64,000 nt of DNA from contig CM073324.1 in the NCBI GenBank assembly GCA_037043015.1, forward strand, positions 14,405,013 through 14,469,012, read 5' to 3'. A program made the position numbers and the translations under genes. This document shows, piece by piece, positions 1 to 64,000 of this stretch; position 1 is the stretch's first letter, and the number at the start of each line of letters is the position of its first letter. Below the pieces are notes generated by a model. It saw only the letters and a program-made list of their open reading frames with translations. It had not been told where the DNA came from and searched no databases. The DNA comes from Bryum argenteum (Eukaryota; Streptophyta; Bryopsida; Bryales; Bryaceae).

Positions 1-29
1 TCTAGTAAATTGATTTTAAATGGTTCCAA

Positions 30-930
30 ATGCTTAATATGTTTTAAGTATGAACTTAAAGAAGCCTTATTAAAAAAGAAAATCATATACATATATTGGA
101 ACTCTATTTTGGACAAAATCACTAGAGATGCGTCCCAAATCAAGTCTAGCTTGTGCGGTAAAAATTGCATACCCATACATTACACTATAAATTGATGGAA
201 AGCATTTTAGTTAAGACAACATATGTTTTTGGAACATCACACATTTGGCATATTTTACCATTGCAATCCATGTATGAGAGATCAAAAATAGATTTTCATG
301 AATTTTTTTACATCATTGTAATCTTCATATGCATTCTAACTTCTTTTTAGATGGGAGATTTTTGAAAAAGATAATTTTTGTATTGGATCCGTAATGATGT
401 TTCTACTATGAAAAAGTGAATAATGAGTTACTTTTGAGGAGCTAGGTCTCCTTCATCCACTATTAGATTTGACTTCATTTTTGGGATGGATTCGAGTTAC
501 AATCTAAATTTAGTGATAGAAACCTTAACCTCGTCAAATATTTATTCAAGATATGGCATGAAATTGTGTGCAAGGGGTTTAGGTTTGGAGTATTTTTCCT
601 TTGTGAAATGTTTGGCCATTGCAAGACTACCATTTGAGCCAAGACATTTTTTGATGAATAATCTCGGTACGGTAGAATCTTTGAATTTAAAATGAACAAC
701 TCTCTAGTAAGTGATTTTTTTATTGCAAATTTCATGTTGGAAATAATTTCACTTCAAAGGGAAAATTATATTTTTTGTAGTTTGTTTGAGCAATAAATAG
801 TTATGATCTTGCAATTTGTAAGGTCTCATGAGTTAAAATTTGTTCCACATGATCTATAACAAGTCTATTACAAGTTTGTGCGGTTGAGATTTGAACAACT
901 CATTTTAATTATCATCTATGTCATTTTTTT
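30..930. repeat. Dispersed AT-rich repeat family X, copy 1
   Basis: Order of blocks shared with the 28.4 kb copy: caaatcaagtctag, gcattttagt, catgaaaaagtga, ggagctaggtctccttcatc, ttttgggatggatt, ggcatgaaatt, accattgcaagactac. No intact coding frame. Probably an old transposable element. Confidence 0.65.
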
Positions 931-1389
931 CAAAAATGAGTTTTGGCTAAAAATACCCAAAGGACATTCAAGGGTTAAAGTTTTCCTTTGCACCATGGAG
1001 ACATTGTCTCACGAGCAATGCCCAAAAGAACTTTTGCACCAACTTTGAATGTTGTCGTCCTACAAATGGTGCATATTGAATGTTGAAGTTTTATATGTTA
1101 GTATTGATAGCAAGTGGGTTTGAGATCATGCGGTTGAAACTACAAAAAAAAAAAGTAAAGAATTTGTCCATACCTCAATTCAAACAAAGTGGTAGATATT
1201 GTGGTTTTTGGTTTTAAAAGTCTGAAAACACTTGGTTTCTAGGGGTTAAATTAGGTGCCTTTATGGGTTTGTGAGTTTTTGCAAAAGTTGTTCTTGAAAA
1301 ATTCCAAATTCTGAAGTTTTGATCATTTTTGGAACAATAAAAAAGTAAGATTACTAAAACTTTATTAATATTTAAAGTTCTAGAGAAAT

Positions 1390-1990
1390 TTTCACTTTCC
1401 ATGAATTTAATTTTGTATAAGTATGATCTTTTGATGCATTCCAACAACATTTTATGATCGAGATAATTTTGGTATTAGATTTGCAATGATGTTTTTACAA
1501 TGAAAAATTGAAAAAATGGATGATGTTTGAGGAGCTTGATGCCCTTCATCCACCATTAGATTTTAATTATGATTTTTTGGGATGGATTCTAATCATAGTC
1601 TAGTTTTAGTGGTAGAAACTTTAACCTAATCGGATATGTATTAAAGATAGGACATGGATTTGAGTGCAAAGAGTCTAGTTTTGGATTATTTCTACCTTGT
1701 AAATTTTGAAGCAGTTTCCACCATTGGAAGGCTAATACTTGAGCTAATATATGTTTTTGATGAATTCATTTGGTAAAAAAATGTTTCTGAGAGACGAAGA
1801 TAAACAAATTTCTAGTTTGTGATTTTTTTAATGTAGTTTTTATGTTGGTAGTATTTTCACTTCAAGGTAAAATCGACAAAAATCGACAAAAAATTGTAGC
1901 GTGTTTTGCACACTAATACATTATGATTTTGCACGTTGATATTACAATACAAAGGCAAGTCTTTAGCAATAAGAAAGGCATATGGTGAAT
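1390..1990. repeat. Family X, copy 2
   Basis: Repeats the same block order (gatgatgtttttacaatgaa, gaggagcttgatgcccttcatcc, ttttgggatggatt, ttgagtgcaaagagtc) directly after copy 1 in the same orientation. Confidence 0.65.
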
Positions 1991-1999
1991 TATTATTCC

Positions 2000-3870
2000 C
2001 TTCAAATTATAAAAAGCCAAAATGACTCTTTAATTTGCTGATTTAAGCAGCCTTTATGAAGAAGTTGAAATTAATACTTTTTCCTACTACTCTTAATAAA
2101 TGTACCTTATACTACAAAATGTATGTGGAAAAATCTACAAATTCAACTTTTCATTTTTCAAAAACTCAACAAAAAATCATGTTTTAAAGTCCAAGTAGGG
2201 TCGATAAGAACGTTTGATTTTCATCATTTATTTATCTATTTACTTATCTATTTTTCATAACATATTTTACAACATGGGACATTTTCTTTTTTTTTCCAAC
2301 TTTAAACATTAAGATCTTACAATGGGTATGGAATTTGAATATAAAATTTGATTTACCTATGCACATACAACTTAGGTAATGGTTCCCATGGTTACATACC
2401 CACAAATATACGAGGATTTCTAGAAATTTACCTTACATTGAGTTTTGAGACCTTTTTGGTAGATTTGAGACTATGCGACTCTAGGGTTTTAGTCCTAAGT
2501 TAGCTAACTTAGGTCCAATAGATGTTTTAGTTCACAAACTTCTAATTGAGATTCACTCGACAATTGCAGCGCCTCTGACCCATGCCACGACCATACAAGC
2601 TCGGAGACTAATCTGGCAATCGGTTCAAGAGTAACTTTTAGTTTTGGAGCTTGTAAGGACAAGGCATTGTAGATGCATTGTAGGAAGGTTCATTCACACT
2701 TTTAGGATGGTTATCTAGTCCCAACATTAAGACTCAATTGGCATTCAAGGAAATGACAAAACTACAAGTTAAAGAAACTGAAGGCCACTTGAGAGATGTT
2801 TACTTTTTTGACTTTACAAGACTATTATCAGGAAATACTTTATCCCAAATTGTCTAGCCATCAATTCACTGTAGTCATTGCATCAAGGTTCAAGAAATAA
2901 TTTCATTCTTACCGCTTAATACACTCTAGTTCCCATGTCCAACCGGTTTTAGCTGAGATTATTATGGCATTCCCCCCATTTTATACTAGAAACATAAAAT
3001 TTCTTGTAATGTTCCTCTATTTTCAGCAAGTGAATTCAAGAATCAACTTGACTAATCAGCGGATAATGAACTAGCCGTCGGTTTTTCCCGATCATTGCAC
3101 CGCATCATTGCACCGGAGCAGTGATAGGCAATCTTTCCCCGGAGTTCCTCGCCCATGTTATCGTGTGTCTAGTCCTCTTGTTGGTTGGCTCTGAGTCTCG
3201 ACCAGTTTCCCAGTTCGGTGCAACTCGCCATCGAATCCAATAGTGAAAACAAAAATCGAAAAAAACAAAAAACAGAAGAAAGAAATGCCTTGTGTACAAA
3301 ATGAGGAATTAGCCACTGTTCAGGCAGGGACAGGAATTTGTCCGCTTGCTCGCAACTCTATATATCCCTTGGTGGCAGTGCCAGAGCCCCCTTCGAGCAG
3401 CTTCGACCTGAGCCCCCGTCAACACTCCACCCACACTTGCCAAATGCAGCAACACGCTCGTCGATGACGGCCACAGTACCACCGAATAATATTAGAATAA
3501 AGGCACAAGCCGAATGTGCTCTTAGAGCCCCATTCCCGTGTCAGACCCGTCCTCTCAAACAAAATTGAGCAGGCCATCCTCATTTGCTACCCACTCAGTA
3601 ATTAGTTTTACGGGAACTCGTAATATTGCAAGAGGTTTGTGAATGGGAGGTCGGCAAGATCTTGAAATAAAAATAGAATCTGTAATGCAGATTTGGAGGC
3701 TTTGTTCTCTTGTCTCTGCCTTCATGAGGATGGATAGTGCTTCCTAAAATGGAGGACTTCAAACTTGGATTTCAAGGGACGACTATATGTGAATGGCTTC
3801 CTTCATAAGCCTCCCTTGATAGTGGCCCATGATTTTTCAAAGGCTTGTACATTGTAATTACGGGGACGGG
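2000..3870. other. Intergenic DNA; GC-richer from about 3.06 kb
   Basis: No gene seen. CTATATATCCC at about 3357 is a possible TATA box with CpG-containing DNA after it (to 3.6 kb), but all frames downstream are short. The rest is AT-rich. Confidence 0.35.
2494..2513. repeat. Perfect 20-bp palindrome
   Basis: CCTAAGTTAGCTAACTTAGG equals its own reverse complement. It could be a dimeric protein-binding site or chance in AT-rich DNA. Confidence 0.9.
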
Positions 3871-3879
3871 TCTCACATG

Positions 3880-4195
3880 GGAAAGGGCCCTTCGAGCAGC
3901 ATGCTCGGATGGGTCAAAAGCTTGCAGGCGCCGCTCAGAACCCCACCTCATGTCGGAAGGTAGGGTAGATGAAAAGGTTTCTTTTTACCAATCACATTTT
4001 CTGACAAAGCCGGTTAGAATAGAAATTAGAAAATTCTGCCAATAAAATCTTTACCACGTTAGAGTTTTCCATTGATCAATGAGGATGCTAAAATGTGAGA
4101 GAAGGTACGCACGGGGTAACTTTGAGGTATGGTGTGCTAAAATTGAGGAGACTTTCAACCCTGTTTGGCCGGGTTACAGGGATACTGCGTAGGAT
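3880..4195. repeat. Dispersed repeat, copy related to 48.1-48.8 kb
   Basis: Shares in order GGGTCAAAAGCTTGCAGGC, AACCCCACC, ACCAATCACATTTTCTGAC, CAATAAAAT, TACCACGT, GGTATGGTGTGCT and GGGATACT with the other copy. It serves as the copy that lacks the family-1 MITE. Confidence 0.75.
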
Positions 4196-4627
4196 CGTAG
4201 TACTACTGTCGGGCACGCTGACTCGATCGCCTGCCCCATAATGGTGGACTTCCTGTACCTGGCCAGCCCATGTAGCCTATTTATGCTAGAACATGATCAG
4301 GATTTTACTGCCCTCGCCTGTCAATCGAGATGATCGATCACGGTCTTCCAGATATGCATGCGTCATCGTCGCTCCCCGCTGATTTCATGCATATTTTAGT
4401 TTCTTGCTATATCGGTTACCATCAACGGTTGCTAGATCGGATCCCTTGCCTACTGGAGTTATCCTATTTCGGTCTGCCTAGTTGCACCTCCCAGCCAGTT
4501 GTTGGCCAGTTCGTGCTCGGTCGGGCACCTGCGCCGAACGTCCGCCCATCGTGAACCACGCGGATCCTGACCGAGCTGCGTTTCGACTTCCCAGATCCAC
4601 TCCGTGGTAAGTTAAGTTAGCATCGGA

Positions 4628-4746
4628 TTTGTGTAAATCATGTTTTGCGACGAGCAGGGTCCGTTTCGCCCGGAATGTCACGGAGCTTTTTGTGTAAATC
4701 ACGTTTTGCGACGAGCAGGGTCCGTTTCGCCTGGAAGGTCACGGAG
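4628..4746. repeat. 61-bp tandem duplication in a GC-richer island
   Basis: Two copies of TTTGTGTAAATC...TTTTGCGACGAGCAGGGTCC...GTCACGGAG start at 4628 and 4689 with few differences. Confidence 0.92.
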
Positions 4747-4960
4747 ATGTACGCTTCCACCTCTGTCTGTATGAATCGACCAAGCTATTGCCGCAGGATA
4801 GGAAAGAAATAGAAGTGAAACAGAAGCACAACAAGATAGTTATCAATCTGAGCAGATCGTGAAGGTTGAAGCTTGGAATATGCAAGTAGCTGAAGTGTTC
4901 ATAGTGCCGAAGCCAAGCTTTCATCTGTACGGAGAGTTTTGTGAAGCATGAATCTGGACC

Positions 4961-5960
4961 ATACTGTGATGCTTGAAGCTTTCCTCTACTTTTTTTCCTG
5001 TCTTCAGTTTGTCGGTACAGACATATGGAAGGTGAATAAGATCCAAGTTTGCAAAGTTCGGAATCTGTAAACAGGTGATGTATTCTTCTGCTGAAACTTC
5101 TCGATGATTTGTGTGCAGGAGTTTAGTAAGATCAACACTTTGAAGAAGGTTTATTAAGTTTTCAGATATGAAAGTTCAACGTAGAAGTGAATGTATGCTA
5201 CAAAAGTATGATTCGTATCACAATCTAGCTTTGATGTGTTGATGAGTTTTGGTACAAAAGCAATCAGATCTAAGAAAGTTTGGTTCGTATCGCATTACTA
5301 CGATAATTGAAGCTTAGAAACTTTGATGAAACGAAACTCAAATTATAGTACATTGTGATGTTTGAAGCTTTCATGTATCTTCGAGATTATAAATGGTTTA
5401 CATTTATGTATAAGCATGAATGATAATTTGTTATACAACACATTGTGATACTTGAAGCTTTTAGGTCATGACACATAGCTATTATGCAAAAAGTTAGTCT
5501 GTTCATATTTTGATCTGCAAAGTTTTTACTTTTTATATTAGAAAATCAATGGATAGCTATCATGCAAAAGCAAATGGTAGAATCTTGGTTTGAGCGACAT
5601 TGTTATTCTTAAAGTTTTTATTTCTCTCTTAAGGCATTGTTATTTATCTATTATATGAAAATTAGTTATATAACACATTGTGATACTTGAAGCTTTTATG
5701 TCTCTCTTAGGTCATGACGCATAGCTATTATGCAAAAAATTTGTTTGTTTATATTTTCATATGTGAAGTTTTGTTTTTTTTATTGGAATATCAATGGTCG
5801 GCTATTATGCAAAAGCAAATGGTAGAACCTTGGTTTGGGCCACATCGTTATTCTTAAAGCTTTTATTTCTCTCTGAAGCCATAAATATTCATCTATTGTG
5901 GGAAAGGAAGATACTAGAAATGTCTTTTCTGTCACATTGTGATTCTTGAAGCTTTTGTTT
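4961..5960 (+). repeat. Array 1 of the ACATTGTGATNCTTGAAGCTTTT motif
   Basis: Close copies start at about 4961, 5350, 5440, 5597, 5675, 5842 and 5934. Around 5440-5900 they sit in a tandem unit of about 235 bp that also repeats GCATAGCTATTATGCAAAA and GCAAATGGTAGAA. The intervals between copies are AT-rich and diverged while the 22-bp core stays similar. No coding frame. Confidence 0.75.
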
Positions 5961-6289
5961 TTCTTTTAGGTTACCAACGTATAATAATCATGTACAAGAA
6001 ATTTCTAGAAACTTGGTTCATACCACTTTGTGATAGTGGAAATGTTATTGTGTCTTCATAGCTTTCAGTATACACATGCATTACAACCTCTAACATAAAA
6101 GTTTGACGTCATGGATGACAAAATGAAACCATGTAGAGTCATGAGTTCTTCATCAAGTGTATGTTATTGATTATAATTCATTTAGATTGGATCATAAGTC
6201 AATTATTGTTTTTGTAATAAAAACCTTAAATTGATGCAAGATGGTGTAAATATATAGAATGCAACGGAGTGGTATTTTATTTTATTTAT

Positions 6290-6900
6290 GTATTTGTTGA
6301 GTTTGAAACATGGAGAAAGTATTACCATTGCAAGCCAATGAATAGAAGCAAAATTGGTATAACTTTTTGTATAAGTTGAAGTTCAACTAGATCTTAGATG
6401 AAAGTTTCTAGTTTTGAGTAAACTTGTTATTGAATTTAGAATGATTGTTGTAAATTTTTTTGAAAAAAATAAAAGTAATATAAATATTTAAGAAGCTCAA
6501 CTTATATCCACTCTTAGAATTCATAATTTTTGTCGGATTCTAATTTGAAATTGATCTTTGTATATTAGATATGTTAGTTTAGTCATAAGTATTATGAATG
6601 CATCGCATACAATTCACGGCAAGGCATTTTAGTGGAGGTTGTTTTCACCATTGCGAGGCTATTATTTGAGCCAAGAAACTCAACTCAGATTAAGATGGAG
6701 GTAAACAACTTCCTTGTTGGGATAAATTTTACTGCAACATGCTTGCGTGTAGCAATGCCTCACTAAAATTAAAATGAATTACTTTTTAAATTCTTTTGCT
6801 TTTAAATCCATAATAACATATTTCCGTGTTGTGAATTTGTAAAGTCTACAATCGTCTTAAAGTAGATCTAGTTCATTTTAAAATTAAATTCCTACATTTG
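6290..6900. repeat. Family X, diverged fragment
   Basis: Shares attaccattgcaagccaatg, ttttcaccattgcgaggctattatttgagcc-like blocks and the following inverted-order-free segment with copies 1 and 4. Strongly mutated; borders approximate. Confidence 0.45.
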
Positions 6901-7512
6901 ACCAATGACTGGTAAAGAGCACTTTAATAAGTCATATGAAACACCTCAAATACAAGCAAACATTCAGATAGAATGTCAAAGCTAGTTCTCTTTTACAACC
7001 GTTGACAAACTAAAGATATTAACTTTCCAAGCAATCCACATAGAATGTAGCCACATTCAAAATGGCATGACATGACTTTCTATTGCATGGCCTTTTGCGG
7101 AAAATATTCGAAAATTTAAAGCGGCATGGTGAACCATTTCTGCAAAGATTCCGATTGAGATGTCTTAAGACAATTGATTCCGCACTCCTCGATCGTACTT
7201 GTCAACACTCGGATGGTGAGTTATTGCTTTACATATGCTTGAATTGCATCATGGAACTATATATGTCATATCATAAGCACATGTTTGGAGACATGGCCTA
7301 TGATGCTCTTATTAACTTCTTCAATTTATGAGTAGTTTAATTTGCACCCAGAAATTTACACCTGCGGTAGTCAACCTTCTACTACCTAATCTAAATTATC
7401 TCCACACTATTTTGCTTAGTTATTTAATACCCTGCGTACAAATGATTTGAGTGATTTCTGATTCCTCAATCATGCTCAAAATCATCCTCTCTCATAACTA
7501 CTAAGTACTTAA

Positions 7513-7771
7513 CCCCTAAAGCAGAGAGAAGCCCAAATCAAGTCGAATTGTTTTGAAAAGACATGGTTTTACAAAAACCGAAACTTTGACTCAACTGTAT
7601 CACAAGATCCGTATAATGAAATCGGATACAAATTGGTTGGTAGACTAAATATACAGTTTATAAAGAAGATTCTACGGACGGATTCCTCAAAATCGAACTC
7701 GAAAAAAACTTTGTTCAAGAATATTAGTCATAGCCATCCGGAGGGTCATTGTGGAGCTTCTTGTGTAAGGG
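7513..7771. mobile_element. Possible 259-bp TTAA element
   Basis: CCCCTAAAGC after TTAA (7509-7512) and TGTAAGGG before TTAA (7772-7775). The inverted repeat is weak beyond the first six bases, so this could be chance or a strongly diverged element. Confidence 0.45.
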
Positions 7772-7839
7772 TTAAGTACTCAATACAAGGATCGCATCTT
7801 GTGATTTAGATACCGTGTCTAACCATATTAAAATCTTAA

Positions 7840-8171
7840 CTCCCAAACGCGCATGGGGTCTGAAACGGGCAATCCAAAAATGAATCACGACATCTTCTGG
7901 ACTTGGGCATCATGAATGAACCAATCAATGATGAGCTTGCAACCTCCTACAAGGTTATGAACAACCCCAACCTACCTACCACAATCCTCTCAAAGTACAA
8001 AATCATTTATACAAATTGTGATTTGAATTGTAAAATTTCTCTTTTCGTATGCATCATAAGAAGGTGTCTGACCAGTTTGACATCAAAGTGAAAAGTTGAG
8101 TACAACAAGAGCTACAAAGCAAATTTTGTTGGGAAAAAAAAGCCCCTCGGGCTTGCTTGGGCGTTTAAGGG
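7840..8171. mobile_element. Older family-1 MITE, about 332 bp
   Basis: TTAA precedes a mutated left end (CTCCCAAACGCGC) and the right end is GGGCGTTTAAGGG. The interior aligns with the 362-bp copies but has small deletions, and the right TTAA has decayed to TTTG. Confidence 0.8.
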
Positions 8172-8174
8172 TTT

Positions 8175-9990
8175 GTACGAGGCTACTTTGGAAACAAAAT
8201 GCTCTTCAAAATCAAACCAAAAAAAGATGAGCTGCAACTATTTAGTGCGAAGATAACTTGATGCATGTAAACCCACTAAAAAAGAAGCTTCCAAAGATGT
8301 AGTTTGCTCAACAAACCTATCTACATTATGTATGTACATGTGACAAAAATCAACAAACCATCCAATCATGTGTTCATTAGCTTGTCCGGACCCAACTACT
8401 TCATTACCCCGCTTTCAAAATGTGTTGTACATGACATTGATTTAGTTTGAAAAGTTGTCGTTCATATGTCCGGAATGTGGACATGCAAGACATATCCACA
8501 TTGTACGGTGCTCGGATATAATGCCATAATTGTACACCACTAATGTAACATGCTCAAGAATCGTACAATGCTTTGATTGGCAAGCTCATTGGAGAGTGAC
8601 CAAGGGAATCAATGTTTGACCATGTGTAAAGTATGTAAGAGATTGTACCGATTGACTTCATGGAGCTTGAATTAGGTACGAATATTGGAAGTGAGAGTGG
8701 TAGGTGTTCCTAAAACCACACACTTTGAAGTGTGCACCATTTAGTACATTAGAATTTTAAAGTTGGAAGCTTTTAGTGTGCAATTTTTTGATCTTGTGCA
8801 ATTTTTGATTGTAGTATTTTTACTTTTAAGCACAGGTGAACTCTTGAGGACCAAACCTTACATTCGTTATAACGGGAATATTCACATTATCAAATTGAGC
8901 TTGAGTTGAGCCAAATGTACTGTGTGGGTACATTTAGCTCGACTCCACCTAAACCCACATTTCTCAAAATCACTGCATAATACCATTATAACGAATTACG
9001 TGTCCTAAGGTTGTCAAATTACACTAAAATTGTGCATGTAGGACTTGCTTGCGCTGCGCTCTTCTAATAGGGATGCGCATGTACCTCCCTCGCTATCCAA
9101 ATTGGCTGAATTTAATCCTAATGTAAATGGATGGTGGGTTGATTGCATTGGATGGTATTGAAAGCAATTTTTGTGCTTATGGGCTAGATTACAAAACTCA
9201 AAGCAATTTAGCCGGAAGCAAAGTAGGGCAACTTTCAAGAGTGCTCTATAATGAAGCATGGAAAATTGCAGCATAATGTATAAACTTGAACTCAATATTA
9301 CCATGTGATGTTCATATTAGTATTTTGAAAGTGATCATGTATCAAATATTTATAATTTACGGCACATTTTGATATGCAATTTTAAACAAAGTTTAGTAAA
9401 ATTGTCACTCATATAAATTTCAATTTTTCATGAACACAATTCTTAATGACTTTTTTTGAAGAAATGTACATGTAAGAAAATATGGTTTTTCTAATCATAG
9501 CTAATATTCACCATGTGGGAAAATGCCTTGACTCAACTCCAATCAAGAAGACCATGACGCTAAAAAATAATTGATTGACTACCGTTCAATCATTCATAAA
9601 GAAAGGAGGAAAATGAGGAGGATAAAAGCGCAAATGATGAAGATTTATTTTAAAAATTGAGCTTGTACACTTGTCCCAGTCCAAATCCACTTGACATTAC
9701 AAAAGTGACCAAGTCGCTCAAAATTCAAAAATCCATTTTTGATTTTATCATGGTCACAGCTCTTGCCCATGACCATAAAAATCATTTTAATTTTCTTAGT
9801 CATGGCTCTTGTAAGGAACCCTGAGAATAATGCCTCCAGAGACATGACTAAAAACAAAAACTCAAACTAGTACATTAAACACCAACCACGCCATTTCCCA
9901 ATGAACAGAAGCTAAATTCCAGAGAGACTCAAGTTTCACATTCCCTTGTTTTAGAAATATTCTAGAATGATACCTGCTATAATGAAAACG
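8175..9990. other. Intergenic AT-rich DNA
   Basis: No gene, clear repeat or RNA found. Open frames here are short and lack recognisable domains. A segment near 9.5 kb is shared with the hairpin region at 52.25 kb. Confidence 0.4.
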
Positions 9991-9996
9991 ATGCTG

Positions 9997-10004
9997 TATA
10001 AATA
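9997..10004 (+). promoter_or_regulatory. Candidate TATA box before array 2
   Basis: TATAAATA in the context GCTGTATAAATAGTC, a strong plant TATA match. It sits where AT-rich DNA gives way to a GC-richer stretch (10.03-10.55 kb). A Pol II transcript starting near 10030 and running into array 2 would have no long ORF. Confidence 0.45.
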
Positions 10005-10029
10005 GTCAAATCCACTGCAATGGCAGCAA

Positions 10030-11240
10030 TTCTGGAACGAATCGGATTCGTCATTCGAATCACGACAACCAGCGGATTTCTAATTGAGCTCGATTAACGG
10101 CACACGAGGACGCACTGTGCAATCTGGCTGGCACTTGAAGCTGGATCAGTCACGTTTCCCCTGGCACTTCGGATCCCCTGCAGGAGATAACTGGCTTCGA
10201 GAGCACGATTAACGGCAACTTGCTTCCTTTTGCAGAACTGGCCCTGCAGGCTACGTCAACTTGTTTCCATGATCAGCCTAGTGGCAAAGCAAGCGAGCAA
10301 AGCATTTCCCAGTTGTTAGTTCTGTTGCTAGCTTCTTCGCGTATGAAAAAACGGTACTTGCGGCTGTGACTGATTGGATCTGATTTCACGGACTCGATCG
10401 ATCGAACCGCAACAACAACAATTTAGTCACAGAATGTAGTTGCAGAGCAGATCAGATTCGGGAACCCAGGTGTGGTTTTTCTTGCAGGAAACGGATCGAC
10501 GAGTTCCTGGTTCATTACATTGTGATTCTTGGCGAGTTCCTGGTTTTGCAGGTTCATTACATTGTGATTCTTGGCGAGTTTCTGGTTTTGCAGGTTGATT
10601 ACATTGTGATTCTTGGAGCTTTCAGAGTATTTTGCTTAGATTTACTGAGTTGTTCTTTCTGTAGTCTCATGTGAGAGCACCGACGTGTGTGTCGGTGTGA
10701 CCTAGAAATCAAGTCTTGTGCTCTCGTTTATCAGTTATTGCTTTCGATTTACAATGTTATGAATTGTGTCTTTTTTGGCATTCTTACTACATTGTGATTC
10801 TTGGAGCTTTGTTCGCTATCATTAAACTTCTTACATTGTGTGATGAATCCAAAAATCTATGCTGGTATATATAAATCGAATGAAGCTTACAAGTTGAGTA
10901 GGAATTGAGTATGAGAAACTTCATTTGGAAACTCAATGATGGAAGTGTTTGTCAAGGTTGAAATCTGTATGAAATGATAATCTGTAGATGGAGAATCAAG
11001 AATTCAGTTGTAGGAAATGGGAAGTTGATTTTGATTCCACAAGACATTCATATGCTTGCTTACTGTTCTAGGTTTTTGTGTGAGGTTTTGTGTTAGACAA
11101 CTTCTAATATGGATGAATTGTGATGTTTGAATCTTTTAGTAAGACTGTTATTGAATGATTGTTTTAAGAAAATTATGACGTTAAGAATAATCAAATAGTA
11201 TCACATTGTGATACTTGAAGCTTTGATCAGAAACTTTTTG
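10030..11240 (+). ncRNA. Possible long non-coding RNA locus
   Basis: TATA box upstream, GC-richer first 500 bp, several acceptor-like stretches (ttccttttgcag, tttttcttgcag) and array 2 in the 3' part, but no ORF above about 60 codons on plus. The evidence is circumstantial; no transcript is shown. Confidence 0.25.
10502..11225 (+). repeat. Array 2 of the same motif, with three 42-bp units
   Basis: Copies of ACATTGTGATTCTTGG start at 10517, 10559, 10601 and 10789, with ACATTGTGATACTTGAAGC at 11203 and a diverged one at 11116. The first three are exactly 42 bp apart with TGGTTTTGCAGGTT between. Same strand as array 1, 5 kb away. Confidence 0.78.
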
Positions 11241-12105
11241 TATAATATTTGTAGAATATTCAAACATTCTATCAATTTTAGGACAGGATTGAAGAACAAT
11301 TTCTTTATTGTTATTTGTGTCTCGACAATATTGGCTGTTTTTATGCTAGCATAATAATATCAATTAAATATGAATATTGTATAAAATGCAAAAAAAATTT
11401 ACTTTGACTGCATAATACAATCTTCCTAGAATATACTTTCATTTGTTCACTCAATACCAACTCCTTAGAAATATTTAGAATTCAGATATGTAGTACATAA
11501 AAGTAGGTATAGAGTACTAGTATCTCTAAGATGCAAATTATTCTCGAGTATTGCTTCTATACTTTCTACAATGATCATACCATCAATTTCCACGTTAATA
11601 AATAAGAACACGAAACCACTGAGTGAGGGACTAGCGCGAATGAAATGCCCGTTTGACAAACCCTTGATGATATGCTCTTAAGACATAACAAGGGTGTAGG
11701 ACTCATCAATTTTCACAACAAACTAAATAAACAAATTGGTGGGATATGAAGCTTCCTTACCAATCCTGAACAAATGAAATAGTTTTATCTCTTGCGTTAA
11801 AAGAGAAGTTGTCTCTTAAGTTAAATCATCGACATTAATCATTATGTTCTAATAAATGTCTCGGGAGCACATCATCAACAGTAAGCCAAAAAAAACCATT
11901 CTATCTAGGCCAATCCCAATCACGATCTTGTGTTGTTCTTATTTTCTTTTGATAAGAATAGCTACACTATTTATTTTGTCTTTGTTTAGTATATTGAATA
12001 TTACTTCCTTTGTACCTACGTATTGATTTCCTAATATAATATAAACTCCTCACCACTTCTTTTAGGACGATGGAACTATTACTATACGTGGATTTCATAT
12101 TTAAT

Positions 12106-14337
12106 CACTACTGCATATTTAAGGTTTTGCGACAATGGGAGCTATATTGACTATGACTAAATAGCGTCATATATGTCCATAGCCACTAAGAGTAAATGAG
12201 TAAATTCCAAACATTTCTCAAGCTAAGCAACGTCTTGAAACTTGCTCCAACAACGTTGTTTTCAGCGAATTGAGCAGAATTTACCATTTTCATTTGCAAT
12301 GTCCCTTGCTTAATGGATTTGACTTTAGAATGTTGTTGGGGTAAGTACAAAGACATTGCTTTGTTAGAACAACAATTCTATAAACAAAGTTGCAAACTCC
12401 TCTCCCTTATATTAGTGAAACCTAGAGCAATCTTAAACAAATAAATTTGTATGTTCAAGAAAATCCATTAATACGTGTCAACTTTGAAATTTTGCACAAG
12501 TTACTGTGACCATATTGACATGATTAATCTAAATGTAGGAACTATGTTTTTTGTAACCAAGCTAATAATCCACGCTACCTTCTAAACTTTAAATGAAAAA
12601 TTACTCCTTTATAATATATAGAGTAGGATAGGAGTATATATATGAACGTATTGACCTTGTGTAAATTCAAGCAAATCATTTGGCCTCTCAATTTAAAATA
12701 CTATAATGAGCTATTTCAACATATCCAATAATGCACTATAAGTTCCTTCTACCTCTCAATTTGACTAAATGATATGAAATATTTGGAAATCTTTAAGAAT
12801 TTTTACGGTTTATTTGCAACTTTTGAATGGTTTAATGCAATATGTAGACGTTTTGTTGCCACATAAGCATACTTATTTGCAACATGTGTAGTACTTGTGC
12901 ACAAGTGTGTGTTGATTGCTTGAAACATTTGCACGTTCTTGTCCAGGAGGTTCTTGAAGTTGCTTTGCCACATCGCCATCATAAGCACTCAAAACGCTCC
13001 AACAAACCTGAGTACCCTACCTCACTTAAGACGGTTGCAATTAGACTTTGACAAATAGTGCAAAGATGAGAGAGATGAAGTTTGTGGGCTCCTCATATCT
13101 TCCCCCTAATCTCAAGTAGTCACAATCAAAAAGAGTGTGCATGGAACAACTGACTCAGTACTTGGCATATTCTTTAGTTTGTTGCAGAAGAAAATTTGTT
13201 GTGGTACCTAAACCATGGGATCCCCATGTAGTGCAAAACGAATAGTGTAAAAGTGGGCATTATTCTCCTCAACCTAACTATGATAACAAGATCAACAACA
13301 TAAACTTGAAAATGTGAAACGTGGGAAATGTGGGGAACGTGGGAAACATGGGAAACGTGGGGAACGTGGGAAACATGGGAAACGTGGGGAACGCGGGGAA
13401 TGTGGGGAACGTGGGAAACGTGGGGAACGTGGGAAATGTGGGGAACGTGGGAAACGTGGGAAACATGGAGAACGTGGGAAACATGGGAAATGTGGGGAAC
13501 GTGGGAAATGTGGGGAACGTGGGAAACGTGGGAAATGTGGGGAACGTGGGAAACGTGGGAAACATGGGAAACATGGAGAACGTGGGGAACGTGGGAAAAA
13601 TGTGAAACGTGGGGAACGTGGGAAAGATGTGAAACGTAGGGAACGTGGGAAAGATGTGAAACGTGGGGAACGTGGGAAACGTGGGAAAGAGGCTTTGGAC
13701 GGTAGTTTGACATCAAAAAGTAGCTAGCTTCGATTGCTATGACCACATGCGAGGGTACAATGGAAATTTTGGAAGAAAGAACATAGGCATTTGTGGCACT
13801 AGGTGCTTTACGATTTAGGTTTTAGAGGTATAAAAGGCATTTGATGAGATCCATCACTTTCTAAACTTCATCTTGAATCTTGAAAGAAAATTAAAGGTTT
13901 AAGAACTCATTGGCAAATTCAAGGACTTAATTTGTAGGAAAAACAAGAAAAATATATTACCAAAAAAACAAAAAGAACAAAAAAACAACAAACATGCATG
14001 TATTTACTATTTTTGCACAAAGTCACGTGGATGCAAGTATTATTCATATATACTTGCAAGTTTGTCTAAACATAGGTAAAGATTTAAATTAACCTATAAT
14101 ATGTAATAATTTATTATTTATAGTAATTTACAACAGATTAACTTATAATGGCTAGTATATATTTTCATAAATGGTATGTTTTTATTATGACCATATCAAC
14201 CATGGTGACTTAGTATTTTCCGAATGTATAACATGACTTTCAATCATTTATTCTCAATCGTTCCAGACATATATAACGTTATTAAGTCATAGTTAATATG
14301 AATCCCATAATCATAAAACCTTAAATCTGTAGTAGTG
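12106..14337. mobile_element. Non-autonomous CACTA-type element, 2.2 kb
   Basis: Inverted repeats of about 75 bp, roughly 80% alike, start CACTACTGCA on the left and CACTACTACA on the right (reverse complement). They share TTTAAGGTTTT, ACTATGACT and ATATATGTC. The 3-bp flank AAT is present on both sides (12103-12105, 14338-14340), as expected for CACTA/EnSpm. No transposase frame. A 9-bp minisatellite occupies 13313-13690. Partial copies lie at 22.1 and 29.2 kb. Confidence 0.82.
13313..13690. repeat. 9-bp minisatellite, units like GTGGGAAAC and GTGGGGAAC
   Basis: About 42 units of 9 bp with variants (AACGTGGGG, AACATGGGA, AATGTGGGG). Because the unit is a multiple of three, all six frames stay open and give artificial peptides (GNV, GERGKR, HVSHVP). 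It is not a gene. Confidence 0.95.
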
Positions 14338-14340
14338 AAT

Positions 14341-16110
14341 ATATACTTTGTGTACCTCTATTTTAAGGTATAAATACACTAATATGTGACTTTGTCCATA
14401 TATGACAAGATATAGCTCACAAAATAATAGGAAAAAAAGTGAAACATTGTTTGGGAAACAAGTTTATCCCCTAAACTTCCTTGGTGTTTTTTGGGAGCTT
14501 GAAATCTCAAGATTGTGAATTCCTACCTCTAGTACTTGCAGAGGTGTGAACGAAACTTTTTTCCTTCTTCTGAACTTCCAAGTCTAAGATCCTGTTATAA
14601 GATCATATCTAGTACTCCTTTAAAAATTGACACTTGGATGTTTACCATTTGAGAAATCGTAACATCCAAAGTTCATCTCCCAAGTTTTTTTGGGCATTGT
14701 GAAGATTGTTTCTGAAATTTTTGGAGGTTGCCCTCGTAAATTTAGAAAGTGATTTGAGTCACTTTGGAATTTGAGTTGTGATTTCATAATGAACATATTT
14801 TTTGAAATAATAAAATAAAAGCACCTTCTTAAGCTGCCCCATCTCAGCTTGCAACCCAAGAAATATCCTAAAGGACTCAAAAACTAAAATTTGAGATTTT
14901 TTACCACATACACTTTGCATAATAAGGAACACCCAGTATAAAATCTAGGCAAAAATATTACTTTTAATCCCTTCATCTAGACTACTCAAAATTGCGAAAA
15001 CCCATTTCCAACTTCAAGGAAGATAAGGTTTTATAGTACTGCAAAACACACAAATCGAGGGGTCTCAAAGTTTGTCACTACTACCACAAGGTTTTTACAG
15101 TAAGCTAAATCATAAAGATCCATGATACTAAATTCTCTAAATCATCAAACATAACCTTCTTCTACTTCATACGCCAAAAAACTCAATTGAAGCATTATTT
15201 AGAGGATTCAACCATAGGATCTTGAAGTTAACTTGACATATCAACAGATATGTCAAATTTGAACCATCAAATTTTCTCCATTTCTAAGATTATAATGGTC
15301 AAAGCTGGCTGAAATTTTTTCCCCAAAAAGCCATTCCGACTTTCTTGGATCTTTAGACGTTGAACTATTTCTTGTGCTAAGTGTGTCCGAGTGATTGCAT
15401 TCTTTCTTACACTAAAATTGGGATTTCATCACGTGATGTAATTAGTATGACTTGTGGGTCGTCCTGTTAATCCACTTGTTTGTACGAACAATTTGGATGT
15501 TCGATTTTGTCATGGCTAAAGTCCATGACTAATTGGTTCCACACTCTTTTGCCGGTGTTAAGGTTTCCGATGCATTGTCTTCGGAGACCCACTGGTTCGT
15601 GGATGGGAAATTTTGAGTGTTGAGAGATTCAAAGACGGAGCTCGTGTGTGAAAAAGTACCCATACGGGCCAATATTTAGGTATTTTTACCTACACATCAC
15701 CCCACATGGGTTCTTTTCAAAAATAGGTGACTATATGATATGGTTCATGTTCATGCGTACCATGAGCAACTAAGGCCTTTCGGGGTCTGGTCCAAAGTGC
15801 AACCAAGAAACAACAATGATGATGATGGATATGAACAAAACAAATTCAAAATGGAATTCGAAATACGAAACAAAAATAAGTCATGCGAGGATGCAGCTTT
15901 GACAAAAAAAATAATCAAGAACTTGATTTGATGCATCCATGCATGCCTAGGCTTTTCGAAAAGCTGTTGGTGGCATGTCGGCCCTAGCAAACATGCATGA
16001 ATCCTTTGCACCATCTTTCCATGACCAAAACTAGCAACAAAAAGCATGCACTCATATATTCATCCTCCGTAGCAGTTCCCTGTTGGATTGTTGTTGTGGA
16101 ATTCATGTAA
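14341..16110. other. Intergenic AT-rich DNA between the CACTA element and the F-box gene
   Basis: No feature I can support. Frames of 60-100 codons overlap on both strands and look random. Confidence 0.4.
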
Positions 16111-16111
16111 G

Positions 16112-16464
16112 TTCAATGTAGCCCAAGGAAGCCCAAGGGGCTTTTTTCCAACAGAATCTGCTCAACTTTCACTTATATTTATGCTTTGATGTCAAATTGG
16201 TCTCAACTTTCACTTATATTTATGCTTTGATGTCAAATTGGTCACCTTCTTATGATGCATTCAAAAAGTGAAATTTTACGATTCAAATCACAATCTGTAC
16301 GAGTGATTTTGTGTTGGGATTGAACATGACCTTGTAGGAGGTTGGAAGCTCACCATTGATTGGTTCATTCATGATGCCCAAGTTCAAAAAGTGCACTATT
16401 CATGATGCCCAAGTCCAAAAGGTGTTGTGATCTGCCCGTTTCAGACCCCATGGGCGTATAAGGG
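16112..16464. mobile_element. Family-1 MITE, reverse orientation, with internal 41-bp duplication
   Basis: Reverse-complement copy ending GGGCGTATAAGGG before TTAA (16465-16468), just 3' of the F-box gene's stop. The left end is degenerate. A 41-bp segment is tandemly duplicated at 16161-16243, and about 60 bp of the consensus are missing. Confidence 0.8.
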
Positions 16465-16613
16465 TTAATATATCACAGTTTCGTTACATGATACAACCAA
16501 TGATATCTCGCATGAATGAGAGAATCCTCACACGCAGTTGCTATTGAAAAGATAGCATGATTATAACGAAGAAAACCATCACTCGTAGTATTAGAGAAGC
16601 AGCAGTAGTTGAA

Positions 16614-19600
16614 TCAATAAGGCTTGTTCATCCAACGCAGTCTGGTTCCGCGCGCTTCAAGTTTCGCTATCACCTCAGCAGGTAAAACAATGCGCAACAT
16701 TGTGAGAAGCTTCACTTTCTTCAAGCTTCCGCATGCAAGAAGAGCCCTGGCATAGCAATCCACCGACACATTCATGCGCACCAGCTTCATGTCCTGGATA
16801 CACGGCATGCTTGCCACTGCCATCATCCCCGAGTCCGTCACGTCTGTATACGAAATATTGATCTGGCTCACACATACCCCACATTAGACATCATCCCCAC
16901 ATGCTACTCGGGGGAAACTTTGATGACAGGGTTTCTTTGGTGTGAGGAATGTAGGGGTACCTGGCGGAGGTTTCGGCATCCTAGTGCGAGGGCATGAATG
17001 CCCGGATCTGCAACAAAGCTGCATCGCTTGACGTCCAACTCTCGCAGATTTTTGCAAGAGGCGGCGATGTAGGACAATCCTTTCGATGTCACCTGCCTGC
17101 ACGCTCGCAACTCGAGCTGCAGAAGATCTCGTAACGATGCTAGCGAGTGCAAGCTTGCGTCTGTTATCGACTCACAGTAGGAGAGGTTGATCACCTTTAA
17201 ACGCACACATCCGCTTGCTATTGCTGCTACTCCTTCATCGCCGATCCCTACTGACCTGCACATACCATCATACTCTGAGGAACCAAGCAAAACTACCCTA
17301 ACGATTCAGACGAATTCAAGGAGGTCATTCTTGATTCTTAACTCACTACAAAATCTCAAACAAACAGTTCGACTGAATATGGAAAAATATTGGATTGACT
17401 AGCCCGAGAACTACCTACTCAACCTAGAGTTGTGTTCTAGTCATGGGCAGTTTTGTTCAAATGACATTAAGTTAAAGTGCCGCATTGACATACAGAAACT
17501 GCCAATCGTCACACAGTATCATATTTGGTTATGCTTACCTCTGATAGCAGCATTAGAGAACAATCTGTAATATGACCATCCCTGTGACTTCGTCTCTCTC
17601 TTTTCACTAAAATACAAACCCCCGAAAAGCGTCATTTTTGAGGAATACTGCCGTTTATTTTTTAAGGTTGGTTATATATGTCCAATTTAGAACTGGTATA
17701 AGTTTTTTCCGATTTGCAGATTGTGATTAGGAACCACATAAGATAAGCTATCTTTTGTTTCGTTGACATAGCGATTCTTCTGGTTCAAAAGAAGAATTGT
17801 CCTTGAGAGATGAGAAAATGCATGCTGGTAGGAACAAAGCACTAAGGTGGAATGTGGGGTGATGATGCATAGTGCTTCTTCTAACCTGTAACAGTCAAAT
17901 TCGTGCAGGTTCTTGCAAGTGGCACCAATATGCACCAGCCCCGCATTCGTGATATTCATGCAATACCCCACCTTCAAGAGCCTCAACTCTGTACACTGCG
18001 CAATTGACTTCAACCCTGCCAGTTCCAAACATCAGATTACAAAAACCATGCTCAGTAATCTCCTAAATGGGGATAGTGGGGTTTAGGGTTTATCCCCATT
18101 TTAAACTTTCACATATAGGGCTACTATGACAGCATGATTCAGGAGTCTTACCATCATCGTTTAACTTGCAGTCGGTGAGATCAAGCTCCTCCAAAGCATG
18201 ACAATACTTTCCGATAAGCATGAGGCCGTCGGGAGTGACCAAGAGGCAATTTTCCATTTTCAAGCTGAGCAGGCCGCGGCAATTGGTAGCGACGGCCTCC
18301 AAAGCAACGTCGGTGATGTCGCGGCAACAGGTGAGGTCGAGTTTCTGTAGACCAGTGCGAGCTGCGACGACGCCGACGATGCCGATGTCAGTGACGCCCT
18401 GACATTTGCTCAAACTCAGTTCTTTTAGCTGCTCGCATCCCCTGCCGATTAGACTGAGATCGGCTTCCCCCATTGTGCACCCGTCCAGCATCACCCCCTG
18501 GAGCATCTTCAGTTTCTGGAGAGAATTGAATAGCACGCTGTTTATCTGCCATGCCAATCACACTCAGGCCAATCCATTGCAACATATGTTTCCCTTCACC
18601 CGAAAGTGACAAAACCCTATCCTCTCCACGATCGGAGACTTCTTGTGTTTAAATTTTCTGGTAAAACCCTAAACCCTAAACCCTAAACCCCAAACCCTTC
18701 TTGAGTTTAACCTTCAAGAAGAGCGAGCCTCGGAGAGACTCATTCTTCTTTCTTCCGACAATTTCGCCAATATTGTAGTTGCTGCGAGCGTTAAGGGTTC
18801 CCTATTTCTAAAAAATTGCATCGATGTTCACCATTGATCTATCATGCACAGAATGAATGTATTGTGCATCGAAAGGTATGCGTGTGGAGAATGGGAGTTT
18901 GGGGATTGAGGTACCATCTTGCAGTAGGAGAGATTGAGTTGTTCAAGCTGCACTGAGGTATCTGTCAAAGCCACGATACCATGGCTACTCACATTCGAGC
19001 ATTTCGCCACATCCAACTTCTGCAATCAATCAAGCGTATACCACACCCCACAACCGTCAGATGCCACAGCAACACGAACACTCGGTTGCTTGAAAGCTTG
19101 TCAATGGCATCAACCTTTCACCGCAATATGATGGTGTAGTAACCTAAATTACTATCATTCAGTAAATGCTGCGTAGTTCACATTCTGAGATACTGATATG
19201 TTCGTTGCACTCTTAACAGATAGTGCATGCTCTTAAGAGTGAATGCTGGCTTTAATTTAGATGAGCAGATTGCCGCACCTGTAACGTCGTGCATCCGTTC
19301 GTCAGACGAGTGAGGCCCTTGTCAGTTACATTGTTGCAAGATATGAGAGACAAACACTCGAGGTTCTTCAAGAGGGCAAGGAAGCTCAGCCCTTTGTCCG
19401 AAACCTGAACTCACAATAGCATAGAAAGAGATGGTTCATATAAACCCTAGCTAGAAATAGAATCTCCATGAAGTAATTTTCTAAGCACTGTTTGAGCATT
19501 TAAGAAATGGATCAAAAGCCTCTTTCCATCAAACATGAACAAAGCTTTCTATGCAGGAGTGCAGAGAATTGAAGGATACTTCTGAATTTTAGATCTTCGT

Positions 19601-20298
19601 CAAAACTGCTGGAGAGTTGAGGGTAAAAGTTAGCTCAAAATGTGGATATGGAGGATGATGTTCACCTCGGTGAAGGAGAGCTCAATGTTGCGAAGCTGCC
19701 GGCATCCAGTGGCAACATTCAGGATACCGACATCGCCGATACCAGAACAGAACTTCAAGCCCAGAGTTTGGAGCTCGTTACAACGGCGGAGAGCAGAGAG
19801 TCCAGCATCAGTGACATTACGGCATTGAGTGAGCTTGAGCTTCTGCAAATGCTGAAGCGCACTGAGAGCAACGACCTCCTCATCACCCACTTGCGTGCAA
19901 AACGAGAGATCCACTTCTTGCAAGCCAGTGCAGCTCTGGACGAGGCTACGCACGCCGACAGCTCCAAAACCCTTGGTCCTCATAAGCTTGATGGACAGGA
20001 GGCGCCGGGCGCTCGATAATTGCGCCACGGTCGCCAGGCAGGAATCCTTCACTTCCACGCACGACGACAAGTCCAAATGCTCAATGTGATGGTGCCGTCG
20101 CAACACAGGCTCCAAGATCTCCTGGCGCATCAAATGCATGTACTTTCTTGTCATCGCTTCCAGCGCCCGAAATTTCTTGCACACCGCGCACCATGCTTGC
20201 CTGTCCCACCTGTCCGATAGCTTCTCCAGGACCGCGAGCAAAGTCTCGTCCGCTAGCATCCAGATCAGAGGCTCCTCGCGCTCCTGCTCCTTCGCCAT
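16614..20298 (-). CDS. FBL3: F-box/LRR-repeat protein, FBL3 type
   Basis: Likely the substrate receptor of an SCF ubiquitin ligase: the F-box binds SKP1 and the leucine-rich repeats bind a target (family knowledge; target unknown). Seven exons, read 5' to 3' on minus: 20298-19666, 19404-19279, 19019-18915, 18545-18152, 18015-17886, 17255-16961, 16862-16614. All introns are GT-AG and phases agree, giving 643 residues, close to the usual 650-665. The F-box lies at about residues 11-50 (LADETLLAVLEKL, then WCAVCKKFRAL). Cysteine-containing LRRs (for example LDLTCCRDITDVAL, LREFD-like blocks, VINLSYCESITD) fill about 65-580. The C-terminus LEARGTRLRW matches the end of FBL3. The start is the ATG at 20298; the open frame runs upstream only to a GTG. 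A telomere-like repeat lies in intron 3. Confidence 0.93.
18664..18697. repeat. Interstitial telomere-type repeat in F-box intron 3
   Basis: The plus strand shows AAACCCT three times followed by AAACCCC and AAACCC, inside intron 3 (18546-18914). Plant telomeres use this 7-mer and short copies (telo-boxes) also occur in plant regulatory regions. Here it could be regulatory or a relic of telomeric DNA insertion. Confidence 0.85.
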
Positions 20299-20438
20299 AG
20301 CCGCTAGATAAACCCCGATCTCTGATCTTCCCGAAGCTCCCACCTTTGGCTCTCAATTAGTGCAACTAGCATATGTGGGTGCTCCGGAAACCATTTCAGA
20401 TGCTTTGATCAGGTTCGAGTGTGAGTTCTAGAGCTAAC

Positions 20439-20636
20439 TTATGCGGCTATGGAGTGTGTACTGTATGTGCAATTTGAGAGCGAGGTTAGAGTCTGTGAGC
20501 AGTGTAGGTTCTTTGAGGAGGCATTGCCATTGAAGGCAGGGAACAGGACTACTTGGCCCGGCAGTGCCTGGGCCAGAGCAATTGGTGTAGGTCGGTAACG
20601 AATTGAGCTGCTCCATCTCCGGAGGAATTCAGCCAT
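20439..20636 (-). CDS. Possible 65-codon upstream ORF or small basic protein
   Basis: An ATG-started frame lies upstream of the F-box gene on the same strand and ends 141 nt before that gene's ATG. The peptide starts MAEFLRRWSSSIRYRP. After residue 3 it has no acidic residue and is rich in Arg, Ser, Thr and Asn, which resembles a mitochondrial presequence. It may be an upstream ORF in the F-box 5' leader, a separate small exon, or chance. No family is recognised. Confidence 0.25.
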   Translation of the reverse strand: MAEFLRRWSSSIRYRPTPIALAQALPGQVVLFPAFNGNASSKNLHCSQTLTSLSNCTYSTHSIAA

Positions 20637-20734
20637 CGCCGAAAACGAGGGAATCAAGTTTTGGGTTCAGACTGGAGCGATCAGAAACTCAAAGGAGCTT
20701 GTGTAGGAAGAAGAAGAACTCTAGACCTATTTAA

Positions 20735-20958
20735 CCCTTAAAAGTCCCTTGGGATAGTATGTATGCTGTCGTATAATTAGGATTTGATACCAACAAGAAA
20801 CTCTAAACTGGAATCGTAATAGCTCACTAGAATCGCATTAATTCAAATGTCAACTTCTTCTTTGAACACAAACCCATTAAAGGTGTGCATTCACTCCAAA
20901 TACAACCAAAATACACCGCATTCTATTGGTCGCCACGGCACGCTCAGACCTTTAGGGG
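20735..20958. mobile_element. 224-bp TTAA element, family 5
   Basis: The left end CCCTTAAAAGTCCC follows TTAA (20731-20734). The right end, as reverse complement CCCCTAAAGGTCTGAG, precedes TTAA (20959-20962). It lies about 440 bp upstream of the F-box start codon, in the likely promoter. Confidence 0.7.
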
Positions 20959-21129
20959 TTAAGAGGGCCGTTGTGATTTAGAGTGTTTGTTTTACAAATT
21001 TTAGGGTGGGATATATAATTGAGCCAATTTGAATTTAGGGATTCTGTTGGCTTTCTCAATGCAATCAATCATATCTAATTTGGAGTGTTAGGTTTTTTGT
21101 AAATGTTGGACTTATGCTCTATGTGTTAA

Positions 21130-21363
21130 CCCTTGATTGACATCATTGTTTTGAGAAAAATGTGACCGCAGTGTCCTTTGACCATATTTTAGCATAGATA
21201 GTTAAATAAATTCGAAAATCCAAAATGGTGAGTGTCGTGCTGACTTGATTCTATAAATATTATTTTAAAAAACGACCACATCGGGTAAAATCTTCCACCG
21301 TTAAGATTAAGGAAGTTCTTGTTCAGATCGAGGACCAATTTGGTCCCCTCTGTCAATAAAGGG
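21130..21363. mobile_element. 234-bp TTAA element, family 3
   Basis: TIR CCCTTKATTGACA (13 bp, one difference) at both ends, with TTAA on both sides (21126-21129, 21364-21367). No coding capacity. Confidence 0.78.
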
Positions 21364-22086
21364 TTAATACTTTCATCTACATTGTTGCACATGTCCTTCT
21401 CTTGATTGTTGTTGATATATTTTCCCCATGGGCTTGAATGCATGGTCCTTGTCTATCTTTATCTAGAAACAAATTTTTCTTCAAAGTGTCGTGAATGTAA
21501 ATGATGGTACGATATATAGATCTTAAGTGTACAAACTTCTAGTCACTTGTTTGAGATGATGTTTATCAAATTCGATTGTGAGATTGAGATGTATTATGTA
21601 CACAAAATAGATTAAGGAGTTTTATCATTTGACTTTGGAGTTGAAATGATACCAAAATACCAATTGCAATACAAAATTTGCCATTAATATGTTGTTCACC
21701 TTCATCTCAAAATCACACTTGTACAAATATAATTGTAAAAAGAGAACTTTTGCTTAAATAATAGCCTTGCAACACTGAAAATTGCCTCAACCTTTACAAA
21801 GTGAAAGTAGTCCATTTTTTATATGATATAATTTTAGTTGTACGAAATAGGTCATTTGTTGACATACAATTTTTCCAAGTGAATTTTGAGTTCTTGATTG
21901 TATAATTGCCTCTATAGCGTACAAACTATATCACTTGTTGTGATTGTACCAACCTAGTGTGATTTTTATACAAAGAAAATGACTTTCTTAAAATGGAACC
22001 ATTTATCTATAGTAAGTTCACGTTTCTCGTAAATATATTTTTTCCTTGTACAAATAAAATACTTCATTTTTCATGATTCTATGTAC

Positions 22087-22615
22087 ACTACTAGAACTTG
22101 GAGAGGGTGTAATTATTTTTTGGTGAAAATTTCTCAAGCTAAGCAACGTCTTGAAACTTGCTCCAACAACGTTTTCAACAAATTAAGAAAAAATTACCAT
22201 TTTCATTTGTAGTGACCCTAGCTTAATAGATTTCACGTTAAAATGTTGTTGTGGAAGTACAAAGACATTGCTTTGCTAGAGCAACAATTCTGTAAAATGT
22301 TGCAAAGATTACGATGCAAAGTCCTCTCCCCTATAATAGTAGAACTTAGAGAAATCTTAAAAAAATAAATTTTTATGGTAAAGAAAATCCATTAATACCT
22401 GTTAACTTTGAAATTTTGCACCACATCAAGTTACAATCACCATATTGACATGATTAATTCTTAATGTAGGAACTACGTTTTTGTAGCCAAGCTAATAATC
22501 CACGTTACAATTTAAACTTTAAATCAAAATTACTCTTTTATTATATACAGTAGGGTAGGTATATTTATGAACTTATTAACCTAGTGTACATTTAAGCAAA
22601 TCAATTAGATCTCAA
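22087..22615. mobile_element. Truncated copy of the CACTA-type element (left part)
   Basis: Starts CACTACTAGAACTTGG and then follows 12.21-12.67 kb closely (tttctcaagctaagcaacg, attaatac, aactacgtttttgtag). Similarity ends near 22.6 kb, and about 65 bp of the subterminal region are missing. Confidence 0.7.
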
Positions 22616-22733
22616 ATATCCAAACTATTGATCAACATCAAACCTTGACCTTTAATTTGATGACATTATTTTTGGATACACATCTCATTTATTAATTAAA
22701 TATTAAAATGCATTAGTATTCTATAAAATTATA

Positions 22734-22835
22734 CTCCCTCCGTCCCATTATAGTTGTCGAATGAGTTCTCTCAAATCTACCTTGAGAGGTAGATATGAGA
22801 GAACCTACTGGACAATAATAATGGGACAAAGGGAG
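22734..22835. mobile_element. Stowaway-type MITE, 102 bp
   Basis: Starts CTCCCTCCGTCCCATTAT and ends with the inverted ATAATGGGACAAAGGGAG, flanked by TA on each side. These are the classic plant Stowaway (Tc1/mariner) ends. The whole element can fold into one hairpin. Confidence 0.92.
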
Positions 22836-23056
22836 TATTAAATTAAATTTGAAAAATTGTGTTGAGTGGCAAGAACTTTGAAGAGATTTCTTTTGTGATG
22901 TTTACTTAAGATGGAGCTTATTACTTGCATATCTCACAATCAAGAATTTGTGTCTTCCGATGAAGTTGTTGAATAAACCATCTTCTAAGACATGACTGGT
23001 CACGTGTGCAATGGCAACCTTGTTGCATTATTAGGTTTTCTCCTCTCCAAAACAAA

Positions 23057-23347
23057 TTATGTTGCAACAAGTACACTCAAGCACAAATATGGATTATCCT
23101 TAATAGATATTTGATCATTATGAGGCTGGAGATTGCCTTTAAATAAGTTGTAGCTTGATTGTTGTTGATGATGTCTGCAACTCTGAGGATTAGAGAGAAC
23201 AAGTTCAAGGGTTGTGATTGTTTCTCTGTCTTCGTCATTGCCTATAAACATAGGATTCTCCGAGGTCTTGTGCATCTCTACTCGCAGGAGCTCCTTGGTG
23301 CATGTAATCTCATTCATCATAGACTCATGATTTGGCTCTAGCTCCAT
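23057..23347 (-). pseudogene. Truncated paralogue, member B of the same family
   Basis: The frame from ATG 23347 starts MELEPNHESMMNE and shares the order of blocks with member A: KxSENPM/TSKNPT, ETITT, NPQSCRHHQQQSSYN against HPQICRYNRQQSSSY, and LQPHNDQIS against LLPHNDIIS. After that it shifts frame relative to member A and stops, losing the CPC..C region. The flanking DNA up to about 22.9 kb stays similar. A duplication followed by decay is the simplest reading. Confidence 0.5.
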
Positions 23348-23999
23348 ATTTTACTTATAGGGGTGTGTAGAAATGAAATCCACATCAACCTCTATCAATC
23401 ATAAGTATTACTTTCATTAATCTCAAGGTACTCTACTCATAATTTGGATTCTTTTTTCCGAGCCTTGCTCTAATTAATGTTTAAAACAAGGTTTTTATAG
23501 TTTATAATCTTTTCTAAATACATTAATTGATTGAAAATTACATTTCAATGACCTCAATACCACACATGGACCAATTTTGTGATCTCAATATTCTTAGAAA
23601 GGTTGAAATCTTAACTTTGCATGAGGATTTCGTTTAATTTTGTAAAACCAAATTCTTACACGCACTTTCTTGGTAATCCAAAAGGACTAGTTCTTAGAGG
23701 CTTTTGAGTAACTTGAAAGGGCTTGGGTGTCTAAAGGTTAATAAAGAATTTTTCTAAATGAAGACTTTGCACAGAAAAAGAGACATTCTTAGACAACAAT
23801 TCTACGAGACAAGTCCTCCGGACACGGACATCGAAAAGGTCACATTAAAATTTGTAAAATGTATAAACCTTATGCATCCAACCTACGTATTAAAAAAAAT
23901 TACAAAGTTGGAGGTTTTTGGTGATGTTGAAATATGGGATATGCAATCAATATGCAAGTTCTTTGCTTCTCAGTTCCCCAAATTGTTTAAGATTTACAG

Positions 24000-24380
24000 C
24001 ATGTCCTCCCTTCCCGTCTTTTTGGTTCCTTGTGTTTTTTAAGATTTGTAGCATGTCCTCAATTCCCTCGTTCCCAATTCCTCTTCCTCTATTATGGTTC
24101 CCCATTCTCCGTTTTTTTCTTATTGGTTCTGTACCTCCAAACTCTCTTTCATGGTTCCCATATTTTGTTCCGAGTTCCTCATCCCCCAACTTCCCTTATT
24201 ATTTTCCATCATTTGTTCCCGATTCCCATCAGTCATTTCTAGTTCTCATTATTTTTCTATAGTTCCCATCCTCCGTTATCAGTTCCTATTCTTTGTTTCT
24301 CGTTCCTATTCCCCTCCAATGTTCCCTTCATCCCCCTTCACTTCTTCTTTGCTCCCATTTTCATGATTCATACTCCTTGT
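24000..24380. repeat. Pyrimidine-rich degenerate tandem region
   Basis: Recurrent GTTCCCATTC and GTTCCTATTC-like units with C and T strongly dominant on the plus strand for about 380 bp. It may be a decayed relative, in reverse orientation, of the GGGAAC minisatellites. Open frames across it are composition artefacts. Confidence 0.6.
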
Positions 24381-25090
24381 CCCTTCGACTCATTGTCATA
24401 TTCTTGAGATATAATAAACTCTTTATAACAATCAAATACCACTTATGGAAACTCCTCAAAATCTTCAAAACTCTTCATACTATGTATGACCATGACCATG
24501 TCCATGCATGTATGGATCGCCAAAAACGGAAAGACAAAACCCTAACGGTGTTCTTTTAAATATAGAGATATTAGCCCATAAAGAGATTACTCAAATTCAT
24601 CAAGTTGTCTTTCTCTTACAAGAGAAGAATGTGTCCAAATCAATCATTTTTAAACACATCATTATGTTGTTTTATGAAGTTGTTCATGACAAATTGATTC
24701 TTACATTGATTTCTTTTCTTTCTTGAACATATTCCTTTGATGTTTTGTCAAACTCATGGTAAGTTCATTGGCAAATAGGTAAACTAAACAACTACCAGAT
24801 TGTAATGAGGTTTTTGGCTCATGCTTAGAGGTTTTGACTAATGCTCTCTCTTTCGTAGTCATTAGCTTAATTACAAAATAGATAAAGTAATTCTAAAATT
24901 ACATCAATTCTTAGAAACCTTTGCACTTCTAGGGGCCTTTGTATTCACACTATGAATTATTCATTTTCTCATCCATTTGTCAAATCAATGCATGGACAAC
25001 CTATTCCTACTAATTCCTGAGGCAAGTTTGTTAGTTTGAAATTTTTGGCACTCTCGTTTATGTACTCACATAACGTATGTATGTTTTTAG

Positions 25091-25387
25091 GGCACCACAA
25101 GCCTTGGCTTGGTGGTCAGGACACATGGCTCTCAACAGAGCACATGGCTCTCAATGAGGAGTTTGTGAGTTTCATTCCCCATGTCGGCGTGGTGCTCACC
25201 ACCATAGTCCATCCAACCATAGTGGGGAGTTGTATGGGTACCTCAAAGACCTTTGGGGGAACACCATGTTGGATATCTCTAAGGCACTAGTGGCTAGCTA
25301 GGAACACTCTTTTTGCTTCATGTTTGGATTATTTGCTCTTTTCGTCGGCCTCTAAATAGGTTGGAGTTTCTCTTTTTCTTCTATCAA
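25091..25387 (+). mobile_element. tRNA-derived SINE, 297 bp, with 13-bp target duplication
   Basis: Pol III-like A box TGGCTTGGTGGTCAGG near the 5' end and a B-box-like GTTTCATTCCCC follow the tRNA layout. The tail is pyrimidine-rich (TTTCTCTTTTTCTTCT). Flanks are TGTATGTTTTTAG (25078-25090) and TGTATGTCTTTAG (25388-25400), a target duplication with one change. Three further copies lie at 51.5, 53.5 and 54.4 kb. Confidence 0.85.
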
Positions 25388-25719
25388 TGTATGTCTTTAG
25401 ATCAAGTTTTACAAAAATTTCTCTTTTCTAAAATAGCATACTTGATACTTCTAAAGGTAATTATTGGGTGTAACTGCATTCTACTTCCAACAAAATCTTA
25501 CTCTTCATAGAAAGTATCCTCATATCTCTCGGCAAACAATAACACTGGTACTCATGTGAATGTGATATAAGCACTTGTTATAGCTTGACAATTCATGACA
25601 CTAACTGACATTAAAGTGCCAAATTTGATTTAATCAAAATAACGAAAACAGCACGTAATTTTTGAAGCAGTTTCCTCAAATCAATTTTGTCTGCATGGGA
25701 TGTAGCCTATACTAAAATC

Positions 25720-26340
25720 TTATAAACTTCCACGACCATGAAGTGCAGAGAATTGATATATGCCGTACGTGGAATGTCGACGAGGAGGAGGAGTTGTATG
25801 TTCAACCACGACATCCTCTTCAGAAATGTTCCACTGTCCGGAACGAGAGGTCATTTTGAAGAATGAAGGAGGTCTAAAGAACCCAAGGAGGTCAGAATGC
25901 AGCGATATGTCATCAAGCACAGCATCCGTCTCTGACGTATGCTCTACCGACGTTTTCCTCTTCAATTTTATCTTCAATGTCCATGTTGTCATCTTCCTCC
26001 TCCTCATGATCATGTCTTCGGTTCACACTGCCGAGGGAATAAGCAGTGAACTCTCTCGCGAGCAGAAGGATCCTTGTTTCAAGTAGGTCTGCTCTTAGTG
26101 GCCCTTCACCACGAAGGCTTCGAGCAACTGTTTAGTTTAGCCTCCGACGAGTCTTGATATTGCCTTTGTAAGGAAGCTACCGAAACCTTCCTCGTCTCCA
26201 GTGGAAGTTGAGAGAAATGTGGTGTTTCTAGTGGCACTTGGAGTTGATCTAATTCCTGAGGTGGAATGTGAAGCACAAGTTGTACTCACGGACTGTCACG
26301 TTCTTGTTCTTCCAATGCTTCCCGTCTAAAAGCTTCTAGA
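25720..26340 (-). pseudogene. Degenerate coding-like remnant with frameshifts
   Basis: On minus, protein-like stretches appear in more than one frame. One is LEAHLEAFRREALEEQERDS, then a stop, then LQVPLETPHFSQLPLETRK. Next is ARELTAYSLGSVNRRHDHEEE with an acidic run. A third, in another frame (97 codons from 26013), includes PPSFFKMTSRSGQWNISEED. Changing frames and internal stops indicate decay. It may be the 3' part of the gene whose 5' part lies at 26.5-27.0 kb. Confidence 0.4.
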
Positions 26341-26538
26341 TGTGCTTCCAATGGACCCCTACAGCATTGCCAAATTAATGATCGAGAAAAAAGTTATTAA
26401 GTCCAATTTGAATTTTTTTAGTCAATAACATCTCTAGAAAAGTTTCTTGTATGGTAAAAACTTAAATGGGTTTACATGATAAGTGATGTCTAAAGTTTGT
26501 TGCTACTTGCACATCTCACAATCAAGAATTTGGGTCCT

Positions 26539-26955
26539 TTAAAGTCGTTGAACAAACCATCTTGTGAGACATGAGTGGTGGCCATAGCCCATGTCACTTC
26601 TGCAGTAAGAGCCTTGTTCCATTATCAGATCTACTCGAGGTAGTTCCTCCTCTCGAAAACAAATTCTGTCGCAAGAAGTGCAAGGACAAATATGGTCATT
26701 TCTATTAGATATTATATCATTATGAGGCAGTAAGATGCTTTCAGAGAAGATGTAGGAGCTTGATTGTTGTCGATTATACCTGCAAATTTGAGGATGTGAG
26801 AGAAGAGAACTAGAACCAGAGGTTGTGATTGTTTCTTCCTCTTTGCTATTGCTTTTGGAAGTAGGATTCTTTGAGGTCTCTATAATCTCCATTAGCTGGA
26901 GCTCGTTGCTTGCACTCTCATCCATCACGGACTCACGATTTGACTCCGGCTCCAT
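26539..26955 (-). pseudogene. Unrecognised 138-codon ORF, member A of a duplicated decayed family
   Basis: The ATG at 26955 starts a 138-codon frame (MEPESNRESVMDESASNE). Its C-terminal part has CPCTSCDRICF followed by HHSCLTRW, faintly reminiscent of the CPC..C zinc motif in CACTA-type transposase-associated domains (weak). A related frame lies at 23057-23347, and the DNA similarity continues 3' of both stops. Downstream coding-like DNA at 25.7-26.3 kb is frameshifted, so this is probably the 5' part of a decayed gene, perhaps from a transposon. Confidence 0.45.
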
Positions 26956-27546
26956 ATTCAACTTCAAAGGTTGCGGAGGGAACAAAAGGAATCTTTCGTA
27001 GAACTACAGTATTGGATTGGGTCAGCTTCTTTGAAAAGGAGTATGAATCAAATGCACACTTATAAAACTTATGAGGGAAGTAGACAAAACAAAGTATAAT
27101 CATCCATGTTATAATTTTGGTTCCCTTCAAAGTTCCTTGCAATTGAAACGTACACCCTACATGCGAAAGAGTAAAAGTAGGAGCTACGCTTACCTCAAGC
27201 AAATGATGATACTCACCACTTACGCTAACAAATGATCATGTCGGAGATGAGTAACTTATTTATATGTAGCATACATGGGTCTTGGAATGATTACTTAGGG
27301 CCTCCGCGGGATCACTACGATAAAGTCTCGGTAGGATCACAATTAGGTCATTTTGTAATTTTGAGTATTCTTTGAGGTCATAAATACTTGGACATTCATC
27401 ATCTTGCAATCCCTTAGGTATCCACAACCAAGTGTTGTCCGCCTACATAGGTACTTCAACCATGTCCTTCCCTATTTCTAGCCATGTCCTCGTTGTTGCT
27501 ATTATCCATGTCCCTCTACCATCCCCATCTTTGTACCTATATGCGG

Positions 27547-27547
<1 letters not shown>

Positions 27548-27616
<69 letters not shown>
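27548..27616. repeat. (TA)n microsatellite
   Basis: About 35 uninterrupted TA units. Expected to vary in length between individuals. Confidence 0.97.
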
Positions 27617-27622
<6 letters not shown>

Positions 27623-28389
27623 AGGCTTGTTAATTCGTGTTTTTATTTTTAGTACGTTTTTAGGGCTCCAAGAGGTATATTTTTTGCACCCTCTAGTTAT
27701 TATTGTTTCTAAAAACTAGATTTCTAAAATTTTGGTATTTTCTAAGGGTATAAATAAGATTCACTTTCTCAAGATTTGTTGGGTACTATCTCAATGCAAT
27801 CATTAGTCGCACCCCTACACACATACACGCTTCCACCACTGTCACAAGACAAAAAAAAAATAAAATTTGCCTTCATTACATAGATGTTTGCTAGCCTTGC
27901 TAGCCTCAACATTTAAATCTAGGTGGTCATAGCTTATAGTCTTGCTAAAGCATTAAGTTTGAACCCACGATTCAATTACATGAATACATGAACCCATTTC
28001 AAGATCTTACTAACCTTGGAATCTTCAATTTTTATGGTTATCTTGTTCAATTTTGTACAACAAAATTCTCAAAATATTTTACTCTGTGACTCAAAAGGGC
28101 AAGCTTTTAAAGACTTTTGAGTAAATCAAAAAGGCTTGGGAGTTCAAAGGTCAATAGGAAGTTTATTTGGATCAAACTTTGGACAAATATAAAGAGATTC
28201 TTGGATGAAAACCATTGAGATTTTTAGTCCAAAAAGAGTTAACCCAATTTTATCAAATTGCCCTTCCACTTTTGCAAAGAAAAAAATGCGACTTAAATAA
28301 CTACTTCCTAATGAACTTGAGTTGTTCCAATAATACGTTTATGACATTTTAACCTAAATATCCCTAGTGTCAAAAAGGGCAAAAAATTT

Positions 28390-29210
28390 TAAGAGCCATA
28401 ACCTTTTGGACTCAATACTTGGGTTGAGTCACACATCAAGTCTAGTTTGTGTGGTAAAATTCACGGACTCGGACCCATACAATAAATTATGAATAAATGG
28501 CATGCATTTTAGCAAAGAGAGCTTTTGTTTTTGGGTATTTAAAAATCTCGCGTGTTTTACCATTAAAAGCCAATGTGAGATCAAAAAAAAAAAAATTCCT
28601 ATATTTTCTTTACCTAAGTGTGATCTTTAGATGCACTTTGACAACTTTGTAGTTGGAATTTTTTTGATCTAGCTAACTTTGGTATTGGATTAACGATGAT
28701 GTTTTTGCCATGAAAAAGTGAAAAAATAGATATTTTTAAGGAGCTATATCCCCTTCATTCACCATTAGATTTTGACTTCAATTTTTGGGATGGATTTCAA
28801 TAATAGTATATTTTTAGTATAAGGCCTCGATTTGAGCGCAAGGGGTCTAGTTTTGGACTATTTTTCCTTTTGTAAAATGTTTAGCAGTTTTCACCATTGT
28901 AAGGCTACTATTTGACTGTGAAGATATTTAGATGAATTTTTAGATGAATTTTTTTGGTACAATAGATTTTTTCACATGAAGATGAACAAATTTTAAGTTG
29001 GTGATTTTTCAATTGCAAATTTCATGTTGGTAGTAGTTCACTTCAAAGTGAAAATGATAGTTTTATGTAGCCTATTTTGCACGCAAAAACATATAGACCT
29101 AGCAATCCATAAAGTCACATGAATCAAGTTTTGGTCCACATGATTTAAAACAAGTCTATTACAAGTTTGTACAGTTGAGATCTGAATAGCTTATTTTGAT
29201 AAACTCCATA
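28390..29210. repeat. Family X, copy 4
   Basis: Same block order as copies 1 and 2 and the same strand. It abuts the truncated CACTA-type element at 29.2 kb. Confidence 0.65.
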
Positions 29211-30520
29211 ATGCACTAAAAGTTCCTTCTACCTGTCAATTTAACTAAATGATATGAAATATTTGAGAATCTTTAGAAAATCTTCAAAAATTTGCACGAT
29301 GTATTTGCAACTTATAAATAGTTTAATGTAACATGTACACGTTTTGTTGCCACATAAGCACGCTTATTTGCAACGTGTATAGTGATTGCCACAAGTGTGT
29401 GTATAAATTGATCACAACGTGCATATTGTTTCTTGAAATGTTTGCACGATCACCTCCATATATGTTCTTGTCGCGGGGTTGCCGAGTTGCTCTGCCGCAA
29501 CTCCATTATAAGCACTCAAAACGCTGCAACAAACCTGGGTACCCGACCTCACTCCAGACGGCTGTAATAAGACTTCAGCAAATAGTACAAAGATGAGAAA
29601 GATGAAGTTTGTGGGCTCCTCATATCTTCCCCATGGCCTCAAGTAGTCACAATCAAAAACAGTGTGCATGGAGCAACTCACTCAGTACTTGGAATATTCT
29701 TTAGTTTGTTACAAAAGAAAATGTGGTACCTAAACCTTAGGATCTACATGTAGTGCCGAAACAACGGCGACAATCAGACCTTGGCAAATAGTATAAAGAT
29801 GAGAAAGATGAGGTTTGTGGGCTCCTCATATCTTCTCCCTAGCCCCAAGTAGTCACAATGAAAAAGAGCGTGCATGTAGCAACTCAGTACTTGGAATATT
29901 CTTATCGATTTGATACATTAGAAATTTTGTTGTCGTACCTAAATCTTAGAATCGGCATGTAGTGCAAAACGAATAGTGTAAAAGTGGAGCATTATTCTCC
30001 TCAACCTAGCTATGATAACAAGAACGACAACATAAACTTGAAAACGTGGGAAACGTGGGAAACATGGGAAATGTGGGGAACGGGGAACATGGGAACGTGG
30101 GGACACGGGGAACTTGGAGAATGTGGGGACACGGGGAACTTGGAGAACGTGGGGACACGGGGAACTTGGAGAACGTGGGGACACGGGGAACTTGGAGAAC
30201 GTGGGGAACATGGGAAACGTGGGAAACGTGGGAAATGTCAAATCTCAATGAACTAATGAAGTTGTTAATATGTAGTATTTGATGCATGTGTGATAATGCA
30301 TGGTCTCATACAAACACGCTTGTGTTTACCATTTTTGCACAAAATCACATGGATGCAAGTACATATGTGTACATACTTGCAAGTTTGTAAGAACATAGGT
30401 TAAGATTTAAAATAACTTATAATAGATCAATTTACAATGGCTAGTATTTATATTCATATATGGTATGTTTTTATCATGACCATATCAACCATGGTGAATT
30501 AGTGTGATCTGAATGTATGA
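29210..30520. mobile_element. Truncated copy of the CACTA-type element (right part) with its minisatellite
   Basis: Follows 12.70-13.30 kb, then carries a related minisatellite at 30045-30237, then follows 14.0-14.24 kb (catatcaaccatggtgaatta). Both terminal repeats are missing. One internal segment (29.59-30.03 kb) is a second version of 13.04-13.31 kb. Confidence 0.7.
30045..30237. repeat. Related minisatellite with a higher-order unit of about 26 bp
   Basis: Starts and ends as the 9-bp GTGGGAAAC type. The centre repeats GGGGACACGGGGAACTTGG plus AGAACGT four times, a new longer unit derived from the same source. Confidence 0.92.
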
Positions 30521-31064
30521 AATATATTTTGTACAATAATACCATCAAATTGCATTATTGTAATATGATGTAAAATATCATCAACATAAATGTAATAACA
30601 AACATGTGCTATGTATTTTTGTGAAATTTTATATAATAGATATGTTATAAAACAAATGTTATACATATAACCTTCACATATACATAATATAAATGCATAA
30701 TTTATATGCATAATGTGATTTTTGGTTATAGTGATTTTTTTATCTTTTATAATACCACATAATGTATTATAAGGGCTTCTTGTAGAAGATTAACAAAATG
30801 TCAAACTTAATGAAACATGACATTTCGAATCTATTGGTACAGAGAAGATTTTCATGATTTTCTACTAACATATTGTTTAGTAATTTGATCAAGTTATAGC
30901 TTCACATAGATTAACTATAGATTGTTGGTGAAACTAAACATCTTCTCAATTTTTCAATTTTTTTAATTTGCAAGAAGGTATGTACGTTTTCTAGGATATT
31001 TATTGTATTCAAGTTGTATGTGAGTTCTATAAGAAGTGCCTATGGTTCATTTATAACTAGTACC

Positions 31065-31213
31065 AAATTATTAATTTTGACAAATCCAGAGTCTAAAACC
31101 ATCATGAAGAGGAAAAATTATTAATTTTGACAAATCCAGAGTCTAAAACCATCATGAAGAGGAAAAATTATTAATTTTGACAAATCCAGAGTCTAAAACC
31201 ATCATGAAGAGGA
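31065..31213. repeat. Three near-identical 50-bp tandem repeats
   Basis: The unit runs AAATTATTAATTTTGAC to ATCATGAAGAGG; starts are at 31065, 31115 and 31165. Near identity suggests a recent expansion. Confidence 0.93.
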
Positions 31214-31409
31214 CACCTTTAAATCTTCTGAGCCTTTTGAAATTTATGATACCATGGTATTTTTATATTTATATTGTGTTAGTATCGGTATTATATTCTA
31301 TTATAATTGTGCTATTGTTGTGTCCTTCCATCTTCATGAAATCATTCTATTACTCTATTCTTGTACAATTGACATACTCAACTATTGTCATGTAATCATC
31401 TTGTTTAGT

Positions 31410-31935
31410 TATAGTAGTGCTATGGGCGTGGCCTCATTGTCCTTGGATCATGGTCAGGCAGAGTCATGCTCATGTGGCAGTCGTGTATCCTACTTGTACG
31501 TGTGCTACGGTCAAACCCCAGTCATGTCGGTGGTGTTACGACATCCTCATATCATGGTTGTGCCTAGGTCGTACCGTTGTCGTGCCATGATCGTGTTGTG
31601 TCGAGTTGTGCATGTTCGTGCCTAGGTCGCACTCTTGTTGTGTTATGATCGTGTCGGCCTTGTGACGTGCTCGTATCATGGCCGTGCCTAGGTCAAATCC
31701 TTGTCGTGCCATGATCGTGTCGGCGTTGTAATATGATTTTGTCGTCATTATCCTATGATATGTCAACATTGTGCCATAATTGTATCGTCTTGATTATGCC
31801 ATGGTCGTGTTGTAATCTTATCGTAGTGTAATCTTATTATAGTTGTGTCGTTGTTGCACCCTGGTTGTGTTAATTATGTCATGGTCGTGTTGTGGTTGTG
31901 TCATCGTACCCTGGTTGTATTATCACTTGTCTTAC
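31410..31935. repeat. Degenerate minisatellite rich in CATGGTCGTG and GTCGTGTTG
   Basis: Blocks such as CATGGTCGTGCCTAGGTC, TGCCATGATCGTGTCGG and CATGGTCGTGTTGTGG recur irregularly for about 500 bp, with a longer repeated unit of about 60 bp near 31.56-31.73 kb. Open frames here are repeat artefacts. Confidence 0.75.
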
Positions 31936-31939
31936 TATC

Positions 31940-33400
31940 TTGTGCAATTATACTGCTACGTTTGTATCAGCTTACGCTAATATTGGTTGTTCATAATAGG
32001 CAACTTCTCGTGCAGATATTCAATTATTTTAAGTCTTAGAGTTGCACCATAATCTTATTCCTTTAGTATGTAAGATGTGACATTTGTTACAATTGTACAT
32101 GGAATGGACCCTTATGGTTTTTACTAAATACATGTGAATTAAATGCATGTGGTAACAAGGATGGTGTTAAAAAGTAACACCAAATATTTCAAATGCTCAA
32201 TATAAGCCTCTATCACACACTTTTTGCACACCAATAACATTTTTATTGCAAGCAATGCAATGTGCATAAACACCTACATGCATGTATGCCTAATTATGAT
32301 GGTAATGGAATTTTTATGTTAATTTAGAGACACTTGACATGAAAAGTCAATCTGTTGATGGCTCGTGTTGAGTGCAACATTATTACCTAATTTTACATAC
32401 TTTTGCCAATAATTGGAAAAAGTTAATGAGTCTGAGATCTATATGAAACTAAAAAGTAGTAGATAGATTGGTGAACCTCGACCATAAGGAAATTTAAACT
32501 TCTCAAAAGGTTGGAACCCAGACATTGAACCAAATGAACAGATAACCGTTTATGAACTAAAACTTTTAAAAATACTTACCAAATATCAAAGCGGTTGTAG
32601 ATAACCCGTTGAAGCTCCTTACAACGTTCTTAGAGACACTTTACAAGGAGGTTAAGTTAGTCATGGGGCCTAAGGAGGGCCAAAATTCCGCTCCTATAAT
32701 TGGTTCAATTAAGAAATTAAAAAAAATAAATCAATCACATAAGAGAAATTTATTTGTTCTTCAACCTGATGATCGACTTGAGTTTCCATGTAAAGCGTCC
32801 CTTCGTAAACCAACTCAAATAAATACAACTTCATTACCTAATTCTATGTACTTCCACTAATATCAAAAAAAGAAAAGAAAAAAAAGAAGTAAAATCTAGT
32901 AGGTAGTTACTAAGAATAAGATCACTAAAATCAATTGAGAATAAGATTACTAAATCATATACAAAGAAGTTAGTAGTAGATAGACTATGGAACCTCATCT
33001 ATAAGAAAACTCAAACTCCTCGAAAAGTTGGAACCTACATATCTACCTGAAATACGAATAACTGTTTATAAAATGAACCTTTTGAAAAACCATCACAAAC
33101 CATTGAGTTAATCTAAAACTAAGTTGTTGTGAGTAGGTTGTTAAATCACAACCATAGAAAAACTCAACTCCTCAAAAAGTTAAAATCAACATTTTTTGAA
33201 TGAATTAATCAATAATTAGTTGTTCATAAATGAAAAACGCACCAAGACCAATTTCAAACTGAGAAATTGTAGATAGATCATTGAACCTCACCCACAACGA
33301 AACTCCTTAAAAAGTTGAAACCTAGTGAAATAATAAAAAACTACTTGTAGTAGAATTATGACTACGAGTTACCAAAAGAAACTTGGATGAATGTCATTCG
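31940..33400. other. AT-rich intergenic DNA with degenerate internal repeats
   Basis: A segment of about 150-200 bp with the phrase 'gttgaaacct' or 'gttggaaccta' after 'ctcctcaaaaag' recurs at about 32.5, 33.0, 33.16 and 33.3 kb, suggesting a decayed tandem duplication. No gene. Confidence 0.4.
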
Positions 33401-33419
33401 TTAAGGCGAATAAAAACGC

Positions 33420-34100
33420 CACAAAGATAGGCTCCAGATTTTGAAAGAGCTGGATACCGTGCACTTTATCAGCATCCTTGGGGCCCACGCTACTCACTCG
33501 TCTTTCAGTTGTCGTCGATGCCAACGAACGACATCCACCAACCTCGGAGCAAACGTGCATTGGAGCGGATGAATGTCGTCCATCTACAGAAGTTCGTCGT
33601 GCTGGTGGGGGGGAGCCCGGACCGGGGACGACGACGACGGAGCTTTGAGGGCTTGCCTGTGAAGGGAAAGGGTCGATACGACGAGAGTTTCGTCGTTGCT
33701 GTTGTTGTTCGGAGCTTGCGAGCTCGCCCTCCCGCACACGAGCTTGCGGCCATAGCCGGGGTTTCCAGTGGCGCTTCGGGGCTAAGGCGCGGTTACTGGT
33801 GCACATTGTCTGTCGCGCCGCAACACCATAAGTAGCGGTCGGGGGGCGGGCGAGGGTTTTAGTCTCCCAGTGCGGTGATAGGGTTTGAGGTCCACTGTCT
33901 GTTCCAGTTTCAAGATGCGAAGTCCTGGTGATTGCGAGTTCTGGCATAAAGGAAACACTTCCGTCTCATCGCGCTTGTTCTTCAGAGCGTTCATTTAGAA
34001 CCGAGCTTGCGAGCTTCTTCTTTCTGTTTCTCCCCTGTAATTTTTTTTGTTCTCTCCTTTCTTCCTTCCTTTGTGAGCGTGAGCGTGCTGGTCTTTAGCC
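33420..34100 (+). promoter_or_regulatory. GC-rich promoter and 5' leader region of the AL gene
   Basis: Base composition changes abruptly from AT-rich repeats to CpG-rich DNA for about 680 bp just before the AL start codon. The last 80 bp before the ATG are pyrimidine-rich, as in many plant 5' leaders. Open frames exist on both strands (192 codons on minus from 33947; about 106 on plus from 33518), but they are rich in Arg, Pro and Ser and resemble translated GC-rich DNA rather than a known protein. No clear TATA box was found. Confidence 0.5.
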
Positions 34101-35994
34101 ATGGAAGGAGGCTCGATGCAGTCGAATCCGCGGACTGTTGATGAGGTGTTTAAGGACTTCAAGGGGCGGCGATCGGGAATGCTGAAGGCCCTGACTACAG
34201 GTAGGCCGTGTTTCGAATTGCAGTTATCTAATTTATTTATACGCCATGTTCATGTAATACGTGCGACGAGACGAGACGAGACGTGTTGTTGAGAGACGGT
34301 CGCTCGCGGCTTGCTATGGCTTTATTCCAGTTGTAGCTTGGATAACTCTGACGTTTAGAGCTTCAGTTAAGGATGTGCGTCTTTTTACTTCTATTTATTT
34401 TTTTCGCGGTTTTTTTTTGAGAGATGATTTTTTTGGAATATTCTCTCGGACTCTGACACTGACTCGTGTAATTGATGTTGTTCGTACTCGGAACTCATGT
34501 TTTTTTTTTTTTTTTTTTTCGCGTTGTCTGTTTCGCAGATGTTGAAGAGTTTTATCGTCAGTGTGATCCCGGTAAGAATTTCACGTGAACGAGTGTCTAG
34601 TAGTGTAGTTTTTCCGTTTGGCATTGTCTTTGTGTTATTTTGTAAGTCGTAGAGTTTTGGAGCTCGGGTTTTCCGATGACTCTGTAGTAAAGGAGATTCG
34701 ATCAGTACACGTGTTAATGGGATTCGACCTAGACGATGAGGTGATCTGTGGTGCTTTGGTTTTAGCTAAGGATTGGTTGTAAGAAGTGAGTTCTGAAGGA
34801 ATATCTTCTCGATTGCAGAGAAGGAGAACCTGTGTTTATATGGTTACCCGGAGGAAGCATGGGAAGTCAATCTGCCTGCGGAAGAGGTTCCGCCGGAACT
34901 CCCAGAGCCTGCACTTGGTATCAACTTCGCTAGAGATGGCATGCAGCGTAAAGATTGGCTATCATTGGTTGCTGTACACAGTGATGCGTGGCTTCTTGCT
35001 GTTGCTTTCTATTATGGAGCTCGGTTCGACAAGAACGAGAGGTGAGTTGTTTGTATTCGATTGTTAGAAAGCCCTATTGTGCTCATCGCATGCAATTAAT
35101 CGAGCTCAGCACTTCTATCTGATCGTTTCAATAAGAAGAACGGCCAATCAATCCATGAGCTGACGGATGAACCTTCTATTGGTTGTTTCTTACTACATTG
35201 CCTTATCTTGACCAGGATGCGAATCCCTCTCTATTAGGGGTCAAGTTAAGCGTTTAAGCTGTCCTGTCCTGCGTCCATAAATCTACTATGCATTAGATTC
35301 ATTTTGTTGTCTAAAGAGACTGTATTTTGTGGTTTCTGCAGAAAGCGCCTCTTTAGTATGATAAATGAGCTTCCAACGGTCTTCGACATTGTGACCGGGA
35401 AGAAGCTTGTGAAGGACAAGCCCGCAGTGAATAATAATTCTGGTAGCAAAGCAAAGTCTACCACAAAGGTGGTAAGTGCCGACAAAGTAGTCGTAAAACA
35501 AAGAGTGACGAACTTTTCGTTTCTTACTGAATATGTTCGAACATGCTTATATGGTTAGGAGCTTGATACTTTGTTGCGTGTCGGTATCTCATTACCTTTA
35601 CAATTTTTCGTTGATTTTTTGTACTCATTCGGGTCACTGCAATTTGGAGATCTCTGGACATTTGTGGGTTGGATAAGTTCAGTGAGATGCTGATGGCGCA
35701 CGCTGTTCTCTTATTGTTTTTCAGCAGCAGGTGACTCAAGCGAAGCCAGCAAAGCCTGCTCCGCCACCTCCGAAGGACGAGGACGACGCCCTGGATGACG
35801 AGGAGGAGGAGGAACACGGAGACACTTTTTGTGGAAGTTGCGGTGGTCCTTACACCGCTGATGAGTTCTGGATCGGCTGTGATATTTGTGAGAAGTGGTT
35901 TCATGGCAAGTGTGTGAAAATCACGCCAGCAAGAGCAGAACACATTAAGCAATACAAGTGTCCATCTTGCAGCAACAAAAGGGCTCGTACGTAA
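34101..35994 (+). CDS. AL: Alfin-like PHD-finger histone reader
   Basis: Nuclear protein of the plant Alfin-like family, whose PHD finger reads H3K4me3 and which works with PRC1 components (family knowledge). Five exons: 34101-34200, 34539-34571, 34819-35041, 35342-35471, 35731-35994. Phases agree and give 249 residues, the usual size. The Alfin domain spans about 10-140 ([40 protein letters not shown]). A Pro- and acid-rich linker follows at 170-192. The C4HC3 PHD finger uses C196, C199, C212, C215, H220, C223, C239 and C242, with aromatic Y203 and W218 in place for a methyl-lysine cage. The C-terminus [11 protein letters not shown] is typical. Intron 1 ends in a long T tract. Exon 5 has alternative acceptors. 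Confidence 0.96.
35722..35730 (+). promoter_or_regulatory. Triple tandem splice acceptor (NAGNAGNAG) of AL exon 5
   Basis: The acceptor reads cag-cag-cag directly before the exon-5 Val codon. Any of the three AGs keeps the frame, so splicing would add zero, one or two Gln residues between the Alfin domain and the linker. NAGNAG acceptors are often used alternatively in plants; use here is inferred. Confidence 0.7.
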
Positions 35995-35999
35995 CTTTA

Positions 36000-38900
36000 T
36001 CAGGCCACAGTTTCTTTGTAATGTTAGCCTTCCACAGAATGCAACCTTCACCTTGTCCTAGACCAGTGTGCGCAACAGTGGTTCCGGATCCATGGGACTA
36101 GATTCAGTGTCGGTGAGATTTAGTTGCTTGCATTTGGAAAGGCTGAGGATCCATTTGTCTGACTGTCTAGTTCCAGGAAGGTACCCACTTGTTTGTCGAT
36201 CAGGTAGTTTGCAGGATAAGGATTACAGGTACTGTGGGACTTGTTGCGTGCATGGTTCTGCACACGTTAAGTTGGCTATTCGCTATTACCACGCTTTTTT
36301 TTTTTTTTTTTTATCTCTTGTTTATCGAGGGTCATTTTCATTCGTCTGTTGCTTTCTGGATCTATGCCGAGGTCCCCTCGCCGTGATACATAGATTTTTC
36401 TACTTCTGTGTTATGAATCTACCGATGGTATAAAGTTTTGCTTGTTTCTGGGCTCTTAGCTTATCCTGCATGTCTTACAACGTGGCCAGTGCCATTATTG
36501 TCGTTCCCTCCAGAAATGCTGATCTTCTCATTTTTAGTAACAAAGGAGGTGTTGATTGAATGTGCAGTATCTGTTTGAGGTGGCCATGGAAGTCTCAACA
36601 TGTTCGGAGATTAGTTAGATCTTGCGGTTGCTGGCCTCAATCGTCGTTTAGTTCTCGTGAATTTGCAGTCTTAAATTTCATTGCGTTTCGGTTTGACTGT
36701 TAGATGATAGAGTATCTCCCTTCTTAGAGCAATTTGTAGTTGCTGCACTCTTTTCCTAAGCGGAGGATCATCATCGGCTTTCGTGTTTGACTTGTGAGGA
36801 TCTGTCAAGGTGTACAACATGTAGATGAGTGAAACCGTTGGAATACCATGACTACTACAGCCTTGAAGTGATGGATCCAATAAAGTAATGTAAAAAGTCT
36901 CAACTGAAATTGTCAATTTCTGTTGTTGTACCCACCACCCTGCATTCTACGTGTTTCCTTATTTCCTGCTGTGACGGTGCAATCGGCATCTGTGAAGCTT
37001 TTTGCGTATTTATTGTGCATGGGCTAATAAGGCCACAATGGATCGTGGTAAATTTGTTGCTGACTTTGTCGTCGGTACTTTCGTTGATATTGGAATCTTT
37101 GAAGATGGTATCTTTCCAGTAATTGATTTTTGATGCTTATCTGTTATTTGATGCTGTGATTGGCTTCATCTTTTGAAGCTGGTATTTATTACTTCAAGGG
37201 GGAAAGTCAATTTACCGGTTGCAAAATTTGTGTTCAATTTCTCACTTATTGCCGTGATGGTAAATTTTCTTTATGCAAGATCGCAAACAAGGCAAATATC
37301 TCTCATTTATTAGTGAAGTTATATATTTGTCAAATTATATTATGTTGTATACAAGCTGATAATATAGTTAATCTAATTTTGTCTAATGTGTCCAAAAGTA
37401 TGAGGCTCAACTAGAGCCTGTCATCCATAGAGGGCATGAGTTATCTCCTTGGTATGAAGGGACTCCTCACATTGATGACTAGATTGTGTTCTCATGACGG
37501 TTAAAGGGAATCTATGCCATAAAATTTCAAGTGAAAGTTGAAAATTACTTGACATGACCTTTTTGACACTTTTTGAAAAGGTCATGGAGAGTGAAGCTGT
37601 TTATGGGGCCTCTTGGAGGCAATGACCATTATCATGTGATTGGTTAATTCAAAAACTACCTTAAATGGATCAATCACATGAGGGTTTTTGCCCTTTGTAG
37701 GTACAACAAAAGGCTTGACTCCCTATGTAAAAGTGTCCCTAAAACAATGACTTCCTCCCTCCCATGTGAATAAGGGGTTAAAGATGTGCTCTAAAAATAT
37801 TATGTGCTTAATGAGCTCGAGTATCTGGAAGAGGGAGGTACGAGCTTAGAAGAAGCATGGGAGCATACGAGCTGATAGTTATGTAGAGCTGTCAGTTCTT
37901 GGTGATTTCCGGCCTTTTTTGACAAGACTAAAATGTGTTGAGCAATCATTAGAACGTTTTCAAATAAATCTCTCCTTTCCCCTATAAGAGCCTCTAAGAA
38001 GGTCTCTTGTGATTCCCCTCAAGACATTGCTCATCTATCCATCTTAACTTTGACCATTGGCATATGGAAATTCACTAATGAATTATCCTTTATTCGACAC
38101 AAGTTACTTGCTTATTTGTCGTGTATGATTTAATGTTTAGTTTCACATATTCCTTTTGATTTGATGCTATTGTGTGATATAACTATTGTATACTATAATT
38201 ACTTGCAGTTTGGAATGAATAAAAGTATCTTCATAGAGAAATCTCTTGAATGTTTTTCTTAACCCATGATGCTCCATGGCCTCAAAACTGCCCTCTTTCA
38301 TTGCAAGGTGGAGGTTTATGAATTTTGAGAGATTTTTTGTGTGCAACCATAGAATCTAGTACTTACCTTGTACATGTATGTGTACGCCAAATTTCAGATA
38401 CAAATTCCTTACTAGTTGTGAGATCATAACGTTCAAAGTTGAAAAAGAAGTTTTTTTTACTAGTTGCAAAATTGGTCTTGAAGTGTTTTGAGAGCCAAAA
38501 AATCAATTTTAAGAGTAAATTTGAATTCTTGCTTTACAAATCCTTGTTCCTAAATGAGTTAGGAATAAGTCTATCCAACCCTCATAGAACCTATAAAACC
38601 TATAGAAATGCTTTATTTTTACATGAAGGTATGTTGAAATTCAAAAGTACAAAGCCTAATCTTTGACAATAAAAACAAAATGTGAAGAATTATATGATTG
38701 AAAGTCTGAGCAATGACCTCATGCCTTGGAACCTACTTTAGAAGTCAAATAAACAAAAATTGAGAATAGGTAAGATCTCAATTTCTAGTGACTTTTTTGA
38801 AGAAAACTGCAATCTAATTGATTTGGGGCACATTTTGAGGATAAAAGAGCATATTCCGTAGTTTGGGCAGTTTTACAAATAGTGTTTCTCAAACTATGAT

Positions 38901-39420
38901 TGTAAATGTCTCTTAAAGTATCAAGTATCTTGAAGCATAAGATGACTTTCTGGAAAGGTATGTTAAAACTCCACTATCTGCTAGAAGTTTCAACTCCATG
39001 CGATCTATATTTACTAACTGAGAGCCTAACCAAAGTCAAAACAACCACATTATGACCCTTTGGAGCATTAGGAGTTAAAAGCATATTCCTCACTCAAAGA
39101 TGAAAACGCCAACACTAACAATGCATGCACTTTAGACCATATTCCTTCTCAAAACAAAACATCCTAGTTACAAATGCAAAAAAATCAAAAGCACTAAAAT
39201 CGATCAAATTCACCATCCAAACAATCAAGGATTCTCAAAATAAAGGTCAAGAGAGGAAACAAATATGCCGTGAAAGAAAAATTTCTGGATGAGCCCTCCA
39301 GACGGTACCGAATTTTACACACTTTCAAAATGTTTTTTCTTTCGATTGAGTCATAGACCACACCATGCAAAATAAAAGTATCTAAGTATCACCTTCATAT
39401 CATTGTTGCATGCACTGAGT
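36000..39420. other. AL 3' region and AT-rich intergenic DNA
   Basis: The first few hundred bases after 35994 probably hold the AL 3' UTR (T tract at about 36297-36312). After about 37.4 kb the DNA is AT-rich without a supported gene. AATAAGGGG-TTAA at 37770 resembles the right end of a TTAA element, but no left end was found. Confidence 0.4.
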
Positions 39421-39427
39421 CACTTAA

Positions 39428-40531
39428 CCCTTAAACGCCCATGGGGTCTAAAACGGGCAGCCCAAAATTGGATCACAACATCTTTTGGACTTGGGCATCA
39501 TGAATAGTGCACTTTTTGAACTTGGGCACCATGAATGAACCAATCAATGATGAGCGTGCAACCTCCTACAAGGTTATGTACAACCCCAACCTACCTACCA
39601 CAATCCTTTCAAACCATAAAATCATACATACAAACTGTGATTTGAATTGTAAAATTTCACTTTTTGAATGCATCATAAGACGGTGGCCAGTTTGACATCA
39701 AAATATAAGTGAAAAGTTGATTACAGTGAGAGCTACACAGAAGATTCTGTTGGAATCAAGCCCCTCGGGCTTGCTTGGGCGTTTAACCCTGGAACGTCGG
39801 AGCGGCCATTTTATGTCCGATAAACAGAACATTTTCACTGTAACCTATTATTGCGGGATGAATTTCATTCATGATTTTTGTAATTGGATTTATGAATGAT
39901 AATAGCATATCATGGAATTCATTTGAGGTCATTTAAGGTATTTCCTAAGATCACATGTGGTATGAAAGTTGAAAGAATGGTTAAAAACAAATCACCACAA
40001 AGTGCATTTCTGCAGCTTTTTCCTATTTTTATTAAGTCTCAAATTTAGGCAACTAAATGATCTCTTTTGAGTTCAAGCTCAATTCATAAAATGAATCTTA
40101 CCAAGTCTTGTTTCTACTCCAAGTTAGAATTTCAAGAAATTCCTAATATCTAGTGATTTACTGACACCTTAAGTTTACATGCCTATAGGGTCTCTTTCTC
40201 AATTTTCAAATATAGCATGACACGAAACCATGGATTACACCATGCTATTCTTCACTACAATGTCCCCTTATTCTAAAAATTTCAGATTTTTTGAAAGTGA
40301 TTTGTATTTGATATGAATTATTTTTGGTTTTTCTTTGAAAATTCACTTGAATTTTAAATCTTCCCAAAAAAATCTGAAATTTTTACAGCATATGAAAAGC
40401 ATGTGATCACATCTACGAAAAATAAAATAAAATATTTCCCTTTCAGGTAAAGTGGCAAAATGGAGGATTCAGAGTAAGACATATCAAAGTTCAGGCCACG
40501 GTTATGGGCTCCGACGTTCTAGGGTTAAGGG
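39428..40531. mobile_element. 362-bp TTAA MITE (family 1), interrupted by a second element
   Basis: Begins CCCTTAAACGCCC after TTAA (39424-39427) and ends GGG before TTAA (40532-40535). Removing the nested element 39787-40524 and one TTAA copy leaves exactly 362 bp, equal to the copies at 48378 and 52993. Internal landmarks are GGTCTAAAACGGGC and CCCCTCGGGCTTGCTTGG. Non-coding. TTAA duplication and CCC/GGG ends fit the piggyBac superfamily. Confidence 0.88.
39787..40524. mobile_element. 738-bp TTAA element (family 2) nested in family 1
   Basis: The terminal inverted repeats are CCCTRGAACGTCGGAGC (17 bp, one mismatch), flanked by TTAA at 39783-39786 and 40525-40528. The uninterrupted family-1 copies have a single TTAA at this point, which proves the 4-bp target duplication. 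AT-rich interior with no coding frame of note. Confidence 0.88.
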
Positions 40532-41117
40532 TTAAACAAACAGTTCACCATCAAAGATGAAGTCTTCAATCACCTTGACGACCTACCCCATAGCAGTTCA
40601 CACTTCAATAGTACAGTATATTCTACATTGGGTATGCAGGAAGTACTCGATAACGACATGTACCTCTCTAAGATGAAATCTTCATCCGAAACTGAATCTT
40701 TACAGAACAAATGTTCAAGATGAAAGTTTCACCTTCACAACTCATTGTTTACAAATCAATGTTAGGGTGGTATTCAAAACTACCCACCGTAGAATCTCCT
40801 CACTCCGACAACCTCAACAGTCTGTACCGACTTGCTTCATTCTGATGTCCACTTGCTACAAGAAGGTTGTGGTTTTCTTGCCAATTGCATGCTAAGGTGC
40901 TCTAAACTGACGCATGACAATAATGACTAGACTACACCGTTGAAGAAACTCCCTACAAGTCCAACCTCAAAAATTGATAACAGATTCCAGAAGAGTTCGA
41001 AAATCATCATAATGTCCAAACTTCACATAATGAAATTTGCGCCATTATTGACCAGGTTACCGCTTGAAGGGGAAGCGATAGCAAAGCAGGAGGAGAGTCA
41101 AAAGCGTGGGAGCTAGC

Positions 41118-44100
41118 TCAGACAATAGTCCTGGCAGCTTCAGTACTGGCATAGCCCTGGTACTTTTCGTGCTCCTGCTCGGTCTTCGCCTGCTGCGAGC
41201 GCTTGGCGTGCGCAGCTTGCAGTTCCTGGTTCCGCACAGTATTGATCTTCTTGAACAAATGGCGCAGCACTTTCTCCCGCTCGGGCCAAGTCAGATCCGA
41301 GATGTCGATCAATGGCAGGATGACGGGGACCGTGAACGGGTCCTGGCTACTATCCAAGAAGTTGATCTGGGCCTCCGCTTGCTCCTCCGTCATGTCCCCC
41401 AGCAAGCTTGTTGCAGTACCGGCACCGGCACCCGGTTTGTCCGCGTATGGCCATGCCCCTGCTCCTGGCCACGAAGCTGGAGCTTTGGGCACGATCGGTG
41501 GCAAGGTTGAGCCCAACTGGGTGGCGGATTCCTTGCACGTCGAATTGCTTCCCGACAAATGCCCGTTCCGGTCGAGCGACTGGTAGCTCTCGATCTTCCG
41601 CTGTAACACGATCTGGTTCTTCACGTACTGGATGGAGTCCAGGAGAAAGAGCTCCACTTCCCCTCGTTGCCGGATTACTATCTCCGCTAGGTGCCTGAAC
41701 TTCTTCAGCTCTTGCGCTTTCTGCAACACGATGCTTTTCAATTTCTGCACACCATCAGCATTGTCCTTAGTCTCTTATGCGCGAGTATTCATTACATTGG
41801 GCAAGTATTCCAAGTGCCATTCTGCCGTACCAGAGAATTCATACCTAATCACCACATTCTCTAATAACATTGATGTATTATCACTTTTTAGTCATTTCTA
41901 ACCTCCCTTAGAAGTGCCGTTCTCGCAAAATATTGCCGACTCTGAGCTTTATGTTCTTTCAGTGCATCATCTTCTGCATCAAAGGAATCGCGTGATTTAA
42001 CAGTCAATGAATGGAGAGAAGTACCTTATTGTCAGCCTCCAGTTCAGCAACAATGTAGGCCTGCTTCTCCAGGAGAATTCGTCGTTCTTCACTGAATTGG
42101 CGAATGACTTGTTGCAGACTTTTTTCTAGGTTTTGGATCTGCCCAGCTTAGATTTCAGCACAGATTAAGGTGGCTGTTGAGGTGATTAGATATTGTGCAC
42201 ACAAGCTGCAAACGCAGGTCATACTCTTTCCATCACTCTTCAAACCTCCCACTTCCATTCAAAACCATAATTCTCACTCCAAATCAAATCACACTTTTTG
42301 GAGTAATAACATCGTATTCAATATTTTGGGAGATTTCCAACCTCCTAGTTAAATGACAATTTAGCTCCGGTCGAGCTAAATGACAGTTTAGTTCAAATCG
42401 AGCTAAACAGTACCCAAGGATTGGGTACTTCAATGAAATTAGACAAAACTACCAATCATTGATATATTCAACAATCATAACTTACTCAGATTTTGTCCGA
42501 ATGGGACATAGAATGTGTTTTTAACATCTACTACTCTTTCTGTAGATGTCAAAAAACATATCATATGCCCAATTTGGACGAAATTTGAGTAAGTTACAGC
42601 CATTTAAAAATATGCTGACGACTAATTCTTTTGTTTGATTCCAGGGAAGTACCCAATCTGCGGGTACAATTCAGCTCGTCTCGAGCTAAAATGTATTTTC
42701 TCAGAATCATGCAATTTTCCCATTATAATGAATATGGTGTTTAATATGTGATAGCAGCAGGTACCTTACTGTCGTTGTAACGAATAACTTTTCTCTGGTG
42801 CCGGCTCCGTTTGACATGAAGCTCCTCAGCTTCAGCTTTCAACTCAATTTCAGCTCTCAATTTTCGGTTCTCAACTTTGAGGCGATCGCACTCCTCTTGC
42901 AGTCCGGACGTCGACGAGGTGTGCATGTAGATTTCGGACGTCAGAATCTCATTCTGCACATATGAGACAGCTCACTTGTCTGTCTGTCTCTGTCTGTCTC
43001 TTGCAGTTTGCGATCTAGGAGTGGTGTGGATATGGGAGAATTTGTACCTGTGCAAGGACCTCTTTCACCCTGTCACCAACGCGATGTCCGATCTCCTCTT
43101 TCACTTTCACCATGAACGCCTCCAGTTTCTTGTTCACATCCTCTTTGAACACTAAGCACTGCAGTCACCAGCCACTTTTGAAAGGCCTCCCTCCTTATGG
43201 AAACCTCTCTTACAATGCGAACAGGAAGATGATTATGATGCTGTGAAGTGCATGAAATCGTGGTCATTATGCGTACTTTTTCGATGTACTTGCGCTCGAA
43301 TCCGGGTGCCAAGTCGGCCATTTGTGCTCGCGTCTCCTCTGTTTCTTTCTCAGCTGCTGCCATGCGCTCCTCCACCTCATCCTGCACCACACTACACTTG
43401 CTTATGGCAACTAAAAGTGTAGTGGACCCTGCCGAGAAAGGAGAATTATTAGAACCTGTTCGTGAAGTGGCTATGGGGCCTGATGATACCTGGCGTTGGA
43501 TGAAGCTCTTGACGCTCTCGAGTCGGTTGTGAAGCTCCTCAACTCGAGCGCCGAACTTGATTTGGAGCTGCTTTCGCTTCAGTCTCTCGGCCTCGATGGT
43601 TTTGCGCAGCTCTATTCTGAAGTCTTCATTCATCTTCTCGATGTCCGCGTCTTTCTGCCTTGCCCCGCCACCCATTCATGTCACTTTACTCACTTCCAAC
43701 ACAAGCCACTAAAATGCACTATTCGTAGTTTATTCTTCCATCACTGAGCATGGTGATTGAATACTTGCTGTGAGGTGCAATGGCAATAAAAACAAAATTT
43801 TCCTGTTGCGACTTGTTTGTGATGATTCGAACAGTCTGTAAGCCCATTGTGATTGATACTTTTTTACTAGTACCAACCTTGTGATATGATTATCGATTGT
43901 TGCCACAAGAGACTCAATTCCATGTCGATAAGAAAAGATGCGACTGAACACTCAGAATATGACCCTAATTAGTAACTTGAATGAGGATTCGGTAGAAACA
44001 AACCTGAGCTACATGGGCCTCCAAGTCCTCAATCCTGGCCTTCTGCTCCGCAAGCTCTTCTGTTTGCACCTCTTGAAGAGCAAACTGCCCTGATCACAAA

Positions 44101-44723
44101 CATAATGAAGTCAAAGATGCACAAACTCATGCAAATCAAGTAGTTGCTGCAACTAGAACCTTGCAGTCTTTGATTGGACTATGAAAAGGATCAGATTGTG
44201 CATTGCACTCACAGCTTCTTCATCTCGGCGTCGAGCATTCTCCGCCATGGCAGCATTTTCTCGACACAGCTTGTCGATGTAGTCCCGGCAATCCTCCAAC
44301 ACCGATCTCTGCTCCTTGACACTGCATCCCACATCCTTAGTACTTTGCCTCTCCCACTCTTACATTTGTATGCATTTGTGGTGTTTCAAATGTCATGATT
44401 TTTTCACACAAGATGATTCAAGAAGTGTTTTTAGGGTTTGGCCCTCTGTTTAGGGTTTCTGTTTTTAAATCCTCGTTCTGTACCCATTGAGGATTCCTTT
44501 TGCTATTCAAGGGTTGTGATTCGACATTCATTGCGAGTTTTCAAGGTTCCAAGAAACGCATGTACTTGGTGACAAATAACTCGGAGTAGTCTTCCATCGC
44601 TTTGGCGACCGCATCATCCAATCTTTGCATGAGCTCTCCCAAGTCCAGAGCTTTCTTCTCTCCAGCCGGTGCTGCACCATCTTTGGGTGACTTGGGTGAC
44701 TTCGGAGAACCCGGCTTCGACAT
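41118..44723 (-). CDS. BBOF1: Basal body-orientation factor 1 homologue (DUF4515 coiled coil)
   Basis: Ciliary protein. In animals BBOF1 sits at basal bodies and axonemes of motile cilia; in a plant it would act in the sperm flagellar apparatus (inference). Ten exons on minus: 44723-44566, 44321-44213, 44084-44004, 43654-43490, 43381-43277, 43158-43048, 42953-42765, 42138-42025, 41941-41903, 41744-41118. Consistent phases give 565 residues (human protein 529). Residues about 50-405 are almost continuous coiled coil. The C-terminal block VELFLLDSIQYVKNQI (387-402) and DISDLTWPEREKVL (504-517) align with the vertebrate BBOF1 C-terminus. The N-terminus is Ser/Pro/Lys-rich (PGSPKSPKSPKD). The intron 8 acceptor (83-bp intron) and the exon 1 donor (AA|GTACAT) are the least certain joints. 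The 5' end is partly duplicated upstream. Confidence 0.85.
42387..42690. repeat. Long foldback (inverted repeat) in BBOF1 intron 7
   Basis: Two imperfect arms of about 145 bp (42387-42531 and 42542-42690) flank a 10-bp loop. The centre is CATCTAC/GTAGATG. Matching landmarks on both arms are GATTGGGTACTTC, AACTTACTCA, TTTTGTCC-type and GAGCTAAA blocks. It lies wholly inside the intron 42139-42764. It looks like a foldback transposon or MITE with long terminal inverted repeats; I could not identify a target duplication. Confidence 0.7.
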
Positions 44724-44879
44724 AGCTCGCGCTCAACTTACACCAAACTTTCTCCTCACACAATCTAAGGATCCATCATCCTCTCTCACCGACGCAAGCT
44801 TCGAACACACACACTCATGCTGAGCTTTCAACTTTCCTCATGATCTTGCAGTCGTCGCCATTAAAAATGATAATTTTCA

Positions 44880-45180
44880 ATCAAGATATTCATCACTCGA
44901 CGAGACTTTCTCCACAAATCTTTCGAAGAGGTTTTAGCATGTCCAAGAAATGTCCATACGGAGAATTGGGCTTCTTCGACATTTCTCGTGCTTAACTTAC
45001 AGACTTCTCTGAGGATCCATCCTTTTCCACAAATCACAAATCTCATGCCGAGGGCTGAAAGCTTTCATCTTTGATTGTATCTTGCAGTCATCTATGATTA
45101 TAAATGAATTTAACTGCATTGTGGAGACTTCTCTCACAGATTGAAGAGGTTTAAGCATGTTCAAGCAAATTACATACGTT
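44880..45180 (-). pseudogene. Tandemly duplicated 5' end of the BBOF1 gene
   Basis: Upstream of BBOF1, 44.88-45.13 kb repeats the sequence around the gene's start (44.70-44.88 kb) in the same order. Both have a taagttnagc leader before ATGTCGAAG, a ggatccat block, a ctcatg block and a cttgcagtc block. The distal copy has its own ATG at 44982 and a 29-codon frame (MSKKPNSPYGHFLDM) that stops at 44893. A third partial unit is visible at about 45.12-45.18 kb. It could act as an alternative promoter or leader. Confidence 0.6.
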
Positions 45181-45189
45181 TTTCTTTGG

Positions 45190-48090
45190 CAATTTTACCC
45201 CCTCCCGACGAACTCACTCCGATAATTCAAATTTGAACCCAAAGAAGCTAAAATCTCTGGACTTGTCCGCGGGTGACCTAAATTAAGCTGCTCCTGCAGT
45301 AGTCTGTAGCTAAAGGAGGGATTTGACTTTAGGTGGATTAGTTCAAATTCCTTGGTCTTTGGTCCCATGCATGTATGAATTGACCCAACGGCTCATTTCA
45401 AAAGCAAATGATATTCGTTAAGTTGGTGTTTAAATTCATCATTTAAAATATGAGTATTTTGAAAGCAAAAGAGATTTGAACTAGTCAATGAAAAACTTGG
45501 TCAAATCTCAAAAGGAATGTGAGGACGGAGTTTAGGGCTTTAGCATATCTTCCTTGAACATTGGTGACTGCAGTCGTAAGATCTAGTATAGTGGTTCCAT
45601 ACTCTCCCCTTCCCCCTCCCCCACGCATTACACATTTGAATTCAAATGTGTTGCTTTTCCCCCTTTCCAATGCCCATGACTATTTTTGAAACTACCCATG
45701 CTAGCAACAGAGTACTTACTCACATAACTTACTAAGAATGTAAAGGTGAAGTACAAAACAAAATTGTTATTGAGACAGTGAACCTTTTTTCCAAGGTACA
45801 TGCTTTATTCTAAAAGGTGAGTTGGAACAAAGTACCAGATTGTACAAAAAAAGGGGTCTACTGTAAAGAGATACATGTGTACTTTAGATTTGGGTAATAA
45901 TCTGAATATGGAAGTTGGAAAGTATTTTTTTGTTTGGATTATTTTTGTCTTTGAAAGATAGTGGGGTATTCAATTGAGCAAAAGCAGTCACCTTGCTTGA
46001 CCGTTGATTTTTCTTTACCAAGTTGATTCCTATGTCTTTATGTAAAGAGAAAATAGTACAAAATACTCGTTGGTGAAAACTTGTCTTTTTTTCATGAGCA
46101 TGAAATCAGTAAGGTAAGTGAGAGTGCTCAATAATGGTTCACATTTCAGGTCTCCTAATTTGTAGTGAAGTAACGAGTGTAAGCTTGCAATGTTCGAGCA
46201 TGGAGAATGTAAATGGAAGGATAGTCAAAGTCAATTTGGAATAAAATTTGCTATGAATTTTTGAAGGCGGTCTCATAGGTGTTTCCAAAATGGGTCCTTG
46301 ATTTTGCACCCTCTAATGTTTGCCATGAGTACATGCCACTGCTGAGTGAACAAACTATTATGTATCTCACGGTGAAGGAGTCTAGTGCTTCGTTATTGGT
46401 ATTGCTCTAGTTTTGAGCACTCTTCCTTAAGAGTAGCAAGAAACAAGTAGAACCTCCAAACAATAGCAAATGAGCTAATCGATCTTAGGGAGAACAAATT
46501 TGAATTCAAAGTTCAATCTTTTTGCAGGTTAAAAATTTGAAATACACCTAGATAACACATGCGTATCACCCAAGTAGAGTAGATAGTAAAATGCCCGATG
46601 ATATTGTAAAGTAGAGGACTTAGACCAAAAAACTTCACAAAAAACTTCTTGGACCCAAAAAAGAGAAGTTCAAAAACCACCCAACATCAATAACCGCTCG
46701 CTATTGGCATCCAAGCAGAAGGTACATCATAGCTTTCAACTTCAAAATATAAATGTAATAACGTAAACATTTTAGACTTATTTGTTTTTTATTTTTTGAA
46801 CTAATTAATGTATTGATCAATTGCACAAGCAATACATGCAAAACCAAGGCACCAAAGGGCCAAGAGGGGGGGGGGATATTTTCTACCACAAAGTTACTGT
46901 CAAGAAGCTACTTTTGCCTAGCACCTAGGCCTACGAAGTTGCTCCTCGCAAAGGTGATCTATACACACCATTGTGGCCCAAGGTCACACAATCAAGAACC
47001 AAACAATCCTACAACCAACACAAAGTTGTGCACCCTCATATCTCACACATTCAAGGGAACCCGCCCCATCTTCCACCAAACCTTGCCATCAACTCGTCCA
47101 CAAGGTGCTCCTCCGACGCCAACACTCGTCAAACCAAAATCCAGACACCACGTTACACAAATACAATGTTTCCATATAATCCTACTCTCCACAAGGCAAC
47201 TACCAATGTATTTCTCAAATGATTAATACATTGTTTGGTCCAACCCAAAAAACTAAAAATTCTAAAAATGTGATTTTCCCGTTTCTTTTTTAATGTGGTG
47301 AAGATACTCGCACAATCACACACTCACGAAGTAAAACGACTTGTATAAAAGCAGGATTAACGTGACTTTAATCCAAACACTTGCCTTAATGAATAAAAGC
47401 AAACATCATTAAGAGCACTAAATCCATTACAAGTTTGTCAAGGCAATCAAGGATAAGCAGAATCTGAACTTCCAATCAAACATTTATCAAGCCCTATCAA
47501 GTTATAAAAGTCAAAACCATGTTGAATGTTTCTCAATTAACACACTTGAACTTCTAGAAAATTCAACCCCCCCCCCCCCACATTTAATTCGGTTGCTCTT
47601 TACTTTATCATAATTAGCACTATTCCGAAGTGCTCTCATTGCCAAGCTGGTAGAACTCGTGCCGCTCATTTCACACAATTCGAAATTCATGCAAACCTGT
47701 GTGTGAGTGAGTGCCATGCAATTTGGACTTTGTCAAAATTTGGAAAAAAATTGCATGAAAATTTGAAATCTGCATGGAGCGAGAGCTTCTCCTTCAATCT
47801 TGTAAAAGAGGATATTTGACGAGATTCACATTTTGAAGTTTGATTCTTGTTTTGTGGCTAAGGTAACTTGCTCAATAATGGCACAAATTTTTTGAATGGC
47901 ATAATTTGTACTGAAGTCGGTTGTGTGAGAGATTTATACATGTGCGTGGGTAAAGTAAGTGGAAGAGTGAATCTAGTACAATTATCATATTTTGATCCTT
48001 CTTTGGACACTTTTTAAGTTGAACTTGTAGGTGTTCCGAAGATGGCGTATTCTAGAAATACCCACAACGAGTACATTGAAAAATGAGTGA
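45190..48090. other. Intergenic AT-rich DNA upstream of BBOF1
   Basis: Apart from the CA-rich block at 46.8-47.2 kb and a run of Cs at 47570, nothing supportable was seen. Confidence 0.4.
46800..47230. other. C/A-rich block with overlapping open frames, no gene supported
   Basis: Three plus frames stay open (up to 137 codons) because of a CA-rich composition, rich in Thr, Pro and His codons. No recognisable domain. A run of 10 Gs lies at 46866-46875. Probably repeat-derived. Confidence 0.4.
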
Positions 48091-48099
48091 TTAAAGCTT

Positions 48100-48840
48100 G
48101 GCTAGGCGTGTGCTTTAGGTCAAACCACCGGGTTGCGTCAAAAGCTCGCAGGCCCTCGGAACCCCACCCCAGGCTGGAAGGCAAGACAGAGGAAAAGGCC
48201 GCTCACCAATCACATTTTCTAACAAGCTGATTATACTAAAAATTATTTTCTGTCAATAAAATATCTACCACGTGTCACTCTTTCATTGGTTAATGGGCAC
48301 ACCATAACTCAAAGTTATCCCGTGTCATAACTTAGGGTGCCTATTAACCAATTATTGATGTCTCTTTCATTGGTTAACCCTTAAACGCCCTTGGGGTCTA
48401 AAACGGGCAGCCCAAAATTGGATCACAGCATCTTTTGGACTTGGGCATCATGAATAGTGCACTTTTTGAACTTGGGCATCATGAATGGACCAATCAATGA
48501 TGAGCTTGCAACCTCCTACAAGGTTATGTACAACCCCAACCTACCTACCACTATCCTTTCAAAGCACAAAATCACTCGTACAAATTGTGATTTGAATTGT
48601 AAAATTTCACTTTTTGAAAGCATCTTAAGGAGGTGTCCAGTTCGACATCAAAATATAAGTGAAAAGTTGAGCACAATGAGAGCTACAGGGAAGATTTTGT
48701 TGAAATCAAGCCCCTCGGGCTTGCTTGGACGTTTAAGGGTTAATGGGCACGGGATAACTTTAAGTTATGGTGTGCTGAAATGTAGGAGACATCAACCCTC
48801 TTGACTAGGTTACAAGGATACTACTTGGGTTGGGATTCCT
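48100..48840. repeat. Dispersed repeat carrying a family-1 MITE
   Basis: Related to 3.9-4.2 kb. An internal segment with CATTGGTTAATGGGCAC is itself duplicated or inverted before the MITE, so the exact history of this copy is more complex than one insertion. Confidence 0.7.
48378..48739. mobile_element. 362-bp TTAA MITE, family 1
   Basis: CCCTTAAACGCCC at the left and GGACGTTTAAGGG at the right, with TTAA on both sides (48374-48377, 48740-48743). It is inserted into an older dispersed repeat whose related copy lies at 3.9-4.2 kb. Confidence 0.88.
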
Positions 48841-48849
48841 CACACACCA

Positions 48850-50590
48850 AACAACGCTCCACTCACCCATAGTGTGGGCTGGGTATGCTCTTAAAACTAC
48901 TATGTACCTCATGCAGAGTTCACCCATTTTCAATACTCGCCATTATCGACCACCCTAATATGGAAGGATAAAAGTAAGAATTCAACTAAATTTAAATTTG
49001 ATCTGAAGCCAATAACGTATCACACGCATGCATACAAAAAGCAAGAAAGGACAAACTCAAATTTTGAAGAGTTTTCAGAACATGCAAGTTAGTTTTTAGA
49101 ACCATTTTCTTTACAAGTTTATTAGTGATTATTACCAAAAGCATTTGCAAGCATCTCCCACAAGTCTGAGAAAACCCTTAAATAACAAAAATTTAGATTA
49201 TACCTTGCCAAATGCATTTTGGCCTTAGTAAACCAAAGAGGAGGGAAAGTATTTAAATACCGGTATTTAAGTGAGAAGCTTCCTCCAATCTCAATTGGCA
49301 TTCAATTAACGAGGCCTATGAGAAGAGGCGATCGTTTTAAGCAAAGCATGTCTGTGAGTGGTCTCATTTTGTCACCATTTTCCGGGAATTGATCACTTCA
49401 AAGTCTAAGCTTTCCAAGAAGTTGTGGATTATATATTCCATCCAATTTGGAAGAAGGGCCTTTAATGTATGTTGTTTTCAATGGGCTTATTCCACGCTCG
49501 TTCTAAGAGGCTCATTTTCAGGTTCATATTGGAATGTTTCGGGAGAGGCCCTTTTTGACAATAAATGTCTCTTGCATTATTGCTAGGTGGTGCCTCTTTG
49601 CCACCAATAATGCTAAGTTTATCTTCATGATCGTTGTTTTCTATATTCTAGATCTTGTGTACATCACAATGTTGATCGGTATAGTAGATTGATGTATTAC
49701 TTGGAAGAATATCTAGAATGAAAAAATATCTTATTAAAGTGCTACGTAATGTAGTAAGTCATTTGAAGTTAAATCCATCAGTACATAACGTGGTGGTCGG
49801 ACTATGCGTTTAGGACAATACATCATAAGATGAGATTCATAACAACTTACAAGCAAATTCATGTAGGAATCAATCCCAAGATTGAAGACTAAGTCCACTA
49901 TTTCTTACCTTCTACCCATTTGGCATGGCTTGACGCCTAAAGGGTTGTGGCTTAACTTTGAGCTTGTACACTACGTCATTGGGTGACATTCTTAGACTTA
50001 AGCGAAGATAAGGTTATTGTTTTTTGTGAATATGTAGAGTGGTTGTGATCTAGAAGTAAAAAGAGTAAAAAAAGATGTTCGCAACATTTGGGTATCATCC
50101 TAGTCACGTAGTAGAATTAAACCACGCCAAGGGAGATAGAGGGGAAAGATCTTCCAAATACCTTGCAATTGCAAGCTTATCTCAACACCCATACAAAGTT
50201 TTGGACATGCAGTTAGCATAACTAAGTTGGAGTTATCTCCAAGTTGTAGTGGGTGCAACGACCACTTGTGTTGGTATAGTCACCAGCTCTATTGTTTCTA
50301 CGAATCAGTTTGGTGTAACCCTTGAATTCTCTCAATGATACCCAATGTGGAATGCGTTTCCCAACCTTGAATCTTAAGTTTTACGTAACCACACAATTAC
50401 AAAGGAGAGTTCGAAGAGACCAAGCTCAATTGCCATTCGTTAAAACAAAATTTGGTAATAACAAAGATAAGAATCTTCACATGCTTAGAGAAGGAATGAG
50501 AAACACCTACATTCTTAGATAAGATTGAACACATCATTACACGCCACAATCAACCAAAACACTTATAGAGTCACTTGAAATGATGGGCAC
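48850..50590. other. Intergenic AT-rich DNA
   Basis: No gene or clear element found. Frames of 60-70 codons look random. Confidence 0.4.
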
Positions 50591-50599
50591 GGCTCAAAG

Positions 50600-51550
50600 A
50601 CCAAAAACAATTCGATTTCATTTTTTCAAAGTAAGGCAAAGAAGAATGATACTATTCACAAATATCACATTGTCTGGAAAACTGTGCCTGAAGAGCACCA
50701 AAAAAAAAGAGAGTCAGAGAACAAACATCTTGACACACACAAACAAAAGCAAATTGACCCAGGCAAAAAGAAAGTGGAAAGAGGGAAAAGCAAGGTAGCC
50801 GGGGGGTCGAAGGGGGAGTGGCTGCTTCATAAATGCAGCCGACTTGAAATAGCCGAAAAGGGCTCGGAGGCTGCGAGGCAGCAAAAGGCGATTGTCAGAC
50901 GAGTGTGATTGGGGAGGCATTGAATGCAGTTGTTGGCATATTGTGTGTCTTGGCCCCATCGGCATTCAATGCAACGCCGGTGTCGGAGGGAGGGTGTGCC
51001 TATGCCCGGGATAGACCTCCTCATCATTGCCACAGTGCCGCCGTATACTTCGGAGTGTTCTTGCTTTTCCACTTGTCCTATGCATTCTTTCATCATTTAG
51101 CAATTTGAGGGCATGCCCACCCATAGGGCGCCCTGAACTGAATCCAGCATACGCATTTACTGAAATCCATCATCCTGAATAGTGAGGGAGCCCCACTCAT
51201 GAAATTACACAGTGAGTGAAAAGTGGGCTAGATTCATCAACATCGGGAGCAAGGGAGAGAGTAATTAAGTGACGTGAGTGGGCTTATCTGCACACTGTAG
51301 TAGAGAAAAATCAGCCTTTGTCTTATTCTGAGTTCAGGTTAGCCTTCTTCCCCGCAAAAGGGCTTGGTTTTGCAGGTCAAACTGAGAAATATGGATGAAT
51401 AGTTGTTCAGTTCAGGGGTTTTGCCGGTTGGTGTGGCATTTCCGCCCTGATTTGAACTACTATTCATCCAGTATTCAGTTGCGATGGGTGACAATGCTCT
51501 GAGAAGGAGCATTCTCTCGATTGGAAGGAAGGAAAGAAGAAGGAGGAAAA
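50600..51550. other. GC-richer island without a convincing protein gene
   Basis: Composition is gene-like, and plus-strand 50905-51108 holds an open 67-codon stretch with two hydrophobic segments, but it starts at GTG with no nearby ATG. It may be a non-coding RNA gene body (see the hairpin at 51393) or a pseudogene exon. Confidence 0.35.
51393..51469 (+). ncRNA. Candidate miRNA-type hairpin
   Basis: The 25-nt arms 51393-51417 and 51445-51469 pair with 22 Watson-Crick pairs, one G-U and two mismatches, around a 27-nt loop. Such a 77-nt fold fits a plant miRNA precursor core; the 3' arm would give a 21-mer starting UGAUUUGAAC. It lies at the end of a GC-richer island (50.75-51.55 kb). I do not recognise it as a known plant miRNA. 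A small MITE is the alternative. Confidence 0.45.
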
Positions 51551-51850
51551 GAAATAAGAAAATTGTCTTGAACTTGTTTAGAGGGTGTTGTGAATAGTGT
51601 GTTTGTGCAGGTGTATGTGGAAATATAACATCACCGGTGTGACTATAAACCTCTCTCGAGGTGAATATTGTGTTAATTCCTACCTAGCCTCTATTGCTGA
51701 AGAGATCATCGACATGATATCTCCCTTGAAAGACTTTGAGGTATCACTACAATGAGGTTCAAGAGCCTTGTACCATAGTTGGGTTGACTAAGGTGGTGAG
51801 CATGATGTCATTATAGGGGATAAAAGTGACAACCTTGTTTTGGGAGGCTT
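51520..51850 (-). mobile_element. Diverged SINE copy
   Basis: A reverse-strand match in the same order as the other copies: purine-rich tail complement, a block like GTGAATAGTGTGTT, the tctctcgaggtg block, ctacctagcc, then ggtggtgagcatgatgtc. More mutated than the others; borders are approximate. Confidence 0.6.
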
Positions 51851-52229
51851 TTTGGAGACCACGAAGCATGTATCAAGTGGAGGCTTTGAGAAGGTGTTCA
51901 AAAATACTAGTAGATGATGGATTTTAATAGTCTTTTGAGAGGCTCTTATTCCTATGGGAACACATTGGAGTTTAGTTAGGGGTCCCAGAATGGCAAATGT
52001 GTGAGATATTGTAACTTATATGCTAAAGGAAGATATGAATTAGCTTCACAAGTGTCCAAATGCATTGATCACTCCTTGTACGTAGCGGTAAAGTGGATTT
52101 AAACCAAAACAAGTTTCAACTCAATTTTCTAAATAATGTAAATTCTCATCACCTTAGCTTTTGCCCTTCCCTTCTTCTTTATTTCTCTCATAATAACTAA
52201 CCACTAGCCAACTAATGATTCTGAGCCCC

Positions 52230-52295
52230 ATGGTCTCCTCGATTATAGTTGAGTTGAGGCATTTTCTTTGACTCAACTATAATCAATGAGACCAT
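52230..52295. repeat. Short strong hairpin
   Basis: The 25-nt arms (52230-52254, 52271-52295) match with two mismatches around a 16-nt loop. The right arm resembles 9.51-9.56 kb (TTGACTCAACT...AATCAA...GACCATGA), so it is probably part of a dispersed repeat. Confidence 0.6.
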
Positions 52296-52992
52296 GAAAC
52301 CATTATCCGACATGCAAATTTAGTATACCTTGGGGACCTCAAACTTAGTAGTGTTTGTTCTTTTTTTAAGGTAGTTTAAAGTCAGATGCGACCAATAGCA
52401 CTTATCTTAACCAAACACATATTTTAAAATCTCATGGTCATGGCTCTTGGTCCATAGTGTATAGCACCCCAAAGGAATTATTTGAACGAACATTTCAATG
52501 ATTCCCATATTTTTTTTGTAGACAAAAATGCAAATTGTAAAGATAAAATTTGGGGAACCAACATAAAGAGATTTTCTCATCCAATTTGCATACCATACAT
52601 CCGCTTTTTGTTCAAGTGCTTTATAATGCTCGTATGCAAATCCAAGTTGTTTCATGTTGAAAATAATGAGTTGATCCACATGGTAAGAGATAAGATCATA
52701 AGCTTTTCATCTTTTTCAGATCTTATTAGCTCTTTTCTGTAGGATACTTCACAAGACCAAAAGCACTTCTGGGATGGCTTTCTTTAATCCAGAACTCATT
52801 TTTAACATTTAATCATATTTGTTGAAATCTTCCCCTACTTCTTTGTACCTTCATTCATGTTGACAAATATGATAGTTGTGCTAATCATATTTTACCTACT
52901 CTCAATGGGCAATTTAAGTTTTAAAAAATTGGTCAAGCTGAAATTTGCCCAGTTACATTCTCATTCATTCTCAAAACCTTCCTAAAACTTAG

Positions 52993-53354
52993 CCCTTAAA
53001 CGCCCATGGGGTCTAAAACGGGCAGCCCAAAATTGGATCACAACATCTTTTGGACTTGGGCATCATAAATAGTGCACTTTTCAAACTTGGGCACCATGAA
53101 TGCACCAATCAATGATGAGCTTGCAACCTCCTACAAGGTTTTGTACAATCTCAACCTCGCTACCACAATCCTTTCAAAGCACAAAATCACTCATACAAAT
53201 TGTGGTTTGAATTGTAAAATTTCACTTTTTGAATGCATCACAAGAAGGTGACCAGTTTGACATCAAAATATAAGTGAAAAGTTGAGTATAGTGAGAGCTA
53301 CAAAGTAGATTCTGTTGGAAGGTGACCCCTCGGGTCACCTTGGGCGTTTAAGGG
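52993..53354. mobile_element. 362-bp family-1 MITE with TTAG target duplication
   Basis: Same length and ends as the 48.4 kb copy, but both flanks read TTAG (52989-52992 and 53355-53358). The matching non-canonical flanks show that the four bases are duplicated target and not part of the element. Confidence 0.87.
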
Positions 53355-53455
53355 TTAGATCACAAAATTACAAAATATCCAAAATCAGATCTTACTTTCT
53401 CTAATTTCCTATATTGTGCATGTAAAAGAGGTACTAAGGTATATTATTTGAAAAG

Positions 53456-53770
53456 GCACCAGAAACCTTGGCTTGGTAACTAGGTCTGATGACACTCCAC
53501 GAGGAGGTCGTGGCTACTATTCCCCATGTCAGCGTGGTGCTCATCACCATGGTTCACCCAACAGTGGGGGGGGGTTCTTGGACCTTGTTGTGTGGGTACC
53601 CCAAAGCCCGTTGAGGGGATACCATGTCGAATATCTCTAAGTTACTAGTGGCTAGCTAAAAACTAGTATAGTGTTCACCCCGAGAGGGATAATCAGTCTT
53701 GTCACGGTGTGATGACCTCTAAGCATTACATTCAATGATACGTGAAATGCACACTCTATTCACGGCCTCT
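53456..53770 (+). mobile_element. SINE copy
   Basis: Shares ggcacca, CCTTGGCTTGGT, ATTCCCCATGTCAGCGTGG and CTAGTGGCTAGCTA in order with the 25.1 kb copy, then the 3' block ending cacggcctctaa. It carries a run of nine Gs. The A box is mutated (TAACTAGG). The borders are approximate. Confidence 0.7.
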
Positions 53771-54413
53771 AAAAAAACTTCCACCTCAACATTGCATATC
53801 ATCATACAAAACATGGTTTACATGTTCATCTGAAAATAAGTTAAAAAATCCTGGAAAAAATAGGGTAAGCGTTTGTAGCAGCTATCAAGGAGGATGGAGG
53901 AGGGGTAATGAGCCCCTAGTTTTTTGATGTATAGACATTAAATGCCAAGGAGTGGGCTTCCTAGCATATCTTGGGGTCGCAGACCTCAAATTTGAATTCA
54001 AAATTATCAAAAACGGCCTTGGGAGGTCCCCACGATTCTAGGGTGCATCCTTGGTGGCTGCCACGAACCATTGCCCGAAAAAAATACGACATATTCTCTA
54101 TATTCTAGTAACCATGGGCAAAACATGAAAACAAAGTCAATGGTTTTACAATCGTACAAATTATGGTAATGGCCTAAAACCATGTGAATTAATGGGTGAC
54201 GTAGTTTATGGAATAAGTTTTGCACGTGCCTCGTGATCCTCGAGCTATTTACATCGACCAGAAAGACTTTTCACTTTAAATTGAGAGACTTTCATGTTTA
54301 CTTGACCCCTATGCTAACCTTCTCCTTTTCTTACCCCTATAACTAAACTTTGCAGTTAGATAAGTATTTTGTAATCTTGATACATAGGTCTTTTATCATG
54401 AAAAGATAATGGA

Positions 54414-54965
54414 GAAGAAGAAGAGAAATTCCAACCTATTTAGAGGTCGGCGTGAATAGAGTGTTCGTTCAACCTATCCTTGATTTATGCCCAAGGGTCA
54501 TCACATCAATGGCTGAACTACTAACCCCTCTCGGGATAAACGCTATGCTAGTTACTACCTAGCCACTACACTGAATAGGTAGATTAGTGTAAGACTTTAA
54601 TAAGATTTGAAAATGTTGTAAGTTTTTATTTTTACTAGAAAATTTTTACCAAGAGTATTGATTTCATTACTATGAAAGGATGAATGTAGAGTGTAAAAAT
54701 ATTGACCAACAGTAAAAAGTTATAACATGTTTATATAAATTAGTGTATCTAACACTAATCTACCTATTTAGTGTAGTGCCTTACAGATACCCGACATGGT
54801 ATCCTCCCAAAGGGCTTTGAGATACCTATAAACAAGGTTCAAGAATCCCCCACCCTAATCGGGTTACTTTGGTGGTGAGCACCACGCCGGCATGGGGGAT
54901 AGAACCCACGACCTCCTCATTAAGGACCATGAGCCCTAACCACCAAACCAAAACTTGCGATGTCT
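54414..54965 (-). mobile_element. SINE copy with 12-bp target duplication, split by a MITE
   Basis: Flanked by AAAGATAATGGA on both sides (54402-54413, 54966-54977). On minus the A box reads TGGTTTGGTGGTTAGGGC and the B box GGGTTCTATCCCCC; the tail is TTTCTCTTCTTCTTC. Without the inserted 205-bp element and one TA, the SINE is about 345 bp. Confidence 0.87.
54569..54773. mobile_element. 205-bp MITE inserted in the SINE, TA target duplication
   Basis: The inverted repeats of about 21 bp begin CACTRAATAGGTAGATTAG at each end. The other SINE copies read CTAGTG here, so the flanking TA at both ends (54567-54568, 54774-54775) is a duplicated TA. That fits a Tc1/mariner-type element despite the CACT start. 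Confidence 0.83.
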
Positions 54966-55483
54966 AAAGATAATGGACAAAATAATTCCGGACATTTGAG
55001 GATAAATTTTATTGTTAATTATTGATTTATGTTTGAATAAGTCATATTTCAGTGTGTTAAATTGTTAGGCTTCTCATTTGCATTACAGGTTAAAGATCCA
55101 TTTCACGAATTAATATGCATCACATTTGTTGTACAATGTATCATCTTATGAATGGTTGCATTTGATAAATTCTTGGAGGTTCAAACTTAGTAAGATTACT
55201 GAATAGATAGGGAAATGTTCGCCTGTTGCAGAAACTTTGAATAGGTTTAGCAAATATTAACATTTTTTTACTTTGTTGAACAAAGGTTATTGCAAACAAT
55301 GTGTGCAATATTTTGGGTAATTGCAAAACATTGTGCACATCACTGATGATTTTTTTAGGATTATTTAATAGATAAATTGTCTCACCTTAGTAAACAAATG
55401 CTTCTTAAGATGTTTGGGTAAATTTGGTGGTACCACATCCCAAATTCTATATCAAGTTGACACTTTGGTATACATGAATTTAA

Positions 55484-56025
55484 CCCCTAAAGGCCCGAGG
55501 GGTTTGAAGAAAAACTTAGATGTGTTATAAAATATGGATTTGGTAACCCCTGTGAAGGAGCTCTCCAAAGATAGTATGAAGACCTTAAACCCTTAATTAG
55601 ATCTATACAGTTAAATTTCCTAAAATATGTAAGATTTGTTTCATAATTAATTAAAGAGAATTAAACTTTGAAAATCAATATAAAATGTAATTTCTATTAT
55701 TAGTGATTGGTAATTGCCATGATTGGCTAAAATCACATATTACATGATAAAATGGAGAAAGGCTACAAGTAACCTATGAGGAACCTCATTAGTTTCCCAA
55801 AATAGTAAGTTTTCTTACACCAAGAAAACTTTGCCCTGTTTGTGTTTGAAGGCTTATTCTGAACAATCAATGAATCCAAACAGGGTTCTGTAAATTGGAT
55901 GTGGTTCCTAACTTACCAAACTTCTTGAATGTTAAAAAAAATCCAAAAAAAAATCTTTTTTTATTCAAGTACAGCTCCTCAAAATTCGGGATCGACCATA
56001 AAATGGTCGATTGGGCTCTTAGGGG
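55484..56025. mobile_element. 542-bp TTAA element, family 4
   Basis: The left end is CCCCTAAAGGCCC and the right end, as reverse complement, CCCCTAAGAGCCC. TTAA lies on both sides (55480-55483, 56026-56029). AT-rich, non-coding interior. Confidence 0.78.
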
Positions 56026-56029
56026 TTAA

Positions 56030-57080
56030 GACGCTGCAAGCTTGAAAGTTTCACAAAGAAGTCTATGATTGCTAAAAGAGATTTAAGTTGACTTTTATCC
56101 ATATAATATCATATTTGGATTGTAATATATGATCCAGTTTCTGTACATGAGTCGTTTCTGTAGTTGATGTAAAGAACTAACAACAAAAAGGGTTAGATTG
56201 ATATTGTAGCCTAAAGTAGAAAGAGGTTAATTTTGTTACTTTTGCATACTTTGCACAAGTTCTATGAGGACTCACATGGGTACGGTTACCCTATTGCTGA
56301 TGACGTTTGATACAACGTCTAGAACAAATTTTGAGCTTCAATGTTTGTTTATCATCTTCAACCAAATTTTCACGTATCTAATTCACTTGTTTTTTCAATC
56401 TATAATTAGAACATTATGCTTTTTGTAATTTCCATATAACTATATTATGATTTGAAAATCTAACAAGTTGTTTAACCATTCATACTACCTAGTAATGATC
56501 CGACTGCCAATTCTTTGTTTACATAGGTTAGTTGCCTACCCAAGGTGCTAAAACCATGCTAAATGGCCATGAATGGGTGCTGCGAGTGAGAAAGTTATTG
56601 CAGACGATTATGGTTCCAACTAAACCATTCTGAGGCCCCCAAATTCAACCCCCAAGCAACAAATTTGTTTTCAATGCCCTCTACATACCAACTATATACA
56701 AGCAACTCAAGTTGAGCGAGACTTACACGACTTCTTTCTTTTATCATGGCCAAACGTGAATAGCAACCTCGATAGTAAGCCTTGAAGCCTGAGCTTGTAG
56801 ATAAGGCGTCTATGAGCAAGGGCTGAGAGTTTTAAGCCAATAACTACGTCCTGGAACGTCAATGGACCAGTGCGGAGTGGCCACTGCTCGAGCTCTTCAA
56901 GCACAAGACCTCACAAATCCAAGTTAAGCGCCTTTCCTCCTTTGGGCTAGACCGACAAACCTACCATACCTAAGAGCATTCCTACCCATCATGAAAAACG
57001 GATGAACTCAACTTATATTGTGAGTGGCGGCCCTCAAAAGTGCCCCACCTATCCTGCAAAACGGAGGAACTCAACTTGTT
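56030..57080. other. Intergenic AT-rich DNA
   Basis: No gene found. A phrase like GAACTCAACTT recurs at 57.0, 57.07 and 57.8 kb near the Harbinger-like element. Confidence 0.35.
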
Positions 57081-57089
57081 TTGGGGTTA

Positions 57090-57473
57090 GAGCATCTCCA
57101 CCAGTTGTGTGCCCGCAAGCACGCAACTGGGGTATTTTGAGGGCCGATTGGAGTGGCCTGGCTTGGTTGGGCGGGCGCTGTCCCGACCAACCGCAACTGC
57201 GACGCATCTCACTTTTACTATTATAGTGATTTTGAAAATACCCTTCAATTGTGATCTGACTTTTCGGCTACAGTTCTTCTCCATCTCAAAGCTTTCGGCT
57301 ACAGCAGATTCGGATGGGCTACAGCTGCATAAGGAGGCACGGAAGAGCCCACCTCGAATTCCGTGCCTCCTCGTATACATGGAAGCCCTGATCGTTGAGG
57401 CCGCGCCAAATGGTCCTTGGTGGGAAGCCGTTGGCATGAACAGTTGCGTGTGGCCTTGTTGGTAGAGATGCTC
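57090..57473. mobile_element. 384-bp MITE with TTA flanks, PIF/Harbinger-like
   Basis: Ends GAGCATCTCYACCA as inverted repeats, flanked by TTA on both sides (57087-57089, 57474-57476). The 3-bp TWA duplication is typical of PIF/Harbinger. It appears inserted in one arm of a small palindrome (GTTTTGGGGTTAGA against TCTAACCCCAAAAC at 57526-57539). Confidence 0.68.
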
Positions 57474-57711
57474 TTAGAAGTTGAGGTTGGCCTGCAAATT
57501 GGGGTCATTTTGAGGGGCGGAGCTCTAACCCCAAAACAAAAAAGGAGCCCACTAAAGGACAAACAAAGAACAAACTCCATATTCCTCTGCGATTTCCAAG
57601 GTGCCCATGAGATTCATCTTGCTTTTGTTTTTTCCTTGTTTTATCACCATGTATACAAGTCATGGGTGGTGCACCCGGCTTGCAAACCAACTCAACTCAA
57701 GATAGATAGAA

Positions 57712-57756
57712 ACTCCAGTCCCTTTCTAAGGGGCCGGCGTGAATGAAGTGTCCGTT
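57712..57756 (-). mobile_element. Short SINE 3' fragment
   Basis: GGCCGGCGTGAATGAAGTGT and the following ccgttcg resemble the block near the SINE tail at 54.45 kb. Only about 45 bp are recognisable. Confidence 0.35.
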
Positions 57757-57759
57757 CGT

Positions 57760-59730
57760 AATGCTAATATCCCGATGGCCACCGGACAAGGAGTACTCAA
57801 CTCAACTTATTGTGAGGATGATCCACCCTCCCTTTTCTGGGATGGGTGGTGATGCCCTAAGAACCCAAAGGTAAGAAAAGCGTAACGTTTCCTTTTATAC
57901 CCACACCTTGTTGATAGACTACGGCTGCTCCAAATTGACTTAGAGAAGAGGAAAAAGAGAAAAAAAGAAAAAGAAAACCGATAATGTAGTCTGAGTTCCA
58001 TAGAAAGAAGAAAAAGAAAACACGTACTGTACTGTACAGTTCGAGAGAAAGCAAGCAATCAACCAGGTCAAACCACCACTCCTTCCAAAAGCAACAATAA
58101 GAAAAAAAAAAAAACACAAACAGTGCAAAGGTAGGTGGCTCAATTTTGTTCCGACGCCGAACAAGGCAACAACAGTACATCCCTGCATTATTGAGTACAT
58201 GTAGTTTTAATGAGAAATACAAAATCAGTGGTGAACCGTGCGCCCGGCTGCTCATCACTACTATTCCTCTTCCTCCCAATTTTGAACCCCCACACATTAG
58301 GTTGACAAATCGCACCCTCATTTTAGTGCAGTTTCTAACTCAGGACCTTTCCTTTCAGTAACATGAACACTTGCTAGTACCCGAATGGGAGCTTCGGATA
58401 TTTTGCCACTTCATTTAACTACGTGTCTGTAGAGGCGTAAGTGTGGGGGTGTGTATATTAGGCTGGTTTTTGCAATCACTGGGTCAATCACGGCCGCCAC
58501 AACCACTATTGCCCTCCATACCTCAACTACTATTTTAGCATTCCTACATTGATTTGATACTAGAGCCTCATGCTCCCGGTCCTTTTTTGGCATTCTTTTA
58601 AGTGTTAAATATCATACTTTGTAAAGGGTTGTTCGCAACCGAATGAAAACGAAGGGTTGTTTGGCAAAAGGCACGCAAGGCAGCTTCATACTATGACCGT
58701 ACAAGTCAAGAGGTCGTGGGATTGAAAGTCCAAACTTTGTTGAGAGTCCAAAGAAATCTACTTAAAATAGCCAATAAAATGTTGTAATTGGAGCTTTTGG
58801 CCGGGCATAGTGTAAAGCCTCCAAAGGCCAAGGCCAAAGTCCAAAGCTTTGGCCATGAACTCCCATGGTCTCTCAACTTCAACGGGCGTAAGGTGAAGCC
58901 TCCAAAGGCCAAGCCCAAAGTCCAAACCAATACCATTTCTTTGGCTTGAATCTACTTATCTCTTTATCAATTCATCTAATTTCTGAAATTTTCACATACC
59001 TTCTCTGATCATGAATTCTAGAAGGGAACGCATTCGTGTGTTACTTTCAATTTTCATGGTCATGAAGTATGTTATTGTGTGCATTTTGGTATTGCAAAAA
59101 CTTGCAATTTTTCAACAAAATGTCTAAATGATGATTATGGCAGTTTTTATTACACAAGGACGGAGGGTGAATTATCAAAGGAGATGTTGGCATTATAAAA
59201 GATATAAGAGCTAAGGGCTGAGATAATAAGATCTATACCTTGATTTTTCAATTCCCATGTGATATGAGGCTTTCGGGAATTCCATGATCTTGATCATCGT
59301 AACAACGATGGGGTGCAAATAGGTGGTCGCAAGTGAATATGCGAATGTATATCTTGATTTTGGGTGAAACATCATGATATTCAAGTGGCTACCAAATGCA
59401 CCCTTTACGAGATTTGATAAGATAGTGTATGGTCCACTTAGAAATTATTTCTCTTGAATGAACAACATAAATTGGTATATGTTCTCCCTCTCTAATTACC
59501 ACCAAACATGAGCGTTTCTCCTTGAGATTTTATGATAGAAAGACAACCATTTTAAGCAATTACATTGAATCCCATTGGAACTATGAAATGAATCTCCTCT
59601 TACTAGTATAAGAATGAATGCACTCCCCGGAAATCTCTGGCAACCTAGGTAGAGGCCAAAGATTTCTTGGGAGTACATCCATCCTTGAGGGGGGGGGGGG
59701 TGATAATTTCCAAGAGGTTTGATTTTTTGA
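57760..59730. other. Intergenic DNA upstream of the serine-rich gene
   Basis: Contains purine-rich stretches (57.93-58.12 kb), the direct repeat at 58.8 kb and a run of 12 Gs at 59689-59700. No gene supported. Confidence 0.35.
58790..58935. repeat. Imperfect direct repeat of about 95 bp
   Basis: GCCTCCAAAGGCCAAGGCC and AAAGTCCAAA occur twice (about 58816-58845 and 58897-58925), each with a preceding gggc(a/g)tagg-like block. Function unknown. Confidence 0.6.
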
Positions 59731-59737
59731 CAACGGT

Positions 59738-59745
59738 TATATAAA
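59738..59745 (+). promoter_or_regulatory. Candidate TATA box of the serine-rich gene
   Basis: TATATAAA on the plus strand lies about 590 bp before the start codon. Purine-rich, then GC-richer, leader-like sequence follows. It would imply transcription from about 59775; this position is inferred. Confidence 0.35.
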
Positions 59746-60291
59746 GTACTCAGGGGCTCTGATGATAACCATTAAGCCAGAAGCTGTTGTGTAGAAAAAT
59801 AACTTCAATGACTGGGCACTAATTGGACATTTTCTTCTCTGATCATCAAATTAATTAACACTAATCAGAACGTAAAGTACTCATAAAGTAAGAGAAATGA
59901 ATTGAAATAAGACGGATGACAGCTAGAGAGAGTTAGAGATTCTGAGAGGAGGCTGAGAAAGTGAGAAGCGAGAAGCGAGAAGAAGACGAGCAGATTCCAG
60001 AGCGAGGGAATCCTATCCGTGATTCCCCGTCCGGCCCGCGCAAACTCCAGCAGCTTCGAGCAGTTAAGACCCCTTCACCAACTGTGGGCAGCCTCGTTTC
60101 TCGTTTCCATGTGAAGACGAAGACGAAGAAGTAGAAGTACAATAGAAGCTGTTCAAGCAAAAAGGACACCCCCCACGCTCCCTTGCACAGTCACTTGCAG
60201 GCACTGCAGCACAATCCATGTAGTACCTTGGCTAGCTTAGATTGGATCCAACTCTGCCGACAGGAGGAGCACAGTTCGATAGCTGAGATTC

Positions 60292-60309
60292 ATGCAATTC
60301 ATGTCGTGA
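60292..60309 (+). CDS. Short upstream ORF (MQFMS) in the leader
   Basis: Two in-frame ATGs at 60292 and 60301 lead to a TGA at 60307-60309, 28 nt before the main start codon. If transcribed, this 5-codon frame could lower translation of the main ORF. It is seen directly; its effect is inferred. Confidence 0.4.
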   Translation: MQFMS

Positions 60310-60337
60310 GTGGCGCAGGAAGGAGTGCGCGCGCGCT

Positions 60338-62915
60338 ATGGGTGGCTACCAGTTGAGCCTGCAGGGGGGCGCGTACAATCCCGCCGCGCGCTTGGACTAT
60401 CGCAAGTCGGGCTCCAGTGATGGGAGCTCTCGGCGATCGTCGCGCACTGTGGAGTCGCCATCCGGTTATGGGGGCAAGCGTCAGAGCAACTTGGAGGGGC
60501 TGGTGCATCCTAGCCCGCCTCGGCACAGCACGGCCTGCTGTGATGGGTTGTCTCTGCGGCGCGAGTTGAGCTCGCAGCGGATTAAGGCGGCCGCTGATGC
60601 TGTCGAGTCCAGAGGCCACAGTTTCCGGTCTGATGACAGCGATAGCCTTGCGTTGTGGGAGGAGATGGATTCTATGTCGTCGTCGTCGTCCGCTGTGGCG
60701 TCCGTCGCGCCGTCGGAGCGTGATGGATGGGTGAAGCTCTCGACGCAGTCGCCGCGGTGGCTGGACGCCATGGCCAAGCTCGCGCCCTGGAGACCCTCCC
60801 CTGTTCATCCAAGGTCGGGTGACACGCCTCGCGCTTCACTTGACCGCAAGTCCAGCACGCGCTCCTTGCAGGATTCCAGGAAGGGGTGGTACACCAAGAG
60901 GAGTAGATCCATGTGGAGTCCGAAAGTGGCTGCGAATTCCTCCAAGTGGGATCAAGCGAGCTCGAAGGGGGATCAGAGCTCGGAGGAGGGGAGCAAGCAT
61001 AGCAGCTTCTCGGGGATGATGGATGAGGATACGCGCTACACCGCTTCTGCGGTGACCTGGGACATTTCGGCCGGCCGCGAGCCCACAGTGAAGAATTCGA
61101 CTCGGCCAGTCAGCGGCTTGTCGTGGGAGATTCCCATCGTGGATACGAAGATTACTGATGATTTGCTGCCTGATAGCGCTAGGGAGTCATCTGCTAGTGA
61201 AGAAGCTCAGTTCGATGGACACTCCGAGTACGCTAGCTGCAGGACGTTTGTAGAGGACGAGCTGCTTTCGCCGGGAGCGAGTATTGACGAAGAGAAATCG
61301 GCGAATGAGCTTGGTTATGTGAACGTCATTGATTTTGTTGCGCCGTTGCTTTCGAAACTCCAGAGTATTGAGAAGGAGGGTCCACGGACCGAGAGACGAG
61401 TTTCCTTTAAGTGGGAGGCGGGTCCGAAGATTCGAGGGGAGGAAGTAGCGCCCACCACTGAGACGCCGAAACCACCGGGGGATCCCGCAGCATATGAGAC
61501 ACTCAGGCAGCAGTACCTTCTCAAGTCCCAGAGTGCGCCGCTGGACGGTCTCTACATGTTCATGCCAGAGAGCGATTCCGCGCTTCCATGGGAGAAAAAG
61601 CCCGCTGGCGAGGGGGCCTTGCGAAGAGTGAATAGCTCACCAGACCCCAGGATGTTTCGCACGGCTCCGGGGCCGTCACCCCTTGGCATTGATAGTAAGA
61701 GTGACCCAGAGTCTCCGAGGAGTATCCTCCGCGGACCCGACGACGGCAGCAGTGTGCCGTCGTCCTCGAATCCCTCCCGCCGGTCCGAGGGGCCCCAATC
61801 CATGTCGAGCTGTAGCGAGTCGTTCGACGATTACGAACTGATCGGCTCGACGGCGTATAATCTGAACTCGGCTTGTATCATTGTGGAGTCGCGGCGCGTG
61901 AGCTTGTCGTTTCGTGACTTCGGCCCCGCGCAACCAGCAGACATGGCCGAGGCGCGGGAGTCCTCGAACGTGGAGCTTCTGGGGTGCGACCGCGACCAAT
62001 TGAGCGCGAATGCGTTGCGTGCGAGCCCGGAGCTGTGGACGGCCACATTCTCCGCCCGTTACACCCATGACGCGGACGAGCCAACGGCTTCGCCCCAACC
62101 TATGCGGCAGCTCGCGTACCTGATGTCCTGCGAGGACGAGCAGGAGCAGGAGCAGGAGCAGGAGCAGCAGCGCCCGGTGGAGGAGATGAAGAGAACACGA
62201 TCTCGTAACGGTGAGTTCACTGCTCGCCTCGGCGTGATGTTTTCGCCATTGCGCTTAATTTCGTCCCACGAATCGTCCAACCACGGCTGCTTCGTCGCCG
62301 CTACTGTCTCCCCTCCCCATGACGACGGCGAAGAACCTCATACCATCGTCAAGATCCTTTCTCCCTCTCTTGAATTCCAATCCACGCAGCACAAATCCAA
62401 AGGCTATTGGTCCGGTGCTCACTCGCGTTCTAGCAAGCGGCGCCATTCCTCCGACGATCACCAAACCATGATGGTAAGCTCCTCCACTCCTTCCAACCAA
62501 TTCATAAAATTGGCAAAAAGTATGGTATTTTCAACTATCCATCAAGACTGTCTCATTCCGCCAAACTTGTTTGAAAACCTAGTGTTATAAATTGTTCAGA
62601 TTGGTAGGAAAACCACACTTTCGTGCTAGAGCATTTAGTCTGTAGAGAACTCTTCCCTCTCCTAGTCACTTTCTACTTTAGAATTCACCATCGTTCTTTC
62701 GTTTTTATTGTGCCATTTTTTGCATCTTCAATTACACAGCATTGTGTTTTCAAGTTCTCACAAGTACTCATGGTTGTTTCCAGGTCTCTTTTAGCAAGGC
62801 AATGAAAAAGATCCTGTCGAAATGCACTGTGAAGCGATCGACCAGCAAAGGAAAGTCCAAGACGGATTCGCCTGCTCTCGAAGCTCTTCCACCACCTGAG
62901 TTTCACTTCACTTAG
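60338..62915 (+). CDS. Serine-rich, probably disordered plant protein of unknown function
   Basis: I do not recognise this family. Two coding exons, 60338-62473 and 62784-62915, join in phase 0 to give 755 residues; without splicing a different 38-residue tail would be read. The protein is rich in Ser, Pro, Arg and acidic residues with many SP and RxxS sites, suggesting a phosphorylated, largely disordered protein. More structured islands are VNVIDFVAPLLSKLQSIEKE (about 328-347), RRVSFKWEAG, SSCSESFDDYELIGSTAYN and RRVSLSFRDFGPAQ. An EQ repeat (EQEQEQEQEQQ) lies at about 603-613. The spliced C-terminus is basic (MMVSFSKAMKKILSK, then STSKGKSK). G+C is far above the flanks and third positions are GC-rich, as for a real gene. 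The ATG is the first in the long frame. Confidence 0.82.
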
Positions 62916-63008
62916 GTAAGCAATTGCACACATTCTCATCATACTCCGATACCTTCAATGTTTTTTGGGATCAGGTATTTATAATATCTTGCTTTTTCTT
63001 TCTTGCAG
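62916..63008 (+). other. 3' UTR intron starting right after the stop codon
   Basis: The TAG at 62913-62915 is followed at once by gtaag, and a pyrimidine-rich stretch ends in ttcttgcag at 63008. The exon junction thus falls at the stop codon, close enough that a terminating ribosome should clear the junction complex, so nonsense-mediated decay is not expected. Confidence 0.65.
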
Positions 63009-64000
63009 GCAAGATTCTGTCCATATCGATGGCACCTGCTCGATCAACATACATTTGCAATGTAAATTGGAACCCCTTCTCACGTCCGAGATTCGGCCTC
63101 CTCATCTGGTGAAGAAGAGACATACATATCTTCGTTTTCCTAGAGTGGAGAATCGATCGTCATCACCGCCGTGTACTGTACAATACCACAAGTCGACAGG
63201 GGATTAAACATTTTTGTGAAGAACTAACACCAATCAACCATTGTAGATTTTCCATCGATGATTTTGCTCCATTCCCGGAGTCTCACGCTGCTAGAAATCC
63301 AACTGCAGCCATGTTCATATTGGAACCCCAAATTTTGTAACCTGCACATTTTGCCTCACCGACTCAGTGTCTCGGTGCTCTTTATAGAAATATCTTTGCT
63401 TTCTCGATACACTCATCTTTCATTGTCTGGAGCACTTCCATGCGCATACAAAATCTCCAAATAGCGAAAGATACATACTGTAGAAGAACACAACATTCCA
63501 TAATGATAAAGTGCCTCGGACAATTAAAATCAACATCTGACATTGATTGTCCTGTTATTTTTGGAACATGAACTTTTGCGAGCTTCAGAAACTCCGTAAG
63601 TCTGTAAAGCTAATTGAGACTGTAACGTTGCGGATTACGCTGCGCTGCTCCGAAATACACGTGATTGTTAAGAGCAAGGATTGGTTCATGCATTTAGGAA
63701 AGGCTTGCTTTCTACAGGAACTTGGGTCGGGGATCTCGGCATTAATGGTGAAGAAGCGGTTCTAGCTGTAAAGAAGCTTCGAAGTGTAATGACGGGAGAG
63801 TACGGCAAAATAGTGGGAGACTTTTTTTAAATTTTAAAACTTGTTTCGTTACCGTTGCTAATGTAGCGGTAACAACGTAATATTTCTCATTAAGGAAGTC
63901 TAGTTTCGGAGTAATTGACGGAGAAGTTGGAGTTGAAAACAACGACTGATTGCGCTTTCACTGTAACTTAAAGCTGAGCTTATTGCGAGTGGAATTAATG
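63009..64000 (+). other. 3' UTR and downstream DNA of the serine-rich gene
   Basis: Moderately AT-rich sequence with no coding frame I can support. The first few hundred bases are probably the 3' UTR exon. The poly(A) site could not be placed. Confidence 0.4.

Follow-up and report, generated by a model that had tools for sequence, protein, structure and literature searches.

The nested insertion and its target site

The window (a stretch of 64,000 nucleotides on contig C4 of the assembly) contains one small TTAA-flanked element interrupted by another, which raises the questions of which transposon superfamily these elements belong to, what moved them, and in which order they inserted. The features of the nested locus and the related copies in the window are as follows (coordinates, strand, and description).

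39424..39427, no strand: TTAA, target duplication to the left of the family-1 element
39428..39786, plus: family-1 MITE, left 359 bp, ending in the TTAA used by family 2
39428-39440, plus: family-1 left inverted repeat CCCTTAAACGCCC
39783..39786, no strand: TTAA, left copy of the family-2 target duplication, inside the family-1 right inverted repeat
39787..40524, plus: family-2 MITE, 738 bp
39787..39803, plus: family-2 left inverted repeat CCCTGGAACGTCGGAGC
40508..40524, minus: family-2 right inverted repeat, CCCTAGAACGTCGGAGC on the minus strand
40525..40528, no strand: TTAA, right copy of the family-2 target duplication
40529..40531, plus: GGG, final 3 bp of the interrupted family-1 MITE
40532..40535, no strand: TTAA, target duplication to the right of the family-1 element
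48378..48739, plus: intact family-1 copy, 362 bp, TTAA flanks
52993..53354, plus: intact family-1 copy, 362 bp, TTAG on both sides
7845..8171, plus: diverged family-1 copy, 85-86% identical over two BLAST pieces, with an exact right end and no TTAA after it
16123..16464, minus: family-1 relative, 75% identical

The initial annotation had proposed that a 738-bp element splits a family-1 MITE exactly at TTAA, and that removing it together with one TTAA restores the 362 bp of two other copies in the window. Both statements were borne out base by base. The family-2 element (39787-40524) lies between two TTAA within the 362-bp family-1 element (39428-40531), and the empty-site comparison in the window returned the family-1 length of 362 bp after excision, with a gap-free alignment to the copies at 48378-48739 and 52993-53354. 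The family-2 element had not entered the family-1 interior but a TTAA that forms part of the right inverted repeat of family 1 itself (GGGCGTTTAAGGG), and this 4-bp TTAA was duplicated at the nested insertion. The family-2 ends, CCCTGGAACGTCGGAGC and CCCTAGAACGTCGGAGC, are identical at 16 of 17 bp, and the element between them is non-coding, its longest stop-free frame spanning 54 codons. According to BLAST, the window contains five family-1 copies or relatives, including the interrupted one, and one family-2 copy.

The family-1 copy at 52993-53354, which lies between TTAG flanks, is possibly a true off-target insertion. An imperfect inverted repeat at 40274-40385 in the family-2 MITE has 46-nt arms that are 74% complementary; this type of repeat recurs in most of the family-2 copies fetched and is absent from L009/L010. 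The window also contains a short-repeat stretch with several open frames on both strands (13174-13821). No Rfam match at gathering scores was obtained for the window, and a tRNA scan found none.

Genome-wide ends and target preference

A search of the genome (258.8 Mb, 25 contigs) supported the expectation that both types of end are flanked by TTAA well beyond this locus. The exact 17-bp family-2 end (CCCTRGAACGTCGGAGC) occurred 443 times, compared to 0 for the reversed control, and was directly preceded by TTAA in 421 cases (95%). The exact 13-bp family-1 end (CCCTTAAACGCCC) occurred 3694 times, compared to 2 for the reversed control, with TTAA before 3298 (89%) and TTAG before 29. These tallies cover TTAA for family 2 and TTAA and TTAG for family 1, the remaining ends numbering 22 and 367, respectively; TTAA accounts for 0.57% of the tetramers in the window. 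The family-1 figures refer to ends and not to copies, because the same end occurs on longer elements and perhaps on several MITE families. All 18 distinct family-2 copies, fetched by a pattern requiring TTAA at one end, had TTAA on both sides, differing flanks, and the same ends. The inverted repeats of both families (13 and 17 bp) fall within the piggyBac rule of 12-19 bp with the motif CCYT, a type of repeat described as a piggyBac hallmark (PMC10175614 and PMC2872659, excerpts).

Locus L006 contained a 1131-bp family-2 copy with additional internal sequence (1505-2635), located in a TTAA beside another CCCTTAAGG-type end. As these piggyBac ends carry TTAA, new copies may often land next to or within them.

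piggyBac transposases of the genome

A profile search of the genome with PF13843, the piggyBac transposase domain, scored at least 116 places among 775 first-look candidates (best E 7.4e-82), spread over contigs C1 to C11. As counted from the list, 93 of the 116 scored domains had no stop within the match, and no PF13843 domain was found in 14 control genomes. The 30 best loci were fetched and formed 6 groups at 50% distance in average-linkage clustering. The columns corresponding to D268, D346, and D447 were occupied by Asp in 30, 29, and 30 of these 30 loci. Furthermore, six scored domains spread over five contigs share a score of 258.4 bits (two on C2 and one each on C1, C4, C8, and C9), and the nearest pair among the 30 loci was 98% alike; such equal scores and the 98% pair are a sign of probable recent copying.

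Four elements (E1 to E4), whose ends are described below, carry transposases that scored far above the PF13843 cut-off of 22.4, namely 278.3 bits for E1, 281.6 bits for E2 (as L031), 271 bits for E3 (as L040), and 275.1 bits for E4. The domain starts at residue 426 in E1 and 501 in E4 of the frame read stop-to-stop or from the locus edge. The E1 transposase matched 6x67 (E 2e-29) and piggyBat 9c0f (E 7.7e-24), and that of E4 matched the same two structures (E 3.5e-21 and 9.7e-22, respectively). We take 6x67 and 6x68 to be the piggyBac structures of Trichoplusia ni, and D268, D346, and D447 of 6x67 align with Asp in both E1 and E4. A C-terminal cysteine-rich domain is a further feature of piggyBac. 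E1 and E3 show the Cys pattern, E2 shows the first part of it, and in E4 the pattern lies in another frame; the Cys-rich stretch of E1 aligned with piggyBat, and a separate Pfam match for this part was obtained in neither E1 nor E4. In viral contigs, 14 stretches fit a pattern from an 11-sequence transposase alignment, and none of them was confirmed as a relative.

Longer partners of family 1

Three loci, when extended to both ends, yielded the elements E1 (5191 bp), E2 (4942 bp), and E3 (5404 bp), all flanked by TTAA at both ends. The family-1 repeat is present at both ends of E1 and E2, and the 5' end of E3 deviates from it at two positions. The only long open frame among the three is that of E1, with 897 codons, and the transposase parts of E2 and E3 are each split into two frames. 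Beyond the 13-bp repeat, the family-1 left end pairs with the 3' ends of E1 and E2 (score 33, against at most 30 in 300 shuffles), and the family-1 right end, which contains a small palindrome, pairs with their 5' ends (score 40, against at most 31 in 300 shuffles). The crossed pairings scored 15-17, not above shuffles. For E3, the 5' match scored 39 against a best shuffle of 22, and the 3' match of 25 equalled the best of 300 shuffles. Four further loci were compared by their 3' end only, and L035 (33) and L054 (27) were above all shuffles, whereas L046 and L055 (15 each) were not; the 3' end of L040 is the same end as that of E3. Family 1 reads as a probable shortened relative in the opposite orientation, and none of E1-E3 is its direct parent.

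Longer partner of family 2

E4, an 8384-bp element on contig C3 with TTAA on both sides, was located by a pattern that leaves out the inner bases of the MITE and was among the matches listed (100 of 208). Its right end is an exact family-2 end located 3.1 kb from the transposase domain. The first 38 bp of E4, comprising the left repeat and 21 more bases, are 97% identical to family 2, and the last 30 bp, at the right repeat, are 90% identical. Both elements also have the same left-G/right-A difference between their repeats. Elsewhere, E4 and family 2 showed weak matches (E 0.16 or worse). The estimated chance of a scored transposase near one of the two non-MITE family-2 ends was 0.009 among the matches listed, but what links E4 to family 2 is the match at both of its ends and not the nearness of the transposase.

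The PF13843 domain of E4 is 42% identical to that of E1, and the two MITE families thus point to two different piggyBac lineages. The frame of E4 appears broken near the C-terminus and has Ala at the position of 6x67 D450; for both reasons, E4 may be dead. No TTAA-flanked family-2 end with up to three mismatches was found in the 30 transposase loci and their 1.5-kb flanks.

Two other loci have an exact family-2 end and unusual inner bases. L068 proved to be an ordinary copy. L067 (C3:23003366) is not the MITE and lacks a family-2 body; its two family-2-like ends point the same way at a distance of 25 bp, and it is perhaps another user of these ends.

Age and order of insertion

The 17 normal-length family-2 copies differed by 1.5% on average in pairwise comparison (0 to 3.1%) and by 0.8% from their consensus; their variable sites comprised 57 singleton and 14 shared sites, and two copies at different sites had zero substitutions between them. 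These copies were drawn from L001-L030, L068, and the window, where most loci come in pairs for the left and right end of a single copy, L014/L015 is a duplicate of the L012/L013 site together with its flank, L022 is without a left end, and the 1131-bp L006 copy was excluded from the distances. As the first ones listed on C1 and C2, the 30 loci do not form a random sample. The picture of family 2 from these sequences is that of a young family with a recent burst. In BLAST comparisons, the other family-1 copies in the window were 93%, 89%, 85-86%, and 75% identical to the copy at 48378. The order that had been read from the nesting, family 1 first and family 2 later, fits both the nesting and these ages, with family 1 diverged and family 2 1.5% apart.

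Host

The genes of the window include F-box/leucine-rich-repeat exons. The genome contained one LEAFY locus (a plant transcription factor), with one candidate and two exon matches on contig C5, and no LEAFY was found in the 14 control genomes. The match shared 100 of 105 aligned residues with 4bhk (238 bits) and scored 168 bits against 2vy1; the former is presumably the LEAFY structure from the moss Physcomitrium, and the latter presumably a structure from Arabidopsis. The earlier reading of the host as a land plant therefore stands, with a moss as the most likely host.

Proposed explanation and alternatives

We are highly confident that both families are non-autonomous piggyBac MITEs in a likely moss, moved by different piggyBac lineages of the same genome, with family 1 arriving first. 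The initial annotation had derived the piggyBac identity from the TTAA and the CCC/GGG ends and had suggested a search for longer copies with a transposase sharing these ends. The TTAA-flanked longer partners with PF13843 domains support that identity, and such copies were found for family 1 (E1-E3) and family 2 (E4), with the Asp triad aligned in E1 and E4. In the proposed mechanism, the transposase would bind the inverted repeats together with the bases immediately internal to them, and the element would be cut out and joined into a TTAA, which would then stand on both sides. The family-1 insertion would have come first, followed later by the family-2 insertion in the TTAA of the family-1 right inverted repeat, which probably ended the mobility of the interrupted family-1 copy. 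We infer the movement of the MITEs by these transposases from sequence comparison, and the cut-and-paste reaction is presumed here from the known biochemistry of piggyBac.

Another TTAA-targeting superfamily, Kolobok, could have moved one or both families if the piggyBac-like ends were convergent, since Kolobok likewise makes TTAA duplications; one family-2 frame (plus strand, frame 1, stops as X) also gave no Pfam match. However, the TTAA-flanked longer elements with these ends have piggyBac transposase domains, the MITE ends match the piggyBac-bearing elements beyond the repeat, and the CCYT-type repeats of 12-19 bp are the piggyBac hallmark reported in the excerpts cited above (PMC10175614 and PMC2872659), so that Kolobok is very improbable. 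The 4-bp TTAA duplication at the nested insertion does not fit PIF/Harbinger, which produces a 3-bp TAA/TTA duplication (PMC10004981, excerpt).

Insertion of family 2 at TTAA through breakage and repair or recombination, without a transposase, would have to account for 18 distinct copies with different flanks, TTAA on both sides, and identical ends, as well as for the 421 of 443 ends that follow TTAA although the search pattern contained no TTAA, and it is scarcely conceivable. Just as hard to credit is the idea that the piggyBac elements entered the assembly as contaminating animal or fungal DNA; in its favor, two papers describe piggyBac mainly from animals (PMC12732532 and PMC10140906, excerpts). 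The scored transposases occur on contigs C1 to C11, the 29 TTAG-flanked family-1 ends alone cover C1-C10, including the LEAFY-bearing C5, and an F-box/LRR gene lies among the five family-1 copies or relatives of the window.

Comparison with known systems and significance

Similar to T. ni piggyBac, the elements described here have a TTAA target, short inverted repeats of the CCCT type, and aligned D268/D346/D447. On the other hand, T. ni piggyBac measures 2472 bp (PMC10140906, excerpt), whereas the present elements are 4.9-8.4 kb long and their host is most likely a moss. E1 and E4 also match piggyBat, a bat element (PMC11707139), across the domain. Coral CMITEs, which are piggyBac-linked MITEs with TTAA and CCYT repeats (PMC2872659, excerpt), are likewise small and, according to the same excerpt, also show nested insertion at TTAA between direct repeats. 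However, CMITEs are approximately 100 bp long and occur in an animal, whereas the MITEs here are 362 and 738 bp long and occur in a plant.

For land plants, the open-access literature, as far as its excerpts go, treats piggyBac as marginal. A fern repeat table lists 122 kb of PiggyBac in 1230 pieces (PMC6890710, excerpt), a Stipa repeat table lists 75 bp (PMC8319324, excerpt), and piggyBac is a name in a list in a paper on angiosperm MITEs (PMC10004981, excerpt). Other excerpts name piggyBac among the plant class II superfamilies and as a tool (PMC10794571), describe it as occasional in plant genomes, naming red algae, and again as a tool (PMC12732532, from 2025), or include plants among its hosts without detail (PMC10140906). 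These table and list entries share the superfamily name and, in the excerpts, give no full element, whereas both ends and transposase domains are present here. The excerpts of the open-access literature contained no account of complete piggyBac elements or of a large piggyBac family in a moss, and in the excerpt of a moss genome paper the sole related word was piggybacking (PMC10619864).

The elements thus belong to a known superfamily, and what is unusual is their host and their number. Databases may contain piggyBac-domain proteins of mosses that were annotated automatically. We are evenly divided on whether the genome harbors a large, recent, and possibly still running endogenous piggyBac radiation in a moss, with at least six transposase groups among the 30 fetched loci, which would have different ends and MITEs of their own, several of these groups including near-identical copies whose domain is open throughout. 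Family 2 would then be a freshly mobile MITE driven by the E4 lineage. Seamless genome engineering makes wide use of piggyBac as a tool. A moss that carries more than 100 piggyBac transposase domains, together with matching ends in the thousands, would offer plant biology a native piggyBac system from which new pairs of transposase and ends could be drawn, and the coexistence of two piggyBac lineages in a single nucleus would allow a test of whether each recognises only its own ends.

The elements were unevenly distributed. Contig C1 (44.09 Mb, the longest among the contigs compared) was piggyBac-poor, with 72 of the 3694 family-1 ends (approximately 629 expected by length), 7 of the 443 family-2 ends (approximately 75 expected), and 5 of the 116 scored transposases (approximately 20 expected), and it is possibly a sex chromosome or another special chromosome.
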